This document shows positions 1 to 64,000 of a stretch of 64,000 nt of DNA, one piece after another. The stretch's first letter is position 1; every line of letters begins with the position of its first letter. A model generated the notes under the pieces. That model made no database searches, had not been told where the DNA came from, and saw only the letters and a program-made list of their open reading frames with translations. Origin of the DNA: Chloroflexota bacterium (lineage in GTDB: Bacteria; Chloroflexota; Anaerolineae; Anaerolineales; UBA11579); contig JABFGG010000013.1 in NCBI GenBank assembly GCA_013112575.1, forward strand, positions 1-64,000, given 5' to 3'. The translations under genes and the position numbers were made by a program.

Positions 1-128
1 CAGGAGACAATGTGAACCTGGATGTGGAGTTGATCATGCCGGTGGCGATGGAGCAGGGCTCGAAGTTTGCCATCCGAGAAGGTGGCCTGACCGTGGGCGC
101 TGGCGTCATCACCGATATCCTGGACTAA
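1..128 (+). CDS. tuf: Elongation factor Tu, C-terminal end (5' part outside window)
   Basis: Only the last 41 codons are present, read from base 3 to the TAA at 126-128. The translation ([20 protein letters not shown]..., then [20 protein letters not shown]) is the end of EF-Tu domain III, including the near-invariant RFAIREGG-type strand, here [10 protein letters not shown]-Tu delivers aminoacyl-tRNA to the ribosome as a GTPase. Twenty bases later rpmG begins on the same strand. The order tuf-rpmG-trnW-secE-nusG is a common bacterial arrangement and supports the call. The copy number of tuf cannot be judged from this window. Confidence 0.95.
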
Positions 129-148
129 TTAGTAAAGGTTTAGCCTAA

Positions 149-316
149 ATGGCAAGAAAGAAAGCAGTTCGTACGGTTATCACGCTTGAATGTGTGGAGT
201 GCCGCGAACGCAACTATACGACAGAAAAGAACCGCCGCAATGATACGGCCCGCATTGAGTTGAACAAATATTGCTCACGCTGCCGTACGCATAGGCTGCA
301 TCGCGAGACGAAATAG
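149..316 (+). CDS. rpmG: 50S ribosomal protein L33
   Basis: This 55-residue gene starts [20 protein letters not shown] and is the usual L33 length. It keeps four cysteines in two CxxC knuckles (CVEC near residue 15 and CSRC near residue 43), the zinc-binding form of L33. The ending, with [10 protein letters not shown], is typical of the family. The ATG at 149 lies 20 bases after the tuf stop. L33 binds 23S rRNA near the E site of the 50S subunit. A GC-rich hairpin follows directly, before the tRNA gene. Confidence 0.95.
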
Positions 317-327
317 TATCTGAGAGG

Positions 328-359
328 CACCGGCAGCCACAGGCGTTGTGCTGCCGGTG
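328..359 (+). terminator. GC-rich hairpin after rpmG
   Basis: CACCGGCAGC at 328-337 pairs perfectly with GCTGCCGGTG at 350-359 around a 12-base loop. It lies 12 bases after the rpmG stop. The T-run expected of a strong intrinsic terminator is missing (TCTGGT follows), so it may be a weak terminator or a processing or stability hairpin between rpmG and trnW. Confidence 0.55.
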
Positions 360-372
360 TGTCTGGTACAAT
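346..372 (+). promoter_or_regulatory. Candidate promoter for trnW-secE
   Basis: TACAAT at 367-372 is preceded by TGG, giving an extended -10 (TGGTACAAT). A possible -35 TTGTGC at 346-351 has a short 15-base spacer and lies inside the hairpin arm. Predicted start is near 379, about 20 bases before the tRNA. This is inference from motif match only. Confidence 0.4.
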
Positions 373-398
373 CGATTGAAAGGCCTTGCCTTTCACAC

Positions 399-471
399 AG
401 GCGAGTAGCTCAATTGGCAGAGCAACGGTCTCCAAAACCGTAGGTTGCGGGTTCGATTCCTGCCTCGCCTG
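399..471 (+). tRNA. trnW: tRNA-Trp (anticodon CCA)
   Basis: A full cloverleaf can be drawn. The acceptor AGGCGAG (399-405) pairs with CTCGCCT (464-470), with discriminator G471. The anticodon loop CTCCAAA carries CCA and reads UGG. The T arm contains GGTTCGATTCC. No CCA tail is encoded (GCC follows). The position just upstream of secE is the conserved place for trnW in many bacteria. Confidence 0.97.
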
Positions 472-480
472 CCTCAAGAT

Positions 481-506
481 AACGCCGCTGATTCAGGCGG
501 CGTTTT
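481..506 (+). terminator. Hairpin between trnW and secE
   Basis: AACGCCGC at 481-488 pairs with GCGGCGTT at 497-504 around an 8-base loop, followed by TT. It sits 9 bases after the tRNA and 32 bases before the secE start. It could be a partial terminator or the 3' processing boundary of the tRNA. The T-run is short. Confidence 0.5.
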
Positions 507-537
507 AGCCGTAAGTAAGCGGCAAAAAGGAGTACCT

Positions 538-759
538 GTGGCAAAACAACGAGTTGCCCGGAGACAACAGACTAAGAATCCGGTTGCGCGCTATTTTATT
601 GAAACGCGCGCCGAATTGCGCAAAGTGAACTGGCCTACACGTAAGGAAGCAATCAGCCTTACCCGCATCGTGCTCATTGTTATGTTTTTAATGGGTATGT
701 TCTTGTGGTTGCTGGACCTGGGCTTTTTCCAGATATTTGCTTGGTTATTGAGTTCGTAG
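538..759 (+). CDS. secE: Preprotein translocase subunit SecE
   Basis: The GTG at 538 is chosen because AAAAAGGAG lies 6-10 bases upstream. A longer reading frame would run back into the tRNA gene. The product has 73 residues: a basic N-terminus, the conserved amphipathic stretch TRAELRKVNWPTRKEAIS (residues ~27-44) and one membrane helix (~47-70). This is the short single-span SecE of most bacteria. SecE clamps SecY in the translocon. nusG follows after 36 bases, the usual secE-nusG pair. Confidence 0.93.
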   Translation: MAKQRVARRQQTKNPVARYFIETRAELRKVNWPTRKEAISLTRIVLIVMFLMGMFLWLLDLGFFQIFAWLLSS

Positions 760-795
760 CGTTTGTGTACTGCACAGACTTAAGAAGGTGTTGTA

Positions 796-2163
796 ATGGT
801 TATGTTTGAAGACGATCAAACAACAAATGATGATGCTGTGCCATCTGAAGAGGCGGCTGCCGAACAGCCGCAGTTTGACGCGTCTGCAGTGCAAGAAGAA
901 CCTCATCAAGACGAAGCTGTAGATGAAACACCGGGAGCACAAGAGCAACCGGAAGAACAGGCCCCTACGCTGGCTGACAGCGTCGAAGAAGTGGCTACCG
1001 AGCCTGTTGATGAAGTAGAAGAAGCAACAGAAGATATTGAAGAGGAAACTGAGTCAGAGCTTGCCTCCGATATAACCGAAGAAGCGGATGCGGTTGAGCC
1101 TGAAACAGATGAGGCAGTAGAAGCGGTAGTTGAGAACGAGACTCCTGTTGAGGAATCCTCAGCAGAAGAAATTGAAGAAGCTCCTATCGTCGAAGCATCC
1201 ATAGACTCGTCTGAAGAAACGGAAGATGTCGAGGCTGAAGAAGAGGCCCCTGTTGAAGAAACCGCCGAGGCCGCCTCGGTAGAACCATCAGAGTCCGAAG
1301 AAACGGATGATGTTGAAGTTGAAGAAGAAGCACCAATGGTGACAGAGGCTAGCTCCTTGATCGAAGAAGCCAGCGCTATGCCAACCGAAGTGCTTGATGA
1401 AAGTTTGATTGAAAGTGCCGAAGAGATTGGGGCACAACCACAGGCTGAGGCGATACCCTTTGCTGATGAATTGGCCAGCCTTTCTGAACAGGAAGCGGCC
1501 ATAGCCGGAGAATTGGCAGCAGAGTTTGCAGAAGAGAGCGCTAAAGTTCCAAGCCTTGATGAAGAGAGCGCTGAAGATACAGAGAGCGAAGAGGAGCCAG
1601 TCGGTGACGCTGTTGCCGTGGTTGGTGACGAAGATGAAGAAGGTCGCCACTGGTACGTAGTGCATTGTTATTCCGGCTATGAGAATAAAGTGCGCCACAA
1701 CCTTGAGCAGCGTATCGAATCGATGGGCATGAAAGACCTCATCTTTGATGTGGTCGTCCCCACCGAGGAAGAGATCGAAGTCAAAGACGGCAAACGCCGT
1801 TCTGTCGAACGCCGCGTATTCCCCGGCTACATTCTCGTTAATATGGCTCTTACCGAAGAATCCTGGTACGTCGTGCGTAACACCCCCGGTGTGACCAGCT
1901 TTGTGGGCATGGGCAATGATCCCATCCCGCTGCGTCCGGAAGAAGTATCGCAGATCATCAAGCGTATGGAAGCCGATGCTCCCCGCATCAAGGTGACCTT
2001 CCGCCAGGGTGAGCGCGTACGCATCGTAGACGGTCCCTTCAATGATTTCCGCGGCACAGTATCTGAGATCGATATGGAAAAGGCCAAAGTTCGCGTCATG
2101 GTGAACTTCTTTGGCCGTGAAACCCCTGTGGAACTGGATTTCTTACAGGTCGAAAAAGCCTAA
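796..2163 (+). CDS. nusG: Transcription factor NusG with long acidic N-terminal extension
   Basis: The product has 455 residues, while usual NusG has about 180. Residues 283-455 are a complete NusG: an NGN domain starting GRHWYVVHCYSGYENK with the FPGYILVNM strand, then a KOW domain containing VDGPFNDFRGTV and ending near the stop. Residues 1-282 are extremely rich in Glu, Ala, Val and Asp with no hydrophobic core, so probably disordered. They include an internal duplication (EETEDVEAEEEAPVEE and EETDDVEVEEEAPMVTE). NusG binds RNA polymerase and links it to Rho or the ribosome. The start ATG 796 has AGAAGG upstream; ATG 802 is an alternative. There is no internal stop or frameshift, and the frame is continuous into NGN. 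Confidence 0.95.
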   Translation: MVMFEDDQTTNDDAVPSEEAAAEQPQFDASAVQEEPHQDEAVDETPGAQEQPEEQAPTLADSVEEVATEPVDEVEEATEDIEEETESELASDITEEADAVEPETDEAVEAVVENETPVEESSAEEIEEAPIVEASIDSSEETEDVEAEEEAPVEETAEAASVEPSESEETDDVEVEEEAPMVTEASSLIEEASAMPTEVLDESLIESAEEIGAQPQAEAIPFADELASLSEQEAAIAGELAAEFAEESAKVPSLDEESAEDTESEEEPVGDAVAVVGDEDEEGRHWYVVHCYSGYENKVRHNLEQRIESMGMKDLIFDVVVPTEEEIEVKDGKRRSVERRVFPGYILVNMALTEESWYVVRNTPGVTSFVGMGNDPIPLRPEEVSQIIKRMEADAPRIKVTFRQGERVRIVDGPFNDFRGTVSEIDMEKAKVRVMVNFFGRETPVELDFLQVEKA

Positions 2164-2174
2164 TAGTTAATTTA

Positions 2175-2258
2175 GTGGGAGGGCGCACCACGCCCGCAAG
2201 CGTGTAATTGGCCTATGACCAATTACATAGCAATCGACAACTCTCGATTGCACACCAC
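2175..2258 (+). promoter_or_regulatory. Structured leader of rplK, probable L1-binding autoregulatory site (copy 1)
   Basis: The RNA starts GUGGGAGG (2175-2182) and ends CCAC (2255-2258), so GUGG and CCAC can close a multibranch structure. Inside are three hairpins: GGGCG/CGCCC, UAAUUGG/CCAAUUA and GCAAUCGA/UCGAUUGC. The GUGGGAGG and closing CCAC match the L1-stalk (helix 76) sequence of 23S rRNA. L1 represses the rplK-rplA operon by binding a leader in many bacteria. A near copy lies before rplA. The mimicry and role are inferred from sequence. Confidence 0.75.
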
Positions 2259-2271
2259 AATAGGAGAAAAA

Positions 2272-2697
2272 ATGGCAAAGAAAGTAAAAGCAATCGTAAA
2301 ACTCGAGTTGGATGCTGGCAGAGCCAGCCCAGCTCCCCCTGTCGGCCCGGCTCTGGCGAACCATGGTATTAACATCATGGCTTTCACCAAGGAATACAAT
2401 GCCCGCACGTCCAACCGCATGGGTGAGGTCATTCCGGCTGAGATCACGGTATTTCAGGATAGCTCCTTCACCTTTGTGTTGAAGAGCCCGCCTACGGCTG
2501 TCTTGCTCAAGAAGGCCGCTGGTGTCGAAGCTGGTTCTGGCGAACCTAACCGCGAAATGGTTGGCTCCGTTACACGTGACCAGGTGCGCGAGATCGCCGA
2601 CATCAAAATGAACGACCTCAACGCCAATGACATGGACGCAGCTATGCGCCAGATTGAAGGCACTGCCCGCAACATGGGTATCCGGGTCGAAGAATAA
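2272..2697 (+). CDS. rplK: 50S ribosomal protein L11
   Basis: The product has 141 residues, the normal L11 length, starting [18 protein letters not shown]. It has the family signature [22 protein letters not shown] near residues 20-42 and the C-terminal rRNA-binding domain ending [15 protein letters not shown] 2272 is chosen because TAGGAG lies 6 bases upstream. A longer frame would translate the structured leader. L11 forms the GTPase-associated centre with L10/L12 and 23S rRNA. Confidence 0.97.
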
Positions 2698-2726
2698 CCC
2701 CCTTAGTATCGAAGCACAGCAAATTC

Positions 2727-2809
2727 GTGGGAGGGCGACTCACGCCCGCAAGCGTGTAATTGGCGGTAGCCAATTACATTGCAGTCGGCATTTGCCGATT
2801 GCACACCAC
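2727..2809 (+). promoter_or_regulatory. Structured leader of rplA, probable L1-binding site (copy 2)
   Basis: This copies the rplK leader in sequence and shape: GUGGGAGG (2727-2734), CGCCCGCAAGCGUGUAAUUGGC, CCAAUUACAU, a GCAGUCGGC/GCCGAUUGC hairpin and closing CCAC (2806-2809). The loops and one hairpin differ, while pairing is kept (for example GCAAUCGA/UCGAUUGC becomes GCAGUCGGC/GCCGAUUGC), which suggests that the RNA structure is selected. It ends 13 bases before the rplA start and could let L1 control its own cistron separately from rplK. Confidence 0.75.
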
Positions 2810-2822
2810 ACAAGGAGACACA

Positions 2823-3542
2823 ATGTCTAAACGAGGAAAGAATTACAGAGCCGCCGCAGAGAAGGTAGACCGCGAGAAGCTCTATGAACCGGCCGAAGCC
2901 GTTGCCCTGGCCAAAGAAACAGCCTTCACGAAATTCGACGCCACTATTGAGGTGCACATGCGCCTCGGTGTAGACCCCCGTCACGCCGACCAGCAGGTAC
3001 GTGACGTGGTCATGTTGCCCCACGGCCTGGGCAAGACCATGCGCGTGGTGGTTTTTGCACAGGGCGATGCTGCCAAAGCAGCCCGCCATGCCGGCGCTGA
3101 CGTGGTGGCTGAAGACGAAGCTGATGTCAAAGAAGTTGAAAATGGCCCGATGGATTTTGACGTGGCTATTTCCACCCCCGAGATGATGGGCATGGTGGGT
3201 CGCCTGGGACGTGTTTTAGGTCCCCGTGGCTTGATGCCTAATCCGAAAGCCGGTACAGTGGTTAATGAAGGTAACATGGGTCAGGCTATTGAAGAAGCCA
3301 AAGCCGGACGCGTGGAATTCCGTCTCGACAAGACGGCCAACCTGCACGTCGCCATTGGCAAAGCCTCTTTTGATGAACAGCAATTGAATGAAAACCTGGC
3401 TGCCTTGATGGAAGCTGTTGTCAAAGCACGCCCGGCTGCTGCCAAAGGCGCTTACATCCGCCGCATGACCCTGGCCGCTACGATGGGCCCTGGCATCAAA
3501 GTGGATCCCAACCTGGCTCAAGCCATGGAAAATACGGATTGA
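2823..3542 (+). CDS. rplA: 50S ribosomal protein L1
   Basis: The product has 239 residues, starting [20 protein letters not shown], with the L1 signature [22 protein letters not shown] near residues 122-144 and a C-terminus with [22 protein letters not shown] 2823 has AAGGAG about 8 bases upstream; a longer frame would enter the leader RNA. L1 forms the mobile L1 stalk that guides deacylated tRNA out of the E site, and it is the classical translational repressor of the rplK-rplA mRNA. Confidence 0.97.
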
Positions 3543-3566
3543 AAAATCCAGTAAATTAGGTACAAT
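3539..3566 (+). promoter_or_regulatory. Promoter for rplJ-rplL
   Basis: TTGAAA at 3539-3544 and TACAAT at 3561-3566 are separated by 16 bases. The -35 overlaps the rplA stop codon. Transcription from about 3573 would include the whole L10-type leader, giving rplJL its own promoter inside the cluster. Confidence 0.7.
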
Positions 3567-3594
3567 AGTGCGGTTCTAACAAGTAAATAGCACT

Positions 3595-3725
3595 TTATGT
3601 CTACAGCCAGAGACAGCAGGCGCTCAGCTACAGAGCTTAATCTCCTGCCGAGGCGATGTGAATTGAGTTTTTCTCGATGATTGCGTCCTTGCCTTCTGTC
3701 TAGCTGGCAAGGACGTTTTATTTTG
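3595..3725 (+). promoter_or_regulatory. L10-type ribosomal protein leader of rplJ-rplL
   Basis: The segment contains AGACAGCAGG (3611-3620) and, after a loop, CCTGCCGAGG (3645-3654), whose GCAGG/CCTGC arms pair. These are the hallmark sequences of the L10 leader RNA found upstream of rplJ in many bacteria, bound by L10 or the L10-L12 complex. A hairpin with a T-rich tail follows within the leader, consistent with control by attenuation. An Infernal search with the L10_leader model would settle it. Confidence 0.85.
3684..3725 (+). terminator. Attenuator-like terminator in the rplJ leader
   Basis: CGTCCTTGCC (3684-3693) pairs perfectly with GGCAAGGACG (3706-3715), followed by TTTTATTTT. This is a textbook intrinsic terminator 20 bases before the rplJ start, so part of the transcription probably stops here unless the leader refolds. 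It fits regulation of rplJL by L10 binding. Confidence 0.8.
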
Positions 3726-3745
3726 TGGAAAGGAGGTTATAACTC

Positions 3746-4297
3746 TTGGCACTTTCCAAAGAAAAGAAGCAAGAAATAGTATCCCAGTATGAAACTTGGT
3801 TTAAAGAAAGCCAGGCTATCGTGCTGACTCAATACACCGGCCTGAACATGGCCGAAGTGGATGAGCTGCGCGGCAAGATCCGTGAAGTGGGCGGTGAGTT
3901 CCACGTGATGAAGAATACGTTGGGCAAGATCGCCTTCAGCAATGCAGGCCTGGACGCCCCCGAAGAATACTTCGTGGATAGCTCGGCCCTTGGATTGGCT
4001 TTTGAAGACGCCCCTGGTGTTGCCAAAGCCATCGCAGACTTCGCTAAAACGCATGAAGTCGTGCAGATCAAAGGCGGTTTCCTGGATAACGAACACGTTA
4101 CCGCTGATGAGATCAAGGCCCTGGCCGAACTGCCGCCACTGCCTGTCGTGCGTGGTCAACTGCTGGCTACCATCATGTCGCCTGCCAGTTCATTGGCCCG
4201 TCTGCTTAACGAACCTGGCCGCCAGATGGCTCAGGTGCTCAAGGCCTACGCGGATAAAGGCGGGGCCGCTGAACCTGCTGCAGAAGCTGCAGCCTAA
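3746..4297 (+). CDS. rplJ: 50S ribosomal protein L10
   Basis: The product has 183 residues. The start codon is TTG at 3746, supported by AGGAGG at 3731-3736 and by the protein start MALSKEKKQEIVSQYETWFKE. The body matches L10 (TGLNMAEVDELRGKIRE, FHVMKNTLGKIAF) and the C-terminus is the helix that binds L7/L12 dimers. L10 anchors the L12 stalk on the 50S subunit. It lies downstream of an L10-type leader with an attenuator, and 45 bases before rplL. Confidence 0.96.
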   Translation: MALSKEKKQEIVSQYETWFKESQAIVLTQYTGLNMAEVDELRGKIREVGGEFHVMKNTLGKIAFSNAGLDAPEEYFVDSSALGLAFEDAPGVAKAIADFAKTHEVVQIKGGFLDNEHVTADEIKALAELPPLPVVRGQLLATIMSPASSLARLLNEPGRQMAQVLKAYADKGGAAEPAAEAAA

Positions 4298-4342
4298 TCA
4301 ACAACGAAATTATTTGCAACAAGCATAAGGAGTAGTACGAAA

Positions 4343-4720
4343 ATGGCTGATCTCGATAAATTAGTAGAAGAACTTGGCAAGCTTTCAGTAATTGAAGCTG
4401 CTGAGTTGGTTTCCAAACTGGAAGAAGAGTGGGGTGTCAGCGCTGCTGCCCCCGTGGCGATGGCCGCTGCGGCTGCCCCTGGTGCTGCCGCTGAGGCTGC
4501 AGAAGAAAAGACCGAGTTTGATGTGGTCATCAAGGATGCTGGCCCCAAGAAGATCGACGTAATTAAGGTCATCCGCCAGTTGACCAGCGTGGGTCTCAAA
4601 GAAGCCAAAGAAATGGCAGAGACCGCCGACACCAAGATCATGGAGCAGGTCGGTAAAGACGCTGCTGAAGATGCCAAATCCAAGCTTGAAGGTGCTGGCG
4701 CGGCTGTCGAACTTGCCTAA
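4343..4720 (+). CDS. rplL: 50S ribosomal protein L7/L12
   Basis: The product has 125 residues: an N-terminal dimerisation domain (to about residue 32), an Ala-rich hinge ([22 protein letters not shown]) and the globular C-terminal domain [21 protein letters not shown]...[10 protein letters not shown]. This is the canonical stalk protein that recruits translation GTPases. AAGGAG is about 10 bases upstream of the ATG. A strong terminator follows 16 bases after the stop, and rpoB is not downstream. Confidence 0.97.
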
Positions 4721-4734
4721 TTATTTGCAAAAAT

Positions 4735-4770
4735 AGCAAAAAAGCCACCTTTTAAAGGTGGCTTTTTTGT
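4735..4770 (+). terminator. Intrinsic terminator after rplL
   Basis: AAAAAAGCCACCTTT pairs with AAAGGTGGCTTTTTT around a tiny loop and is followed by GTTTT. It is a strong rho-independent terminator that closes the ribosomal protein cluster. Confidence 0.92.
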
Positions 4771-4867
4771 TTTAAGCGAATTAAGACTTTCCTCATTCCT
4801 TGTTTTTAATCTTGTGGTATAGTGGATTTATTCCATTTTTTGCACACTTATTCAGTAGGAAAATAGC

Positions 4868-5545
4868 ATGAGTGCACGCATATTGATCATTGAAGACGAC
4901 GAAGCCATCCTTACTTTCCTGCGCCGCGGCCTGACCTATGATGGCTACGAAGTGGATACGGCTACCGATGGACAGACCGGCCTGGTGCTGGCCCGCGATA
5001 CTCCTCCCGACCTGGTTGTATTGGATTGGATGTTGCCTGGCCTGGATGGACTGGAAGTTTGCCGCCGTTTGCGCTCGGGTGGGGCCACGCCGATTTTGAT
5101 GCTGACCGCCCGTGATACGGTCAACGACCGTGTCCAGGGCTTGGATGCAGGCGCCGATGATTACATGGTCAAGCCCTTTAACCTGGATGAATTGCTTGCA
5201 CGCATCCGTGCTTTACTGCGCCGCACCAAACCAGCCCGCCCCAAAATCTACGAGTTCAGTGACCTTGTGCTGGATACGGGCACACGTCAGGCTACTCGCA
5301 ATGAACGCACCATCGACTTGACGGCCAAAGAGTATGAATTGTTGGAATTGTTCATGCGCCACCCGCGTCAGGTGATGACGCGCGAAATGATCTATGATGA
5401 TGTGTGGGGCTACGACTTTGGTGGTGAGAGCAACATCATTGAAGTTTATGTGCGTTACCTGCGTCAGAAATTAGAAGAAGGGGAAGAAAACCGCCTGATC
5501 CATACCGTCCGCGGCATGGGTTACGTGTTGCGCGAAACCGAATAA
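4868..5545 (+). CDS. OmpR/PhoB-family response regulator
   Basis: The product has 225 residues. The receiver domain covers residues 3-115, with acidic pocket E9-D10-D11, phospho-acceptor D53 (VVLDWMLPG), T80 and K102 (VKPF). The winged-helix DNA-binding domain (residues ~128-223) contains [16 protein letters not shown] and ends [10 protein letters not shown]. It is a transcription factor activated by the histidine kinase that starts on the base after its stop (TAAATG). The target genes are unknown. The neighbouring convergent transglycosylase suggests, but does not show, a cell-envelope role. Confidence 0.93.
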
Positions 5546-6970
5546 ATGTCCTTACGAGTCCGCCTGACCCTCTTCTACACCTCCGTGCTCGGGGGTGTTT
5601 TGATCCTTTTTGGGGTTGCCGTTTATGCTTTAGTATCCGTGGTGTTCATCCGTCAGGTGGATGAGACCCTCGACCGCACGGTCGTGGATATCCTTTCTCT
5701 CGCGCGCGTGGACGATGAGGGGCGTTTTGGTTTGATCAACCGCCTTTCCTACAATCCTAGTGTGGTCATCCAGATCTGGACGACAGAGGGCGAGATGGCT
5801 GATGGCACGATGCTGGAAATGGAACTGCCCCTTGATCCCGATAACGTTTACACAGATGAGCGTATATCAAGTGATGTCCAGGAGGAATCCACGCGCATGC
5901 GGGTGCTCAGTTTGCCGCTTGAACTCCAAGGCGGGGAACGTTTTGGCACCATTCAGGCAGGCATCGATCTGGAAGTTGTCGATGGCGTGCGTTCGGATAT
6001 GCTCCGCTCCCTTGCTGTCATGAGCGTCGGCGCTTTGTCCATCACCGCCTTAGCGGGCTGGCTAACTACTAAGCGCGCTCTTGAACCCTTGACGACCGTT
6101 ACGCGTACCGCCACGCGTATTACCCGGGCCGATGACCTATCTCGACGTATACCCATGGAAACTGTGGCCCATGATGAAGTGGGTCAATTGATCACAGCTT
6201 TTAATGAAACCTTGAGCCGCCTGGAAGAACTATTTCACACGCAGCGGCGGTTCATGACCGATGTCAGTCATGAGTTGCGTACACCATTGACCGCCATTAA
6301 GGGAAACATCGATCTCATCCGCCGCATGGATGAAATCGATGATGAGAGCATCAGCAACATTGAGGTTGAAGCAGACCGTTTGACTCGCCTTGTAGGTGAT
6401 CTGTTGCTCCTGGCTCAGGCCGAGTCGGGCAATATGCCCATGCATTTTCGGCTGACAGAGTTGGATACTGTCTTCTTAGAGACTTACCAACAGGCGCGTG
6501 TCCTGGCAAAGGATCGCATGGATGTCGTTATTGGTGAGATTGATCAGGTGCTGCTCTGTGGGGATGGTGATCGTTTGAAACAAGTCATGATCAACCTGGT
6601 CGGCAATGCCATCACCTATACGCCTCTCGGCGGTGAGGTTGTCGTATCGCTGCGTAAGCGCAAAGACTGGGCCAACTTCATTGTTTCAGATACGGGCCCC
6701 GGCATTGCCGACGAGGACCTGCCTCACATTTTTGAGCGCTTCTATCGTGGCGAAAAATCTCGCCAGCGTACGAAAGGCAGCAAAGGGTACGGTCTGGGCC
6801 TGTCGATTGCTTATTGGATCGTTAAGGGTCACGGGGGGCGTATTGAGGTTGATTCCCGCCTGGGCGAAGGCACTACGTTTAACGTCTGGTTGCCGCTCAC
6901 AGACGGGGATTGTACTTCCCAAAATGGCTCTTCTGAAACTGAAGCTCAACCAGAAGCTGTTCAAGCTTAG
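5546..6970 (+). CDS. Membrane sensor histidine kinase
   Basis: The product has 474 residues. It has an N-terminal membrane helix (~8-32), an extracytoplasmic sensor region (~35-150), a second helix (~152-172), then HAMP, a HisKA domain with H242 in DVSHELRTPLTAIKGN, and HATPase_c with N-box QVMINLVGNAITY, G1 DTGPGIAD and G2 GYGLGLSIA. It autophosphorylates and passes phosphate to the adjacent response regulator, with which it is translationally coupled (no gap). Its stop overlaps the stop of the convergent transglycosylase gene by 4 bases. Confidence 0.93.
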   Translation: MSLRVRLTLFYTSVLGGVLILFGVAVYALVSVVFIRQVDETLDRTVVDILSLARVDDEGRFGLINRLSYNPSVVIQIWTTEGEMADGTMLEMELPLDPDNVYTDERISSDVQEESTRMRVLSLPLELQGGERFGTIQAGIDLEVVDGVRSDMLRSLAVMSVGALSITALAGWLTTKRALEPLTTVTRTATRITRADDLSRRIPMETVAHDEVGQLITAFNETLSRLEELFHTQRRFMTDVSHELRTPLTAIKGNIDLIRRMDEIDDESISNIEVEADRLTRLVGDLLLLAQAESGNMPMHFRLTELDTVFLETYQQARVLAKDRMDVVIGEIDQVLLCGDGDRLKQVMINLVGNAITYTPLGGEVVVSLRKRKDWANFIVSDTGPGIADEDLPHIFERFYRGEKSRQRTKGSKGYGLGLSIAYWIVKGHGGRIEVDSRLGEGTTFNVWLPLTDGDCTSQNGSSETEAQPEAVQA

Positions 6971-7797
6971 GGGGCTAACCCCAGATGCTGGCTGGCCTGC
7001 CTGCACAGGCTGGCACCCCCACTTCCTAACCATTCCTGTAGCGTCGGGCTGTTGTTTTTGCCCTGCGCGGCATCCTGATAGATGTTTGCTCCCCAATATA
7101 CGTAGCGTTGGGTCTCATTAGGCCAGAATACCTCCAGTCCCTGCGTGCCGCGGATGCCGCCGTTGTAAGCTGCCAGGGCCAGGCGGGCATTGCCATTTCT
7201 GGCTTCTAAAGTCTCTACCAGATAGGATAAACCGCGCTCCGCATTCGTATGCGGGGTATAGGCATTTTCACCTGGAGCAAAGTGATAGGGCATCACCTGG
7301 AATAAACCCCGTGCTCCTGCCTGAGAGAGTGCTGTGGGATCGCCACAGGACTCGATCTGCATGATGGTCGCCACCAGGTTGGGGTCCAGGTTGCGTGCCT
7401 CTGCCCATTTGATGATCTCATCCTGCCAGTAAAGCACTTCAGGGGTGAACAAGGGCGCGATGATAGTTTCAACGGTTGATTCTTCGTTCGCGCTAACTGC
7501 AACGACTTCGGCTTCCACTATGTTTTTTGGCTCACTCTCTTCAAATAAAACTTGAATGGCAGCGGCCTCAAGCGCGGGCAGAGGTGTGCTTCCCAGGCCA
7601 AGGAGTAAGCCTGTAACCAATAGGAAAGCCACGATGAGTGGGAAGACCAATAGAGCAGAACAGCCTCCATCGAATGAGATGGAGGCTGCCCAGTGGTCTT
7701 GTTCAGAGGAGAAGTCTTCACTTTCGTCTTCGAGTTCTAGCTCGAGCTCTTCCCATTCATTCTCCTCATCGATGGCTTGTAGGAATTCTGGTTCCAT
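6967..7797 (-). CDS. Membrane-anchored lytic transglycosylase (SLT domain)
   Basis: The product has 276 residues: an acidic cytoplasmic tail (1-35), one membrane helix (~47-69), a spacer, and a C-terminal SLT/goose-lysozyme-like domain (~125-260). Visible motifs are the catalytic Glu E149 in IMQIESCGDP, AGARGLFQVMP and AAYNGG. These enzymes cleave the MurNAc-GlcNAc bond of peptidoglycan, producing 1,6-anhydro ends. The type II topology puts the enzyme outside the membrane. The gene is convergent with the histidine kinase gene, sharing 4 bases at the stops. Confidence 0.88.
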   Translation of the reverse strand: MEPEFLQAIDEENEWEELELELEDESEDFSSEQDHWAASISFDGGCSALLVFPLIVAFLLVTGLLLGLGSTPLPALEAAAIQVLFEESEPKNIVEAEVVAVSANEESTVETIIAPLFTPEVLYWQDEIIKWAEARNLDPNLVATIMQIESCGDPTALSQAGARGLFQVMPYHFAPGENAYTPHTNAERGLSYLVETLEARNGNARLALAAYNGGIRGTQGLEVFWPNETQRYVYWGANIYQDAAQGKNNSPTLQEWLGSGGASLCRQASQHLGLAP

Positions 7798-7818
7798 TTA
7801 CACCTGTATGCTCAAATA

Positions 7819-8493
7819 TTATTGTCGGGTCTGCTGGCTCGATGAGCGGGATTGCATCGAAACCGGGTGGTAGGTGGGTTCGGCTTTGCTGTACGATTTG
7901 CGCGTGTTGGGCTTGAAAGAAGCTGCTGTAGAACGACGCGCGGTCGCTGGCCGTTTCACAGTAGACGTCCGTCGCCGGGCCGGAGCCTTATATTTTTCGG
8001 AGAACAAACGCTCCCCAGCCACCGAGAACGTACCAATGATCAACACCCGGATGAGCCATACCATCACAGCCACAAAAATCGGCACGATGGTCAGCAAGGT
8101 TTCCCTGTCGATGACTGCACTGCCTAATGTGGTGTTGTTAGCGATAGCGATACTCACACCCCACCACGTAAGCATGGCATTCATGGCAGCAGCCAGCAAC
8201 CATGCGCCAAACAGGTACCAGACCTCTTTGGGTTCATCATCGCCAGTTTCGGGAGTGAATAGGCGGGCGATCCCGGCAAAGTCAATGCCGCAGAAGGCAA
8301 TCGCCAGGATGGTGGCCCAGCGCACGCCCAAAAAGCGCAAGTCGCCGAGCAGGTCGCTCATCGCAAAGTCTGTAGTGCTGTAATTGAATATTTCAAAGGC
8401 CAGCAGGGCGGAGATGATGAGCAAGCCCCATACCATGCCCCGGCTGATCTGACCGTTATTAAGGAGCCGTTGGAGAGGATTTCGTTGTGCCAT
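7819..8493 (-). CDS. Four-helix integral membrane protein, function unknown
   Basis: ATG 8493 is chosen because AGGAGG lies 8 bases upstream; the frame stays open further but without such a site. The product has 224 residues with four predicted membrane helices (about 20-36, 55-75, 95-120 and 140-162) and a basic, Ser/Thr/Arg-rich cytoplasmic-looking tail (~175-224) with ARRRTS, KRPATARRS and QSRSSSQQ. I do not recognise the family. It is 21 bases upstream of the transglycosylase on the same strand, so they probably form an operon. Confidence 0.7.
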   Translation of the reverse strand: MAQRNPLQRLLNNGQISRGMVWGLLIISALLAFEIFNYSTTDFAMSDLLGDLRFLGVRWATILAIAFCGIDFAGIARLFTPETGDDEPKEVWYLFGAWLLAAAMNAMLTWWGVSIAIANNTTLGSAVIDRETLLTIVPIFVAVMVWLIRVLIIGTFSVAGERLFSEKYKAPARRRTSTVKRPATARRSTAASFKPNTRKSYSKAEPTYHPVSMQSRSSSQQTRQ

Positions 8494-8655
8494 ACTTGGA
8501 CCTCCTAGTCCGCGGAAATTCGAATGGTGGGGCTTTCTGCAGTTATTCGTTTCCACTTGCCTAGAACAAGTGTTCCAAGTGGGGAAAGTATAGAACATTT
8601 GTTTTGAAGAGTCAAGGGGCAATTTCTGACAAGCTCTTGTTAATGAAAAGTTTAC

Positions 8656-8683
8656 TTGACAATCATAGCTTCAGATATATAAT
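8656..8683 (+). promoter_or_regulatory. Consensus promoter for padR-ABC operon
   Basis: TTGACA at 8656-8661 and TATAAT at 8678-8683 are both perfect sigma-70 hexamers with a 16-base spacer. A start near 8690 places the palindrome at 8694-8709 just downstream, where a bound repressor would block it. Confidence 0.85.
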
Positions 8684-8693
8684 CTACACAGAT

Positions 8694-8709
8694 TAGTCTA
8701 TATAGACTA
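8694..8709. promoter_or_regulatory. Palindromic operator, probable PadR site
   Basis: TAGTCTATATAGACTA is a perfect 16-base palindrome directly after the -10 element and 27 bases before the padR start. Location and symmetry suggest autorepression by the PadR protein. Binding has not been tested. Confidence 0.7.
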
Positions 8710-8736
8710 TACGTCACGGATATAGAGGTTTTAGAT

Positions 8737-9264
8737 ATGGAAAGAAAACTGCTCTTGCTTGGTCTGTTGCGCCAGCAACCAATGTATGGCTATCAGATCA
8801 ATGACTTGATCGATACTCACCTGGGGACAGGGGTGGCGCTGAGTAAACCAACCGCCTATCGCTTCCTCAATCAGATGGCAGAAGAGGGTTGGATCGAATT
8901 TCAAGAAGAACAGGAGGGCAATCGCCCGCCCCGCCGTGTGTATTCGATCCTCCCTGCTGGCGAAACAGCCTTTCAAGAGATGTTGCGCGAAAGCCTGGCC
9001 GATTTTTCACCAACTGCATCTTATGGTGTCCTTGGCATCGCTTTTCTGGATGCTATCCCAATTGAAGAAGCTTTACCTTTGTTGCAAACGCGGCGCAAAC
9101 TGATCGAAGACAGCCTGGATGCACTGACCGTAGATGAAGAGCATCAGGGTGGGTTCGGCTTTGTCATCCTGCATCAGATCCAACATTTGAAAGCCGAGTT
9201 GCTGTGGCTGGATGATGTTATTCAGCATTATGCCGAAGGGGAAACCACAACAAATAACCACTAG
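8737..9264 (+). CDS. PadR-family transcriptional regulator
   Basis: The product has 175 residues. The N-terminal winged helix (1-~85) has the PadR pattern LLLLGLLRQQPMYGYQINDLI, then KPTAYRFLNQMAEEGWI and RRVYSILPAGE. The C-terminal helical part is a dimerisation domain (Vir_act_alpha-like). It is the first gene of a probable operon with an ABC-2 exporter (ATPase starts 30 bases downstream), like LmrR-type drug-responsive repressors. A palindrome at the promoter suggests that it controls its own operon. Confidence 0.9.
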   Translation: MERKLLLLGLLRQQPMYGYQINDLIDTHLGTGVALSKPTAYRFLNQMAEEGWIEFQEEQEGNRPPRRVYSILPAGETAFQEMLRESLADFSPTASYGVLGIAFLDAIPIEEALPLLQTRRKLIEDSLDALTVDEEHQGGFGFVILHQIQHLKAELLWLDDVIQHYAEGETTTNNH

Positions 9265-9294
9265 TCAAGGGACTGTCATAAGGAAATATGTTTT

Positions 9295-10248
9295 ATGAAT
9301 ACTAATGGAATGGCAATTTCAACCAGGGGCTTGGTCAAACGTTTCGATGAAGAGGTTCTGGCGGTCGATAGTATTGACCTCTCGATCCCGGTCAACACAA
9401 TATATGCCCTGCTGGGACCGAATGGTGCCGGTAAAACAACCACGGTTTCCATGCTGACCACTCTGGTCGAGCCAACTTCAGGTCAGGCCCAAATCTCTGG
9501 TTTGGATGTTGTTCAGCAGGCTGATAAAGTTCGTCAGAGAATCGGGGTCACTTTTCAGGAGATCGTCCTGGACCCGGATCTGACCGGGCGGGAGTCTTTG
9601 GATTTCCATGCGCGCCTTTATGGGATCGGGAAAGCTGAACGGCTGGCTAAGATCGATGAACTCTTGAAACTGGTTGAATTAGACGAAGCTGCCGATCGGC
9701 GCACCAACACTTATTCAGGTGGCATGAAACGGCGTTTGGAACTGGCTCGCGGTTTGATCACCAGTCCTGAAGTGCTGTTTTTAGACGAACCTACTCAGGG
9801 TTTGGACCCACAAAACCGCACCAATATTTGGCAATACATTCGAAACTTAAAAGCCGATACCAATATGACCCTGCTTTTGACCACCCACTACATGGATGAA
9901 GCTGAAGCCCTGGCGGACCGGGTGGGGATCATGGATCAGGGCAAGATCGTAGTTGAAGGCACCCCGGCTGAACTTGTCGACCAGATGGGATCTGACAACA
10001 TCCGCGTTGTTGGCCGGGGAAACTCAGACGCCTTTTGTGAAAAAGTCAAAACTCTGTCTAACGTAGAAACGGTCAATAAGTCAAACGGCATCATTCAGGT
10101 AGGCGTTGACTCTGGGAACCGCCGCCTGGTTGAGATCGTTGAAATGGCCAATGATAGTGGGTTTGGGATCGAAGATATATCGGTGTCCAAACCCAGCCTG
10201 GGCGATGTCTTTCTAAAGTACACGGGGCGCCAATTACGCGATATATAA
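9295..10248 (+). CDS. ABC-2 exporter ATP-binding protein (DrrA-like)
   Basis: The product has 317 residues. The nucleotide-binding domain has Walker A LLGPNGAGKTT (near residue 40), signature YSGGMKRRLELARGLI, Walker B VLFLDEPTQGLDP and the switch His in TTHYMDEA. The C-terminal ~90 residues are the extra domain seen in DrrA/CcmA-type ATPases. It pairs with the permease 12 bases downstream. A PadR regulator precedes it, so the transporter probably exports a drug-like or lipophilic compound that the regulator senses. The substrate is unknown. Confidence 0.92.
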   Translation: MNTNGMAISTRGLVKRFDEEVLAVDSIDLSIPVNTIYALLGPNGAGKTTTVSMLTTLVEPTSGQAQISGLDVVQQADKVRQRIGVTFQEIVLDPDLTGRESLDFHARLYGIGKAERLAKIDELLKLVELDEAADRRTNTYSGGMKRRLELARGLITSPEVLFLDEPTQGLDPQNRTNIWQYIRNLKADTNMTLLLTTHYMDEAEALADRVGIMDQGKIVVEGTPAELVDQMGSDNIRVVGRGNSDAFCEKVKTLSNVETVNKSNGIIQVGVDSGNRRLVEIVEMANDSGFGIEDISVSKPSLGDVFLKYTGRQLRDI

Positions 10249-10260
10249 GGATACAGAAAC

Positions 10261-11040
10261 ATGAATGCAACCATTTTATTGTGGCAAAAGCAAATGAAAA
10301 AAGCACTGGTGCATCCCGAAGAAATTGTGGGTATGTTGATCCAACCAATTTTATGGGTGATCCTCTTTGGGGTAGGTATGCGCAGTCTGATGGGAACTAC
10401 TACCCCCAACAGCGGCAATGACTACATGACTTTTGTGGTTCCTGGCATTGTCGCCCTGACAGCCGTCAGTGCAGCCATCGCCGGGGGCTCAACCTGGCTC
10501 AATGAGCGTTTGATCGGCATCGTTAAGGAGTATTTGGCAGCTCCGATCCCGCGGCTGAGTATCTTGATGGGCAATGCAAGTAGCATAGTGACAAAGGTGC
10601 TCATTCAATCGGTGATTATTCTGATAGTGGGTTTGCTGATGGGAGCCACCCTGAGTTCAAACCCTTTGGGCTGGTTGGGTGGGTTGTTGCTGATTGCTGG
10701 CTATGGGATTGGGTTCTCGGGCTTTGCCCTGGCAGTCGCCTCATCCACGGATAGTTCAGAAGGCTATCACATGATGATCTTCCTGCTCCAACTGCCGCTA
10801 TTGTTCTTGAGCAATTCGCTTTATCCCCTCCAAACCTTGCCTGCCTGGATGCGCATCGGTGCCTATGCAAACCCCACAACCTATGTGGTGACTGGCTTGC
10901 GGCAGATTACATTAGGTGCGGCCCCGACCATGGGCCCACTGGCAAACATTCCCTTGTGGCTTTGCTTTTTAATTGCTGGGGTCTTCGCCGCCTTCGGGAT
11001 GAACCTGGCTTTGAGAGCCTTTAAAGCTGCAATCAAATAG
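10261..11040 (+). CDS. ABC-2 exporter permease (DrrB-like)
   Basis: The product has 259 residues with six predicted membrane helices, of the ABC-2 membrane family. It has the characteristic loop WLNERLIGIVKEYLAAPIPRLSILMGN before the third helix and the LYPLQTLPAWMR stretch near the last periplasmic loop. It forms the membrane half of the exporter with the preceding ATPase. AGGATACAGAAAC precedes the ATG. Confidence 0.9.
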   Translation: MNATILLWQKQMKKALVHPEEIVGMLIQPILWVILFGVGMRSLMGTTTPNSGNDYMTFVVPGIVALTAVSAAIAGGSTWLNERLIGIVKEYLAAPIPRLSILMGNASSIVTKVLIQSVIILIVGLLMGATLSSNPLGWLGGLLLIAGYGIGFSGFALAVASSTDSSEGYHMMIFLLQLPLLFLSNSLYPLQTLPAWMRIGAYANPTTYVVTGLRQITLGAAPTMGPLANIPLWLCFLIAGVFAAFGMNLALRAFKAAIK

Positions 11041-11086
11041 ATCTAGACCATTCGTTCAATTTAAAAACTATTCATGAGGCAATACA

Positions 11087-11914
11087 ATGAAGACAATTAT
11101 CGTTACGGGAGCTAATTCGGGGATTGGGAAAGAAGCTGCATTGAATCTCGCGAGTTCAGGGCATCGCATCCTCATGCTGTGCAGGGACAGCGAAAAGTCC
11201 GTGCAGGCCCAAAAGGACATCGTGCTCCAATCAGGCAACCAGAATGTATTCTTGATTCCCGTTGACCTGGCAAACCCAGCCTCGATACGGACAGCCGTTG
11301 ACCAGATCAAGGATCAGTATCCAGTGATCGACGTGCTTGTTAACAACGCTGGCATTTACAAAGTAAAAAGGGAGGAGACAGCCAATGGGGTTGAGATGAG
11401 CCTGGCGGTCAATTACCTGGCGCCCTTCATGTTGTCACAGATGCTGTTGGAAAACCTTGCAGCAAGTAGCGAGGGGCGTATTATCAACGTCGTATCGGAG
11501 CTGTACAAAAACGGCATCATCGACTTTGAGAACCTGATGATGGAAACGGGTTACAAAGTTGGCACGGCCTATGCCAACGCAAAGTTGGCCAGTGTTTTGT
11601 ATACTGCGGAATTAGCCAGGAGAGTCAGCGGTGAAGGTATTATGGTTAATGCCATGCACCCTGGTGTATTGGCAACCAGCGCATTCAGGGATTACTCAAC
11701 CCTGGTCATGAATTTGTTTAATCTGTTTTTAGAAAACCCCAAAAAGGGTGGTGAGCGCATCGCGCATCTGGCAACCTCTGATGAGCTAAAGGGGGTAACA
11801 GGGAAATACTTCTACAAATTAGAACAAAGAGAGCTTGAAATCCCCGTGCAAGAAACTGAAAAATCAGAAAGATTGTGGGGCCTTGCAGAGCAGCTCACCG
11901 GGCTTGCTGGCTGA
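11087..11914 (+). CDS. Short-chain dehydrogenase/reductase
   Basis: The product has 275 residues. A classical SDR Rossmann fold is visible: VTGANSGIG cofactor motif at the N-terminus, NNAG near residue 87, and catalytic Y162-x3-K166 in AYANAKLA, followed by HPGVLATS. The basic residue after the first strand (LCRDSEKS) favours NADP(H). The closest general type is the retinol-dehydrogenase-like SDRs. The substrate is not predictable. It follows the exporter by 46 bases and ends before a strong terminator, so it may be the last gene of the PadR operon. Confidence 0.88.
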   Translation: MKTIIVTGANSGIGKEAALNLASSGHRILMLCRDSEKSVQAQKDIVLQSGNQNVFLIPVDLANPASIRTAVDQIKDQYPVIDVLVNNAGIYKVKREETANGVEMSLAVNYLAPFMLSQMLLENLAASSEGRIINVVSELYKNGIIDFENLMMETGYKVGTAYANAKLASVLYTAELARRVSGEGIMVNAMHPGVLATSAFRDYSTLVMNLFNLFLENPKKGGERIAHLATSDELKGVTGKYFYKLEQRELEIPVQETEKSERLWGLAEQLTGLAG

Positions 11915-11960
11915 GCTGACAAATAAGTCTCCATAAAACAAAGCGTAGGCAGCAGGTATT

Positions 11961-11994
11961 AAAAGAGACGGGCATTGTCGCCCGTCTCTTTTAA
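11961..11994. terminator. Bidirectional terminator between SDR and SRPBCC genes
   Basis: AAAAGAGACGGGC (11961-11973) pairs perfectly with GCCCGTCTCTTTT (11980-11992) around a 6-base loop. A-rich and T-rich flanks on both sides let it serve both converging genes. Confidence 0.92.
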
Positions 11995-12012
11995 ACTAAG
12001 TTGAAAGTTGGC

Positions 12013-12471
12013 TCAGGACTGTTTGGCTTCCCCGTTTTCTGCGAAATACTTGAGTTCACCGAGAATCACATCAGCCCGTTTCTCCATCACTTTGGTTAGT
12101 CTGCCGGTCATCAATTGTTTAAACACCGGCATTAGTTCAGCCTGTACTCCGATCTGCACGCGGGATTTATCTTCCCCATCTGGCTCAATGTGCCAGGAGT
12201 TCTTGACTTCCCGCATGAAGAACGGTGTTCCTCCACCCTCAAGCGTGAAGGCCAGTTCGCGCTGCTCGTCATCATACTCGTAGAGCGTCTCGACGGTTTC
12301 CCCAAAGCCTTTTACGTCGCACACCCGCCCACCTCCGTCGGGAAGGCCTGGGTTTTGCTCGGATGTGATTACAAAGCTCGACCATTCGCTGATCTCATTG
12401 AAGTCAGCGCCGACGATCTTCCACACTTTGTCGGCTGGGGCATTGACCATGATTTCTTTTGTGAGTTCCAT
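12013..12471 (-). CDS. SRPBCC (polyketide cyclase/START-like) protein
   Basis: The product has 152 residues. It begins MELTKEIMVNAPADKVWKIVGADFNEISEW, the standard opening of the SRPBCC helix-grip fold (Polyketide_cyc2/AHSA-like), which forms a hydrophobic ligand pocket. AAGGAG lies 6 bases upstream. It is 36 bases downstream of the esterase gene on the same strand, so probably co-transcribed. Members bind or transform small lipophilic molecules; no catalytic residue can be assigned here. Confidence 0.82.
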   Translation of the reverse strand: MELTKEIMVNAPADKVWKIVGADFNEISEWSSFVITSEQNPGLPDGGGRVCDVKGFGETVETLYEYDDEQRELAFTLEGGGTPFFMREVKNSWHIEPDGEDKSRVQIGVQAELMPVFKQLMTGRLTKVMEKRADVILGELKYFAENGEAKQS

Positions 12472-12507
12472 TTTCTACTCCTTCTAATTGGTAATAAGTT
12501 GAATCTG

Positions 12508-13419
12508 TTATTGTTGGGCAAAGCTATTTGCTAGGAAAGTAAAGGCTTCTTCCCCATACTGATCCATCAGGCAGAATACGCTGTGGGGGCAGTTGGCATC
12601 ATAGTGAACGAAGTCGCGTCCTTCATCTTCAAGGTATCCCCAAAAGCGTTCGTTGAAATCTCGTACCGCTGCCATGTTCCCTGCTACCAGGAACATATCC
12701 ATCTCGACATCTGACGCGTTGCTGGTCAGTTCCCAGGGCGACCACTGCATGAAATAATCTTCAGAAGCGAACATCTTGGTGGCAATGCTTTCGCGGGTCG
12801 ACGTGAGCGTCTCCCAGTTGTGCAAGGCCCCATCCCAAACGATCAAAGCTGCGAAGAGTTCCGGCGAGCGCAAGGCATTCATGGTTGCGCCAAAGCCACC
12901 CATCGAAAAACCTTGTAAGGCCCGCCCACCGCGCTCCGGGATGGTGCGGTAGTTGGCATCGATGTAGGGGATGATGTCCTGTGTAAATCCAGTCCACATG
13001 GTGTACTGGCCGTCGTAGCTGTCACTCCACATCGAGTCACCCTCGGGATCCCAGGGGCACACGATGATCATCGGCTCGATAATGCCCGCCGCTACGGCAC
13101 TTTCTATTTGAGCGCCAATACCATTGCAGTCGTAGCCAGCCCAGTCCTCCCGCACGAAGGCCCCATGCAGATGATAGAGTGTTTTGTAGCGTTCATCGCT
13201 GTTTTCATAGCCTGGGGGTAAATACACAAAGAAGGTGCGCTCCGAGCCCCCAGTGCCAGTAATAACGACTTTTTGCACCTCACCCTCAATCGGGATTTCC
13301 GCCTGCCTTACGTATTCGATCACGCCCGGTAGTTGGTTACGCAATCGGAAACCCACGACCCCCAACGCCACTACCAGTAGTCCCAAAACCGCTAAGATCA
13401 CCTTTGTTCTCCTTTTCAT
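12508..13419 (-). CDS. Secreted or membrane-anchored alpha/beta-hydrolase (esterase D / feruloyl esterase-like)
   Basis: The product has 303 residues. An N-terminal hydrophobic anchor (~7-26) is followed by a putative esterase domain: YLPPGY, HLHGAF (oxyanion side), the nucleophile elbow GFSMGG with S172, and a late His in NCPHSVF. The likely acid is in VAGNMAAVRD or nearby. The family includes S-formylglutathione hydrolase, mycolyltransferase and feruloyl esterase types. AAGGAG precedes the ATG. The gene is divergent from a TetR regulator with two large palindromes between them, so it is probably that regulator's target. Confidence 0.85.
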   Translation of the reverse strand: MKRRTKVILAVLGLLVVALGVVGFRLRNQLPGVIEYVRQAEIPIEGEVQKVVITGTGGSERTFFVYLPPGYENSDERYKTLYHLHGAFVREDWAGYDCNGIGAQIESAVAAGIIEPMIIVCPWDPEGDSMWSDSYDGQYTMWTGFTQDIIPYIDANYRTIPERGGRALQGFSMGGFGATMNALRSPELFAALIVWDGALHNWETLTSTRESIATKMFASEDYFMQWSPWELTSNASDVEMDMFLVAGNMAAVRDFNERFWGYLEDEGRDFVHYDANCPHSVFCLMDQYGEEAFTFLANSFAQQ

Positions 13420-13456
13420 ACTTTGTCTCCTTTTATAAACTATTGGTTAAACGTTA

Positions 13457-13480
13457 TTTATCATACATATGTATGATAAA
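13457..13480. promoter_or_regulatory. Perfect 24-bp palindrome, candidate TetR operator 1
   Basis: The 24 bases centred between 13468 and 13469 are perfectly self-complementary (core ATCATACATATGTATGAT). The element lies 37 bases upstream of the esterase start in the divergent intergenic region. TetR-family operators are commonly palindromes of this size. Confidence 0.75.
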
Positions 13481-13500
13481 ATACATTTATACGCAATTCT

Positions 13501-13524
13501 ATTGACTTCCTGCAGGAAGTCAAT
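13501..13524. promoter_or_regulatory. Perfect 24-bp palindrome overlapping divergent promoters
   Basis: This second, unrelated perfect palindrome has half-site ATTGACTTCCTG. TTGACT occurs at both ends. On the plus strand TTGACT (13502-13507) pairs with TACACT (13526-13531, 18-base spacer) toward tetR. On the minus strand the mirror TTGACT is followed by TAGAAT after 16 bases toward the esterase. The palindrome is thus the spacer of both promoters, and a bound repressor would shut both. Confidence 0.7.
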
Positions 13525-13573
13525 CTACACTATCCAGACTTTGACTCTTTGCAGACAAAAACGAGGAAACTGT

Positions 13574-14185
13574 ATGGGAACGCAGGAGAAAAGCAAGACA
13601 AAAAAACCGGATCGACGCGCCGAGCGCAGCAAACGTCTGATGCTCGAGGCTATGCGGGAACTCATTCTGGAAAAAGGCCCCAGCAATATTTCAGTCACCG
13701 ATATCGTTGAACGCGCCGATGTGGGCCGCGCTACCTTTTACGCTCACTTTGAAGATTTGCCGGATTTTCACCGCTATATGTTCCAGCAATTATGGGCGGG
13801 CATAGAACTCGAACTTGAAGCCAGCCTGGCGGCCAGCGAGGTCCCCGTCGGCCTCTATCAATCCCTGATTCCCAGTCTGGCCATATTCCGTGTTGTAGCG
13901 GAAAAGCAGATCATCTTTAAGCGGGCTGTCAACACATCCGGCACCTACCTGGCTGACATGATCGAGCCCCTGGCCCATCGTTTGGAGGTGGGTTTGAAGG
14001 CACGCGAGTTGGCGCAGGATTCGGATGAAATTCCTCAGCATCAGGCAGCTTTGTTTTTGGCCAGTGCGCTGGTTGCCATGCTCGCAGAGTGGATTCTCGA
14101 AGACATGCCTGAAACGCCAGAGACTATGGATGCTATTTATCAAGCTCTTGCTGAACCAACTTTGAAATACTTAACAAGCACGTAA
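13574..14185 (+). CDS. TetR-family transcriptional regulator
   Basis: ATG 13574 (AGGA upstream) is preferred over an in-frame ATG inside the palindromic operator. The product has 203 residues: a basic N-terminus, the TetR HTH (MREALRELILEKGPSNISVTDIVERADVGRATFYAHFED pattern at ~25-65, here beginning MLEAMRELILEKG), and a variable helical ligand domain. It is divergent from the esterase-SRPBCC genes and probably represses both directions. The ligand is unknown. Confidence 0.88.
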   Translation: MGTQEKSKTKKPDRRAERSKRLMLEAMRELILEKGPSNISVTDIVERADVGRATFYAHFEDLPDFHRYMFQQLWAGIELELEASLAASEVPVGLYQSLIPSLAIFRVVAEKQIIFKRAVNTSGTYLADMIEPLAHRLEVGLKARELAQDSDEIPQHQAALFLASALVAMLAEWILEDMPETPETMDAIYQALAEPTLKYLTST

Positions 14186-14319
14186 TCACGAACTTGGGGG
14201 CAATGTATCCAGTTTTCGCTTTCACAGCTTCTCCATCCCGCCTCCACAATTTCTCCAGATTTGTTTTCTATACTATGCCTATACAAATGATGTTGAATTA
14301 CATCGGAGGCATTATAAAA

Positions 14320-14808
14320 ATGACAAGATCTAGAGTTTTACGTATCCTCGGCGTGGTAGTAGTCGTCGCTCTGGTAGTAGCTGCTGTGGCAGTCAGTTAT
14401 CGGGCAGGCTATGGCCGCGGCATGGTTGAAGGAGCTGGAGTCGAGTTTCCCTTCTTGGGTGAACGTTCCGACTTTGGTCCGGACGCACGCGGCGGGCACC
14501 CCGGCTTTGATGGGGAGGGCTTTGAAGGCCGTGGCCCGGGCCACTTTGGTGGCGACTACGATGGCCGTGGTTTTGATGGCGACTTTGATGGATTTGGGCG
14601 CCGCTCCTTTGGCTTCGCCGGGGTCTTCTTCCTCGCCATCCCCATTATCGGTATGCTGCTGCAAGGCATCTTTATCGGTGTAGTGGTCGCTGTGACCCTC
14701 AACTGGATCCAGCGTCGTCAGGCTCGGGTGCCAGCAGACGAAGAAGAACCGCCTGCGCAAGACGAACCTAAGACCAAGTCTAAGCGTAGTACTAAAGAAT
14801 CGGAGTAA
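14320..14808 (+). CDS. Small membrane protein with Gly/Asp/Phe-rich loop
   Basis: ATG 14320 has CGGAGG 10 bases upstream. The product has 162 residues: a membrane helix (~8-27), a loop (~28-97) dominated by Gly, Asp, Phe and Arg with short repeats such as GFDGEGFEGRG, DYDGRGFDGDFDGFG, then a second helix (~98-125) and a charged tail ending KSKRSTKESE. I do not recognise a named family. It is 95 bases upstream of a two-component pair, separated by a terminator-like hairpin. The arrangement suggests an envelope protein sensed or controlled by that system, which is inference. Confidence 0.65.
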   Translation: MTRSRVLRILGVVVVVALVVAAVAVSYRAGYGRGMVEGAGVEFPFLGERSDFGPDARGGHPGFDGEGFEGRGPGHFGGDYDGRGFDGDFDGFGRRSFGFAGVFFLAIPIIGMLLQGIFIGVVVAVTLNWIQRRQARVPADEEEPPAQDEPKTKSKRSTKESE

Positions 14809-14826
14809 CCTAATCCTCCTCCGTTA

Positions 14827-14869
14827 GGGGCACGGGCATCCCACCTCAATGCCTGTGCCCCGTTTCATT
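14827..14869 (+). terminator. Intrinsic terminator before second two-component system
   Basis: GGGGCACGGGCAT (14827-14839) pairs with ATGCCTGTGCCCC (14849-14861), with one G-U pair, followed by GTTTCATTT. It separates the small membrane protein from the regulator genes. Confidence 0.8.
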
Positions 14870-14903
14870 TCTCCCCCAACCCATTCCTCGATATACTATG
14901 TTC

Positions 14904-15605
14904 ATGTCCGGCGAACGCATCCTGATCGTTGATGATGATAAACACATCGTGCGCCTTGTGCAGGAGTACCTCAAGCAGGCTGGTTTTGAGACCCTGACCG
15001 CTTACGATGGCGAAACCGCTGTACACAGCTTGAGACGAGAAAAGCCTGATTTGCTGGTACTCGACCTGATGTTGCCCGACCGCGACGGTTGGGACATTAC
15101 GCGTCTCATCCGTAATGATGAAAGCCTGGCCGCTACACCCGTCATTATGCTCACCGCCCGCGTGGAGGATACAGATAAGATCGTAGGCCTGGAAATGGGT
15201 GCCGACGATTACGTCACCAAGCCCTTCAACCCGCGTGAGCTGGTGGCACGCGTACGCTCTCTGTTGCGCCGTAGCCAGTTTGATAAAAATGCCGCTCTGC
15301 CCGAAGTGCTATCTTTAGGCCCTTTACGGCTGGATGTCGGTCAGCGCCAGTTGAAGGTCGATGATGATATTGTTGACCTCACCCCCACCGAATTTGACCT
15401 CTTGCGCGTCCTGATGGATTACCCAGGTTACGTCTTCACCCGTGATGAACTGGTCGAAAAGGGTATGGGCTATGCCTATGCCGGTCTGGGCCGTACCCTC
15501 GACAGTCACATCAAGAACCTGCGCCGCAAGATCGAACCCGATCCCAAGAAACCCACTTTCATTGAAACTATTTACGGGGTGGGTTACCGTATGAAGGCGG
15601 CGTAA
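14904..15605 (+). CDS. OmpR-family response regulator (second system)
   Basis: The start could be ATG 14898 or 14904. 14904 (MSGERILIVDDDKH) is chosen because TATACT at 14892-14897 is a -10 element that would put the transcript start on this A, giving a leaderless mRNA; no Shine-Dalgarno is present. The product has 233 residues: a receiver with D54 (VLDLMLPDRDG) and KPF, and a winged helix (~135-231) with LTPTEFDLLRVLMDYPG and YGVGYRM. It is coupled to the kinase by a 1-base overlap (TAATG). Confidence 0.9.
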   Translation: MSGERILIVDDDKHIVRLVQEYLKQAGFETLTAYDGETAVHSLRREKPDLLVLDLMLPDRDGWDITRLIRNDESLAATPVIMLTARVEDTDKIVGLEMGADDYVTKPFNPRELVARVRSLLRRSQFDKNAALPEVLSLGPLRLDVGQRQLKVDDDIVDLTPTEFDLLRVLMDYPGYVFTRDELVEKGMGYAYAGLGRTLDSHIKNLRRKIEPDPKKPTFIETIYGVGYRMKAA

Positions 15606-16738
15606 TGAACCGCATGTGGGTGCGCATCAGCCTGGCGCTGGTCGCTATCATCGTCTTTGGTCTGATCCTGCCGCTCACCTGGCAGATCGCCACCTCCACA
15701 TTCGACCCGGAGTTTGGGGACGAGCCTTTCTTTTTCGAGCGTGGCTACCGTGAAGAAGGCCATCTACCCGAAGAGTTTCATTTCGAGGACTATGAATTGC
15801 CTGAGCGCGGTGTACGCGCTCTGCCAGGCTTCTTTGTGCTACGCCAGATCCTGCAGCCTTTGGGTATCTTTTTGTTGGTCACCGTCCTGGCTGCCGTTCT
15901 TCTCAGTCGCAGCCTGACCTCGCCGTTAAACCGTTTGGTGAGTGCTGCTAAAGCCATTGGCGCCAAAGACCTCAGCCAACGCGTTGACGAAAAGGGCACC
16001 AGCGAGGTGCGTCAGTTGGCACGCGCCTTTAACGAAATGGCCGAAGGGCTGGAACACGCTGAAACCCTGCGCAGCAACCTCCTGGCGGACGTAGCCCACG
16101 AGCTACGCACGCCACTATCAGTGGTGCAGGGCAACCTGCGCGCCATCCTCGACGACGTCTATGAGCTGGATAAAGCCGAGATCGCCCGCATCTACGAACA
16201 GACCCGCCATCTCACCCACCTGGTAGACGACTTGCGGGTGTTGGCTCAGGCCGAGGCCCAACAGTTGCCCCTTGAACTGGCAGAGATGGATGTGTCTGCT
16301 TTGTTGCAGGACACGGTTGAAGCCTTTGCGCCCATTGCAGAAGAAAACAAGCTCAACTTGGAATTGGAGATGGAAGATGATCTGCCCAATATCCAGGCAG
16401 ACCGTTCTCGCATCACCCAAAGCCTACACAACCTGTTGCACAATGCCATGCACCACACTTCTGCAGGGGGCACAGTAACACTGCGCGCCAGCCAGCAGGA
16501 TACGACCTTAACAATTAAGGTTGAAGATACCGGCGCAGGCATGGATACTGAACAACTTGCGCGTGTCTTTGATCGTTTCTACCGTGCCGACGAAGCCCGC
16601 AGCCGTGACGATGGTGGTACGGGTTTAGGCTTAGCTATCGTCAAAGCCATTATTGAGGCGCATGGGGGCGAGGTATCGGCTAGCAGCGAAGGCCTGGGAC
16701 AGGGCAGCCTCTTCCGTCTGGTGCTGCCCATCACTTAG
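15605..16738 (+). CDS. Sensor histidine kinase (second system)
   Basis: The product has 377 residues. It has a membrane helix (~8-28), a short acidic extracytoplasmic loop (~30-75), a second helix (~80-100), HAMP (~100-152), HisKA with H165 in DVAHELRTPLSVVQGN, and HATPase_c with N-box SLHNLLHNAMHH, DTGAGM and GTGLGLAIV. It is the BaeS-like short-loop type that often responds to envelope conditions. The ATG overlaps the response regulator stop. Together with the preceding membrane protein it forms a three-gene neighbourhood. Confidence 0.92.
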   Translation: MNRMWVRISLALVAIIVFGLILPLTWQIATSTFDPEFGDEPFFFERGYREEGHLPEEFHFEDYELPERGVRALPGFFVLRQILQPLGIFLLVTVLAAVLLSRSLTSPLNRLVSAAKAIGAKDLSQRVDEKGTSEVRQLARAFNEMAEGLEHAETLRSNLLADVAHELRTPLSVVQGNLRAILDDVYELDKAEIARIYEQTRHLTHLVDDLRVLAQAEAQQLPLELAEMDVSALLQDTVEAFAPIAEENKLNLELEMEDDLPNIQADRSRITQSLHNLLHNAMHHTSAGGTVTLRASQQDTTLTIKVEDTGAGMDTEQLARVFDRFYRADEARSRDDGGTGLGLAIVKAIIEAHGGEVSASSEGLGQGSLFRLVLPIT

Positions 16739-16790
16739 CTATACTTGTATAACCAGCCCGCAGGAACAATCCCTATCAGCTGTTCCTCAA

Positions 16791-16845
16791 GTTGTCATTT
16801 CGAACATGACCAAAGCGCAGCTTTGACAAGTGAGAAATCCTCAAC
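16791..16845 (+). repeat. Dispersed GTCATTTCGAA-type intergenic repeat
   Basis: The stretch GTTGTCATTTCGAACATGAC ... GTGAGAAATCCTCAAC resembles the short GTCATTTCGA...GAGAAATC elements scattered between genes in many bacterial genomes. TTTC and GAAA arms can pair. Only one copy is in this window, so repeat status is inferred from general knowledge. Confidence 0.4.
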
Positions 16846-16922
16846 TGACAGTTATAAAGACTCATTTTTCTTTATGCTGGGCCTCACTAACTGCTTGCCA
16901 TAATCTAATTCCCCTGCTAAGC

Positions 16923-16938
16923 TTAACTTTAAAGTTAA
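16923..16938. promoter_or_regulatory. 16-bp palindrome at the ArsR-type gene start
   Basis: TTAACTTTAAAGTTAA is a perfect palindrome ending 4 bases before the ATG of the HTH gene. A CATAAT at 16899-16904 could be the -10. The site is well placed for autorepression. Confidence 0.6.
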
Positions 16939-16942
16939 TATT

Positions 16943-17302
16943 ATGGCCGAAACCAAAAACCCACAGGAATTGGACCCCCTATTTGAAGCCCTCGGTAACC
17001 AGCACAGGCGCGAGATGGTTTACTTTTTAAGTCTGCAACCAGCCTCCATCAGCCAACTGGCTTCCATGCGAGGCCTTTCCCTGCAAGCCATTCACAAACA
17101 TGTCAAGATCCTTGAGGATGCTGGCCTGGTGCTGCGCAAGAAAATTGGTCGCAGCAATTTCCTGGCATTCAACCGGGAAGGACTACGTGTTTTGCAAGAC
17201 TGGCTTATGCAATACCACACCTACTGGGGCAGCAATGAAGAGACACTGGAAAACTATGCTGAATACTTGAAAAGAGCCGAAGCTGGAAATGCGGGTGAAT
17301 AG
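16943..17302 (+). CDS. ArsR-type winged-helix regulator
   Basis: The product has 119 residues with a winged HTH typical of the ArsR/HTH_20 group: LFEALGNQHRREMVYFLSLQPASISQLA, then GLSLQAIHKHVKILEDAGLVLRKKIGRSNFLAF. No cysteine metal site is visible, so it belongs to the non-metal subgroup that often precedes YCII or SRPBCC genes. A palindrome lies just before the start and no clear ribosome-binding site is seen. The YCII-like gene follows after 27 bases and is its probable partner. Confidence 0.85.
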   Translation: MAETKNPQELDPLFEALGNQHRREMVYFLSLQPASISQLASMRGLSLQAIHKHVKILEDAGLVLRKKIGRSNFLAFNREGLRVLQDWLMQYHTYWGSNEETLENYAEYLKRAEAGNAGE

Positions 17303-17329
17303 CCGATAACCTGATTTTGAGGAGCACTC

Positions 17330-17620
17330 GTGAAGAAATTCGTTTTGTTATATGTCGGATCCCAGGAAGCTACTCCGGAAGTTGTTGAGCTTTGGGACAA
17401 GTGGTTTGCCTCCATCGCAGACAGAACCGTTGATAGCGGCAATCCTTTTGGTGCTGGCAAAGAGGTCAACACTGAGGGGGCCCAAGACTTGCCCTACGGG
17501 CCGGATGCCATCGCTGGTTATACGATCATTAATGCGGAGAGTCTCGATGAAGCTGCAAAGATCGCCGAAGCCTGCCCCAGCATTGCGGGCGTGAGGGTCT
17601 ATGAAGCTTTGCCAATGTAA
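17330..17620 (+). CDS. YCII/DGPF-type small protein
   Basis: The product has 96 residues, starting MKKFVLLYVGSQEATPEVVELWDKWFASI, with the YCII-like ferredoxin fold pattern (LPYGPDAIAGYTIINAESLDEAAKIAEACP, then VRVYEALPM). These dimeric proteins are often encoded beside ArsR-type or ECF sigma regulators. Their biochemical role is mostly unknown. TGAGGAG precedes the GTG at 17330, which is read as Met. Confidence 0.82.
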   Translation: MKKFVLLYVGSQEATPEVVELWDKWFASIADRTVDSGNPFGAGKEVNTEGAQDLPYGPDAIAGYTIINAESLDEAAKIAEACPSIAGVRVYEALPM

Positions 17621-17656
17621 GCAATCTGTTTTAGAGAGGGGCTTTTCACCTATACC

Positions 17657-18148
17657 TTAGGCCTTCTTTTCTATATGATACTCTTTGATCAGGTCTTCCT
17701 GCCCTTTAGTTTCCACTGATCCCGGCACCAAATTCCGTATCCAATCAATTGCTTCCTGCCCACCCAGCCCCAGATTGCGCCGCGCCAACAGGGCAGCGGT
17801 TGTCCCCGTACGTCCAATACCCGCAAAACAATGGATCACCACGTTGCGCCCCTGCAGCGCCTCAAGTTCAATAGCGTCCAGGGTTTGCTCCAGGCTCTCC
17901 AGGGTGGGTACGTCAAAATCCTCAATGGGCAGGTGGATGACCTTGAAGCCTTTGGTCTCATACAGACTGCGCAGGTCGCGGCCCGAGCGTGCCAGTGCCT
18001 CTGCATCGCTGTTCAGCATCACTACTGTGTCGATGTCATACCAGCCGTAGGCGTCAAAGGTGTCGCCTTCTTTATCGAAGGCCCCAAAGGGCATGGCGCT
18101 GCGATAGATGTTGCCAGGCCAGTTGTAGGGCAGAAAAGTTAAGGCCAT
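17657..18148 (-). CDS. Dual-specificity-like protein phosphatase
   Basis: The product has 163 residues with the Cys-based phosphatase loop CFAGIGRTG (C107, R113). The upstream Asp-rich segment HLPIEDFDVPTLE supplies the likely general acid. The fold matches small tyrosine/dual-specificity phosphatases (DSPc/PTPc-like). Substrates could be phosphotyrosine proteins or other phosphoesters. The start ATG abuts the stop of the membrane protein gene upstream, so they are co-transcribed. Confidence 0.85.
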   Translation of the reverse strand: MALTFLPYNWPGNIYRSAMPFGAFDKEGDTFDAYGWYDIDTVVMLNSDAEALARSGRDLRSLYETKGFKVIHLPIEDFDVPTLESLEQTLDAIELEALQGRNVVIHCFAGIGRTGTTAALLARRNLGLGGQEAIDWIRNLVPGSVETKGQEDLIKEYHIEKKA

Positions 18149-18565
18149 TCAATCAGCCTTTTTGTCGACTTGAGAAGACCTGGCCCAACTGGGAATTTCA
18201 TCGGGCCACATGTATGCAAAATAGTAGATGGGCATGCCGATAAACGGCATGTAAAAGCTGCCCATGGCCAGGATGGTGCGCAGTATCTCTGAACCGGCCT
18301 GGTTGCGGATGGCATGATACAGGTAAAAGCCAGACAGGGCCATTTGCAGGAACGCGGTGAAGAACTGGAGAACAAAGAAAATCATGAAGATCAGGAAGAT
18401 CCACACGCCCGCAAACCCAAAAGTTGTTTGTTCTGGCTCTGCACCGGCAGTAAAAATGAAGCTGAACATCATGGCAAAATATAGGAAAACGAATGTGAAG
18501 GGGAAAATCACGATCCAAGCAGTTGCCAGCCCAATAATATATTTCCAGGTTTTACTGAGTTTCAT
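18149..18565 (-). CDS. Three-helix membrane protein, function unknown
   Basis: The product has 138 residues and starts MKLSKTWKYIIGLATAWIVIFPFTFV, with AAGGA upstream. Predicted membrane helices lie at about 8-40, 50-80 and 90-118, rich in Phe, Met and Ile. No family is recognised. It lies immediately upstream of the phosphatase (adjacent stop and start), which suggests a joint function or simple co-expression. The 146 bases between it and the next gene show nothing recognisable. Confidence 0.6.
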   Translation of the reverse strand: MKLSKTWKYIIGLATAWIVIFPFTFVFLYFAMMFSFIFTAGAEPEQTTFGFAGVWIFLIFMIFFVLQFFTAFLQMALSGFYLYHAIRNQAGSEILRTILAMGSFYMPFIGMPIYYFAYMWPDEIPSWARSSQVDKKAD

Positions 18566-18711
18566 AGTTTCCTTCTTTCAACTTTTTCTATAATACTCTC
18601 TCTTTGAACTACTTGTTGTTTCTGGTTGCTTTCAAGGTATTCTTCTCCATATCGAAGTGTCAGAAGGGTTTAGGTGGATTTTGTACAGTGGGTAGGTCAG
18701 TGGTATGTCAC

Positions 18712-19572
18712 TTACTTGCCCCCTGTAGTTGCACGGATGGCTATTAACCCCCATAGACCGGTCAGGGTGGCAATGAATTCTGGTGTTGCCGCTACGATGG
18801 CAATCAAAACCACCACCCATGAGTGAAAGAGCACGTAGGGGGAAAAACATGGTGAGGCTGCGATCGCGTATTCGATGCGTCGAGTTCGCAGGGCTGCTAC
18901 CATCAGGCCTAGTCCAACGGGCAGCGAAGTCGGCCATAGACTGGCGTTCCACCACCAGTCTTCCGCATTAAAATTGTATTTCAGTGGCCATAAGCCGAAC
19001 AGTGCAAAGGAGAGAAGAAGTCCGATTGCCACAGGTGCAAATACCTGGAGCGTCTTTCGCCAGCCTCCCTCTCTCCAACTCTCGGCGAGCCAATATACGC
19101 CAACCCCCAGGCCAAGCTGCGGTTTTATGCTGATGAAGAAGAGACCAATCTGGGGCGGCATCAGGTACCCTATCACCGGCAGCCAGTCGATATTCCCGCT
19201 GAGGTATCCGTGCAGGGCAGGTGGTGATAAAACCAAAAGAATCACCGCGATGGGCTTTGCGCCCATTCTATGGCTCACGTATGCCAGGGATGCAATCGCC
19301 GCCATGATCATCAATGCAGAACCGAAACGCTCTGGCAGGATGGCGAAAGGGATTAGGGGAATAATCGTCCATGGGGGATTGTAAAAGCCTGGCACTTCAT
19401 ATGGTGAGGTTCCTGAAATGGCAGTGTGGACGACTGGACGAAAAGAATTATGGAAATCCAGGCCTGCCGGAAGGAGGTTTGCGGTTACCCATAGAAGGAT
19501 GAATGCACTTGCGATCAGTAATCCCCAAAGTATCTGTTTTTGGAGTGATAACTTCTTTAGCCACTGTAGCAT
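18712..19572 (-). CDS. Polytopic membrane protein, GT-C/DUF2029-like
   Basis: The product has 286 residues with about eight hydrophobic helices. The segment SPYEVPGFYNPPWTIIPLIPFAILPE followed by SLAYVSHRMGA and PALHGYLSGNIDWLP resembles GT87/DUF2029-type glycosyltransferases, where a YxPP motif and a GN motif occur in periplasmic loops. It is shorter than typical members (about 400), so it may be a minimal or divergent form. No ribosome-binding site is evident. The call is from motif resemblance only. Confidence 0.5.
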   Translation of the reverse strand: MLQWLKKLSLQKQILWGLLIASAFILLWVTANLLPAGLDFHNSFRPVVHTAISGTSPYEVPGFYNPPWTIIPLIPFAILPERFGSALMIMAAIASLAYVSHRMGAKPIAVILLVLSPPALHGYLSGNIDWLPVIGYLMPPQIGLFFISIKPQLGLGVGVYWLAESWREGGWRKTLQVFAPVAIGLLLSFALFGLWPLKYNFNAEDWWWNASLWPTSLPVGLGLMVAALRTRRIEYAIAASPCFSPYVLFHSWVVVLIAIVAATPEFIATLTGLWGLIAIRATTGGK

Positions 19573-19631
19573 TGTTTTTGTAGATATATCGATTATAGGT
19601 AAGGGTGTGCAGCGTTTTGGATTTTACCCGA

Positions 19632-20702
19632 TCATACCAGCACAGCTTCTTTGCCGAGGTATTGCCCGTAGCGTTTGGCAGCCTCGGCAATGGCCTTGCT
19701 TTGAGCTTTGGTAAATTTCGTGAACGGTGAGGTTTCTATGGTGACGGTGTTTTTCTTCAGAGTCTGTTTCCACGTGCCCGCCACCTGCCCGTCGATCACG
19801 ATGGTCGGGCGGAAGGTGCCGCTGTGGCCCGGCTGCACCTTTTTGGCATTTTCGTGGTCGAGTACGGTGCTGCGGTCGGTGTAGCCCAGCAGGTACTCGT
19901 CAAAGCTTGAGAGCAAGTAAGCATCCTTCTCAGAGGTAGGAGCGCCACTATCAAACATCCAATAGCTTTGCTCATCGAAGACCATTTCTTGGAGTTTTGA
20001 TCGTATAGCTTCCAGTCCGGCGCGCGCATCGGTCAGGGTCAGGCTGGACCACCATGCAAAATCCTCCAGAGTGGCAGGGCCACGCGCCTGGAAATAGCGT
20101 CTGGCGAGTTCGGCCAGCGCTTCGTCAAGGTCTAGTTCCTCTCCCTCTGGCACCCACTCATCAAGCAAGACGTAGGTGGGTTGTTTGCCGCGCATGGGGC
20201 CAAAGCAGATCACACCATCATGCGCGGCGCGCCACAGTATGTGGTAGCCGCGGTTGCCTTCCAGTGTGATGTTGGCCTTTTCGAAGTGTTCGAAGATGTC
20301 TTTGCGCTCCAGGGCGTTTTCCTTTTTGAGGATTTTGTGCAGCACCTTTTGGCTGGATTTGAAGGTGTCTTCGTCGAGTTTGAGTTGTTTGTGGCGCGAT
20401 CTGGCCCCGGCGATGTTGCGTTCCCTCAACAGCTCCAGCATCCAACGCAGGTCTTCGGCGGCGACAAGGTGCAGGGTGCCGCGCATCAGCCAGCTGCGCA
20501 CGATCTTTTTATCGAGGATGGCCTGCTCCACCTCGGTTTCGGTGATGTGGGGCAGGCGCAAACCCAGAGACCATTTTGCGCCGGGATAGTCCTGGCCCTG
20601 GAGGGCTCCCAACCAGGAGACGATCTCGACCGGGGCGGAGAATTGATGGTTAGAGATATTCTGGTGGTGGAGGCGCTGATGGGGAATTTGGGCTGGGTTC
20701 AT
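19632..20702 (-). CDS. Winged-helix DNA-binding protein, AlkX/YcaQ-like DNA glycosylase family
   Basis: ATG 20702 gives 356 residues, starting MNPAQIPHQRLHHQNISN. The family (HTH_42) signature is clear: WLGALQGQDYPGAKWSLGLR with the QxQ pair (Q35, Q37), then SWLMRGTLHLVAAEDLRWML, GFRPTIVIDGQVAGTW-like GTFRPTIVIDGQVAGTWKQ near the end, and GYTDRS. Characterised relatives (AlkZ, YcaQ/AlkX) unhook interstrand crosslinks or remove bulky alkyl adducts, using Gln in this motif. It stands alone between membrane and lipoprotein genes. The upstream in-frame extension is rejected because it is low-complexity and unlike the family. Confidence 0.82.
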   Translation of the reverse strand: MNPAQIPHQRLHHQNISNHQFSAPVEIVSWLGALQGQDYPGAKWSLGLRLPHITETEVEQAILDKKIVRSWLMRGTLHLVAAEDLRWMLELLRERNIAGARSRHKQLKLDEDTFKSSQKVLHKILKKENALERKDIFEHFEKANITLEGNRGYHILWRAAHDGVICFGPMRGKQPTYVLLDEWVPEGEELDLDEALAELARRYFQARGPATLEDFAWWSSLTLTDARAGLEAIRSKLQEMVFDEQSYWMFDSGAPTSEKDAYLLSSFDEYLLGYTDRSTVLDHENAKKVQPGHSGTFRPTIVIDGQVAGTWKQTLKKNTVTIETSPFTKFTKAQSKAIAEAAKRYGQYLGKEAVLV

Positions 20703-20799
20703 TTGGATAGGGTATGTGTCTTCGGGGGTGGTCCTAGTACTTGTATGACAATATAGGCGAATACAACCCGCCGGATGATGGCGTTGAGAGCTATCCGCT

Positions 20800-22512
20800 T
20801 CAGTTAACAAAAACAATCGAGTCGATCTCTATGACACTATCTGGCGTGTAAAGTGGGTCAAGGCGGATCTGGGTGACGATGCCTTGCCAGCCCTCAATCG
20901 TGGACATGTCCAACTCATAGGTGTGGAATTCGCCATCAGCGATGACCGGGAAGAACACGGATTTGGCCTCGCCCCACTCGCCATCGCTATCTGTTATGAA
21001 GAAAAGCTGGCCCTCGGACTGCTCGCCGGGGGAAACCTTCATCTCGATCGTGATCTTGCTGTTTTGTACGGCAACTACGGTTAGGAGCGGTGAGCCCATG
21101 TGGGGGTCCTCGCCGGTTGACCGCATGCTGAGACTGCCGTCCTGGACAGCGAAGTCTTCCAGGTGAACGTAGGGGAACCAGCCTTCCAGGTCGCCATCCG
21201 TGTCAAACAGCCAGGGCTCGGGCGCGGGGTAGTCGGTGACAGTGAGCTCGAGGGGGAAGCGCACCAGGTCACGATCGAGGGTGATGCCTTGGTTAAAGCG
21301 CGTGATGTACAGATAGAACTGGTCATCGACGGTGTCGAAGTTAAGCGATTGGCTGTCCGGGTCGAGGAGGGTTGGATAGGCATAGAAGAGGTCCTTACTA
21401 TTGTCCTCCACCGTATAGGTGCCGGGCAGTTCCAGGATCAGTTCACGCGGTGTCCAATGGATCAGGTCTTCGGAGAGCGAATAGTAATAGCCTAAATTGG
21501 TTCCACCTGTGGGAGGGTTGGTGAAGCCCACCATTACGTAGCGTTCCAGTGTGCTGCTGTAGACGATGCTTTCCTGGATACCGCCAGTTAACTGCTCTAC
21601 TGCCAGCGGGGCGCATTTGGGAGTACTTGGCCCAAGCTCTTCGACGTAAGGATTGACGAACTGGCCGGTAAAGTCCTCTCCATTCCAGAAGCGCCATGAA
21701 GAGGGATCGGAGAGGTCATCGGTGCGCATGGCACACACCCATTGAGGTGGGAAATCGCCCGGGAAAACCGGGTAGTCGCTGATGTTGGTGAAAACGTAGA
21801 AGTAATCATCCGGGCCTTTGATGATGTTGCTGGGCTGGCGCAGGCCGGAGGGCACACCTTCATCATTGAATACGTAGGGCATGGTGGCGACCATGTGGTT
21901 GGGTGGTTCCAGAATGTCATAAAAGCTGTCGCCGCCATCGGTAGAGATGGCCATGGTGACCGAAGTATCCAGGCAGGTCAGACGGTCGCCGGAGGGACAT
22001 TGGCCGGGGCGGGTGGCGGTGTGCGTGTCGCCGCGGTATTCGTTGTGCATGATGGCGTAGATGGTTTCTCCATCCTCGGTATACAGGGCGGCCAGCCATT
22101 CTGAATCGTTGAATTGGGATGGGTCAGGGTCGTAATCGGAGTTCATCAATACCGTGCAATCAGATTCCAGGTTGTTCAGGTCAGGGCCGATCATGCGGTA
22201 GTTGACGTAGTGGCCGATCCACAACTGCACCATGCCATCAGCATCACGGAAGGCGCGGGTGGCGATGTCGGGGATGTGGTCAGGTTCACAGCGGTCGGTG
22301 GTCCAATCGAAGACCAGCTCTTCTTCCCCCGTGACGTTGATGGATATGTCTTTGGGAATGACCGGTACCTCGGTCGGTTGGGGGCTGGGTTCAGGGGGAG
22401 TGGTGGGCTGCACCACAGTAGGAGAAGGTGGCGGTGTATCCGTAGCAGGGGGCGCACCGATCTGGCAAGCGAACATCAACAGCACAAGGGCGGGAAGGAA
22501 GAGTTTTTTCAT
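20800..22512 (-). CDS. Secreted lipoprotein with beta-propeller and C-terminal sandwich domain
   Basis: ATG 22512 gives 570 residues. The signal peptide MKKLFLPALVLLMFAC has a lipobox Cys at residue 16, followed by a Pro/Thr-rich linker (~20-55). Residues ~60-430 look like a five-bladed propeller of the glycosidase/sialidase type, with recurrent motifs such as YYSLSEDLIHW, YAYPTLLDP and FYLYITRF. The final ~130 residues (DTDGDLEGWFPYVHL...) resemble a carbohydrate-binding beta-sandwich. It is probably a surface-anchored glycan-binding or glycoside-acting protein. Catalytic residues are not identified. Confidence 0.7.
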   Translation of the reverse strand: MKKLFLPALVLLMFACQIGAPPATDTPPPSPTVVQPTTPPEPSPQPTEVPVIPKDISINVTGEEELVFDWTTDRCEPDHIPDIATRAFRDADGMVQLWIGHYVNYRMIGPDLNNLESDCTVLMNSDYDPDPSQFNDSEWLAALYTEDGETIYAIMHNEYRGDTHTATRPGQCPSGDRLTCLDTSVTMAISTDGGDSFYDILEPPNHMVATMPYVFNDEGVPSGLRQPSNIIKGPDDYFYVFTNISDYPVFPGDFPPQWVCAMRTDDLSDPSSWRFWNGEDFTGQFVNPYVEELGPSTPKCAPLAVEQLTGGIQESIVYSSTLERYVMVGFTNPPTGGTNLGYYYSLSEDLIHWTPRELILELPGTYTVEDNSKDLFYAYPTLLDPDSQSLNFDTVDDQFYLYITRFNQGITLDRDLVRFPLELTVTDYPAPEPWLFDTDGDLEGWFPYVHLEDFAVQDGSLSMRSTGEDPHMGSPLLTVVAVQNSKITIEMKVSPGEQSEGQLFFITDSDGEWGEAKSVFFPVIADGEFHTYELDMSTIEGWQGIVTQIRLDPLYTPDSVIEIDSIVFVN

Positions 22513-22596
22513 AGGTTGGATGGTACTAATAAGTTGGATGTCTGGCAAGGTGGAAACCAAAATTGTGATTGGGGATTGTAGATTTTTGATTGCTGA

Positions 22597-22759
22597 TTAC
22601 TCCCAGACGTGGTCGGTGTCAGCGACCTGGTATTGGTTGGCGTAGTGGGGGCACTTAACAGTTTCAGTGATTTCGATTTCAGTGTTGAGTTCGTCGCAGT
22701 GCGAGCAGACCCATTCGTAGCCAGAGGCGATGAGGTGGATTGTGCCTAGTTTTTTTCAT
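22597..22759 (-). pseudogene. Small zinc-ribbon-like gene with +1 frameshift in a 7-A run
   Basis: On the minus strand an ATG at 22759, preceded by AAAGGA, is followed by seven A residues (plus-strand T at 22750-22756). With six A the frame would read MKKLGTIHLIASGYEWVCSHC... to the TAA at 22597-22599, a ~53-residue protein with CSHC and then KCPHY knuckles. With seven A it shifts and stops early. The last zinc ligand is also Tyr instead of Cys. It may be a decaying gene, a sequencing error or a slippage site. It is the last member of the herA operon, 11 bases after the previous stop. Confidence 0.55.
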
Positions 22760-22770
22760 TGTCAATCCTT

Positions 22771-23325
22771 TTACATTACTGAGTGTATTTCTGCAAGAAT
22801 GGCCGGTTTTCCGCCTAACTCAGCGACACGTTTTATACAAAGTTTAAGAGGTGTGTCTATTGTCTCGAATATCTTACGATAACCAAAGGAAGTTAATCGA
22901 AAAGATGTGAAATGTACAACCATTTTGTTAATTGTCCAGCATGGAGTGTCTTTGGATTTACGAGTTCCATAAGCTTTTTCTAAATTATTCACTAAAATGC
23001 CTAACTCCTCGTCTTTTTCCCAATTTGGGAGTAGATGTGCCAGCTTAACATCATCAGGGTAGTGACCTCTCTCCAAAAGGATTTCTGCTAGAATGCGAAT
23101 ATGAAGCAACTTGCTCTCAATAAAAGCGTTCATTGCTGATCTCAAATCCTTGTTTGGGATCGAAGTTTCCTTATTTGATTTGGGAGTAATGATGAGAGTC
23201 GATTTTGGTTGAATACTAATTTTCCAGTTTTTGCCTGAACCTATTGTTTCTCGAATCTTTATCATTGCGGAGTACATTTGTACTTCGTAATGAAACACTT
23301 CCCATGGATCAACATCGGTTGTCAT
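22771..23325 (-). CDS. Unknown AT-rich gene, last intact gene of the nurA-herA operon
   Basis: The product has 184 residues and I recognise no family. Most of it is predicted helical, including ESKLLHIRILAEILLERGHYPDDVKLAHLLP (near 69-100), a pattern also seen in HEPN-like and other all-alpha defence proteins. There is no signal or membrane segment. It overlaps the preceding gene by one base (TAATG), so translation is coupled. Base composition is clearly more AT-rich than herA and nurA, which suggests a later acquisition. Function cannot be assigned. Confidence 0.6.
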   Translation of the reverse strand: MTTDVDPWEVFHYEVQMYSAMIKIRETIGSGKNWKISIQPKSTLIITPKSNKETSIPNKDLRSAMNAFIESKLLHIRILAEILLERGHYPDDVKLAHLLPNWEKDEELGILVNNLEKAYGTRKSKDTPCWTINKMVVHFTSFRLTSFGYRKIFETIDTPLKLCIKRVAELGGKPAILAEIHSVM

Positions 23326-23987
23326 TATTCATTCTCTTCGGGTATTTCTAATTGCTCCGCTAATTCACTAAACCTGAGCACTTGACCATTGATATTTAGG
23401 TAATTCTGAGTATAGTCAACTTCGTCGATCTCACCGATAGCTTGTAAAGCCCTATTTACAACTTCAAGTATTAAATATGCATCCCTCCGCCAAATCCGGG
23501 GAGGAAAAAGGTTTAGGCGAATTCTCTTTGTTTTTCTTGTACCGGCGTCAAGTACTTTTCGAAATCTAGGATTTCCATAACCCTTTACAAGTTTTGGTAT
23601 GCCACCGAACTTCATAAGTCCATTTTCCCATTTTATTTTTGCCTCCCATAGGTGGTTATGGACAATAGCATCACGTGCTGCGTAGATTTCGTCCAATTCA
23701 TCTGATAATTTGTCATCATTTGTAACTTCTCTTACATACTCAACAGGGTTTCCTTTTGGCTCTTGTCCCTTTAGGTATTTTGAACGATTGATTGCAGACT
23801 CTAAAAGATTCACAGCAATTGAAATTATTCCACATGAGAAGCCATTCTCTACAACACTTGCTTGTACTTCATTAGGTTTAACTATTGGAGTCGAATTCAA
23901 GCAATCCAGCAAGCAAGTCAAAGATTGAAATAGCGAAGACAGGATATTTGAAACATAACCAAAGTCTTCTCCACCTACTTCATTCAA
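23325..23987 (-). CDS. HEPN-motif protein coupled to herA
   Basis: The product has 220 residues. Near the middle the helix IYAARDAIVHNHLWEA carries R105-x4-H110 (RDAIVH), the signature of HEPN ribonucleases, preceded by an amphipathic helix (IISIAVNLLESAINRSKYL). A polar residue follows the Arg as usual. The C-terminal part (IRLNLFPPRIWRRDAYLILEVV) is unassigned. Its ATG overlaps the herA stop by 4 bases (ATGA). HEPN proteins in defence islands commonly cut RNA as toxins. That role is inferred here. Confidence 0.6.
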   Translation of the reverse strand: MNEVGGEDFGYVSNILSSLFQSLTCLLDCLNSTPIVKPNEVQASVVENGFSCGIISIAVNLLESAINRSKYLKGQEPKGNPVEYVREVTNDDKLSDELDEIYAARDAIVHNHLWEAKIKWENGLMKFGGIPKLVKGYGNPRFRKVLDAGTRKTKRIRLNLFPPRIWRRDAYLILEVVNRALQAIGEIDEVDYTQNYLNINGQVLRFSELAEQLEIPEENE

Positions 23988-25684
23988 AACCCCAACTCCT
24001 TCTTCGCTTCAGCCTCACTCTTCTTGCCGCCCTTCATGCCAAGCAACTCTTCCCAGAAGCGCTCGTCGTAACGGCGAGAGCGCACGGGCAGGGGCATGGG
24101 CACACCCCAACCGAGCAGCAGCACTTCCTCTTTTGGTTGCAGACGGGCGAGCATGCCGCGCAGGGCCTCACGCCCGGCCAGGCCGGAGAGCACGGCGCGG
24201 ATGTCATCGTCGTCGCCCAGCCAGCCAGAGATGCGCGTGCCCAACTGTGACATCACCTCATCGTAGATCTGCGAGGGGCGCTGGTCAACGATCAGCAGGG
24301 TGACGTAATACTTGCGCAACTCACGAGCGATGGTGCTGAAGGTGGTCTGTGCGGCGGTCTCGCGGTTGAGTAGTTTATGGGCTTCTTCCACCACGATGAC
24401 CAGGGGGCGCGGTTCGCCCTTGCCGGAAGTGCGGAACTCGTTGGTGCGTTCCTCCCACACCTGACGGATGCGGCGGGTGAGCAGGTTGCTGACCAGCAGG
24501 TAGTCCAGGTCGGCCTCGTGTTTGCCAAAGGAGAGCACGATGTGCTGTCCGGCTTCAAGGGCCTTGACGATCTCGCCGATGGTATCGCTGGCCGGTTCGG
24601 CCACCACGTAAGAGAGGTTGAACACGCGGCGCAGTTTGCTGTGCAGGCCCTCAGCAGCCATGACGTTAACGCCGTGCTGGTTGGCCCAGGCAGCCACGCT
24701 GTCCGGAGCGGGGACGCGTTTACCTTCCTCGTTCTCGATCATCGCTCCCGATTTCATCTCCTTGAACTGCTGGAACCAGTCGGGGCCAAAACTGCCCTGC
24801 AAAGCTTCAAGGGTGGTCGGGGTAGTTTCTTTGAGGTTCAGCTCGCGGGTGAGTAGCTCTATATCGGAGGGCTGGATGTCGCGCATGGCAACTTCTAGAT
24901 TGAAGTCGGGGGTCTGGCCGCGGATCTGCGCGCCAGCACCCAGGCCCACTACGCGCACTTTAGAGGCGAACTTGGACTTGAGGCCAATCACCTTTTCGCC
25001 CGTATCCGAAGCCGTGTCGTCGAAACCGTACTCATTGTGCATGTCGAGCACCAGCACGGAAGCGGCATCGTATTGGATCAGGCCCGCCAGCACCAGACGG
25101 GTGAGGAAAGACTTACCTGTGCCCGTAGCGCCGAAAACGCCCGAGGAACGCTGCACGAACTTCTCCATGTTGATGACCACGGGATGACCTTGTTCACGGG
25201 TCTCGCCGATGATGAAGTTGCCCTTTTCACCAGGGATGCCGAATATCTCGGCGATGTCGCCCGGACCGGCCAGGCGTACCTGGGCATGGTGCGGGGGGAT
25301 GGTCTTGACCGGCAAAGGGCGGGGTTGGTCGCGCAGACCGGCATCAATTTCCGACGTCCAGTTCTTGTATTCGGGGGAAGCGGGATCGGGGCCGCGTTCC
25401 ATCATCAGGGCGGGCAGCACTTCCAGGTTGGTATAGAGCGTCTGGCCGTGCAGCAGCTTCGACAGGTTGGGTGGCAGCCGCGTTTGGGATTGTTCATCGG
25501 CAAAGCGCGGGTCGGTGGACCCTAATTGCAGGTCGGTCACCAGCCCGTAAAATATCCAGTCGTTGCTATCTATCGTAATGAAAGCGCCTTCCTGCACTTC
25601 CTGCGCGGGAATCTCCAGGCGGGCGTGCAGGTTTTCTTTGAGGCCCCCACCTACTATATAGCCGATGTGTTTGCGTTCTTCCAT
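23984..25684 (-). CDS. herA: HerA-family hexameric DNA translocase
   Basis: ATG 25684 gives 566 residues with GGAGGGG upstream in the preceding gene. The N-terminus is a HAS-barrel (GYIVGGGLKENLHARLEIPAQEV...). The HerA/DUF87 ATPase core has Walker A GATGTGKSFLTRLV (K191), Walker B VIVVEEAHKLLN (E433-E434) and VDQRPSQI. HerA works with the nuclease NurA in DNA end resection in archaea, and in bacteria HerA proteins are also parts of antiphage systems. It lies one base after the HAS-like gene and overlaps the HEPN gene. An alternative start 8 codons upstream would overlap the preceding gene. Confidence 0.9.
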   Translation of the reverse strand: MEERKHIGYIVGGGLKENLHARLEIPAQEVQEGAFITIDSNDWIFYGLVTDLQLGSTDPRFADEQSQTRLPPNLSKLLHGQTLYTNLEVLPALMMERGPDPASPEYKNWTSEIDAGLRDQPRPLPVKTIPPHHAQVRLAGPGDIAEIFGIPGEKGNFIIGETREQGHPVVINMEKFVQRSSGVFGATGTGKSFLTRLVLAGLIQYDAASVLVLDMHNEYGFDDTASDTGEKVIGLKSKFASKVRVVGLGAGAQIRGQTPDFNLEVAMRDIQPSDIELLTRELNLKETTPTTLEALQGSFGPDWFQQFKEMKSGAMIENEEGKRVPAPDSVAAWANQHGVNVMAAEGLHSKLRRVFNLSYVVAEPASDTIGEIVKALEAGQHIVLSFGKHEADLDYLLVSNLLTRRIRQVWEERTNEFRTSGKGEPRPLVIVVEEAHKLLNRETAAQTTFSTIARELRKYYVTLLIVDQRPSQIYDEVMSQLGTRISGWLGDDDDIRAVLSGLAGREALRGMLARLQPKEEVLLLGWGVPMPLPVRSRRYDERFWEELLGMKGGKKSEAEAKKELGF

Positions 25685-25685
25685 G

Positions 25686-26303
25686 TTAGTTCCCCTCCGG
25701 GATGGCATCGGATAAAGCGCCCAAGACCGCCATCAGCGTCTGGTAATCGTCTCTCAATAGAGTTATCAGTTCTTGTGTCGCTGCATCGCGCCATTCGGCA
25801 TTGCCCGCGGCGGTGTGGGCTGCATCGGCGGCCTGAACATGAGCAGCGAGGACTTCGCCAACGGGCAGGTCGGCGTTGCGCAGCACGTGGCGGAAGTAAC
25901 CAAAACGCCCGGCACTGGTGAAAGCGTTCAGTTCCTCGTCATTGCAGAGGTGAATGAGGTCCAGGCTGAGGGGTGGGCGCGGCGGCAAGAGGTGGCGAAT
26001 AGTGCCATTATCACTGTAGCCCACAGCCAGCACACTGATCTCAACGGGCACAGTGCGATTGACGCGGTTGTCGGCAATCGTGGCATCGGCTACAGCATCG
26101 GCAGTCACCAGTTGGCGCACAAGGCCGTCATCGTCAATGTGGATGTCGTGGATCAGGCCGTAGACCTGTTGCCCATCCGTCAGCGGAGCGCGCACCAAGG
26201 CTCCAAGCGTGGGGGTGTCGCTCTCAAACTGCGCGACGCGTGTGCCGACCACAAAGCCGGAGATCCCGGCACGTAACAATCGCCCGATCTGAATATCTGT
26301 CAT
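25686..26303 (-). CDS. HAS-barrel-like small protein between nurA and herA
   Basis: The product has 205 residues. Residues ~12-60 (GFVVGTRVAQFESDTPTLGALVRAPL... then VYGLIHDIHIDDDG) line up in pattern with the HAS barrel at the start of HerA (GYIVGGG...ARLEIPAQEV...FYGLVTDLQLG). The rest is helical and Ala-rich (HVQAADAAHTAAGNAEWRDAATQEL). It overlaps nurA by 4 bases and ends 1 base before herA. It is probably an accessory subunit that docks on NurA or HerA. This is inference from fold resemblance. Confidence 0.65.
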   Translation of the reverse strand: MTDIQIGRLLRAGISGFVVGTRVAQFESDTPTLGALVRAPLTDGQQVYGLIHDIHIDDDGLVRQLVTADAVADATIADNRVNRTVPVEISVLAVGYSDNGTIRHLLPPRPPLSLDLIHLCNDEELNAFTSAGRFGYFRHVLRNADLPVGEVLAAHVQAADAAHTAAGNAEWRDAATQELITLLRDDYQTLMAVLGALSDAIPEGN

Positions 26304-27424
26304 AGTGAGTACCTCGTCTTCTCGGTGGACATGTCCTTGAGCGCCTGTTTGTAAGAACCTTCGCTGTAGACTTCCAGCTCTCGAGCCAGTAAAGCGTCTA
26401 TCTGGCGTTTTTCATCGAAGGTAACTAAAGCTTCTTCGTGTGCCCGGTGCAGGATGTAAGGATAGGGGCGCACGCCCATGATGGTAGCCTGTTCGACCAG
26501 CACAGCGTGTAGATTGTTTAGCATGGTCTGGTCATTGACCACCCAGGCGGGAATTTCTACACGTGCCAGCCAGGGCTTGCCAGGCCGCCCGACGTTGAGA
26601 TAAAAGAAATGCAGGGCTAACTCGCCCTCGTATTTGTTGGCTGAATAGGATTGGATGCCAAAGACGGCCGAGCGTTCGCCGGGCTGGAGCTTGTCCTCAA
26701 AAAGGAAAATGTCACGCACCCCTCGTAGCGGCCGTTCGCGACCTGCCTCTTCGGGCGGCAATGAGGCGATTTCGAGCAGGCGCACCACAAAGTCCTCAAT
26801 GGGCTTATCCACATAGCCTGCCGTAGTTGCACCCAATTGCTGGGTTTGTGCAAGTGTTTCTAAGTATTTGGCCAATGCCTTGGCATACTCCGACTCACCG
26901 CCCCACAACTCGAGTGGCCCATCTGTTAGGGTGATGACCGGTGCGGGTGCATCCCCAGCGAGGCGGGCCAGTTCCTGTCGCTCGCGGAGATCACGTTCCT
27001 GAGAAACCTGTGCTTCGGATTGGTAACCATAGAATAATGCGCTTTCGGTAAAACGCTGCGGGGCGTCGCCATTACCCAATTGAAACTGCACCGCCCCGAC
27101 GTTGACGAGACTGTATTCCACGGCTTCGTGACGACTGGCGTAGATCTGTGAGCCGTCGGCCGCGATAATGCTGGCCTGGGAAGGCAGGGCCGGGATGGGG
27201 AAACTGGCGTTGAGGGCCTCATCGGTCGGCAATGCACAGCGCAACTTGGCATTCTGGCTGGCGGCTATTTCAGCCTTGCGTTTGAGTTCCGCTTGCTGGT
27301 TCGCATAGTGGGCCAACAGATCCTCAGCCTGCTGTTTGGCAGCGTCAATTTGCCGCTGCTGGCTGCGGGCCTGCTCCCCCAGCGATTTAAGTTGGAAATT
27401 TACGGATTGAAAATCAACGGGCAT
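26300..27424 (-). CDS. nurA: NurA-domain nuclease
   Basis: The product has 374 residues. A coiled-coil N-terminus (~8-60, Gln/Ala/Lys-rich) precedes the NurA domain, whose metal-binding aspartates are visible: D90 in IIAADGSQIYASR and D168 in VITLTDGPLELWG. Later conserved parts include GVRPYPYILHRAHEEALV. NurA is a 5'-3' exonuclease/endonuclease that acts with HerA. It is the first gene of the operon. The next gene upstream is a TetR regulator on the same strand, 69 bases away, so common control is possible. Confidence 0.85.
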   Translation of the reverse strand: MPVDFQSVNFQLKSLGEQARSQQRQIDAAKQQAEDLLAHYANQQAELKRKAEIAASQNAKLRCALPTDEALNASFPIPALPSQASIIAADGSQIYASRHEAVEYSLVNVGAVQFQLGNGDAPQRFTESALFYGYQSEAQVSQERDLRERQELARLAGDAPAPVITLTDGPLELWGGESEYAKALAKYLETLAQTQQLGATTAGYVDKPIEDFVVRLLEIASLPPEEAGRERPLRGVRDIFLFEDKLQPGERSAVFGIQSYSANKYEGELALHFFYLNVGRPGKPWLARVEIPAWVVNDQTMLNNLHAVLVEQATIMGVRPYPYILHRAHEEALVTFDEKRQIDALLARELEVYSEGSYKQALKDMSTEKTRYSL

Positions 27425-27493
27425 AGGCCATCCCTATCCTCGAACATTTGTTTTCCATTGTAACGTATTTGGTCAATTGGTGCAGTATTCGCT

Positions 27494-28090
27494 TTATTCA
27501 AAGCCCGGCACGGCTTGCAGACCCAGTGCATCGCGCATGCCGCTACCAGACAGCCTGGTGAAGAAGTCCGACATCTCCTCCGCGGAGTATGGCATTTCCT
27601 TGCGCAGCCACCACTCCAGGTGCATGAGCAGAGCCCCGGCCAGGTAATTGCTGGCCACGTCCACGGGGATGTCAGGCTTGCCTTTGGGCAGGTTAGCCTC
27701 GATCACCAGTCGCACTGTGCCCGCAATATAATCGCGCAGGCGCGCTTGTAGGTTGGTGGCGCCCTGCCCGCTGAGCAGCACGCGGTACAGGTCGGCGTTC
27801 TCGGCGGCGTGGGTGAAGGCCAGCAGGTAGGGCGATTGGGATTCGCCGTTGGCAGCCTGTTTAATGCGCGCCTCGACCAGCTCGGTGAGCTCGTCGATGA
27901 TCTCTTCGAGGCTGTTGTAAAGCAGGTCTTCCTTGTCGCGGTAATGCAGGTAAAGGGTGGCGCGGCCCAGGTTGGCGCGATCGGTGATGTCCTGCACTGT
28001 GATGGCGTCGTAGCCCTTTTCCAGCACGAGTTCCATGAGGGCTTCGCGTAAAAGTTTGCGGGTGCGTTGTACACGGCGGTCTTCGGCCAT
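27494..28090 (-). CDS. TetR-family transcriptional regulator
   Basis: ATG 28090 (GGAG 5 bases upstream) gives 198 residues. The N-terminal HTH is typical: RRVQRTRKLLREALMELVLEKGYDAITVQDITDRANLGRATLYLHYRDKEDLL. The ligand domain is variable and ends near MRDALGLQAVPGFE. It is divergent from the LolD/FtsX-type transporter genes and upstream of nurA on its own strand. An inverted repeat next to its start is a likely operator. Confidence 0.88.
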   Translation of the reverse strand: MAEDRRVQRTRKLLREALMELVLEKGYDAITVQDITDRANLGRATLYLHYRDKEDLLYNSLEEIIDELTELVEARIKQAANGESQSPYLLAFTHAAENADLYRVLLSGQGATNLQARLRDYIAGTVRLVIEANLPKGKPDIPVDVASNYLAGALLMHLEWWLRKEMPYSAEEMSDFFTRLSGSGMRDALGLQAVPGFE

Positions 28091-28104
28091 GGTTTCTCCG
28101 TTTT

Positions 28105-28129
28105 TAGACAAATGCGGTCAAATTGTCTA
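28105..28129. promoter_or_regulatory. Inverted repeat, candidate operator of the TetR regulator
   Basis: TAGACAA (28105-28111) and TTGTCTA (28123-28129) are perfect inverted arms with an 11-base spacer, located 15 bases upstream of the tetR ATG. Size and place fit a TetR dimer site. Confidence 0.6.
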
Positions 28130-28157
28130 GTATTGAACGAGCCAACAAAACTGAAAA

Positions 28158-28186
28158 TTGACTTTTTGACAGGCCGCGCATATGAT
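28158..28186 (+). promoter_or_regulatory. Promoter for the ABC/FtsX genes
   Basis: TTGACT (28158-28163) and TATGAT (28181-28186) have a 17-base spacer. A second palindrome TATGTACATA lies at 28211-28220 in the leader and may be another regulator site. Confidence 0.5.
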
Positions 28187-28268
28187 TGCGGCGTATACAT
28201 TATCTACATTTATGTACATAGTGTCAATTATTGTATAAATAGTATATTACGAATGGACAGTTGAATAG

Positions 28269-29015
28269 ATGCTAGGCAAACTCAAAACAGCCACCACTGC
28301 TGACGTTTCCCTCAATGGGAAAAACGGCCACAAAAATTGCGATCCCCTGATCGACATCCGACAACTCGTTAAGGTCTACCAAACTCCTGCCGGGGACTTC
28401 CCCGCATTAAAAGGCATTGACCTGGAGATCGGCTGTGGGGAATTTGTGACGGTGGTCGGCAAATCAGGCAGCGGTAAAACCACCCTGATCAATATGATCG
28501 CGGGTATCGACCGGCCCACTTCCGGTGAGATCGTCATCAGTGAAGCGCCCATCCATAACCTGGACGAGAACCAGATGGCCCAATGGCGCGGCCGCAACCT
28601 GGGTGTCGTGTTCCAATTCTTCCAGCTACTGCCCACACTCTCCGTGGTGGAGAACGTGATGATCCCCATGGATTTCTGCAACACCTACCCGCTGAACGAA
28701 CGCCGTGAGCGCGCCATGGCCTTATTGGAAAAGGTAGACATTGCCGAGAATGCCGATAAGCTACCTTCGGAGATATCGGGTGGTCAGCAGCAACGTGCCG
28801 CCATTGCACGTGCGTTGGCCAACGACCCGCCCATCCTTGCGGCCGATGAGCCGACCGGCAACCTCGACTCTAAAACGGCGGACGACATCTTCCACCTCTT
28901 CACGGACATGGTCGATCAGGGTAAGACCCTCTTGATGGTCACTCACGACAATGACCTGGCCAAACGCGCCACCCGCAAGGTCGTGGTGGCCGACGGCGAA
29001 CTCGTCGCCAACTAA
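28269..29015 (+). CDS. LolD/MacB-type ABC transporter ATPase
   Basis: The product has 248 residues. A variable N-terminus (1-27) precedes the ATPase with Walker [13 protein letters not shown]-loop [17 protein letters not shown], signature [17 protein letters not shown] and Walker [13 protein letters not shown]. The combination of the [11 protein letters not shown] and DEPTGNLDS segments is characteristic of LolD/MacB/FtsE ATPases that drive FtsX-type permeases. The permease gene follows 2 bases later. It is probably under the divergent TetR regulator. Confidence 0.93.
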
Positions 29016-29017
29016 GC

Positions 29018-31426
29018 ATGGCCATCCCTTCCCGCTGGCGCAAACTCCTCAATGATCTTTGGGGCAATAAAAGCCGCACCTTGCTGGTGGTGTTATCCAT
29101 CGCTATCGGTGTGGGGGCGGTGGGTATGATCAGCAATTCCCACGTGATGATGGAACGCGACCTGTATAGCCAGTTCGAGAGGGCTAACCCGCACTCCATC
29201 ATTTTTTACATTTCACCTTACCCGGAAGAACTGGCTACCTCCATAGCTGGTAACCGCGATATCCAACAGGCCCAACCCTGGCGTACAACTTCGGCCCAGG
29301 TCCTTACCGCCGATGGGGGCAAATCGGGCATCGAGTTGAACACCGCTCCGGATTTCGAGAATATTGAAGTCAACCGCTTCGAGTGTGAGGTGGGTTGCGG
29401 TGTGCCCGGAGACCGGCAGATTGTGCTGGAGCGCCTGACTGCCGAAGTGTTGGGTGTGGGTGTGGGGGATACGGTCACTATTGAAATGCCGGACGAAAAG
29501 CAGTATGAGCTGGCCGTGATCGGCATCGTGCACGACCTGACCAAGGTGCCGCCCACCCTGTTCAACCAGCTCTACGCTTACGTGGATATGTCCACCCTGC
29601 GCTGGATGGGCGAAGCCAGCTATTACAACCGTCTGGACGTTATCATGGCCGAGAAGGCCGACCAGACCGAACACGTGCGCCAGGTGGCTGAAGACCTGCG
29701 TGTTGAGGTCATCGAGCCCAGCGGCTATCAGGTGGCGACCACCAGCTTTGGATTCATCGCCTCCAGCCCACGTGCCTATTGGGCCGAGGACCAGATCCAG
29801 GGCATTCTGGTGATCTTTAACGTCATGAGCGTGTTATGTATGCTGTTGAGTGCCGGGCTGGTGATCAACACCATCTCAGCCATCCTCACCCAGCAGGTGC
29901 AGCAGATCGGCATCATGCGATCTATCGGTGCCAAACGCAGCCAGATCATCCAGATGTATGTGGTCAGTGTGGTGGTTTTCAGCGTGCTGGCGCTGATTGT
30001 TGCCCTTCCATTGGGTTTGCTGGGAGCCTGGGGCATTGCCTCTTTCATGGCCAGTTATCTGAACTACGACCTCACGGCGGTCAACCTGCCCATTAGTATC
30101 GTCTTATTGCAGGTGGGCCTGGGTTTCCTGATACCGCTGGCAGCGGGCTTATTCCCCATTCTGTCAGGTACGCGCATCTCCATTTACGATGCCATTTACC
30201 AGCACGGCATCTCCGGCTCCGGGCGGCGGGGTACGCTGGACCAGTTATTGAAGCAGGTACGGGCCATGACGCGGCCACTGGCTATGTCATTGCGCAATAC
30301 CTTCCGCAAAAAGGCCCGGCTGGCCTTTACGCTCATCACGCTGACCTTGAGCGGGGCCATGTTCATCTCGGTCTTCAGCACACGCTCCTCCTTGCAAGGC
30401 CAACTGGACGAAATGACGCGTTATTCGGAGTTCGATGTGAGCATCGCCCTCGACCCGGGCATCAAAGCCCAGAGCGCTGTGCGGGAGGCCTTGCGCCTTC
30501 CAGGAGTGGATTACGCCGAGGTGTGGTATAGCGCCAACGGGGTCATCATCTACGAGGATGGCAGTGAGGGTACGCCTGTGCTCTTCCGCTCTACGGAAGA
30601 TGAAGGTATCACCGTAGACCCGCGCATCATGGCTGGCCGTTGGCTGGAGACCACCGACCGTTTGCAGGTCGTGGTCAGTGAAGATCTGATCGATGATGAA
30701 CCCGATGTGAAGCTGGGCAGTGTTCTAGAGATTAGTGTCGATGGCATCAGCAAGGATTACGAAGTCGTGGGCATCGTCTCGCGTCACATTAGCCTACCCA
30801 CCATCTACATGAACTACCGCCAGTTCGAGAAGGTCAGCGGTCCCTTCACGCAAGGCTCTGAGGTGCGTGTCCGTTCCAGTGTGACCAGCCTGGGTACACG
30901 TGAACAACAGGAAGCCACCGCTGAAGTCCTTGAACAGCACTTTAAAGATAGCTACCTGAGCAGCAGCACGGCGCAGACCCGCGCCGACCTGCTCGACAAT
31001 ATTTCCAACGCCTTCGACGTTGTGCTGATCTTCCTGGTCATCATGGCAACCTTGTTGGCCATCGTGGGCGGGTTGGGCCTGGCGGGCACCATGAGCATGA
31101 ACGTGCTGGAACGCACCCGCGAGATCGGTGTATTGCGCGCCGTGGGTGCCTCCAACCAAGCTGTACGGCAGGTGGTCCTGGTGGAAGGCGTCATCGTGGG
31201 GGTGACCAGCTGGCTTTTCGGGGCAGTACTCTCCATCCCCTTCGGCCTGGGCCTGTCGAACGCTGTCGGTCTGGCGATCTTCAGCAGCACCGTGCCATAC
31301 CACTATTCACTGGCGGGCATGGTGACCTGGCTGGGCCTGGCCATGGTCATCGGCGCTATCGCAAGCATCGCTCCGGCCCGCCGCGCCTCCAACCTGACGG
31401 TGCGCGAAGTTCTGGCATATGAATGA
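29018..31426 (+). CDS. Large FtsX/MacB-type ABC permease
   Basis: The product has 802 residues. Membrane helices flank two large extracytoplasmic domains: helix ~20-40, MacB-like periplasmic domain (~45-245), three helices with FtsX fold (~255-380), a second N-terminal-like helix (~425), a second extracytoplasmic domain (~440-650) and a second FtsX domain (~665-800) with LERTREIGVLRAVGAS. The paired QQIGIMRSIGAKRSQI and TREIGVLRAVGASNQ motifs mark an internal duplication. Such ABC systems transport lipids or peptides or act mechanically at the envelope. It is convergent with the next operon, with a 3-base gap. Confidence 0.9.
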   Translation: MAIPSRWRKLLNDLWGNKSRTLLVVLSIAIGVGAVGMISNSHVMMERDLYSQFERANPHSIIFYISPYPEELATSIAGNRDIQQAQPWRTTSAQVLTADGGKSGIELNTAPDFENIEVNRFECEVGCGVPGDRQIVLERLTAEVLGVGVGDTVTIEMPDEKQYELAVIGIVHDLTKVPPTLFNQLYAYVDMSTLRWMGEASYYNRLDVIMAEKADQTEHVRQVAEDLRVEVIEPSGYQVATTSFGFIASSPRAYWAEDQIQGILVIFNVMSVLCMLLSAGLVINTISAILTQQVQQIGIMRSIGAKRSQIIQMYVVSVVVFSVLALIVALPLGLLGAWGIASFMASYLNYDLTAVNLPISIVLLQVGLGFLIPLAAGLFPILSGTRISIYDAIYQHGISGSGRRGTLDQLLKQVRAMTRPLAMSLRNTFRKKARLAFTLITLTLSGAMFISVFSTRSSLQGQLDEMTRYSEFDVSIALDPGIKAQSAVREALRLPGVDYAEVWYSANGVIIYEDGSEGTPVLFRSTEDEGITVDPRIMAGRWLETTDRLQVVVSEDLIDDEPDVKLGSVLEISVDGISKDYEVVGIVSRHISLPTIYMNYRQFEKVSGPFTQGSEVRVRSSVTSLGTREQQEATAEVLEQHFKDSYLSSSTAQTRADLLDNISNAFDVVLIFLVIMATLLAIVGGLGLAGTMSMNVLERTREIGVLRAVGASNQAVRQVVLVEGVIVGVTSWLFGAVLSIPFGLGLSNAVGLAIFSSTVPYHYSLAGMVTWLGLAMVIGAIASIAPARRASNLTVREVLAYE

Positions 31427-31429
31427 TTA

Positions 31430-32221
31430 TTAAGTTCCCGTACTCTGATAGTTTCTTAAGCCAATTGACCAAAACGCAAACCCAATTGCCAGGGCAATGA
31501 TTGCGACCAGGGGAGTGGCATAGGGAAAGAAGTCGCTGTAGATTCGGGAATCGATCGCGAAGAAGTAGTGCGTAGGGTAATAAGACATAAATGCGTAAGG
31601 GAAAACGAATGTCAAGATGAATGGGATGGCCCTTCCAAAAATGTGAGATGGATAATGCATGGCGCGGAACAAAAAAGTGTGGGCAGTGCCCCTCAGGTGT
31701 TGGGTTTGCACGAACCAAAAACTAAACCCCGAAATGAACAGTGATACGGCCCATTCGATCACAGCCCCTGAAAACAAAATGATCAATAAGAACAGGATGT
31801 TGAAGACATTCCACTCAATCGCTACCTGGGAACTGGTGATGATGAACATCGTCACGCTGGGCAGCCATTCGGTAATTGCACCAATACTGAAACCGCTCGT
31901 CAGGATTTGCCAGATAGGGTGGGCTGGTCGTACGAGGAAACGATCATATTCCCCATTCCTTACTAGGTTATCGTGACCCCAGAAGGACGAGAAAAGTGCC
32001 TGATGAATGCCGTGTGACATTTTCCAAAGCGAAAACATAAAACCGAGTTCCCAAAAGCCCCAACCACCGATGGTCTCAAATGCGCTGGTGGGAATTAGTA
32101 TCAAAAGAATGTCTGTTACCCCAATAACACTGATGCCAGCTACAGCGATCAAAAAATTTGCCGGGTATTGTAATTGGGACTTCAGTGATTTCCATTTTAA
32201 AAGGAGGATAATCTTCAACAT
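31430..32221 (-). CDS. ABC-2 family permease (DUF990-like), second subunit
   Basis: The product has 263 residues with six predicted membrane helices. The pattern, including LVRNGEYDRFLVRPAHPIWQI after the second helix, is typical of the ABC-2 permeases that occur as heteromeric pairs with an ATPase of the type upstream. It is the last gene of a three-gene operon and starts 2 bases after the first permease stop. The substrate is unknown. Confidence 0.82.
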   Translation of the reverse strand: MLKIILLLKWKSLKSQLQYPANFLIAVAGISVIGVTDILLILIPTSAFETIGGWGFWELGFMFSLWKMSHGIHQALFSSFWGHDNLVRNGEYDRFLVRPAHPIWQILTSGFSIGAITEWLPSVTMFIITSSQVAIEWNVFNILFLLIILFSGAVIEWAVSLFISGFSFWFVQTQHLRGTAHTFLFRAMHYPSHIFGRAIPFILTFVFPYAFMSYYPTHYFFAIDSRIYSDFFPYATPLVAIIALAIGFAFWSIGLRNYQSTGT

Positions 32222-32223
32222 AT

Positions 32224-33027
32224 CTATCCTCCCTGCACAGCGAGTTTCTTTACGACCCTCGCATACATGAACTTGCTAAACCATAGGAGCATGATTATCC
32301 AGAAGATCTGTAGGCCAAGGGCCATAGGTAGTTCTTCTGGAGCAACACCACCAACCAGGATAGAAAGTGGAGTAAAAGCCACACCACGGAAAGGTAACAA
32401 CAAAACGATCTCTTTGAATGGGGAGGGGAAAAACCATAGTGGGATGTACATTCCACCAAGGATCTGCAGCAGGTTCCATTTTGCGTAGAAAAGCCCCCAA
32501 ACTGATGCGATCCAAAAGCCCCATAGGGAGGCGATCAGGTCCATTAAAAAAGCCGTATAGTAGGCCATGCAGAAGGATGCCAGGAAAGTTATCCATGTGA
32601 ATACGGAGTCCGGCATCGCAATACTAAAAAAGACAAAGGAAAATACAAGTAAGGGCAAAGATGTGGTCAATAGCGTAGCCGCAAACTGCCCCAATCCTTG
32701 ATAGAGAAGCAAGTTGCCGTAATAAACAGGTCTTGCCAAATCAAAAACGATATTCCCGCTGCGGATGCGCTCGTTGACCTGGGGGAGAAAAGAGCGGTCA
32801 AGCAATGGCATGATCGACATGCTGATTACGACGTAGGTCTGGGTTTGTTCCAGGGTGAATCCAGCATAGTCATCTACCCCTGTAAATAAAACTGCCCAGA
32901 GTTGGTGAAAGACGAAAATCTGGATTAGGGCGCGCAGCAATCCCATGATGAGGTCGAAGCGATAGACCAGTTTTTCTTGAAGACTGGCTGTGATGAGTGC
33001 TAAACCGGTTCTAGCCATCAAGACCAT
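32224..33027 (-). CDS. ABC-2 family permease, first subunit
   Basis: The product has 267 residues with six predicted helices. The loop FLPQVNERIRSGNIVFDLARPVYYGNLLLY matches the same position as in its partner, showing that the two permeases are paralogous. It overlaps the ATPase gene by 17 bases, so translation is coupled. Start ATG 33027 lies inside the ATPase gene; later starts are possible. Confidence 0.82.
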   Translation of the reverse strand: MVLMARTGLALITASLQEKLVYRFDLIMGLLRALIQIFVFHQLWAVLFTGVDDYAGFTLEQTQTYVVISMSIMPLLDRSFLPQVNERIRSGNIVFDLARPVYYGNLLLYQGLGQFAATLLTTSLPLLVFSFVFFSIAMPDSVFTWITFLASFCMAYYTAFLMDLIASLWGFWIASVWGLFYAKWNLLQILGGMYIPLWFFPSPFKEIVLLLPFRGVAFTPLSILVGGVAPEELPMALGLQIFWIIMLLWFSKFMYARVVKKLAVQGG

Positions 33028-33991
33028 GTTCGTAGATCTGGGCGATGACGGATTCTATATTGTCTTCGGTAATGGATACATCGCGGATACCACGCCCTCT
33101 GGGGAATTGCCCAACAAGATCAAAGGCTGATGTCTGGTCGCGGTCAAATTGGATCCAGAGTTTGTTCTCTTCCTGCTTCACGATCTCACCTACAGGCAGG
33201 GTCAGGTCAAAAGGCTGGTCTTCGAATTCCACTTCAAGGAGGCGCTTTTTCCCAAACCGTTCAAGGATCTGCTCTTGAGAAGCGTCCAGGATGATGCGTC
33301 CTTGATCGATGATCAATATCCGCGGACAGACCTTTTCAACATCCGCAAGATTGTGGGTTGTCAGGATTACTGTGACTTCTTTTTCCTGGTTGAGCTTTTG
33401 GATGAATTCTAGGATCCTGTTCTTTGATACCACATCCACGCCAATGGTCGGTTCATCCAAATAGAGAATTGGCGGTTCATGTAAAAGGGCAGCCGCTATC
33501 TCGCCACGCATTCTTTGCCCGAGGCTGAGTTTCCTGACCGGTTGATCGATGAATTCTTCCATTTGCAAGAGCGAAACTAACCGCTCGAGGTTCTCTTCGT
33601 AACGAAGCTCAGATAATTTATACATGGCGGAGAGAATCTGGAATGAATCGATCAAAGGCAGATCCCACCATAGCTGGCTGCGCTGCCCATAAACCACCCC
33701 GATCTCGTATGCATTCCTAGTGCGATCTCTTGTTGGAATACGCTCTGCTACCTTTACTGAACCTGAAGTGGGTTCTAGCACCCCGGTCAGCAATTTGATG
33801 GTTGTTGATTTGCCGGCACCATTGGGCCCCAGATAACCGATGATCTCCCCGCTCTGTATCTCAAAACTCACGTCATCAACGGCCTTGATGATTTTATATT
33901 CAGGACTGGCCAGGCTCTTGAGCTTCCCAAGTACGCCCTGCCCCGGCTGTCTGACCTTAAATTCCTTTGAGAGATTCAAAGCTTTGATCAT
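33011..33991 (-). CDS. ABC-2 exporter ATPase
   Basis: ATG 33991 (AGAGG 6 bases upstream) gives 326 residues. The protein has the long N-terminal region of polysaccharide/drug exporter ATPases (KVRQPGQGVLGKLKSLASPEYKIIKAVDDVSFEI), Walker A YLGPNGAGKSTT, a VVYGQRSQLWWDLP Q-loop, signature LSLGQRMRGEIAAALLHEP, Walker B ILYLDEPTIGVD and TTHNLADVE. The C-terminal ~90 residues form an extra domain. The family is the one paired with DUF990-like permeases. The gene is divergent from nothing and ends its operon two genes later. Confidence 0.9.
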   Translation of the reverse strand: MIKALNLSKEFKVRQPGQGVLGKLKSLASPEYKIIKAVDDVSFEIQSGEIIGYLGPNGAGKSTTIKLLTGVLEPTSGSVKVAERIPTRDRTRNAYEIGVVYGQRSQLWWDLPLIDSFQILSAMYKLSELRYEENLERLVSLLQMEEFIDQPVRKLSLGQRMRGEIAAALLHEPPILYLDEPTIGVDVVSKNRILEFIQKLNQEKEVTVILTTHNLADVEKVCPRILIIDQGRIILDASQEQILERFGKKRLLEVEFEDQPFDLTLPVGEIVKQEENKLWIQFDRDQTSAFDLVGQFPRGRGIRDVSITEDNIESVIAQIYEHGLDG

Positions 33992-34073
33992 AATCATCCT
34001 CTTACCCCATAATCGGGTATCAAGATTATAAGACCAATGCCGCGACCTGAGAAATTGATGCTCAAATGGATCG

Positions 34074-34112
34074 AAAAGAGCCGGTGAGATATATTCACTC
34101 ACCGGCTCTTTT
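34074..34112. terminator. Terminator after the DUF2892-type gene
   Basis: AAAAGAGCCGGTGAG (34074-34088) pairs with CTCACCGGCTCTTTT (34098-34112) over 15 bases. Read on the minus strand it ends the DUF2892-type transcript, with a T-rich 3' end. It also separates that unit from the ABC-2 operon. Confidence 0.88.
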
Positions 34113-34129
34113 GAATGATGTGATGGGGC

Positions 34130-34339
34130 TTATGCTTCTTCGCTATTGCGGGTGGAAAGCCCAAAAAGGGCGTAGATCGGGCAAAAGCCAATAAAGCTGG
34201 TGGCTGCGAAGATGACGGCGACCAGACCCAGGATGATGGCAGCCAGACCAGTGATCTGACCGGCAAAATAAAGCACGGCGATCAACGCTACGATAGCAAG
34301 ACGGATACCACGATCAAGTTGACCCATGTTGAGTTTCAT
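34130..34339 (-). CDS. DUF2892-type two-helix membrane protein
   Basis: ATG 34339 (GGAGG 8 bases upstream) gives 69 residues, MKLNMGQLDRGIRLAIVALI. The NMGQLDRGIRL opening, two helices with a GLAAIILGLVAVIF core and the FCPIYALFGLST end are the pattern of the YgaP-type transmembrane domain (DUF2892). Members often stand next to rhodanese or Crp/Fnr genes. The gene follows a 34-codon membrane peptide by 17 bases and a Crp/Fnr regulator, and was read with a longer false N-terminus only through an overlapping frame. Confidence 0.85.
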   Translation of the reverse strand: MKLNMGQLDRGIRLAIVALIAVLYFAGQITGLAAIILGLVAVIFAATSFIGFCPIYALFGLSTRNSEEA

Positions 34340-34356
34340 TTGTTCTACCTCCGGAA

Positions 34357-34461
34357 CTAGTTGATAAGTGTTTGGATCAACAGCGCCAGGCCGGAGATGG
34401 AACCTAAACAAACGATACACACCAGTACCAGTTTGACGAATTTTGTTCGGGTGTTTTCCAT
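34357..34461 (-). CDS. 34-residue single-span membrane peptide
   Basis: The minus strand from ATG 34461 to the TAG at 34357 encodes 34 residues: MENTRTKFVKLVLVCIVCLG followed by SISGLALLIQTLIN. AGAGG lies 7 bases upstream of the ATG. The peptide is a short charged N-terminus followed by one hydrophobic helix with two Cys. It lies 17 bases before the DUF2892-type gene. A Crp/Fnr-like palindrome sits upstream. It is short, so coding is inferred from the ribosome-binding site, the hydrophobic character and the spacing. Confidence 0.6.
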   Translation of the reverse strand: MENTRTKFVKLVLVCIVCLGSISGLALLIQTLIN

Positions 34462-34496
34462 CAGTCAACCTCTCGCTGTTCCCAATTTATGCATCT

Positions 34497-34538
34497 ATCT
34501 TAACGATTCGAGGCTGAACTGTCTGTGACTAAGTCACA
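34497..34538 (-). promoter_or_regulatory. Crp/Fnr-type site and promoter for the 34-residue peptide and DUF2892-type gene
   Basis: TGTGACTAAGTCACA at 34524-34538 is a perfect inverted repeat (TGTGACT-A-AGTCACA). A minus-strand -10 TAAGAT lies at 34497-34502, giving a start near 34490. The centre of the palindrome (34531) is then at about -41, the class II activator position used by Crp/Fnr proteins. The palindrome overlaps the regulator stop codon, so the regulator probably controls the downstream pair. Confidence 0.65.
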
Positions 34539-35208
34539 AAGTCTGGATTGTTTCTAATGCTTCTTTATTCAGTATTTCGATCTCCCCGCGGGATAGCCGG
34601 ATGACCTCCTGCTGTGCCAGGTCTTGCAGCAGCCGGGTGATGACTTCCCGTGAACTACCCAGCTCATCTGCAATGCTTTGGTGCGTGATCTGGATGGGTT
34701 CACTACCTTGCGAGCGACTCAACAACATGGCTGCCACACGCCGGTCCATGCGCTGGAAGGCGACCTGATCCACGATCTCCATCACGCTCACCAGCCGCTG
34801 GGAGAACAAAGTAAACACGAAATCGCGCCAGATATCGAAGCGGCTGATCCAATCATGGAAGGTGGTCGCCGGGATCATGACGGCTTCCGCTTCCTGTTCA
34901 ACGGAGGCGATGGCTGGGAAGGCCTGATGGTTGAGAATGGCATTGGCCGTCAGGATACAGGACTCGCCCCCTCCGAAACGGTAAAGCGTAATTTCCCTAC
35001 CTGATACACCGATCCTGTATACGCGCACCGCGCCGGATAACAATAAGGCAATGGCATCCACCTGATCGCCTTCCACGAAGATGTCGCGTCCGCTGGGAAT
35101 CTTGGCGAAATAGGCTGTCTCTTGAAATTCTCGCGTGAGTTGGGGGTCAGCGGTCTGCAAGACCGGCAAAACTTTTTGGATCTGTTCGAATTGTTCTTTG
35201 TCTAACAT
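34534..35208 (-). CDS. Crp/Fnr-family transcriptional regulator
   Basis: The product has 224 residues: a cyclic-nucleotide-binding-like beta barrel (~25-130, GRDIFVEGDQVDAIALLLSGAVRVY) and a winged helix (~145-220, ITHQSIADELGSSREVITRLLQDLAQQEVIRLSRGEIEI). The RSQGSE and SSREVITR recognition helix is Crp/Fnr-like. The barrel lacks a Cys cluster of the FNR type, so redox sensing by [4Fe-4S] is unlikely, but heme or ligand sensing is open. TACAAT on the minus strand (35217-35222) places the transcript start 2 bases before the ATG, so it is probably leaderless. Confidence 0.88.
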   Translation of the reverse strand: MLDKEQFEQIQKVLPVLQTADPQLTREFQETAYFAKIPSGRDIFVEGDQVDAIALLLSGAVRVYRIGVSGREITLYRFGGGESCILTANAILNHQAFPAIASVEQEAEAVMIPATTFHDWISRFDIWRDFVFTLFSQRLVSVMEIVDQVAFQRMDRRVAAMLLSRSQGSEPIQITHQSIADELGSSREVITRLLQDLAQQEVIRLSRGEIEILNKEALETIQTL

Positions 35209-35345
35209 CAGTGATTATTGTAACGAGCTTTTATGAACCGGGGCTGAAAATATCTTCAGAATTCATCCTAAAAGCGGGAACCTTTTGAATTACTTTAGCG
35301 TTATTATCAGGATTACAAATATAAATTCTTTAAGGAGCAAAAGGC

Positions 35346-35627
35346 TTGAAACATACGATAATCATATTGTTATTGGCAAGTGTCCTGATGGGAGCCTGTG
35401 CGACTGGTTCCACACCCTATCCCGATGAAGTATCCTGGGACGTGGCCGTGGAGATCCTCAACCGTGGGGAGGTTGAACAGGCCTTTCAATTACACAGTTT
35501 GGAAGTGACCCTGTACCTGAAAGATGGTACCGAGGTGAGAACCAAAGAACCCGTTATTGACGCAATTTTCGACGAAATAGATAAATGTGGCGCAGTTTGC
35601 GCTGATGTCTTATTAGCAACCGAGTAA
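35346..35627 (+). CDS. Small lipoprotein with FtsH-ext-like segment
   Basis: The TTG at 35346, preceded by AAGGAG, gives 93 residues. The signal peptide MKHTIIILLLASVLMGAC has a lipobox Cys at residue 18. Residues 30-65 (WDVAVEILNRGEVEQAFQLHSLEVTLYLKDGTEV) resemble the small extracytoplasmic domain of FtsH, with its sequence pattern of helix, GxV strand and DG turn. It is 11 bases before the SIMPL gene, so the two probably form an operon. Function is unknown. Confidence 0.65.
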   Translation: MKHTIIILLLASVLMGACATGSTPYPDEVSWDVAVEILNRGEVEQAFQLHSLEVTLYLKDGTEVRTKEPVIDAIFDEIDKCGAVCADVLLATE

Positions 35628-35638
35628 AGGATAGAACC

Positions 35639-36373
35639 ATGAACAAGAAAATGCTTTTGATTTTTGCACTGCTTACACTGGCCCTTAGCGCCTGCGTACC
35701 CGCCTTAGGCGGTGGTCAGGCCGTGGGTTTGCAGGAACCCAGCCTGGCCGTCAATGGCACAGGTGTGGTAACCCTTGATCCTGATATCGTTACCATCTCC
35801 ATCGGTGTCAATACTGAAGATGATGACGCTGGCACAGCCGTATCGCGCAACAACCGCCAGGTTGAAGACATCATGGCTGCCTTGAGTGAGATGGGCATCA
35901 CCGCAGAAGACGTGCAGACCAACAACTTCAGCATCTGGCCGCGCCAGGACTATGACTTTGAGGGCAACCCCATTTCCACCAGCTACGTGGTGGATAACAC
36001 CCTTACCGTGACCGTGCGCGACCTGGACAGCCTGGGCGATGTGTTGGACGCGGCCATTGACGCCGGGGCCAACAGCATCTACGGCATCAACTTCAGCATC
36101 AGCGACCGCGAAGATGCCATTTCGCAGGCCACCCAACTGGCCATGGAAAACGCCGAAGCGCGTGCCCAGAACCTGGCCGGTGTGGCCAGCGTGGAATTGG
36201 GTGAGGTGCTTTTCATCAACTCCTTCGTGGGTGGTGGCGGCTACTTTGACCCCTATACACAGGGCCTGGGTGGCGGGGGTGGCGCCGATCTGGCTTCCGT
36301 GCCGATTGCCTCCGGCCAGTTGACCGTCACGGTTGACGTCAACGTGACCTACAAGATCGTTCCTGCCGAATAA
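35639..36373 (+). CDS. SIMPL domain lipoprotein (DUF541)
   Basis: The product has 244 residues. The signal peptide MNKKMLLIFALLTLALSAC has a lipobox Cys at residue 19. The SIMPL domain covers ~35-240: VNGTGVVTLDPDIVTISIGV, QVEDIMAALSEMGITAEDVQTNNFSIWP and AMENAEARAQNLAGVA. The C-terminal part has a Gly-rich insertion. The family is periplasmic, and bacterial members are linked to oxidative stress and signalling, with no enzymatic activity assigned. A terminator follows. Confidence 0.88.
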   Translation: MNKKMLLIFALLTLALSACVPALGGGQAVGLQEPSLAVNGTGVVTLDPDIVTISIGVNTEDDDAGTAVSRNNRQVEDIMAALSEMGITAEDVQTNNFSIWPRQDYDFEGNPISTSYVVDNTLTVTVRDLDSLGDVLDAAIDAGANSIYGINFSISDREDAISQATQLAMENAEARAQNLAGVASVELGEVLFINSFVGGGGYFDPYTQGLGGGGGADLASVPIASGQLTVTVDVNVTYKIVPAE

Positions 36374-36409
36374 AGCTTTTGCGCAAAAGCGCAAGGACTA
36401 CGAAACCAG

Positions 36410-36440
36410 AGAGCACCCGGTTTGCCGGGTGCTCTTCTTT
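36410..36440 (+). terminator. Terminator after SIMPL gene
   Basis: AGAGCACCCGG (36410-36420) pairs with CCGGGTGCTCT (36425-36435) around TTTG, followed by TCTTT. A second palindrome, GCTTTTGCGCAAAAGC, lies just before it at 36375-36390. Confidence 0.9.
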
Positions 36441-36464
36441 CAATATATACCGGCATATTTCATT

Positions 36465-36470
36465 TACAAT
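36465..36470 (+). promoter_or_regulatory. Minus-10 element of a leaderless transcript
   Basis: TACAAT at 36465-36470 is spaced 9 bases from ATG 36480. The expected start (about 36477) leaves a 3-base leader. The same TACAAT-N8/9-ATG spacing occurs at three other genes of this window. Confidence 0.5.
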
Positions 36471-36479
36471 AACTGGCTT

Positions 36480-36527
36480 ATGGACATGATTTCCCCTTCC
36501 TCCCATTACCCTGCCGGTGACGAATGA
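36480..36527 (+). CDS. Leaderless 15-codon ORF overlapping the serine hydrolase start
   Basis: ATG 36480 opens a short frame, MDMISPSSHYPAGDE, whose TGA (36525-36527) overlaps the ATG of the hydrolase (36524) in an ATGA. The start lies just after the predicted transcript start. The hydrolase has no Shine-Dalgarno, so ribosomes that begin on the short frame could re-initiate at the next ATG. It may be a translational-coupling leader rather than a functional peptide. Confidence 0.45.
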   Translation: MDMISPSSHYPAGDE

Positions 36528-37678
36528 CGTCTAACCCCACAATAAAACAAGCCATCGACTATTCACAACTCACCGACCCTGCAAGCCTGGGCATGTCCGC
36601 GCAGGGTGTGGAGAATATCCGACGCATCTTCCGAGAGCAATACGAACAGGGCCTGCACCCCGCCGCCCAACTGGTGGTGCTGCGCCACGGGCAGGTGGTG
36701 GTCGATGAGGTCATTGGCCGGCATCGCGGCCAGCCCATCAGTCACAGCACACCCTTCCTCGGGTTTTCGCTCACCAAGCCCTTTACGGCCATGTGTGTAC
36801 ACAAACTGATTGCAGAGGGCCTGATTGAGATGGATGCGCCTATCGCGGAATACTGGCCGGAGTTTGGGCAGAAGGGCAAAGAGCTCGCCACCGTACGTCA
36901 CGCCTTTCTCCACCAGGTGGGTGTGCCCTCGCGCGGACTGTACACACAGATTTTCCGCTGGCCCTTCTGGGGAGCCGTCACGCGCAACGTCGCTAACCTG
37001 CCCCTTGAATTCGAGCCCGGCAGCGAGGCCCAGTATCACATCGTCAACTACGGCTTCATCATGGGGGAGCTCGTGCGACGCGTCACTGGTATGTCTATTG
37101 ATGACTACGTACGCAAACACTTCCTGCAACCCTTGGGCCTGAAGCGCACCTGGATGCGCATTCCCCGCCACGAACTCTCCAACTCGCCAAAACTATACGC
37201 CACCGGCCCGAACCAGCGCAGCACAACCTGGCTGTTCAACCTGCCCATCATCCGGCGCGCCCTCATTCCGGCAGCCTCGCTGCACAGCACGGCCCGCGAG
37301 ATCGCCGTCTTTTTCCAGATGTTATTGAATGGTGGTGAGTATGCCGGACGGCGGTTTTTACAGGCTGAAACGATAGAGGCCGCTACACAGGTTGGCTACG
37401 AAGGCTTTGACGCATCCTTTAACCGTGAGGTGCTCTGGGCCTACGGCTTCCACCTGGGCGGCAAGCAGCCACCTCCCGGCGTGCCGGGGCCGAGCATGGG
37501 GGTGGGCAGCACGGCCAACACCTTCGGGCACAGCGGCAATGCCAGTTGTTATGCCTGGGCCGACAAGGACCAACAACTGGTCTATGCCTTCATGTGCAAC
37601 GGCCTGCTTGACCAGCCCTTGAGCCTCCATCGCTGGACCGACCTGGCCGATGCCGTTTGGGATGCTGTGGAGAGGTGA
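36524..37678 (+). CDS. Beta-lactamase-fold serine hydrolase (class C-like)
   Basis: The product has 384 residues, the beta-lactamase family (PF00144) length. The active-site SxxK is S82-L-T-K85 in FLGFSLTKPFTAM. The second motif is YHIVNYGF in place of YSN, and the third is GHSG in place of KTG. Family members include esterases, D-aminopeptidases and penicillin-binding-like proteins. The HSG variant is common in esterases, so lactamase activity is not predicted. No signal peptide is seen, so it is probably cytoplasmic. Confidence 0.85.
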   Translation: MTSNPTIKQAIDYSQLTDPASLGMSAQGVENIRRIFREQYEQGLHPAAQLVVLRHGQVVVDEVIGRHRGQPISHSTPFLGFSLTKPFTAMCVHKLIAEGLIEMDAPIAEYWPEFGQKGKELATVRHAFLHQVGVPSRGLYTQIFRWPFWGAVTRNVANLPLEFEPGSEAQYHIVNYGFIMGELVRRVTGMSIDDYVRKHFLQPLGLKRTWMRIPRHELSNSPKLYATGPNQRSTTWLFNLPIIRRALIPAASLHSTAREIAVFFQMLLNGGEYAGRRFLQAETIEAATQVGYEGFDASFNREVLWAYGFHLGGKQPPPGVPGPSMGVGSTANTFGHSGNASCYAWADKDQQLVYAFMCNGLLDQPLSLHRWTDLADAVWDAVER

Positions 37679-37850
37679 TAACTCACATATGGTTCCTCTC
37701 CGTTACCCTTATATGCAAACTCGATTAAGTCAATCCGGTTTTGTGTGCAATTTCAACTCTCAGCTACTTGTTATTGGGGCCAGTATAATAATGTTAGTTA
37801 CCAAAATATTTCAATCAGTATCTAACTCAAATATGCAATAGGAGGTCATA

Positions 37851-38150
37851 ATGCCAACGGATGAGGAAAACTTGTTTTCCGAATCAGGATTAGAGTTGAC
37901 CAAAGCCGAACAGCAAATTATTAGAGTTTCGGAAACGGGAACAACAAGCGACATATCCAAGACAAGGACAATATCATCCATTTATCAGGCAAAATTAATG
38001 GAAAAAGCATTGCTGGCTCATGCTGCGGCACTAAATAGAGCCGCAGCTGCTTCTGATAAGTATGCGAGGAGTCTTACATGGGCAACTTGGGCTTTAGTAG
38101 CTGCGACAGTGGGGCTCATTGTTGTAGCCTTAATAGGACCGTCTGCCTAG
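37851..38150 (+). CDS. Small membrane-anchored protein, unknown
   Basis: The product has 99 residues with AGGAGG 9 bases upstream. Residues 1-75 are soluble and mostly helical (VSETGTTSDISKTRTISSIYQAKLMEKALLAHAAALNRAAAASDKYARSL), and the C-terminus is one membrane helix (~76-97, LTWATWALVAATVGLIVVALI). No family is recognised. The position directly before a DUF4160/DUF2442 pair in the same AT-rich patch suggests a common mobile or accessory origin. Confidence 0.55.
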   Translation: MPTDEENLFSESGLELTKAEQQIIRVSETGTTSDISKTRTISSIYQAKLMEKALLAHAAALNRAAAASDKYARSLTWATWALVAATVGLIVVALIGPSA

Positions 38151-38166
38151 AAAAGTATATAAACAA

Positions 38167-38403
38167 ATGAGTCCTACAATATTGCGAGAAGGGCCACATC
38201 GTTTCTTTTTCTATAGCAATGAGGGCCTAGAGCCACCCCACATCCATGTGGAATCAGCAGAGAAAACAGCTAAGTTTTGGTTAAGTCCAGTTGAATTGGC
38301 AAGGTCTAATCGGTATAATGCCACTGAGCTTAGAGAGTTGCAGGATATAATTCAGAAACATGAGCGAGACTTTATTGACCACTGGAACAAGTTTTTTAGC
38401 TAG
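38167..38403 (+). CDS. DUF4160 protein
   Basis: The product has 78 residues with the DUF4160 pattern: PTILREGPHRFFFYSNEGLEPPHIHVE near residues 3-29, where HIHV is the invariant core, then FWLSPVELARSNRY and the end FIDHWNKFF. DUF4160 genes are nearly always next to DUF2442 genes, and the pair behaves like a toxin-antitoxin-type or accessory module. The DUF2442 gene overlaps the 3' end by 44 bases. It is AT-rich relative to the flanks. No ribosome-binding site is seen. Confidence 0.82.
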   Translation: MSPTILREGPHRFFFYSNEGLEPPHIHVESAEKTAKFWLSPVELARSNRYNATELRELQDIIQKHERDFIDHWNKFFS

Positions 38404-38806
38404 GGCGCAGTCTTTAGAATTAAAGAAAGACGCCTTTTCTGTTCATCTGGAAGATGGGCGAATTATTTCTGTCCCGCTTGTCTGGTACCCTAAACTTGCC
38501 AGTGCTACAAAAGAACAATTAGAAAACTATCGTTTGATTGGTGATGGAGAGGGTATCCATTGGGAGGACTTGGATGAAGATATTTCAGTAGCTGGTTTGA
38601 TGTCCCCTCAGTTGATGAATAAAGGTCGAGTAGAGCAACTAATAGCATTGACAAATGCAAAGGGACAGACCGAGTACATTGTAGCAAGCGAGCTAAAAGC
38701 AGCAAGAGAAAGGGCCGGGAAGGGCAAATATAGAATTCCAGCAAATGTCTCTGAACGAATAAAAGGACAAGCTAAAAACCCTGAGGCTGGAAAACCCTCC
38801 GAATAA
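38360..38806 (+). CDS. DUF2442 protein
   Basis: The product has 148 residues. The DUF2442 domain spans ~15-80 (AFSVHLEDGRIISVPLVWYPKLASATKEQLENYRLIGDGEGIHWEDLDEDISV), the fold of the NE0471 N-terminal domain. The tail ~100-148 is charged (ASELKAARERAGKGKYRIPANVSERIKGQ) and could bind DNA. The start overlaps the DUF4160 gene by 44 bases; a start closer to residue 20 would remove most of the overlap but lacks an ATG. The pair is likely co-translated. Confidence 0.82.
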   Translation: MSETLLTTGTSFLARAQSLELKKDAFSVHLEDGRIISVPLVWYPKLASATKEQLENYRLIGDGEGIHWEDLDEDISVAGLMSPQLMNKGRVEQLIALTNAKGQTEYIVASELKAARERAGKGKYRIPANVSERIKGQAKNPEAGKPSE

Positions 38807-38820
38807 TCGCCTTTCTTATT

Positions 38821-38838
38821 TTGTCAAAAGTTTGACAA
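38821..38838. repeat. Inverted repeat after the DUF2442 gene
   Basis: TTGTCAAA (38821-38828) and TTTGACAA (38831-38838) are perfect inverted arms around AG. The loop is too short for a stable RNA hairpin of this length, so a protein-binding site is as likely as a terminator. It lies 14 bases after the gene. Confidence 0.5.
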
Positions 38839-38971
38839 GTTCTTGCTAAAAAATCATTTTTCGACTAAGTCAGTTTTCTACTGTACACATTTCTTATAAA
38901 GCATACGTTTAGCATTAGGGTATTCTTCGTTTGCTGCGCTTTAGTGATTCGTCAAAAACAATATTGAAGCT

Positions 38972-40021
38972 CTAAGGCTCCACCCCAAAGATGAACGCCA
39001 CCAAATAACTCATCTTCGTCACGCTTTCCCCCGTACAGCCCACACCGCTCAGGTCGCAGCGGTTGACCTCCACGCACAATTCTTCGCTCGATTGCACGTA
39101 ATCCTCATCACCGCCCACCAGGATGCCCACGACTTCGTAAGTGTCTGTGTTGATCACGGGTGAACCGGAGTTGCCCCCGAAGGTGTCCAGGTTGGTGACG
39201 AATAAGCTATCCACGGACAGCAGTTCCCCGCTTTCACTCTGCGTCACGCCCGTCGTCTGGATGACGTTGGCATCCGAGGCAATTTTTATGGGTAGTCCGC
39301 TGGGATGGCCGATGACCGCTACGGGGTCGCCGAGGTTCACCGCCTGGCTGGCAACCGGCAGGGGCGTTTGTTGTGCGGGGCGGTCGAGACGCAGGATAGC
39401 GTAGTCTTCCTCGGGGGTGTTCTGCTGGGCAACCACTTCCTGGCAGCCATAGACATTGTCCCTTTCTACAGGGGCCAGTTCGCCATCCGGGGCCATCTCG
39501 TAGCCAAACACCACGCTCATGGCTTCACAGGGGATCAATTCCAGGCAGTGCCCCGCTGTCACCAGCAGGTCTTCGCCCACCAAAAATCCGGTACATTGTC
39601 CCGCAGTGGGCTGGCTGCTGTAAGCCTCCTGCGTGCATAAGGGCAGGTTGTAATTGGAGAAAACCAGGTCATCCAGGGTCGGCCCGGCGATGCTGACTAG
39701 CTCGCCTTCAGTGGAAATATTCTGGAAATCGACCAGCACAGCCACCGAAGCTGCATACTCCTGCAAGACGAGGTCGGGGTGGTCGTAGGGTTCCAAACGC
39801 GAATCGGCCCCATAAACCACAGCTTCCGGTTCGGCCATCTCTTCTTCCATCGGCTCCTCAGCCGCGGGCTCTTCGGCAGCCGGTTCTTCAAGAGCAGGCT
39901 CTTCAATGACAGGTTCCTCGGCAGCTGGGGCAACATCGGTCGCGGCACCACCACAGGCCGCCAGGAGGATGGCGATCAGCAGGAACACGAATAGAAAAGC
40001 GGCAAGCTGTTTGGCTTTCAT
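38972..40021 (-). CDS. Secreted lipoprotein serine protease (trypsin-like)
   Basis: The product has 349 residues. The signal peptide ends in a lipobox (LLIAILLAAC, Cys at 23), followed by a Glu/Pro/Ala-rich linker (~30-75). The catalytic triad of an S1/S1-like protease is visible: H158 in TAGHC, D206 in EEDYAILRLD and S285 in FGGNSGSPV. Several Cys in the C-terminal half may form disulfides. The enzyme is probably anchored outside the membrane and cuts extracellular protein. Its gene stands alone. Confidence 0.88.
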   Translation of the reverse strand: MKAKQLAAFLFVFLLIAILLAACGGAATDVAPAAEEPVIEEPALEEPAAEEPAAEEPMEEEMAEPEAVVYGADSRLEPYDHPDLVLQEYAASVAVLVDFQNISTEGELVSIAGPTLDDLVFSNYNLPLCTQEAYSSQPTAGQCTGFLVGEDLLVTAGHCLELIPCEAMSVVFGYEMAPDGELAPVERDNVYGCQEVVAQQNTPEEDYAILRLDRPAQQTPLPVASQAVNLGDPVAVIGHPSGLPIKIASDANVIQTTGVTQSESGELLSVDSLFVTNLDTFGGNSGSPVINTDTYEVVGILVGGDEDYVQSSEELCVEVNRCDLSGVGCTGESVTKMSYLVAFIFGVEP

Positions 40022-40075
40022 GGCTCTTATTGTAAAACGAAATAAGTAAACAAATTGTTCCCCATATTTTATCTA

Positions 40076-40104
40076 TTGTAGGGGTGAAGCACGCTTCGCC
40101 CGCT
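40076..40104 (+). repeat. TGTAGGGG-type palindromic repeat, copy 1
   Basis: ATTGTAGGGGTGAAGCACGC followed by TTCGCCCGC contains inverted arms GGGTGAAGC and GCTTCGCCC. The TGTAGGGG start is shared with the copies at 43651-43677 (reverse) and 47831-47862. Confidence 0.55.
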
Positions 40105-40188
40105 TTGAATATTCATCTGATCCGTATCTGAGGAAAGTGTTAATAATTTGTATGCCTTCCACGCATATGGATAATTGAAGGTGCGCTT

Positions 40189-40197
40189 TGGTATAAT
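40189..40197 (+). promoter_or_regulatory. Extended -10 promoter for the dehydrogenase operon
   Basis: TGGTATAAT at 40189-40197 is an extended -10 element (TGn-TATAAT). No good -35 is seen. Start near 40204, about 90 bases before the E1alpha ATG. Confidence 0.6.
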
Positions 40198-40230
40198 TTT
40201 TTACAGTACGCTACACCTATAGATTTGTAC

Positions 40231-40260
40231 AACGCCGGGAGATTCCCGGTGTTGTTTTGT
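40231..40260 (+). terminator. Attenuator-like hairpin in the dehydrogenase leader
   Basis: AACGCCGGGA (40231-40240) pairs with TCCCGGTGTT (40244-40253, one G-U) around 3 bases, followed by GTTTTGT. It lies between the promoter and the E1alpha gene, so transcription could be attenuated here. Confidence 0.55.
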
Positions 40261-40292
40261 AAGTACGTTTAGAGTGGAGGTTTCATTCCCTT

Positions 40293-41258
40293 ATGAAAAA
40301 AGCGGAACATCTTGAACTGTACCGCCAGATGGTCGTCATCCGGCGGTTAGAAGAAAGCGCCGCCCACCTGTATCAGGAAGGCAAGATCGGTGGTTTCCTG
40401 CATCTGTACATCGGGCAGGAAGCGGTCAGCACCGGTTTGATCTCCATGCGCCAGCCGCAAGACCGTGTCATCACGGCCTATCGTGACCACGGCGTAGCTA
40501 TCAATTGCGGCATTTCTGCCAACGCGGTCATGGCCGAGTTGCTGGGCAAAGAGACCGGCACCTCAAAAGGGCGCGGCGGCTCCATGCACATGGCCGACAC
40601 CGAAAAGAATTTCTGGGGCGGGCACGCCATTGTAGGTGCTCACCTGCCCATCGCGGCCGGTTTGGCCCTGGGCGACCAGTACGAAGAAAATGATGCCGTC
40701 ACCATCTGTATGTTCGGCGACGGCGCTACCAATATCGGCTTCTTCCACGAGGCGCTCAATCTCTCAGCGGTGTGGGACCTACCTGTGCTATGGGTCTGCG
40801 AGAACAACCAGTACGGTATGGGTACAGAGATTAAGCGTGCCTCAGCCGTCGAAGAGATGCGCCAGAAAGCCGAAGGCTACGGCATGCCCAATCTACGCAC
40901 CGAAGGTGGCATGGACATCATGCAGGTGCGTGAAGCTGCCGGTGATGCCATCGAGCACATACGTAGCGGCAAAGGTCCCTTCTTCTTGGAGATCGTCACT
41001 TATCGTTTTGTAGGCCACTCCATGGGTGACCCCGAACGCTACCGTGAAAAAGAGGAAGTCACCAAATGGCGTGAGGACGACCCCATCGGTATCTACAACA
41101 AGTACCTGGTGGACGAGAAGGTCGCCAAGGCTGCTGACCTGGATAAGGTAGAAGCTGAAGCCGAAGCTGAGGTGGAAGCGGCGGTCAAATTCGCCGAAGA
41201 AAGCCCCGAGCCCGCCCTGGACACGCTCTTCGATCACGTTTACGTGGAGGAGAACTAG
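40293..41258 (+). CDS. pdhA: Pyruvate/2-oxoacid dehydrogenase E1 component, alpha subunit
   Basis: The product has 321 residues, the normal length of the alpha chain. The thiamine diphosphate motif is GDGATNIGFFHEALNLSAVWDLPVLWVCENNQYGMGT (~residues 145-182, divided here by description). The GRGGSMH, GHAIVGAHLPIAAGLALGDQY and YRFVGHSMGDPERYR segments carry the conserved His and phosphorylation-loop residues. It decarboxylates the 2-oxoacid with the beta subunit, whose gene follows 2 bases later. The acetoin dehydrogenase alpha chain is very similar and cannot be excluded. Confidence 0.9.
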   Translation: MKKAEHLELYRQMVVIRRLEESAAHLYQEGKIGGFLHLYIGQEAVSTGLISMRQPQDRVITAYRDHGVAINCGISANAVMAELLGKETGTSKGRGGSMHMADTEKNFWGGHAIVGAHLPIAAGLALGDQYEENDAVTICMFGDGATNIGFFHEALNLSAVWDLPVLWVCENNQYGMGTEIKRASAVEEMRQKAEGYGMPNLRTEGGMDIMQVREAAGDAIEHIRSGKGPFFLEIVTYRFVGHSMGDPERYREKEEVTKWREDDPIGIYNKYLVDEKVAKAADLDKVEAEAEAEVEAAVKFAEESPEPALDTLFDHVYVEEN

Positions 41259-41260
41259 CC

Positions 41261-42232
41261 ATGGCTCAGATCAATACACGACAGGCCATCTCCGACGCAC
41301 TCATGGAAGAGATGGATCGCGACGAAAAAGTTTTTATCCTGGGTGAAGAGGTCGGTGTGTGGGGCGGCACCTACGCCGTCACCAAAGGTTTCTACGACAA
41401 GTACGGCCCCAAACGCGTTCGCGACACCCCCATCTCCGAGGCCGCCATCATCGGTGCCGCCATCGGCGCTGCCATGGTGGGCCTGCGCCCCGTGGCCGAG
41501 TTGATGACCATCAACTTCGCCTTTGTAGCCATGGATCACATCGTCAACGAAGCCCCCAAATTCCATTACATGTTTGGTGGGCAGTTTAAAGTGCCCATGG
41601 TATTGCGTACGGCAGGCGGCGGGGGACGCCAGCTTGGCGCCACCCACTCCCAAACCCCGGATGCTATTTTTGCACATTTCCCCGGTCTCAAGGTCGTGGC
41701 TCCCGGTACCCCGGCGGATGCCAAAGGTTTGCTCAAGTCGGCTATTCGTTCTGAAGACCCGGTGATGTTCATCGAGAATGCCACGCTCTACCAGCAACGT
41801 GGTGAAGTGCCAGAAGGCGAACACCTGGAGCCTATCGGGGTTTCCAAAGTGCAGCGCCCCGGCGACGACGTCACCATTGTGACTTACAGCAAGATGGTGG
41901 GCTACAGCATGCGCGCCGCCGATGAACTGGCCAAGGAAGGTATCAGTGCCGAGATCGTCGACCTGCGCACACTGCGCCCGCTGGATATGGGACCGGTGAT
42001 CGAATCATTCAAGAAGACCAATCGCGCTGTGGTGGTGGAAGAGGGCTGGCCCTCTTATGGCGTTGGCTCCGAAGTAGCCTCGCGCATCTACGAAGAAGCT
42101 TTTGATTACGTGGATGCCCCCGTGAAACGTGTGGCTCAGAAGGAAGTGCCCCTGCCCTATAATGCCGCTTTGGAGCAGCATGCCCTGCCCCAGGTGGAAG
42201 ATATTGTGCGGGGTGTTAAGGAGGTGCTGTAA
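41261..42232 (+). CDS. pdhB: Pyruvate/2-oxoacid dehydrogenase E1 component, beta subunit
   Basis: The product has 323 residues. The conserved E1-beta pattern is present: ALMEEMDRDEKVFILGEEVGVWGGTYAVTKGF, VRDTPISEAAIIGAAIGAAMVGLRPVAEL, and the C-terminal transketolase-like part RTLRPLDMGPVIESFKKTNRAVVVEEGW. It forms the alpha2beta2 E1 enzyme. ATG 41261 is 2 bases after the alpha stop; AGGAG is about 8 bases upstream inside the preceding gene. The E2 gene overlaps its stop by one base (TAATG). Confidence 0.92.
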   Translation: MAQINTRQAISDALMEEMDRDEKVFILGEEVGVWGGTYAVTKGFYDKYGPKRVRDTPISEAAIIGAAIGAAMVGLRPVAELMTINFAFVAMDHIVNEAPKFHYMFGGQFKVPMVLRTAGGGGRQLGATHSQTPDAIFAHFPGLKVVAPGTPADAKGLLKSAIRSEDPVMFIENATLYQQRGEVPEGEHLEPIGVSKVQRPGDDVTIVTYSKMVGYSMRAADELAKEGISAEIVDLRTLRPLDMGPVIESFKKTNRAVVVEEGWPSYGVGSEVASRIYEEAFDYVDAPVKRVAQKEVPLPYNAALEQHALPQVEDIVRGVKEVL

Positions 42233-43551
42233 TGGCCGATATCGTTAATATGCCCAAATTGGGCTTCGACATGGCCGAGGGCACGCTGATCGCCTGGGTC
42301 AAGGGTGAAGGCGAAACCATTGATAAAGGTGAACTGCTGGCCGAGATCGAAACTGACAAGGCCACCGTCGAAGTTGAATCCAATTTTGCGGGTACCGTTC
42401 TAAAACAATTGGTAACCGAAGGCGCCATCGTGCCGGTCAGTTCACCCATCGCCGTGATCGGTGAAGCGGGTGAAGAGGTTGACGTTGACGCCTTGATGGC
42501 TGAGGCTGGCGGCGATGCCACTGAAGAAGCTGCTGCCACCCCCGAGCCTGCCGCGCCCAGTCCTGCACCTGCAGCCCCGGCCCCCGTGTCAACTCCGGCA
42601 CCTGCTGCCACCCCCGCGGGCAACAGCAGTTTGCCGGGCGGTGTCAAAGCCTCCCCCGTAGCGCGCCGTATGGCCGCAGATAACAGCATCAACATCGCCT
42701 CGGTCTCTGGCACTGGCCCGGATGGTCGCATCATCAAAAAAGACGTGGAAGCCTACCTGGCGACCCCACCCGCAGAACGTGCCGCCGCACCTGCACCTGA
42801 AGCCGAAGTTCCGGCTGGACCGGCGTTGGCTCCACTGGCAGGTATGCAGGTAGGCGAGGTTTTGCCCGACCAGGAAATCCCGCTTTCGCGTTTGCGCGGT
42901 GCTATTGGCCGTCGTATGGTGCAGTCCACTACCAGCGTGCCGCATTTCTACGTGACCTACGAGTACGACCTTGGCCCACTGATGAGCATGCGTAAACAGG
43001 CCAATGCTATGCTGGCCGGTTCCGGCGAAAAACTGTCCGTCAATGACTTTGTGCTTAAAGCCACCGCGCTCAACCTGCGCAACTTCCCCAACCTTAACGC
43101 CCGCCTGGATGGTGATCGAGTGCTTCACATGGGTCGCGTCAATCTCGGTGTAGCCGTGGCGGTGGAGAACGGTTTGCTGGTTGTCGTCACTCACGACGCC
43201 GACCGTAAGAGCCTGCGCCAGATCTCCCTCGAAGTTAAAGAGAAGGCCGGCCGGGCGCGTGCCGGGCAGGTGCATCCCGACGATATTGAAGGCTCCACCT
43301 TCTCCACCAGCAATCTGGGCATGTATGGCGTGGAGGACTTCGTCGCCATTATCAACCCGCCCGAAGCAGGTATCCTCGCACTTGGGGGAGCTAAGCAAGT
43401 GCCCGTGGTGGAAGATGGCGAAGTCACCGTGGGCTGGCGTATGAAGGCCACCATCTCGGTTGACCACCGCGTCAGTGACGGTGCCGAGGGTGCCGAGTTC
43501 ATGCAGAAGCTCAAGGATTACCTGGAGAACCCCGTCAGTTTGATGCTTTGA
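42232..43551 (+). CDS. pdhC: Dihydrolipoyl acyltransferase (E2)
   Basis: The product has 439 residues. There is one lipoyl domain (~1-78) with lipoyl-lysine K43 in IETDKATVEV, an Ala/Pro-rich linker (~95-135), a peripheral-subunit-binding domain (~138-178, ASPVARRMAADNSINIASVSGTGPDGRI), a second linker, and the catalytic domain (~215-439) with H412 in SVDHRVSDGAEGAEF and the end LENPVSLML. The core of the complex transfers the acyl group to CoA. No E3 (lipoamide dehydrogenase) gene follows; a terminator does. Confidence 0.92.
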   Translation: MADIVNMPKLGFDMAEGTLIAWVKGEGETIDKGELLAEIETDKATVEVESNFAGTVLKQLVTEGAIVPVSSPIAVIGEAGEEVDVDALMAEAGGDATEEAAATPEPAAPSPAPAAPAPVSTPAPAATPAGNSSLPGGVKASPVARRMAADNSINIASVSGTGPDGRIIKKDVEAYLATPPAERAAAPAPEAEVPAGPALAPLAGMQVGEVLPDQEIPLSRLRGAIGRRMVQSTTSVPHFYVTYEYDLGPLMSMRKQANAMLAGSGEKLSVNDFVLKATALNLRNFPNLNARLDGDRVLHMGRVNLGVAVAVENGLLVVVTHDADRKSLRQISLEVKEKAGRARAGQVHPDDIEGSTFSTSNLGMYGVEDFVAIINPPEAGILALGGAKQVPVVEDGEVTVGWRMKATISVDHRVSDGAEGAEFMQKLKDYLENPVSLML

Positions 43552-43584
43552 GCGAGTGATAAGTTATCAGTAAACAGGAATCAG

Positions 43585-43619
43585 GAGGACTGGCTCATGA
43601 GCCAGTCCTCTTTTTTTTT
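43585..43619 (+). terminator. Strong terminator after E2
   Basis: GAGGACTGGCTC (43585-43596) pairs with GAGCCAGTCCTC (43599-43610) around AT, followed by nine T. It ends the dehydrogenase operon. Confidence 0.95.
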
Positions 43620-43650
43620 ACAGAGTAAGGGGCGGGTTTAAGCGATGCAA

Positions 43651-43677
43651 AGCTTCGCCACCCACCCCTACACGAGA
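43651..43677 (-). repeat. TGTAGGGG-type palindromic repeat, copy 2 (reverse)
   Basis: On the minus strand it reads CTCGTGTAGGGGTGGGTGGC followed by GAAGCT. The CTCGTGTAGGGG start is identical to the copy at 47831, and TGTAGGGGTG is shared with the copy at 40078. Confidence 0.5.
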
Positions 43678-43697
43678 TTTTTGTTTCGCTTTGTAGG

Positions 43698-46559
43698 TTA
43701 CCGCGTCACCAGCACGAAGATCCCCGTCGTCGGCCAGGTCACCGTGTAGCGCCCATCCTCGGTCATCTGGCCGGGTACTTCCACCCAGCTCTCGGTGCTG
43801 CCATCCCACACCAGCACCGCAAACTCATTGTCCTGTTCGGTGGCGGGGATGTCGAAGCCAATAGTGAACATGCCGCCTTCGGGGATCTCACAGCCCTCGA
43901 TGTGCATCTTGAGCGCCCGTAGGAAAGTGTCACCTTCATTCAGTTCGCCGGGCAGCTCACTGGCGAAGAACAGGGAACGCACGAAGCCTTCACACTCCAG
44001 CAGATTCATCGGTGGGAAGGTCACGCTGTGAGGGTAGAGGTCCAGCACGATGGTGGTGGGGTCCTTGGGGTCCAGTGGCACGTGTTTGCCGTCGCGCGGT
44101 TTGTCATCACCCGGCCCTGGGTTGCAATTGGTCGTGCCAATGGTCGTGTTGGCCACAATTACTGTGGTAAGGGGGCTGACGCCGTTGCCGCTGGTATCGG
44201 TACTTAGTATCGTCAGGTCACCACCACCGCCGCCAACAAATATGCCTGTATCGCCGTTGTTTTGTATGGCGCTGCAGATGATGCTGACGTCGTTGGGGCC
44301 AGAAAGGATCGAGATGAACACGCCATACGTACTGTTGCCACTGGCGCTCACTCCCCACAGGTTGACATTTCCGTAAGAGGAGATATATAAACCGGTGCCA
44401 TCTGAACTCCCGGTATTGTTATCGAAGCTGCTGTTGCTTACGTTGACTTGCTGGTCATTGTCTGGGCCGAAAGTGTTGCTGAGGAGGGTGCCGTAAGTAG
44501 TTCCACTTGTGCTGGTGTTGCCGCTGGCGGTCACTGTATCCAGGGTGATCGTACCACCTGTAGAAACCAGCAAACCAGTAGTTATGTTGCTATCACCGAA
44601 ATTGCCATCGAAGTTACTGTTGCTGATCGATACATCCACTGGAGGACCAGCAGTAGCATTAATGCTTGCTCCGGTGCCCTGGCCGCCAGCGCTGCCGTTC
44701 AGATTGGCCTGTACGCCGTTCAGTGAGATCTGGCCGCCGGAGAACACACTCAACCCGGTCCCGAAGCTGGTCCTCCCGACATTGTTGTTGAAAATACTAT
44801 TGGTAATGGTCACGGGCGCAGGATTACCTAGAGGATTGCCGAGATTAGCCCCGTAGGCACCGCTACTGCCAACATTGTCACTTGCGCTGACGCCGTCAAG
44901 CGTGATTGCGCCTTTGGATTGGATGGAAAGACCTGCCGAATTGATTGCGGCAAGGCCATTGCCATTGAAATTGCTGTTGAATACATTCACGGCCGCATTA
45001 TTGGAAGAACCGAGGTTAAATAATTGTGCCCCATTCCCGGTGTTGTCATTAGCCGAAACACCATTTAGGGTGATGCTGCCAGTGGTGTTGATTTCCAGGC
45101 CGGTGTAGGTCCCATTCGTGCCGTTGTTGTTGAAATTACTGTTGCTTACCTGAATGGAGTTTGGCTCACTGCCACCAGGGTTGCTCAAAACTGCACCATT
45201 ATCCAGGTTACCGTTTGCCGTCACATTGTCTAATGTAATATCCCCAAACGAGGTGATCTGTAAGCCTGCGCCTTGCTGGTTGTTATTGGCCGTTACGCCA
45301 TCGAGGGTGATGTCGGCTTCGGTGCTGGAAGTCGAATTATTCAGGTCCAGGCCGCTTTCGCCATTGCCGTTGGCAGTTACGTTAGAAATGTTGATCTCCC
45401 CATCCGAATTCACCAGCAGCCCGTTGTTGACGAAGCCATTGAAGGTGCTGTTGGTCACCGTGACGCTTGCGTTGCTGCCGGTGACCGCATTGTCGATATC
45501 TGCCCCATCGCTCGCGGAAAAAGTGTTGTTGGCGGTTACGTGGTCCAGACTGACAGCCCCATCGTGGTTGCTCACCGAGATGGCATCAGCCCCACCGTCG
45601 GCGTTGGCGATCACGTCATTGAAGCTCAGGTCACCGGTGGTGCCAGTCACCACCACTCCTGCATCGAAGGTCACATCATTGAAGGTCAGCGAACTGAAAA
45701 TATTGTTGGCATTGGCGCCCACCAGGAAAGCGGTAGTGAAGGTCGTAGTGCCGCCCCCATCGGCATTGCCCTGGATTGTCAGGCTGGTGTTGTTGTTGAA
45801 GCCATCCAGGAGGATAACGTCATTGATGCCGGAGTAGTCGAAGTTACCTGATTCGACGAAGATCGTGCCGGAGATGCCGCTGGCCGCCGCAGTCAGGGCA
45901 TCGGCAATGGCATCGGCCATGTTGGCATGGCTTGCGCCGCAGCCCACATCCCCAAAGCTCAAGCCTGCCGGGCAGAACTGCGGGTCTGGAGCAGCTAAAG
46001 CCTCAGCCGCCTCCTGTGTCGCCATAGCGAGTGCTTCGCCCTCCTCATCCAAAAGCACGGCATCGGCCTCATCCAGCGCTTCAACCGCTTCCGCTACCGG
46101 GTTGTCTTCTTCAGGGGTTGCTGCCTCACCCTCAGCTTCTGGCGCGTTCGCTTCCGTTTGCTCCTCTTGAGCTTGTGATGCTTCTTCACCATCGGCGGGT
46201 TCTTCCTCGCTAGTTGGCTCTTCTTCTAGCGGCTCTCCGTCAGTCTCTGGCTCATCGGATGCTTCAGCTTCTTCCTCAACCTGTGCTTCTTCTTCGGTCG
46301 GTTCTTCGTCAGTCTCATCGCCTGGCTTCTCTGGTTCTGCTGGAGCCTCAACGTTTTCTTCCTCGACTGCCGCTTCCTCCTCTGCAGGCGCTTCTTCGAC
46401 CGGCTGATCCTCGACCACCACTTCTTCAGACGGTGGCGGGGCAGGGGGTGGGTCGGCGTCCTGGGCGAAGGCAATGCTCACCGGCGCCAGCAGGTTGAAC
46501 AGCAGTAAAGTGATGGTTAAAAGGGGAATTAGCTTTGCAGGGAATCTGGATATAGACAT
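43698..46559 (-). CDS. Large secreted parallel beta-helix surface protein
   Basis: ATG 46559 (GGGAGGAG about 8 bases upstream) gives 953 residues. A signal peptide (~1-33, ending SIAFAQDA) is followed by ~170 residues very rich in Glu, Pro and Ala with no hydrophobic core, then a Cys pair region (FCPAGLSFGDVGCGASHANMADAI). Residues ~215-800 are a long run of ~25-residue turns with Asn-rich ladders (NNTSLTI, SNSNFDGN, LDGVSASDN), a parallel beta-helix of the pectate-lyase/right-handed type. The last ~150 residues are a globular C-terminal domain. It is probably exposed or secreted, with adhesin or carbohydrate-acting potential. Confidence 0.85.
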   Translation of the reverse strand: MSISRFPAKLIPLLTITLLLFNLLAPVSIAFAQDADPPPAPPPSEEVVVEDQPVEEAPAEEEAAVEEENVEAPAEPEKPGDETDEEPTEEEAQVEEEAEASDEPETDGEPLEEEPTSEEEPADGEEASQAQEEQTEANAPEAEGEAATPEEDNPVAEAVEALDEADAVLLDEEGEALAMATQEAAEALAAPDPQFCPAGLSFGDVGCGASHANMADAIADALTAAASGISGTIFVESGNFDYSGINDVILLDGFNNNTSLTIQGNADGGGTTTFTTAFLVGANANNIFSSLTFNDVTFDAGVVVTGTTGDLSFNDVIANADGGADAISVSNHDGAVSLDHVTANNTFSASDGADIDNAVTGSNASVTVTNSTFNGFVNNGLLVNSDGEINISNVTANGNGESGLDLNNSTSSTEADITLDGVTANNNQQGAGLQITSFGDITLDNVTANGNLDNGAVLSNPGGSEPNSIQVSNSNFNNNGTNGTYTGLEINTTGSITLNGVSANDNTGNGAQLFNLGSSNNAAVNVFNSNFNGNGLAAINSAGLSIQSKGAITLDGVSASDNVGSSGAYGANLGNPLGNPAPVTITNSIFNNNVGRTSFGTGLSVFSGGQISLNGVQANLNGSAGGQGTGASINATAGPPVDVSISNSNFDGNFGDSNITTGLLVSTGGTITLDTVTASGNTSTSGTTYGTLLSNTFGPDNDQQVNVSNSSFDNNTGSSDGTGLYISSYGNVNLWGVSASGNSTYGVFISILSGPNDVSIICSAIQNNGDTGIFVGGGGGDLTILSTDTSGNGVSPLTTVIVANTTIGTTNCNPGPGDDKPRDGKHVPLDPKDPTTIVLDLYPHSVTFPPMNLLECEGFVRSLFFASELPGELNEGDTFLRALKMHIEGCEIPEGGMFTIGFDIPATEQDNEFAVLVWDGSTESWVEVPGQMTEDGRYTVTWPTTGIFVLVTR

Positions 46560-46767
46560 GCCACGCTCCTCCCGCGTAGTGCCAAGGTCACATTCCAGAA
46601 TGAAGGGGTTGATGTCGTGAACTTGAGATGAGGCCAAATAGTTGTACGATTATTGTGACTATTATAGATGAAAATTGTGCAATACCTGGCCTGAAATTCT
46701 AAGAAAATTCCTAATAAACGCTTTTGGTCGGAATAAAAAAAGAGAGCCACAAAAAAATTTGGATTTA

Positions 46768-46776
46768 TGGTATTAT
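46768..46776 (+). promoter_or_regulatory. Possible extended -10 before the VOC gene
   Basis: TGGTATTAT at 46768-46776 fits an extended -10 element, 48 bases before the GTG start. No clear -35 is seen. Confidence 0.35.
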
Positions 46777-46823
46777 TTCCATGTCAAATAGTTCGATATT
46801 GAAACAATTGAGAGGAAATCAAA

Positions 46824-47783
46824 GTGAACCTTACCGGTATCCATCACGTCACGGCAGCCAGCGCTAAGATCGCCGATAACCTCGACTTTTACACCAATGT
46901 TCTCGGTATGCGCCTGGTCAAGAAATCCGTTAATCAGGACGATGTCTCCGCTTATCACCTCTACTACGCAGACAAGCTCGGCACCCCCGGCACGGATATG
47001 ACCTTCTTCGATTGGCCGCATATCGGCCCCAAAAGACCCGGCACGAATAGCATCGTGGGCACGGCTTTTAGCGTTAGCAGTTCCGCGGCTTTTGACTTTT
47101 GGACAACCCGCCTGGAAGAGAAGGGTGCCAAAAATATCGAGCGTTTGGATTTTGCTGGTCGCCAGATGCTCAGTTTTGAAGACCCCGAAGGCCAGCAGCT
47201 TTATCTGGTGGATGATGGTGCAGCGCCCTTTGATGGCGAGATCTGGGCCCGCCCCGATATTCCCGATGAGCATGCTTTGCGCGGCTTCTACAGCGTGCTG
47301 CTTTCCATGCCCGCCTTCGACCAACTTGACCCTATCCTTACGCAAATACTGAACTTTGTGGAGTTAGAGCGCAGCATCTGGGTGGACGGTCAAAGTGAAG
47401 CCATCATTTACGCAACCACGATGAGCGGCGGACCAGGCACGGAAGTGTGGCTGTTGCAACAGCCGGATGCTCCCATTGGGCATCTGGGCGCGGGTGGCGT
47501 GCATCACGTGGCCTTCCGGGTATCGGATATGGAAACGCAGCAAGGCTGGCAAGCACGTATTTCCCAATCGGGTCTACAAGTTACGGAAATGATCGACCGC
47601 TTCTGGTTCAAATCTATCTATTTCCGCGTTTCTGGCGGCATCCTTTTCGAGATTGCCACCGACGGCCCGGGCTTTGCTATCGATGAGCCTCTTGAGGCAC
47701 TGGGCAAAAAGCTCGTCCTCCCTCCCTTCCTGGAATCCCAACGTGAACAGATCGAGGCTGGTCTCACCCCGATCGGGGAGTAG
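46824..47783 (+). CDS. VOC-family ring-cleaving dioxygenase-like protein
   Basis: The GTG at 46824 (AGAGGA upstream) gives 319 residues. Two glyoxalase/VOC modules are present: residues ~1-140 (LTGIHHVTAASAKIADNLDFYTNVLGMRLVKKSVN...DVSAYHLYYAD, then FEDPEGQQLYLVDD) and ~150-319 (LRGFYSVLLSMPAF, GAGGVHHVAFRV, IYFRVSGGILFEIATDGPGFAID). His in IHHVTA and VHHVAF and Glu in LFEIATD are likely metal ligands. Characterised relatives include MhqO/MhqA-type quinone- or catechol-acting enzymes. It is a single gene. Confidence 0.85.
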   Translation: MNLTGIHHVTAASAKIADNLDFYTNVLGMRLVKKSVNQDDVSAYHLYYADKLGTPGTDMTFFDWPHIGPKRPGTNSIVGTAFSVSSSAAFDFWTTRLEEKGAKNIERLDFAGRQMLSFEDPEGQQLYLVDDGAAPFDGEIWARPDIPDEHALRGFYSVLLSMPAFDQLDPILTQILNFVELERSIWVDGQSEAIIYATTMSGGPGTEVWLLQQPDAPIGHLGAGGVHHVAFRVSDMETQQGWQARISQSGLQVTEMIDRFWFKSIYFRVSGGILFEIATDGPGFAIDEPLEALGKKLVLPPFLESQREQIEAGLTPIGE

Positions 47784-47830
47784 GGCATCGAGAGCGAGGA
47801 ATTTGAAAGGTGCTATTGCCCTAAAGAGTG

Positions 47831-47862
47831 CTCGTGTAGGGGCGACCCGCGGGTCGCCCGCG
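47831..47862 (+). repeat. TGTAGGGG-type palindromic repeat, copy 3
   Basis: After CTCGTGTAG there is a perfect 20-base palindrome GGGCGACCCGCGGGTCGCCC (47840-47859). It shares CTCGTGTAGGGG with the minus-strand copy at 43651-43677. It may form a stable hairpin after the VOC gene. Confidence 0.6.
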
Positions 47863-47914
47863 TAAAGAGTCACTTATTTCACCGCTCCCCTTTCTCCATT
47901 ACAATAGCCAGCAA

Positions 47915-48466
47915 ATGACTACTATCCAAAACGACCTGGACTATTTGCGCGAAGCGGCGGGCCAACTCAAAGACTATTTATTGTCCGATCAATTATTCTG
48001 GCCGGTGGGCGGCCAGCATGCCCCTCAACTCACCCCCGGCAACCTATTGTTGGCAAAACAGCGTCTACAAGCATGCTCATTGACTGACGGCCAACAAACC
48101 AAACTGGCCGATTTAAACCAGCAGGTCGATGACCTCAAAGCTCAATGGCGCAGCGCCTGGGAAAAGAAAGCGGCCACCGAGTTCACCTCACGCCTGCGCC
48201 AGTGGGGGCATGTTATGGATGAATTGGCCCAGAAAAAAGGGCTTGCCTATTTTGGGAACGAAGTGCGCTTGCGGGTCTTACTGGAGTTGCTAAAGGACGA
48301 AGTGCAAATTATTGAGGCCGAACTAACTGTGCTCAACAACCTGGATGGACGCTTACGTCCCCAAATTGGAGAAGGAGATTTCATCTGGGCGGCAGAATTG
48401 CAACCTGGTTTTCCCGAGGAACAGTATTGGTTTTTATATGGGGGCTTGTCCAGCGTTGAGGATTAG
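47915..48466 (+). CDS. Unknown helical protein
   Basis: The product has 183 residues, mostly helical with a coiled-coil-like centre (LTDGQQTKLADLNQQVDDLKAQWRSAWEKKAATEF). No signal or membrane helix is seen. I do not recognise a family. TACAAT at 47900-47905 is 9 bases upstream of the ATG, so the transcript is probably leaderless. Its stop overlaps the stop of the convergent Lon-domain gene by 4 bases. Confidence 0.65.
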   Translation: MTTIQNDLDYLREAAGQLKDYLLSDQLFWPVGGQHAPQLTPGNLLLAKQRLQACSLTDGQQTKLADLNQQVDDLKAQWRSAWEKKAATEFTSRLRQWGHVMDELAQKKGLAYFGNEVRLRVLLELLKDEVQIIEAELTVLNNLDGRLRPQIGEGDFIWAAELQPGFPEEQYWFLYGGLSSVED

Positions 48467-49119
48467 TTTAGCGAGGAGATCTCATCTTCGTCTTTTGTAG
48501 GCTCGGCGTCGATCAGGTTAGAAAGTAGGGCCACCTCTTTGCGATAGATCGTGCGCACCTCATCGATCAGTTCCGTACCGTAACTGTTTTCCAATAAAGT
48601 TTGTTTCTGCCCGGAGGGTGTTTGCAGAAGATAGGCAGCCAGGTAAACAAAATCAAGTGGGTCGCTGGGTAGCTTGCTGATGTCCGAACGCACCAGATTG
48701 GCATCCGTCAGAATGCGCAGGTAACGCGCCACCCAGGGGTCCAGATCGCGTTTGGCGGCCACCAATTCCTCAGAGGGTTCTCTTTCGAGGGGTAGCATCT
48801 CTACCTCACCCATCATGTAGTCATCTTCTTGCCAGCTGGAGAGGATACGGAAACGATCTTCTCCTACCGCTACCACATTCATGCGCTCATCGGTTAGTTT
48901 TTCGACAAAGGTCAGGCGTGCCGAACAGCCGATCTCGTGAGGTTCGGCCAGGGGGCCCAGGGCCTCCGTACCCGATTTGATCAGTACGACCCCAAAAGGT
49001 TCTTCGTTATCGATACAATGGGTGAACATGCGCTTATAGCGCGGTTCAAAGATATGCAGGGTGATAGGGGTGCCGGGGAAGAGAACGGTGTTGAGCGGGA
49101 ATAGCGGTAATTCAGCCAT
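48463..49119 (-). CDS. Lon N-terminal (PUA-like) domain protein
   Basis: The product has 218 residues. The N-terminus MAELPLFPLNTVLFPGTPITLHIFEPRYKRM is the LON substrate-binding domain. The C-terminal half is helical (SEELVAAKRDLDPWVARYLRILTDAN). No ATPase or protease domain is present, so it is a stand-alone domain of the type also known in bacteria and cereblon-like proteins. TACAAT on the minus strand (49129-49134) is 9 bases before the ATG: probably leaderless. Confidence 0.88.
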   Translation of the reverse strand: MAELPLFPLNTVLFPGTPITLHIFEPRYKRMFTHCIDNEEPFGVVLIKSGTEALGPLAEPHEIGCSARLTFVEKLTDERMNVVAVGEDRFRILSSWQEDDYMMGEVEMLPLEREPSEELVAAKRDLDPWVARYLRILTDANLVRSDISKLPSDPLDFVYLAAYLLQTPSGQKQTLLENSYGTELIDEVRTIYRKEVALLSNLIDAEPTKDEDEISSLN

Positions 49120-49169
49120 CAGGAGTAGATTGTATCATTAGCCGCCTGAGCTATAGATTAATCTGTATC

Positions 49170-50390
49170 TTACCGCTTTAATCTACGTTGCAACCTTTGC
49201 TGGCGATGTTCCAACTGCGGCTGCCATGTGTAACGGTCCAGACGCGAGAACTCCGGTAGATGAACGATTGCCAGTGCCGCCTCTGTCCAGCGCAAAGCCT
49301 CGTCGAATTTGCTCTCTCGGTGCTCGTAGTGCTTGGCCAGTTCCACGTGCGCATACACTTCGCCATCCGCGGCTGCCTGGTACCACAGGCTCAGCGCAGC
49401 GGTGATGTCCCCCCGGCGACGGTGCAATACCGCCAGGCGCTCCATGGTGCTGGTAGTCAGGGACTGGGGCAACTCTTTTTTCAAACTGCTTTCCATGATT
49501 TCTGCTGCCTGATCTTGGAAGCCCAGGTCTTCATATAAACGTCCCACGGCCAGCAGATCTTCGGCGTATTCCACCGCCCCATTCAGCGGCTCGGCCAACA
49601 TGGCTGCCATATGATCCAACAGCACGACCATGCTGAGGATGTCCTCGGCGTTGTGGTACAGCACGCTTTTCATCGGGCGCGCATCCCCATCGCGTAAATA
49701 ATTGAAATACATCTGGGGGATCATCCAGCCGGGTACATCTTCTTCGCTACGCGCATGTTCCAATACGGCCACTTCCAGGTCACCAAGGGCGCGGCTTGGC
49801 AAACGTTCCCTCCAAAGACGGCGGGCCAGATGCAGCAGGTCGAGGTGGGCGGCGTCGGCCAGGGGTGGGCGTTCGCCATTGGTGATGTAGCGGGCATTCA
49901 ACAGGGGGATGTCAAAGGATTTGCCATTAAAGGTCACCACGGTTTCACAGGGCGACAGGAATTCGTCCAGCAAGGCCAGTTGTGCTGGCTCCTCAGCCGG
50001 ATCGCGCATGAAGAATTGTGCGAGATGGAGACCATCGTCTTCAAAACGCCCGACCCCGATCAGGAAAGCATAGGTTCCGCTGCCTGAGGCCAGCCCCGTC
50101 GTTTCAGTATCCAGGAAGGCAAACTTATTATGCTCGCAGGTTGCGACGCGTTCATCTCGTCCCCAGGCGGCCATCATCTCCATCGGTGCGCTCATTTGTA
50201 ATGGCGCCTTGCCATGCTCGTGTTCAAATGGATAGACCGTTTCCAAAACAAAACTATCCCCAAAGGGTGTGTTGCGCAGCTCCCCATCAACGACCTGCTC
50301 AAGAGGATATTTTTTCTTGAGGCGCGCTGATAGGCCCTGTGAACCCAGGTTAACCCCCATGGATTTGAGACGGTCAGAAATGGAAGGCAT
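49170..50390 (-). CDS. YprB-type RNase H-like exonuclease with TPR repeats
   Basis: The product has 406 residues. The RNase H-like domain (~75-250) has the DEDD-type signature AFLDTETTGLASGSGTYAFLIGVGRF, then VVTFNGKSFDIPLLNARY and HNAEDILSMV with the last Asp. The C-terminal part (~265-400) has TPR-like helix pairs (AVEYAEDLLAVGRLYEDLGFQDQA and RRRGDITAALSLWYQAAADGEVYAHVELAKHYEHRESKFDEALRW). It follows the family of YprB proteins found next to MrfA-like helicases. The helicase is 1.9 kb away on the same strand, with one gene between. Confidence 0.88.
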   Translation of the reverse strand: MPSISDRLKSMGVNLGSQGLSARLKKKYPLEQVVDGELRNTPFGDSFVLETVYPFEHEHGKAPLQMSAPMEMMAAWGRDERVATCEHNKFAFLDTETTGLASGSGTYAFLIGVGRFEDDGLHLAQFFMRDPAEEPAQLALLDEFLSPCETVVTFNGKSFDIPLLNARYITNGERPPLADAAHLDLLHLARRLWRERLPSRALGDLEVAVLEHARSEEDVPGWMIPQMYFNYLRDGDARPMKSVLYHNAEDILSMVVLLDHMAAMLAEPLNGAVEYAEDLLAVGRLYEDLGFQDQAAEIMESSLKKELPQSLTTSTMERLAVLHRRRGDITAALSLWYQAAADGEVYAHVELAKHYEHRESKFDEALRWTEAALAIVHLPEFSRLDRYTWQPQLEHRQQRLQRRLKR

Positions 50391-50488
50391 TATCAGTCTA
50401 TTGCATTAGCCAGTATTTGGGTACATTTTTGCATATTATTACATGATTCTAAGCTGCTTTTTGTGAGGGATACCTTATCATTGCACTT

Positions 50489-52090
50489 ATGAAGATAACG
50501 TCAATCCGTTCTATAGGCCTCTACTTCTTCTGGATTTTTGCAGTCCTGGTCTTTGTTGTTTTATCGGGCTACGGAGAAAGTATGACTAACAACGTTGGCT
50601 ATGCCAGCGGCGTTAGTGTTATCAGGAACCGGCTCACTATCGTGGAGCCAGAAGCGGGCACTCTCTGGCTGGCAGGAGACACAGTTGAGATCCGTTGGGT
50701 AGCGAAAGATATTGAATTGACCGATGTGCGCCTGGGCTTGTTCAAGGATCGGGAATTGGTGCAAATGATCCCGGCAGAGTTGAAAGGCACGCATTCCATT
50801 ACCTGGCAGGTTCCCGAAGATGTCGAATGGGGGGATGATTACCACGTTCGCTTGGAAGGCGGCGGCGGGCGTCACGTAGATGAAAGTCTTGTTTTTCGGA
50901 TCGAGGGACCCATTTTTGGCTGGGAACGACACGTGATCTCATCCCTATGGGGCGGCCCGGATGGGGCTCGTTTTGTGGATACCAACGATGACGGTTTGTT
51001 GGACATAGTATCGGCCTATGAGAGTAGCGGGCAGGTCATGCTCTACCAGAACCCCGGCCTTGATGCTATCCGTGAGGAGTGGCCGGGCGTCGAAGTCGGC
51101 AACGTGCCCCGCGGTGAAGATGCCTTTGGCATCGACCTGGATGACAATGGCATTATCGATGTGGTCTCTTCTCACGAGGGCGACACCCTGGGACTATATG
51201 TACACTGGGCCCCCGAAAACCCGGATGATTATCTGGACAGTACTGCCTGGCAAACCGAACTCTTTGAGCAGTCACAGGGTCGTGCCTGGATGTATGCGAT
51301 TGCAATGGACGTCAACGAAGATGGGCACATGGACATCGTGGCGGGTAGCAAGGACGATTTCTACAACAACCGCAATGCTGATGGCGAGATGGGCTGGTTC
51401 GAGTCCCCGCCGGATAACAAGCGCGACCTGAGCGCCTGGCAATATCATCTCATAGACAGGCCCGGCTGGACCATGAACATGATCCCCTACGACGTGGACC
51501 TGGATGGCGACCTCGACATCGTGATGAGCGACCGTGACGCTGATGAGGAACATCAGGGTGTGCGCTGGGTGGAGAACCCTGGCAAGAACTGGGAAAGGGA
51601 GTGGAAGACCCATTTCCTGGGCGACACCGCCGGCACCTGGCCGATGTTCATGGCCATTGGTGACCTGGATGGCGATAGTGTCGATGAGTTCATCGCCCCT
51701 GAATCGAGCACCAATGAGGTCATCATCGTGCGTCGTGACGAGGCCGACGATCAGGTGGGACTTACTACCAGCTTTGTAACTTTCGAGCCTACTGCCAGAA
51801 CGGGCTCTTTTAAAGGCATCCAGGTGGCCGACATCGACATGGATGGGCGCCTGGACCTCTTCCTGACCTTTGCCAACGCTGGCAATGGTCTTATCGCAGC
51901 AGGCTGGCTGCGCAATGTGGCAGGGGAAGATGGCATCGAGTGGGAGTGGAACGACGTCTCCGGCAGGGAGGGTGTCAAGATGGACCAGGCCTTTTTCTAT
52001 GACTTCGACCATGATGGTGATCTGGACGTCATCACCACCGACGAAGGCGACCTGGGCATCATCTGGTTCGAAAACCCACTAATTGAATAA
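50489..52090 (+). CDS. Secreted FG-GAP/VCBS-repeat protein
   Basis: The product has 533 residues. After an N-terminal membrane/signal segment (~10-28) comes a GPI-anchored-like or Kre9-type domain (~50-130, PEAGTLWLAGDTVEIRWVA), then at least six VCBS/FG-GAP-like repeats, each with a Ca2+-loop pattern: DTNDDGLLDIV, DLDDNGIIDVV, DVNEDGHMDIV, DVDLDGDLDIV, DLDGDSVDEFI, DIDMDGRLDLF and DFDHDGDLDVI. It probably forms a propeller that binds calcium, outside the membrane. TATCAT lies 7 bases before the ATG. Confidence 0.82.
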   Translation: MKITSIRSIGLYFFWIFAVLVFVVLSGYGESMTNNVGYASGVSVIRNRLTIVEPEAGTLWLAGDTVEIRWVAKDIELTDVRLGLFKDRELVQMIPAELKGTHSITWQVPEDVEWGDDYHVRLEGGGGRHVDESLVFRIEGPIFGWERHVISSLWGGPDGARFVDTNDDGLLDIVSAYESSGQVMLYQNPGLDAIREEWPGVEVGNVPRGEDAFGIDLDDNGIIDVVSSHEGDTLGLYVHWAPENPDDYLDSTAWQTELFEQSQGRAWMYAIAMDVNEDGHMDIVAGSKDDFYNNRNADGEMGWFESPPDNKRDLSAWQYHLIDRPGWTMNMIPYDVDLDGDLDIVMSDRDADEEHQGVRWVENPGKNWEREWKTHFLGDTAGTWPMFMAIGDLDGDSVDEFIAPESSTNEVIIVRRDEADDQVGLTTSFVTFEPTARTGSFKGIQVADIDMDGRLDLFLTFANAGNGLIAAGWLRNVAGEDGIEWEWNDVSGREGVKMDQAFFYDFDHDGDLDVITTDEGDLGIIWFENPLIE

Positions 52091-52267
52091 CTAAACTAAT
52101 CCCTCATACAATAACTCACAGTAATCTGTGTTCATCCATATTTATCTGTGGTTTCTATTCTCCAGTCTCGAATCCCTCTGCTCTTTGCCGCTGTGGTTAA
52201 ACACTTCACAATCACATTCCCAAAGCAGCTTCCATTCGTGCTATTCGTTTATTCGTGTCATTCGTGA
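52091..52267. repeat. Degenerate ATTCGTG-rich repeat region
   Basis: The stretch between genes contains TCTGTGTTCATCC, ATCTGTGGTT and a run of imperfect tandem ATTCGTG units (ATTCGTGCTATTCGTTTATT and CGTGTCATTCGTG, 52225-52267). Similar CTGTGTTCATT appears at 63317. It looks like the remains of intergenic repeats; no gene is seen. Confidence 0.4.
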
Positions 52268-54805
52268 TTAATCTCCCTCCCTCTCAGCCTCAACCCCCAC
52301 CGCCAAACTCTTCAACAGCGCCAGCGTTTCCTTCTTGCTCCCCACCCCCAGCTCACCCCCCGGCCCCACGCACGACGGGCAGCCATCTGTACACTCACAT
52401 TCTGCCACCAGTTCGTAAGCGCGCAACATCAATTCATCATGCAGCTCAAAGAGGCGCTGGCTGAAGCCTAAACCCGCCGGGATGTTCTCGTATAGGGCCA
52501 CCGCCGGTTGCCCCTCGGCGAATTGCGCCTGCGGGTCGGCGTGTACGCCCAGGTCGCGGCTGTCGCACATCAGGAACAGCGGCGCTAAATGGCTGAGCGT
52601 GTACGCCAAACCGGAAAGCCCGCTGCGCATGCGCACCACACTCTCGGCGCGGCGGTGGCAGTTGGGGCATAGGGTGATGAGGTTCTCCAGCCGGTTGGCT
52701 TCTTCGTAGCCGTCGAAGGCCCGGAACGGTATCTTGTGGTGCACGTCGTGAGCCCGGCCGTCTTCCGGTGTGCCGCAATGCTGGCAGCTATGTTTGTCGC
52801 GTTCCCGCACCAGCTTCTTTTGCGCATTCCAGTTGGGGCCGTAGTTGTTGGGGTCGTTGCTCCACAAGCCCTGTTCACGCAGAGCCTCTATCGTTTCTTC
52901 CGGCAGTGTCAGCCAGTAGCCGCTGGTCTGCAATTCGGTCGGCGGCAGGTCCACCTCGCCCACGCCCAGTCGTTCGTGCGTATACCACTGGATCTTGTGA
53001 TAGCCTGTGATCTGGTTGGTGATGGATAGCTCCCCATACGACTTTTGCGCCCCCGTCGCGGGTTCCGTTTCCGTCTCCTCGATCACCGCCACGGTCGAGT
53101 CACTTTTCGGCTCGGTGTAGTAGTCCAGTTCGGTGGGCCGCAGGCGCGCCACGTTCTCCAGCAGATCCAGGTCTTCCACGATATAGGTGCGCGCCTCGTG
53201 CAGGTAAATGGCTTGGGGGTGCACCATCCAGTGGGCGCTGCTGCTGTCGATCTCGCCGATCACCCGCCAGGCATCCTCCAGCCAGGCGTGCAATACCACG
53301 CTGTCCGTCGAGGCGCTGCGCAAGGAGATCTCCTGGGCCGGATAACCCTCCGCCATCCAGAAATATTTGTCGTTCGACTCGTGCAGCACTTCAGCCTCTT
53401 GCAGCAATTGGAGGAACTCCAGCACTTGGTCCGCTTCCACCTCCCCGAACTGCTCGCCCTTTTGGAAGGGCAGCTCGAAAGCTGCGCAGCGGATGTGCCC
53501 CAGCAGGATCAGCAGGTTGTCAGGGTTGACCAAGGCCTGCTCCGGCGAACGCCCGAAGAAGTAATCGGGGTGCCTGGCCAGGAACTGGTCCAATGGGTTG
53601 GCCGAGGTCAGCAAAGCCGCCAGTGAGGTATCCGTGGCGCGCCCCGCACGCCCGGCTTGCTGCCAGGTGGCCGCAATGCTGCCTGGGTAGCCCGCCAGCA
53701 CAGCCGCGTCCATGCCCCCGATGTCGATACCCAGTTCCAGGGCGGTGGTGGCTACCACAGCGCGCACCTCTCCGGAGCGTAAACCCGCTTCGATCTCTCG
53801 GCGGTGGCGTGGCATGTAGCCGCCGCGGTAGCCGCGTATCTTTTTGGGATTGGCCCCGGGCGACTCACGCAGATAATTGAGCATCACTTCCACCGTGCGG
53901 CGCGCTTTGCCGAACAGAATAGTCTGTACGTCGTAGGCCAGCAGGTCTTCAGCCAGGCGTACGCTCTCTTGCAGCACACTGTGGCGGATACCCAACTGCT
54001 CGTCCACGATGGGCGGGTTGTAGATCAGGAAATGTTTGGGGCCGCTCGGCGCGCCGTCCTCGTCGATCAGTGTGACCTTTTCCTCGGTCAGCCATTTGGC
54101 CAGCTCGATGGGGTTGGCGATGGTCGCCGAAGTGAGGATGAACTGCGGGTTGGCCCCGTAAAACCGCGTGATTCGCTTCAAGCGCCGCAGTACGTTGGCT
54201 ACATGTGAACCGAACACGCCGCGGTAAGTGTGCATCTCGTCGATCACGATGTACTGCAAATTGGCGAAATACTCGGCCCACTTGGCATGGTAGGGCAGCA
54301 CGCCCATGTGCAGCATGTCTGGGTTGGAGATGATGATGCGCGCCTCGCGCCGCACTTTGGGCCGCGCCGCCGAGGGTGTATCACCGTCGTAGGTCGCCAC
54401 GGGCACCTGCACGCTGGCGGGCAGGGCATCGTTCCACTGGGTCAGTTCGTCTTTCTGGTCCTGCGAGAGGGCTTTGGTGGGGAACAGGTACAGGGCCCGC
54501 GCCTGCGGGTCGCGGCTCAGGCGGTCGAGGACGGGCAGGTTGTAACACAGCGTTTTGCCACTGGCTGTGCCCGTCACCACTACCAGGTTCTCCCCCGCTT
54601 TGGCCGCTTCCCAGGCCTGTGCTTGATGGCTATATAGCTGCGTATAGCCGCGTTGGCCTAAAGCCCTTTGCAGTTCAGGATGCAAAGCTTCAGGGATTTC
54701 AGCCAGTTGCGCTTCGCGGGCAGGCAGCGTGCGCCACTCGACTACGTTGCCGCCAATCGTGGGCTCGCTGCGCCAGCGGGAGAGGAGGGAGGGCAAGGAG
54801 GACAT
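52268..54805 (-). CDS. MrfA-like DEAH helicase with inserted HNH nuclease
   Basis: The product has 845 residues. The helicase core covers ~45-480: Q motif YSHQAQAWEAA, Walker A TGTASGKT, DEMH box VIDEMHTYRG, SAT motif LTSATIAN, and motif VI QQAGRAGR. The C-terminal DUF1998 zinc part (ECECTDGCPSC near residue 808-818) is the MrfA/Hrq1 family signature. Between them an HNH domain is inserted: CQHC (~673-676), DVHHKIP with H689-H690, ENLITLCPNCHRRAE to ~713. MrfA-type helicases repair mitomycin damage with a YprB-type nuclease. A helicase and nuclease on one chain is unusual. Confidence 0.88.
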   Translation of the reverse strand: MSSLPSLLSRWRSEPTIGGNVVEWRTLPAREAQLAEIPEALHPELQRALGQRGYTQLYSHQAQAWEAAKAGENLVVVTGTASGKTLCYNLPVLDRLSRDPQARALYLFPTKALSQDQKDELTQWNDALPASVQVPVATYDGDTPSAARPKVRREARIIISNPDMLHMGVLPYHAKWAEYFANLQYIVIDEMHTYRGVFGSHVANVLRRLKRITRFYGANPQFILTSATIANPIELAKWLTEEKVTLIDEDGAPSGPKHFLIYNPPIVDEQLGIRHSVLQESVRLAEDLLAYDVQTILFGKARRTVEVMLNYLRESPGANPKKIRGYRGGYMPRHRREIEAGLRSGEVRAVVATTALELGIDIGGMDAAVLAGYPGSIAATWQQAGRAGRATDTSLAALLTSANPLDQFLARHPDYFFGRSPEQALVNPDNLLILLGHIRCAAFELPFQKGEQFGEVEADQVLEFLQLLQEAEVLHESNDKYFWMAEGYPAQEISLRSASTDSVVLHAWLEDAWRVIGEIDSSSAHWMVHPQAIYLHEARTYIVEDLDLLENVARLRPTELDYYTEPKSDSTVAVIEETETEPATGAQKSYGELSITNQITGYHKIQWYTHERLGVGEVDLPPTELQTSGYWLTLPEETIEALREQGLWSNDPNNYGPNWNAQKKLVRERDKHSCQHCGTPEDGRAHDVHHKIPFRAFDGYEEANRLENLITLCPNCHRRAESVVRMRSGLSGLAYTLSHLAPLFLMCDSRDLGVHADPQAQFAEGQPAVALYENIPAGLGFSQRLFELHDELMLRAYELVAECECTDGCPSCVGPGGELGVGSKKETLALLKSLAVGVEAEREGD

Positions 54806-55055
54806 AGAAGGGGGCTAAGTATACTTGTCCAGTTTGTGATTATTGGTCAGATTTATGATTTTCGCACTTTGGCTGGATGAATCACACGTTACTGATTTGT
54901 AAATAGGGATTAGCTGGATTTGTGATATTCTGTATATAAGTACTCATAGAACCTCTAGTCATGCTTTAGTGTGGACGCTCCTTAAATTAGTTTCACATGG
55001 AATGCGATCATTGATACCCAACTAATGACCTACAAGGGCGTGGGAGGGGGAATTG

Positions 55056-58000
55056 ATGGTACTTAAGCGCCTGGAACAATATATAAAAGCGCCTCAATTT
55101 GCGGATGGGGAAAAGACGCGGGTGGCCCAAGCACTTAACACTATAGTGTTCATTATTTTTACTTTAGCAATATTCTATCTGATAATCGATTGGATACGAA
55201 TCGGGGTGAATACAGCCAACTCGAGTACTTTTGTTATGTTACTTATTGTGATTGGCGGCCTGAAATATCTTTTGCACCGCGGCGTTGTTAACGCTGCAAG
55301 TTGGATTTTAGTACTTGCTTTTTGGCTTGGGATCATGCTGGCCTCCTATTTTACAGGCGGTACCCTCAATCCTGGTCTGGCTACATTTATGGCTCTGCCA
55401 ATTATCGCTACAGTATTGATCGGCGCCCGGGCCTCTATCGTAATGTCGTTTATTGGCATTGTTGGTGTCTGGGGATTGTATACCTTAGGGCAGCTTGGTA
55501 GACTTCCGCCTTCTATCCTTGCGCCCAATGCATTCGATTTTGCCATTAATACAACGATCAATCTGGCCCTTGCCTCAATTCTGCTCTACTGGACGGCCAC
55601 GAGACTCCAGAAAGCTGTAGCGCAACTAGGCTATAGTGAAGCGCGTTTCAGGGACCTATCCAATGCCACTGTGGAAGGCATCGTTATTCATGAAGACGGC
55701 GTCATCGTAGATGCTAATCAATCTTTTGTAACCATGTTTGGATATGATTCTGCAAGTGAGATTATTGGTAAGGATGTATTACCGGTCTTGGTGCCGGCAG
55801 ACTCCCAAGAACTAGTTTTAAATAAGATCGACTCGCAATTTAATGGCATTTATGAAAGCATTCTCCAACGCAAGGACCGAAGTACTTTTCCCGCAGAAAT
55901 AGAGGTGCGCGAAACTGAACACAATGGCCGCCGAGTTCGCGTAGGTGCTGTACGTGATATCACCAGGATCAAGGAAGTGGAGAATGAATTGCGCGAGAGT
56001 GAAGAGCGCTACCGTCAGATATTCACTCTCACCCACGACTATGCCTACGTTGATCGTGTCGAGCCAGATGGCAGCGTAACGGTTGAATGGATCACTAGTG
56101 GGGCTATGAAAGTTACTGACTATTCATTTGAAGAGATGCAGGACCCCACCATTTGGTTTAGGATGGTCTACCCCGAGGACCTTCCTGTTTTTGAGGAACA
56201 TGCAACACTTGTGCTTTCAGGTCAAGTTGACACTGCAGAATTTCGGATCATTACCAAAAATGGTGAAATTCGTTGGCTAAGGGACTCAAGCTATCCGATT
56301 TGGGACAAAGAACAAAAACGTGTCATTCGTCTGGTCGGTGCCGCTGGGGACATCACCAAACGCAAGCAGGCGGAGGAGGCGCTGCAAGACTCACAAGAAC
56401 AATTCCGTGCGTTATCTGAAGCATCGTTTGAAGCTATATTTCTCTCGGAGGAGGGCATATGCGTGGGACAAAATTTGGCTGCCGAGAAAATGTTTGGTTA
56501 TACTCTTATCGAGGCCATTGGTCAGCCTGGCACCAATTGGATAGCTCCGGAAGACCGCGATGCTGTTGTTCAGAATATGCTCTCAGGTCACGAAGAGGCT
56601 TACCAGGCTGTAGCTTTACGCAAAGATGGCTCCACATTCCCAGCTGAACTACGGGGCAAGATGATGCGATACCAGGGGCGTGAGGTTCGGGTCACATCAC
56701 TGCGTGATATTACCGAGCGAAAGAAAGCTGAGGAAGAACTTAATCACTTAGCCACGCATGACATGCTGACTGGGTTGCCAAATCGTACTCTTTTCGACGA
56801 TCGACTTTCCCATGCGATTGAAGTCGCCAAACGCAAAAAAGACCAACTAGCTGTCCTCTTCCTTGATCTGGACAACTTTAAATCAGTTAATGATGCTTTC
56901 GGGCACAAACAAGGAGATAGGTTATTACAAACCATCGCACAGCGACTTATGGATAATGTGCGTCAAAGCGATACGGTTGCTCGCCTTGGCGGGGACGAAT
57001 TCGCTATTTTGCTTGAGGGTATCTCGACTCCATCTGATGTCTTGCCTACAGTTAACAAGATCCTCCAGGGAGTGGCTGAGCCTTTCACACTCCAGGATGC
57101 AGAAGCTTTTATCACCGGTAGCATCGGTATCAGCCTGTTCCCCACCGATGGTGCGGACCCCGACACATTGATACAAAACGCTGACCGGGCTATGTATCGG
57201 TCTAAAGAAGAAGGGAAAAACAACTTCCGCTTCTTTTCTGCTGCCATGAAAGCGGATGTTTTAGAACGCCTGGAACTAAAAAACCAGTTGCGCAATGCAC
57301 TTGAACGTCAAGAGTTTGTGATCCATTACCAACCACAAATCGATGCACGCACCGGAAAAGCTAACGGCGTTGAAGCCTTGTTGCGATGGCAGCATCCCGA
57401 GCGTGGCATTCTCATGGCAAATGATTTCATCGCTCTGGCCGAAGAGACCGGCCTGATTGTGCCAATTGGCGAATGGGTCTTAGAAACAGCCTGCCAGCAA
57501 ATGAAACACTGGCAAAACGAAGGGCTTCAGGTGTCACGTCTTGCTGTCAATTTATCAGAACGCGAAATTAAACGCACCGATCTCGGTAAAACTATTGAGG
57601 CGATCCTAAAGAATACTGGACTTGAACCCGATGCACTGGAATTAGAGTTGACGGAAAACATTCTCTTCCAGGATATGCCCAAAGTTCTTACTCTATTGCT
57701 TGATCTAAAAGGCTTGGGTGTGAGATTAGCCTTGGACGATTTTGGTACTGGATACTCCACGCTGGGTCAGCTAGCGCACTTCCCCCTTGACACGCTCAAA
57801 ATTGATCAACATTTTGCCTCCCATTTGATGTCCTCGAACAATGATGCTGCGATTGTTGATGGAATCATCACCATTGCAAAGAATCTCGGAGTTGCCGTTA
57901 TTGCAGAAGGAGTGGAAGATCATAGACAGTTGGCCTCCTACCAATCAAAGGGCTGTCACCATATCCAGGGTTGGGTCTTCAGTAAAGCAAAATCTGCAGA

Positions 58001-58064
58001 ACAGCTCGAAACGATTCTCCGGGATGGTATCCAAAGACCGCAACTTGTATTCAAGTTCGAATAG
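55056..58064 (+). CDS. Membrane PAS-GGDEF-EAL protein
   Basis: ATG 55056 (GGGAGGGG 5 bases upstream) gives 1002 residues. Five to six membrane helices (~28-185) are followed by three PAS/PAC modules (~195-310, ~320-440, ~445-565), each with the ALRKDGSTFPAEL-type core, then GGDEF (~570-735) with intact GGDEF in RLGGDEFAILLEG, and EAL (~745-990) with EALLRW, LTENI and DDFGTGYS motifs. Both catalytic motifs look intact, so it may make and break cyclic-di-GMP, with one domain dominant. It is a single gene. Confidence 0.92.
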   Translation: MVLKRLEQYIKAPQFADGEKTRVAQALNTIVFIIFTLAIFYLIIDWIRIGVNTANSSTFVMLLIVIGGLKYLLHRGVVNAASWILVLAFWLGIMLASYFTGGTLNPGLATFMALPIIATVLIGARASIVMSFIGIVGVWGLYTLGQLGRLPPSILAPNAFDFAINTTINLALASILLYWTATRLQKAVAQLGYSEARFRDLSNATVEGIVIHEDGVIVDANQSFVTMFGYDSASEIIGKDVLPVLVPADSQELVLNKIDSQFNGIYESILQRKDRSTFPAEIEVRETEHNGRRVRVGAVRDITRIKEVENELRESEERYRQIFTLTHDYAYVDRVEPDGSVTVEWITSGAMKVTDYSFEEMQDPTIWFRMVYPEDLPVFEEHATLVLSGQVDTAEFRIITKNGEIRWLRDSSYPIWDKEQKRVIRLVGAAGDITKRKQAEEALQDSQEQFRALSEASFEAIFLSEEGICVGQNLAAEKMFGYTLIEAIGQPGTNWIAPEDRDAVVQNMLSGHEEAYQAVALRKDGSTFPAELRGKMMRYQGREVRVTSLRDITERKKAEEELNHLATHDMLTGLPNRTLFDDRLSHAIEVAKRKKDQLAVLFLDLDNFKSVNDAFGHKQGDRLLQTIAQRLMDNVRQSDTVARLGGDEFAILLEGISTPSDVLPTVNKILQGVAEPFTLQDAEAFITGSIGISLFPTDGADPDTLIQNADRAMYRSKEEGKNNFRFFSAAMKADVLERLELKNQLRNALERQEFVIHYQPQIDARTGKANGVEALLRWQHPERGILMANDFIALAEETGLIVPIGEWVLETACQQMKHWQNEGLQVSRLAVNLSEREIKRTDLGKTIEAILKNTGLEPDALELELTENILFQDMPKVLTLLLDLKGLGVRLALDDFGTGYSTLGQLAHFPLDTLKIDQHFASHLMSSNNDAAIVDGIITIAKNLGVAVIAEGVEDHRQLASYQSKGCHHIQGWVFSKAKSAEQLETILRDGIQRPQLVFKFE

Positions 58065-58115
58065 TTCTTTACTTCTTTATCGAAGAGCAGTAGAAGATAA
58101 TCCTAAAACCGCGTA

Positions 58116-58138
58116 TATAGTTTGCGAAGCAAACTATA
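58116..58138 (+). terminator. Hairpin after the GGDEF-EAL gene
   Basis: TATAGTTTGC (58116-58125) pairs with GCAAACTATA (58129-58138) around GAA. The 3' flank (GTTGTT) is a weak T-tract. It lies 51 bases after the stop. Confidence 0.6.
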
Positions 58139-58208
58139 GTTGTTAGACAAGTACTAGTACCCCCCCCGCAAACACCTCATTAATTATTTGCCGTAGAGTT
58201 AGCAATCC

Positions 58209-58565
58209 CTACGTTTGTCCACCCCCCTCATGCCAGCCGTAGGCGGCCGTCACCGGCACAACAAACATGAAACCCGTATTCTCTTCTTCCAGCGGGCCAA
58301 TGATCTTTTCCGTGATCCTCACCACCCGCTCCACCGTCTCCATATCGCGCACCACAGAGAAAATCGTGCGGTGGCGCTCCTCATCCTTTTTCTCCAGGTC
58401 GCTCAGGCTGGGCAGCAGCGGCAGATCATCGCGCATGCCCATCTGGGCGCGCACGAATCCCATGCTTTCCAGGATGGTAGCCCCCGGCACCCCGGCCCGT
58501 TCCCAGGCTTCCAATAAAGTGCTGCATGTGTTGGGGTCGTTAATTACCAGAACAATCAGATGCAT
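58209..58565 (-). CDS. PII-like signalling protein
   Basis: The product has 118 residues with a ferredoxin-like pattern of PII-type proteins: MHLIVLVINDPNTCSTLLEAWERAGVPGATILESMG, then IFSVVRDMETVERVVRITEKIIGPLEEENTGFMFVVPV. The T-loop region (~40-65) is different from GlnB and lacks the usual Tyr for uridylylation. It is encoded 9 bases after a CPA2 antiporter gene on the same strand, so it probably regulates it, as SbtB-like PII proteins do for other membrane transporters. Ligand unknown. Confidence 0.7.
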   Translation of the reverse strand: MHLIVLVINDPNTCSTLLEAWERAGVPGATILESMGFVRAQMGMRDDLPLLPSLSDLEKKDEERHRTIFSVVRDMETVERVVRITEKIIGPLEEENTGFMFVVPVTAAYGWHEGGGQT

Positions 58566-58574
58566 AGCACACCT

Positions 58575-59816
58575 CTAGTTAATTTCCTGGGCCTGCAAAA
58601 CTTGCGGCTCGCCAGGCAGCGGGGGTTTGGGGAACAGTAAACGTAATATGGGCGGTGTCAGCAGCGTGGTCAGCACCACCATGATCACAGCAATAGATAA
58701 TTCCGTCTGGGTGATAAAGCCTTCCGTGATGCCCACCGTGGCCACGATCAACACCACCTCGCCGCGCGGCACCATGCTGAAACCCAGTTGCAAAGATTCC
58801 CTTAACGGGAACCTGGCAAGCAGCCCACCCAGGCCCGAACCAATGATCTTGGACAAAATAGCGGTGAGCAGCAACGCTACCAATAGCGGCAAACTGGAGG
58901 CATCCAACTCCCGGAAATTGGCCTCCAGCCCTACAGACACGAAGAAGACGGGTACAAAGACGCCGTAGGCGATAGACGAAAAGCCCTGCTCGATCTGGCC
59001 CTTCAATTCTGTGCGTCCAAAGAAAAGGCCCGCAAGGAACGCGCCGATGATCGTCGCCATGCTGCCCAAATACTCTGCCGACCAGGCATATACGATCATG
59101 GTCACGAAAGTGAATGCCACCACGTTCTGACTGACCGGCATACGCTCGACCCAGTTGATGACGCGCGGGATGATGAAATAGCCGATCAGCATGGCTCCCG
59201 CCAGATATAAGACCATGCGAAGCACAATCAAAAAGACGCCGCCTGCAGCCAACTGGTCTGCGCCGCTACCGCCCAAAACGGTGAGGAAAACAGAAACCCC
59301 CAACACCACCAGGATGTCATCGATTACCGCCGCACCCAACAAACTGACCCCTGCGCGGCTGCGCAACACGCGCAGTTCCATGAGGGTTTGCGCAGAAATG
59401 CTGACGCTGGTGGGTGCCAGCAGCAGACCTATGAATAAAGCTTCAGCAGGCGCAAAGCCCAGCCAGTCGGCGACGAAGTAACCCATGCCCAGCGGTGCCA
59501 AAAAACCCATCACGCCTGCAATGACCGAAGCGCGCCCCGATTGGGCCAGGTCTGAGATGTGCAATTCCAGCCCGGCGATGAACATGAGCATCAGCACGCC
59601 CAGCTCGGCCAGGAAAGTGATTGTTTCCTCTATCAGATGAATATCGGTGAAAATGCCCCAGTGCAGCATGTCCAGCGCGGTGGGACCCAGCAGTAGACCG
59701 GCCAGCACTTCACCGGCTACGGCAGGCTGGCCGAGGCGCACGCTGATAAGGCCACCAAGTTTAGCGGCGGAGATGATGAGGGCCAGTACGATGAGGAATT
59801 GCAGGAAGGGTAACAA
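58575..59816 (-). CDS. CPA2-family Na+(K+)/H+ antiporter
   Basis: The start is a TTG at 59816 (AAGGA upstream); the product has 413 residues with about 12 membrane helices. The Na_H_Exchanger pattern is present: LGQPAVAGEVLAGLLLGPTALD, a polar GLLLAPTSVSISAQTL helix, AAVIDDILVVLGVS with the paired acidic residues, and GMVPRGE-like SMVPRGEVVLIVATVG near the end. There is no RCK/TrkA_N C-terminal domain. It is followed by a PII-like gene that may sense the cell state for it. Confidence 0.9.
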   Translation of the reverse strand: MLPFLQFLIVLALIISAAKLGGLISVRLGQPAVAGEVLAGLLLGPTALDMLHWGIFTDIHLIEETITFLAELGVLMLMFIAGLELHISDLAQSGRASVIAGVMGFLAPLGMGYFVADWLGFAPAEALFIGLLLAPTSVSISAQTLMELRVLRSRAGVSLLGAAVIDDILVVLGVSVFLTVLGGSGADQLAAGGVFLIVLRMVLYLAGAMLIGYFIIPRVINWVERMPVSQNVVAFTFVTMIVYAWSAEYLGSMATIIGAFLAGLFFGRTELKGQIEQGFSSIAYGVFVPVFFVSVGLEANFRELDASSLPLLVALLLTAILSKIIGSGLGGLLARFPLRESLQLGFSMVPRGEVVLIVATVGITEGFITQTELSIAVIMVVLTTLLTPPILRLLFPKPPLPGEPQVLQAQEIN

Positions 59817-59899
59817 AAATTATCCTTGGGTGAAGAACTTATTCAAATATATAGAAGCGCCATCGGCAGAGTATTTTACCAACTCGCTAAATGTCTCAT

Positions 59900-60736
59900 T
59901 CAAGGAACGGTCACACTCAGATCCATGAAATCAACCTGGGAATTGCCCTGTTCACCTGCTCCAGCACCGACGCCAATGAAACCGTCGGTATGCACGTCAT
60001 CCTGCACGCTGCCGAGTTGGGTACCGTTGAGCGAGAGGGTCAGCAGGTTGCCGTTGCAGGTGGCAGTGATGTCGTTGAGAGCGTTGTCGTCATTATTGAT
60101 GATGAGGGAAGTTTCTTCCTCGATCATGACCTTATCTTCATAATAAGCACCACCGGTGTTGGTGATCTTCATGATGCCCCACAGCCCATCGGCATAAATG
60201 TAGAACTCGTACCAGCCTGCATCGGAATAACGGCACATCAGGCTGATGAAGGTCCAGGGGCGTACCAGGGCAAACTCGGCCTGGGTGTTGATGGTCACGT
60301 CGGGCGAACCGAGATCGGTTTCGTATACGGCGGCGATGTTGCTGTAGCGTTTGGGCATGACCAGATGGAATTCATCCTTTTTGATCTCGGCGTCGTAGGT
60401 GGCGATTTGGGGCTTAAAGTCGGCGTCCACCAGAGCCTGGATGCTGCTGCGCCACCAGGGGAAATGCCGCCAGCCAGTGAGGTTGCTGAACTCGGTTGAA
60501 TACAGCAGCTGGCCGGATGGCAGGCCGCTTTCTTCCGAAGGGGTAGTGGTATTGGTGGGGGCGACCTCTTCGTCCACGGGAGCCGTCGTCTCGGTGGCTT
60601 CGTCAACCGGGGCTGGTGTGGGTGCTTCCCCTTCGGTGGGGGTGGGGAATTCGACGGGTGGGTCGTTGGTGGCGCCCCCGATGTTGCAGGCCATAATAGA
60701 GAGTAGCAAAACAATTACGATCAGCAGCTTCTTCAT
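59900..60736 (-). CDS. Lipoprotein with beta-sandwich domain, unknown
   Basis: ATG 60736 gives 278 residues. The signal peptide MKKLLIVIVLLLSIMAC has a lipobox Cys at residue 17, followed by a Pro/Thr/Glu linker (~20-70). The rest has a beta-rich concanavalin-like pattern (YSTEFSNLTGWRHFPWW, FALVRPWTFISLMCRYSDAGWYEFYIYADG, NGNLLTLSLNGTQLGSVQDD, GFIGVGAGAG), like the DUF1080-type glycan-binding sandwich. A binding role outside the cell is inferred. It starts 1 base after the stop of the AdoHcyase-like gene. Confidence 0.7.
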   Translation of the reverse strand: MKKLLIVIVLLLSIMACNIGGATNDPPVEFPTPTEGEAPTPAPVDEATETTAPVDEEVAPTNTTTPSEESGLPSGQLLYSTEFSNLTGWRHFPWWRSSIQALVDADFKPQIATYDAEIKKDEFHLVMPKRYSNIAAVYETDLGSPDVTINTQAEFALVRPWTFISLMCRYSDAGWYEFYIYADGLWGIMKITNTGGAYYEDKVMIEEETSLIINNDDNALNDITATCNGNLLTLSLNGTQLGSVQDDVHTDGFIGVGAGAGEQGNSQVDFMDLSVTVP

Positions 60737-60737
60737 T

Positions 60738-61826
60738 TTATTCCTCCAGGCCCAATTCTTGGGCAATCGCTGTCAGGTCTTCGTCCGGCCAGTGTTGTCG
60801 CCAGGTGTTCACCAGCCAGTTATCCATTTCTTCCGGCAAGGGGTGGATGCCCGGACCATAGGCGTCTGGGTTGGTGGCCCAGGCTTCTAAGGCCATGATG
60901 TGGGCGGCCAGCGGTGGGTCAATAAATTTATTTATGGTGGGCCATTCGTTGTGGAAATTAAGCGGTATTTCGCGCCCACCCATGATTTCCTCATCCGCAT
61001 ATGCCGGGCCAAATTCATCTTCGGCCCCCAGGTTGACGAGGGTGGGTTGATTGGCGCGCATCCAATCGGGGGGCAGGGCTTCGCTGAGGAAAGCGGGGAT
61101 GCCGGTAACTAAAACAACAATATCAGTTTGGGCAAGGATACCTTGCAGGTCAGGGTTGGGTGTGCCATCCACAGCCGTGAAGCCATCCTCTGTGGCGCGC
61201 TGGCGTTTAGCGACATCCGTATCGACGACGCTGACTTGTGCACTGGCGGTACGGGCGATAAAGGCCAGTCCGCGCCCGATCTTGCCATAACCGAACTGGG
61301 TCAGGCGTTTGCCTTCCAGAGAGTCATCTGGCCGCAACAGTTTCCAAGCGCGTACGAAACCGTCGCCGGTGCCAAAGAAGCCCTCAATATTTTTGGCCTT
61401 GGAGTTGTCGGCGCTGATTATGGTTGTGTCGATATCTTGATAGTGGTGGATGCCGGTGCGGGTGACCTCGGCAGCAAAACTCGGCACTTGTTGGCGGCCC
61501 AGCGCGGCGTTGACATCGATATAAACATCACTATGTTGCACGGCTTCGGTAGGAGTGAGAACAGGGATGTTGGCGCGTGTCAACTCGGCGAGTACGGGCT
61601 CATCTGCAGGTGTCGGCATAATGTGAGCGATGATGGGGTTTGCGCCGCCTGCCACCAAGGCTTCCAGCATCACTAATGAATTACGTACCAGGACGTGTCC
61701 AAAAACCACGTCAAGGCCGTCAAAAGGTCTTTCCTCATGATAGCGCTCGATCAGGTTACTCAATAAAGGCAGTTCGCCTTTTTCAGCAAGGTGTTTGGGA
61801 TTGGCGAAGTAGTCCTGGAGCGACAT
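60738..61826 (-). CDS. S-adenosylhomocysteine hydrolase-like NAD-binding protein
   Basis: The product has 362 residues. The NAD-binding domain has the GxGxxG motif in LTQFGYGKIGRGLAFIARTASAQVSVVDTD (~residue 172-201), then VVLVTGIPAFLSEALPPDWMRANQPTLVNLGAEDEFGP. The N-terminal part (~30-150) carries FGHVLVRNSLVMLEALVAGGA like AdoHcyases. The family length is usually 420-480, so substrate-binding parts are shorter and canonical residues are not all visible. It is probably a divergent dehydrogenase of the AdoHcyase group. It precedes the lipoprotein gene. Confidence 0.65.
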   Translation of the reverse strand: MSLQDYFANPKHLAEKGELPLLSNLIERYHEERPFDGLDVVFGHVLVRNSLVMLEALVAGGANPIIAHIMPTPADEPVLAELTRANIPVLTPTEAVQHSDVYIDVNAALGRQQVPSFAAEVTRTGIHHYQDIDTTIISADNSKAKNIEGFFGTGDGFVRAWKLLRPDDSLEGKRLTQFGYGKIGRGLAFIARTASAQVSVVDTDVAKRQRATEDGFTAVDGTPNPDLQGILAQTDIVVLVTGIPAFLSEALPPDWMRANQPTLVNLGAEDEFGPAYADEEIMGGREIPLNFHNEWPTINKFIDPPLAAHIMALEAWATNPDAYGPGIHPLPEEMDNWLVNTWRQHWPDEDLTAIAQELGLEE

Positions 61827-62014
61827 GGGGAAATTGTATCAGGGAGGAAGGAGAATGGTGGATTGGTGTTATTTGATTGAAGATTCGGTTACGATATCTG
61901 GACCGATGATGCCTGTGATGCAGATGACCGTCATCCCACCACCATTCTAAGTCATGGTTTGAATTAGATAATGTCGATTCTGTTGTAATAAGGGATTTAC
62001 TATAGGAAATTAAA

Positions 62015-63202
62015 ATGAAGCCGATTATGCAACATGTTTTTGTAGTCCTAAGTGTGTTGTTAGTCAGTTGCTCCTCTCCTGAGGATTTTGAAACCACAGT
62101 ATCTTTGGCAACTGATCCTATTCTCACTTATTCCCCCGCGGTTGGAATTCCCACGCTCACTGAAGAGAACATCACGAGGTTGCCAACTGCCACGACTAAA
62201 GTGACAATCACCTCTACTGCTCCGCCTACTATGGCTGATGAAGAAGGCTACATATGGATAAGCCCACCTCAAAACCAGCTTGTTTTTACGAAAATTGGAG
62301 TGCAGTTAGGTATTGTTGAATACGTTGAGTTACCGGCGGGATGTTCTGGTGTTATTGCAACGCACAAGAAATTCTTTTGCAGGTCTTCCGAACAAGAGCT
62401 ATATCTAATCGATATAGCTTCGATGGAAAAGGAAGCTACGCCAATCAGTGGTTCTGGTTTTCTAGATATATCTTCAAATGAGCAACATTTTTTATATGAG
62501 GTCTTTGATGAAGTTTCGGGAAATTACGTTATCTCTTCATATGATCATATAAACAAAACTAGCCAAATTATCCTGAGTACACCCGTTAAGTTATCGGGGA
62601 GAGGGTGGTTTGTCGCTCCATCTGTATCCTCGGATGGTTCGAGGTTACTCGTTTCAATGCTTTTTGATGACAGCCAACCATTCCAAGTATTTTTTTATGC
62701 GAAAGACAACATTGAAGCCGAGCAACTTTCCAATCTTGAGGGATACAGTACTGGCGAAACGGCCTGGTCTCCAACAGGGGACAAGTTGATATTTAATGTA
62801 ATTGCTGAGGATAATAGACAAGAGATCTATTATCCTCAGGATCTATTCCTCTATGATCTTGAGACAGAACAATTTAACTTATTTGAATTTGGGGCATTTC
62901 AACCAGTTCCAGGTTACTCTGCCTGGTCACCAGATGGCGCCAGAGTCGCTCTGGTCAACACGATTGAAATTTGCATTATTGATGTTTCAGATGTTTCACA
63001 TGATTGCTTTGATTACACTGAAAGTCTAGGGAATTCTATTATCTTCTCATATGACTGGTCTCCAAATGGAGAAATGCTTGCCTTGTTGGTTAAATTGGAA
63101 GAGACTGGAGATGTTGCAGTGGCTGTGTTTAATCCTGCGAATGAGAAGATCAGAATAATTACTGATAGAGTGGAAGGGTTATTTATTAATTGGACCAGAT
63201 AG
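62015..63202 (+). CDS. TolB-like beta-propeller lipoprotein
   Basis: The product has 395 residues. The signal peptide ends in LVSCSS with the lipobox Cys at residue 19, followed by a Thr/Pro-rich linker (~25-75). The body has WD40/TolB-type blades: SPSVSSDGSRLLVSMLF-like APSVSSDGSRLLVSMLF, TAWSPTGDKLIFNVIAED, SAWSPDGARVALVNT and YDWSPNGEMLALLVKL. It is AT-rich compared with its neighbours. Role unknown; it is probably an exposed binding or assembly lipoprotein. AGGAAAT precedes the ATG. Confidence 0.75.
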   Translation: MKPIMQHVFVVLSVLLVSCSSPEDFETTVSLATDPILTYSPAVGIPTLTEENITRLPTATTKVTITSTAPPTMADEEGYIWISPPQNQLVFTKIGVQLGIVEYVELPAGCSGVIATHKKFFCRSSEQELYLIDIASMEKEATPISGSGFLDISSNEQHFLYEVFDEVSGNYVISSYDHINKTSQIILSTPVKLSGRGWFVAPSVSSDGSRLLVSMLFDDSQPFQVFFYAKDNIEAEQLSNLEGYSTGETAWSPTGDKLIFNVIAEDNRQEIYYPQDLFLYDLETEQFNLFEFGAFQPVPGYSAWSPDGARVALVNTIEICIIDVSDVSHDCFDYTESLGNSIIFSYDWSPNGEMLALLVKLEETGDVAVAVFNPANEKIRIITDRVEGLFINWTR

Positions 63203-63321
63203 CAAATAGAATCGGTTCCTAACTAGCTCTGCATGGTGGAGACTAATTACCTTGATTCCAGACCACTACTGCGGGTGTAAATGCTTTGCTAAAATTGTTT
63301 GTTATCTGTAATTGTCTGTGT

Positions 63322-64000
63322 TCATTTGCGATTGAAGGTGAACTCATTGTAGTTGGTCACGATTTCAAAGCCTAGTTTCTCGTAGATATGGATGGCCTGT
63401 TGGTTGGCAGCCTGGACCGTCAGCGAGATATCGCCCACGGTTTTCAGCAGGTCCTGGCAAAGGGCTGCGGTGACGGCTTTGCCAAATCCCCGGCCGCGTG
63501 CATCTGGGTGTGTGGTGATGTTGCCCAGTGCAGCCAGTTTGTATTCAGCCGAATAGACATGAATACCAGCAATGCTGACCAGTTGCTCTTCATCATCGCG
63601 CAAGCCAAAATATTTGCCCGTAGCCAACATGCGTTCGGTGAACCAGTGACCGGGGTAGCTACTGGAGTAAAGCGCTTCAATGTCATCCAGATCGCTGTGT
63701 ATCAAGGCCCGGATGTCAAAAGTGTCCACGCTAACCTGTGTCACTTTAGTGATATCTGTCAGCGCCATGATGTAGTGCTCGCCTGCATCCTCAAGGTCGT
63801 ATGTGTCTTGCAGGGGTTCTTCCAGGCGGGGGCTGATCAGGCTGTAAAAACGGTTGGGCAGCAAATGGGCAATATCCCCGATAAGCGCCAGCATTTCATC
63901 GGTATTGTGGTTGTCGATGGCCAAAAAGATGGGGATGTCGAGAGCCGTAAAGAGTAGAGCTACAGCGGTTATGTCTTCGCCATCTTTGCAGGCATACCAG
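63322..64000 (-). CDS. GNAT acetyltransferase, N-terminus outside window
   Basis: The frame stays open to the window edge (YACKDGEDITAVALLFTALD precedes the in-frame TTG at 63924), so the true start lies beyond base 64000. The visible part has at least 225 residues. The C-terminal GNAT domain has the acetyl-CoA motif ARGRGFGKA with the preceding NITTHPD strand, then NQQAIHIYEKLGFEIVTNYNEF. The N-terminal part (LAIDNHNTDEMLALIGDIAHLLPNRFYSLI) looks like the first half of a two-domain GNAT protein. The substrate is unknown. Confidence 0.85.
   Translation of the reverse strand, partial: WYACKDGEDITAVALLFTALDIPIFLAIDNHNTDEMLALIGDIAHLLPNRFYSLISPRLEEPLQDTYDLEDAGEHYIMALTDITKVTQVSVDTFDIRALIHSDLDDIEALYSSSYPGHWFTERMLATGKYFGLRDDEEQLVSIAGIHVYSAEYKLAALGNITTHPDARGRGFGKAVTAALCQDLLKTVGDISLTVQAANQQAIHIYEKLGFEIVTNYNEFTFNRK

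Follow-up and report, generated by a model that had tools for sequence, protein, structure and literature searches.

A Crp/Fnr-family regulator and its predicted class II operator before a CxxC peptide–DUF2892 operon in Chloroflexota

The window analyzed here, a whole stretch of 64,000 nucleotides from a Chloroflexota bacterium, contains on its minus strand a gene for a Crp/Fnr-family regulator, a 15-bp palindrome at the end of that gene and, behind it, two genes encoding a 34-residue CxxC membrane peptide and a DUF2892 membrane protein. Comparison with related sequences reveals an operator, a rigid promoter geometry, a conserved linkage and a real peptide gene. The regulator is likely to act as a dedicated class II activator whose single target is the peptide–DUF2892 operon, and it probably responds to a reactive sulfur or thiol signal.

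Binding, activation rather than repression, the transcript start, the signal and the protein functions are predicted from sequence. In the proposed mechanism, the regulator dimer would bind the 15-bp operator centred at -41 and, once bound, would recruit RNA polymerase in class II fashion to a weak sigma-70-type promoter just behind the regulator gene. This promoter would drive both the 34-residue CxxC membrane peptide and the YgaP-like (DUF2892) membrane protein. Thiol stress or reactive sulfur would likely be the trigger, with Cys84 perhaps as its sensor, and the small membrane proteins may deal with sulfane sulfur or thiols at the membrane.

Architecture of the locus

The regulator gene (34534..35208, minus strand) encodes 224 amino acids with both domains of the Crp/Fnr superfamily, a cNMP-binding-type domain (Pfam cNMP_binding, 1.1e-11) and a Crp-type winged helix (HTH_Crp_2, 1.2e-14). 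As the first-pass annotation had observed, its stop codon (34534-34536, minus strand) is overlapped by the palindrome TGTGACTAAGTCACA (34524..34538; TGTGA-N5-TCACA), which sequence and conservation mark as a putative operator. On the same strand follow a partial -35 element, CAGACA (34520..34525), with a conserved GACA and overlapping the operator edge; a -10 element, TAAGAT (34497..34502), separated from the 15-mer by 21 bp and from the -35 element by 17 bp; a transcript start near 34490, as predicted from this -10 box; and a Shine-Dalgarno-like GAGAGG (34469..34474), read from the sequence 7 nt before the peptide ATG. The peptide gene (34357..34461, minus strand) specifies a single-helix membrane protein of 34 amino acids with a CxxC motif (C15, C18). 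The DUF2892-type gene proposed to follow it is present at 34130..34342 on the minus strand (DUF2892 / YgaP-like_TM; Pfam PF11127, E 3.4e-19, 69.2 bits against a gathering score of 25.3) and is the single PF11127 gene found in the genome. A terminator-like hairpin (34075..34111, minus strand; -24.6 kcal/mol, z -7.7) would end the two-gene operon; it is missing from the consensus terminator scan, which has a loop limit of 8, the predicted loop being 9. The operon is surrounded by ABC transporter genes and lipoprotein-like genes, and inspection of the flanking genes by eye recognized no sulfur genes beside it.

The recognition helix of the regulator reads S-S-R-E-V-I-T-R, and R187, E188, R192 and C84 are invariant in all 46 aligned Chloroflexota sequences and in 12 of 12 proteobacterial ones. 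FNR proper carries an N-terminal cysteine cluster for [4Fe-4S]; this cluster is absent from the window regulator, whose only cysteine is C84, and in most Chloroflexota regulators only one cysteine is conserved. Against the NCBIfam CRP model the protein scores 43.3 bits, compared with a cut-off of 266. Its best solved relative, PDB 3dv8 (E 5e-29), is a Crp/Fnr regulator of unknown role in which a cysteine likewise aligns with C84. The proteobacterial regulators (L112-L122), L137 and L138 carry another cysteine six positions beyond C84, one that is missing from the window regulator and most other Chloroflexota ones (L005-L045 compared). The window regulator is up to 68% identical to regulators of other families, versus 53-55% to those of its own family.

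Operator and promoter geometry

The first-pass annotation had centred the palindrome 41 bases before the predicted start of the peptide gene. This distance holds for the transcript start predicted from the -10 box, but not for the peptide ATG (34461), which lies 70 bases from the palindrome centre (34531). The operator centre falls at -41 because the TA of the -10 box sits exactly 21 bp beyond the 15-mer. Reading -41 as a class II position is upheld by the rigid 21-bp distance between 15-mer and TAnnnT -10 box in relatives, and the class II site predicted from the -10 box of the window is to this extent supported.

At class II promoters, E. coli CRP combines an R-E-x-x-x-R helix with TGTGA/TCACA half-sites and a site at -41.5. 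The window shares the helix and the half-sites, and its downstream half-site extends to -34, just as it does when a class II site is centred at the canonical -41.5; the base pair missing from that arrangement belongs to the upstream side. The usual dyad spacing of Crp, FNR and NtcA is N6 (TGTGA-N6-TCACA for Crp/Fnr), whereas at every one of the 49 class loci, the window's among them, the half-sites are separated by 5 bp, making a 15-bp dyad one base pair shorter. Unlike E. coli CRP, moreover, the window regulator has a single local target and carries Cys84 in the region of the cAMP-pocket signature.

TGTGACTAAGTCACA occurs as a sole exact copy in the 5.13-Mb genome; the three further places within 2 mismatches all fall in ORFs and lack TA at the offset of the -10 box. 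If the window is searched by itself, its 2 matches at up to 3 mismatches correspond to the chance level (mean 2.04), and the significance of the site therefore rests on conservation. In the sigma-70 scan the window promoter stays below the threshold, which fits the expectation for an activator-dependent promoter.

Class II activation by the neighboring regulator appears most likely because of the operator position, the R-E-x-x-x-R helix, the weak promoter and the single target. Repression is geometrically possible, since the operator overlaps the -35 element, and the regulator could be a Crp-fold repressor, like YgaV or BigR, that would keep polymerase off the promoter until a thiol or sulfur signal releases it. 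Several relatives do have good promoters (xxGACA, 17 bp, TATACT), and sulfide-responsive regulators of comparable operons (BigR, YgaV) repress, according to the accessible text of PMC9774250 and PMC8148161. A constant -41 centre, however, is not required for repression, TT is not conserved at the first two -35 positions and the window promoter is weak, so that we judge a repressor unlikely, while giving it real weight.

Conservation across Chloroflexota

The regulator was compared over 49 loci, drawn from 38 of 396 class genomes (E 1e-55; the genome of the window included), three more from 24 family genomes and 8 named genome contigs; the other 358 class genomes gave no match at this threshold. 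L063, L064, L066, L070 and L073 came via the motif search, and their genomes are also on the regulator-match list. All 49 regulator-selected loci carry GTGACnnnGTCAC with at most 1 mismatch near the regulator stop, and in all 49 the TA of the -10 box lies at exactly offset 21, L136-L138 included. Averaged over 46 loci, the match to TATAAT reaches 4.57 at offset 21, and no other offset from 0 to 33 exceeds 2.87.

The promoter alignment has 46 rows, three of which repeat the promoter of another, leaving 43 unique sites. Their logo reads GTGAC-www-GTCAC-N-GACA, then TAnnnT, in which T and A are present in 43/43 sites and the last T in 41/43. At positions +8 to +11, G is found in 41 of these sites, A in 43, C in 41 and A in 38; this GACA stands where a -35 box would have its second half, with 17 bp to the -10 box, and TT is not conserved at the first two positions of that box.

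The palindrome could instead be an RNA element at the regulator gene's end, either a terminator or a translational stem, given that it shares bases with the stop codon in the window and in most relatives and can fold into a hairpin of -8.2 kcal/mol. Its z is only -1.3, no T-run follows it, and displaced palindromes move with the downstream promoter: in L009, L012, L014, L017 and L023 the site lies 54-148 nt after the regulator stop, its distance to the target gene kept. A terminator was rejected on the missing T-run and this travel with the promoter, and we regard an RNA element of either kind as very improbable. A protein-binding operator remains the preferred reading.

Among the 48 Crp loci other than the window, 47 (L039 with a cut at a contig end) lead directly to DUF2892, and one, L037, leads to another gene. 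A strict genome-wide pattern search in the class returned 41 matches, 28 regulator-linked and 13 unlinked, and a reversed-pattern control gave 9. A wider regulon in the class was rejected, as none is apparent when the unlinked matches are so close to the chance level. The exception, L037 (G203:C541), has the operator and -10 box before a 474-codon secreted-looking ORF instead of DUF2892.

The CxxC peptide

The 34-codon gene, proposed earlier as one that is normally left unannotated, proves to be real, with 13 homologous loci showing a coding-type substitution pattern. A search of 24 family genomes found two peptide homologues (50% and 61%), and a three-sequence profile gave 11 matches in 10 of 396 class genomes, that of the window included. 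The idea that the peptide is unique to the window was thus refuted by homologues in 12 other loci. DUF2892 lies directly downstream in 13/13 loci. Peptide differences at codon positions 1, 2 and 3 are 0.47, 0.28 and 0.67, respectively; the closest pair has dN ~0.10, dS ~1.15 and dN/dS ~0.09; and K10, C15 and C18 are invariant in the homologues. The window peptide has no match among Pfam or NCBIfam models.

The close placement before DUF2892 in every locus would also suit an ORF that works chiefly as a leader, its translation adjusting that of DUF2892, and not as a membrane protein gene. The amino-acid conservation, the low second-position change and the dN/dS of the closest pair argue against this, as do the invariant CxxC in a hydrophobic helix and the fact that DUF2892 mostly has its own ribosome site in the peptide loci; we therefore hold a leader to be rather improbable and treat the ORF as a membrane peptide gene.

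A peptide search in 350 phylum genomes added five weaker matches (E 4e-5 to 0.008), unlinked to DUF2892. One of them, L107 (G050:C1:3803357-3803431), looks like a full-length diverged CxxC peptide and is located after a response-regulator-like sequence and before a gene that by eye is Hsp20-like.

A peptide operon usually under another promoter

Search for the same triad in related genomes, suggested by the first-pass annotation, went against a conserved Crp–peptide–DUF2892 arrangement: the peptide occurs at just one of the 49 Crp loci, that of the window, and the available flanks of the 12 other peptide loci contain no match to the window regulator. Mutual exclusion of regulator and peptide was also rejected, as ~41 and 12 genomes among ~419 predict ~1 overlap and 1 was seen. 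Judging from these genomes, the conserved unit is regulator–operator–DUF2892, and peptide plus DUF2892 is a separate conserved unit, usually under another promoter.

In 11 of the 12 non-window peptide loci, GTAAC is found 51-92 nt before the peptide, and 10 also have CGTC 16-17 nt further, a combination that we take to be an ECF-type promoter; L085 lacks such a promoter and L088 has only half of one. In five of the 12, the sequence just upstream encodes an ECF sigma factor and a zinc-finger (zf-HC2) anti-sigma, a count in which L078 and L085 offer little upstream sequence. These sigma/anti-sigma operons precede the peptide–DUF2892 pair in L077 (1434-2472), L083, L084, L087 and L089, where the promoter reads TGTAACC...CGTC, and the ensemble looks like a thiol-stress sigma system of Anaerolineae. 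The peptide locus L090 is near thioredoxin-like and FAD/disulfide reductase genes. The window has neither the GTAAC nor the CGTC element, and its best matches to that ECF sigma factor are 33-36% identical.

Because the peptide operon elsewhere has ECF-type promoters and the other Crp loci lack the peptide, the window is a hybrid. In the DUF2892 tree, the window protein groups with the peptide-type L086 and L087 (support 99/90), in an alignment of 72 columns where the window and L087 form long branches. The simplest history would be that a Crp regulator–promoter cassette captured a peptide–DUF2892 operon, the direction being our reading of the sequences.

Spread to Proteobacteria

A tblastn search against plasmids returned 132 records, from the upper part of which 13 were taken by hand, 12 of them proteobacterial. 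The proteobacterial regulators have 34-43% identity to the window regulator, and all 12 loci contain the same 15-bp site with at most 1 mismatch. The 5-bp spacing gave the fewest mismatches of four spacings tried in 11/12, and TA is at offset 21 in 8/12. In L117, where the regulator–DUF2892 gap is ~1.3 kb, an exact N5 site lies farther on and the operator remains with the target promoter. In one of the 12 loci, that of Azospirillum lipoferum, an insertion of two genes separates regulator and DUF2892, and the site is ~100 nt before DUF2892 and not with the regulator. Random 450-nt segments of these plasmid loci contained the site at up to 1 mismatch in 11/431 cases, mostly exact and presumably due to second sites.

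Of the 11 proteobacterial loci that carry annotation, 9 list DUF2892; in L116 and L118 the regulator leads straight to an MBL hydrolase or YeeE/YedE, without an annotated DUF2892. Proteobacterial neighbors include YeeE/YedE (thiosulfate transporter), an MBL-fold hydrolase and a TIGR01244 sulfur transferase. In the Paracoccus and Chelativorans plasmids, L115 (3395) and L122 (2392) also carry the 15-bp operator a second time, in the gap between divergently oriented genes for a peroxiredoxin and an Rrf2-family protein. A Paenibacillus outgroup (30%) has no DUF2892 annotation and no such site behind the regulator gene; an exact operator match is found inside the 3' end of that gene.

The predicted sulfur or thiol signal

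In ten of the 46 Chloroflexota Crp loci (L013 3954-4487 and nine others), the gene immediately after DUF2892 encodes a thioredoxin with a DUF2892-like tail fused to it. In Azospira suillum, the transcript of a DUF2892 gene ranks among the most abundant and rises ~10-fold during H2S oxidation, and deletion of the gene had only a minor effect, as stated in the accessible portion of PMC5358917. We infer a sulfur or thiol signal because of the proteobacterial neighbors, the thioredoxin–DUF2892 fusion, the invariant Cys84 and the A. suillum expression. The operon would thus probably serve a sulfur or thiol stress response, with Cys84 as a candidate sensor.

The signal of NnrR, another Crp/Fnr regulator, is NO. 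By analogy, NO or O2 is a possible alternative signal, as NnrR controls an operon with a DUF2892 gene and trxC in Bradyrhizobium; its sites are FNR-like (TTG-N8-CAA), unlike the window operator, and its gene is not adjacent (PMC6710368, accessible text).

With sulfur or thiols preferred, we tentatively suggest, at somewhat less than even confidence, that these regulators form an undescribed sulfur/thiol-responsive Crp/Fnr branch, spanning Chloroflexota and Proteobacteria and using an N5 operator, whose portable regulator–promoter cassette captured the operon of a new family of CxxC membrane microproteins, otherwise under ECF sigma factors with zinc-finger anti-sigmas, so that one output would have two interchangeable redox inputs.

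Relation to known systems and implications

YgaV is an ArsR-type regulator. In the E. coli YgaV–YgaP system, a regulator gene likewise stands beside a gene for a YgaP-like membrane domain and is sulfide-linked; YgaV, however, is a repressor and YgaP has a rhodanese domain, whereas the window has a Crp/Fnr regulator and DUF2892 alone (PMC9774250, in the sections available). Neither an ArsR regulator nor a rhodanese domain of the YgaVP type is among the Pfam matches. The operons of the proteobacterial relatives are of the same kind as the BigR/FisR-type persulfide operons (yeeE/yedE/pdo), with a Crp/Fnr regulator replacing the ArsR or sigma-54 regulator described in the available part of PMC7315123. 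Within the accessible text of the open-licence PMC literature, we found no paper linking a Crp/Fnr regulator to persulfide/YeeE operons or, in Chloroflexota, to the control of DUF2892.

One review, in the portion accessible, names CstR, SqrR/BigR, FisR and CsoR as sulfide/persulfide regulators (PMC8148161), and our analysis adds a Crp-fold candidate to that set. The resulting prediction is compact, with one regulator, one 15-bp site and one promoter conserved across phyla, and it includes a possible one-base-pair change in Crp-type dyad spacing. An overlooked 34-codon ORF leads to a small-protein family with an invariant CxxC beside DUF2892, itself a membrane family without an agreed role, and the swap between ECF and Crp control indicates the kind of stress to look for.
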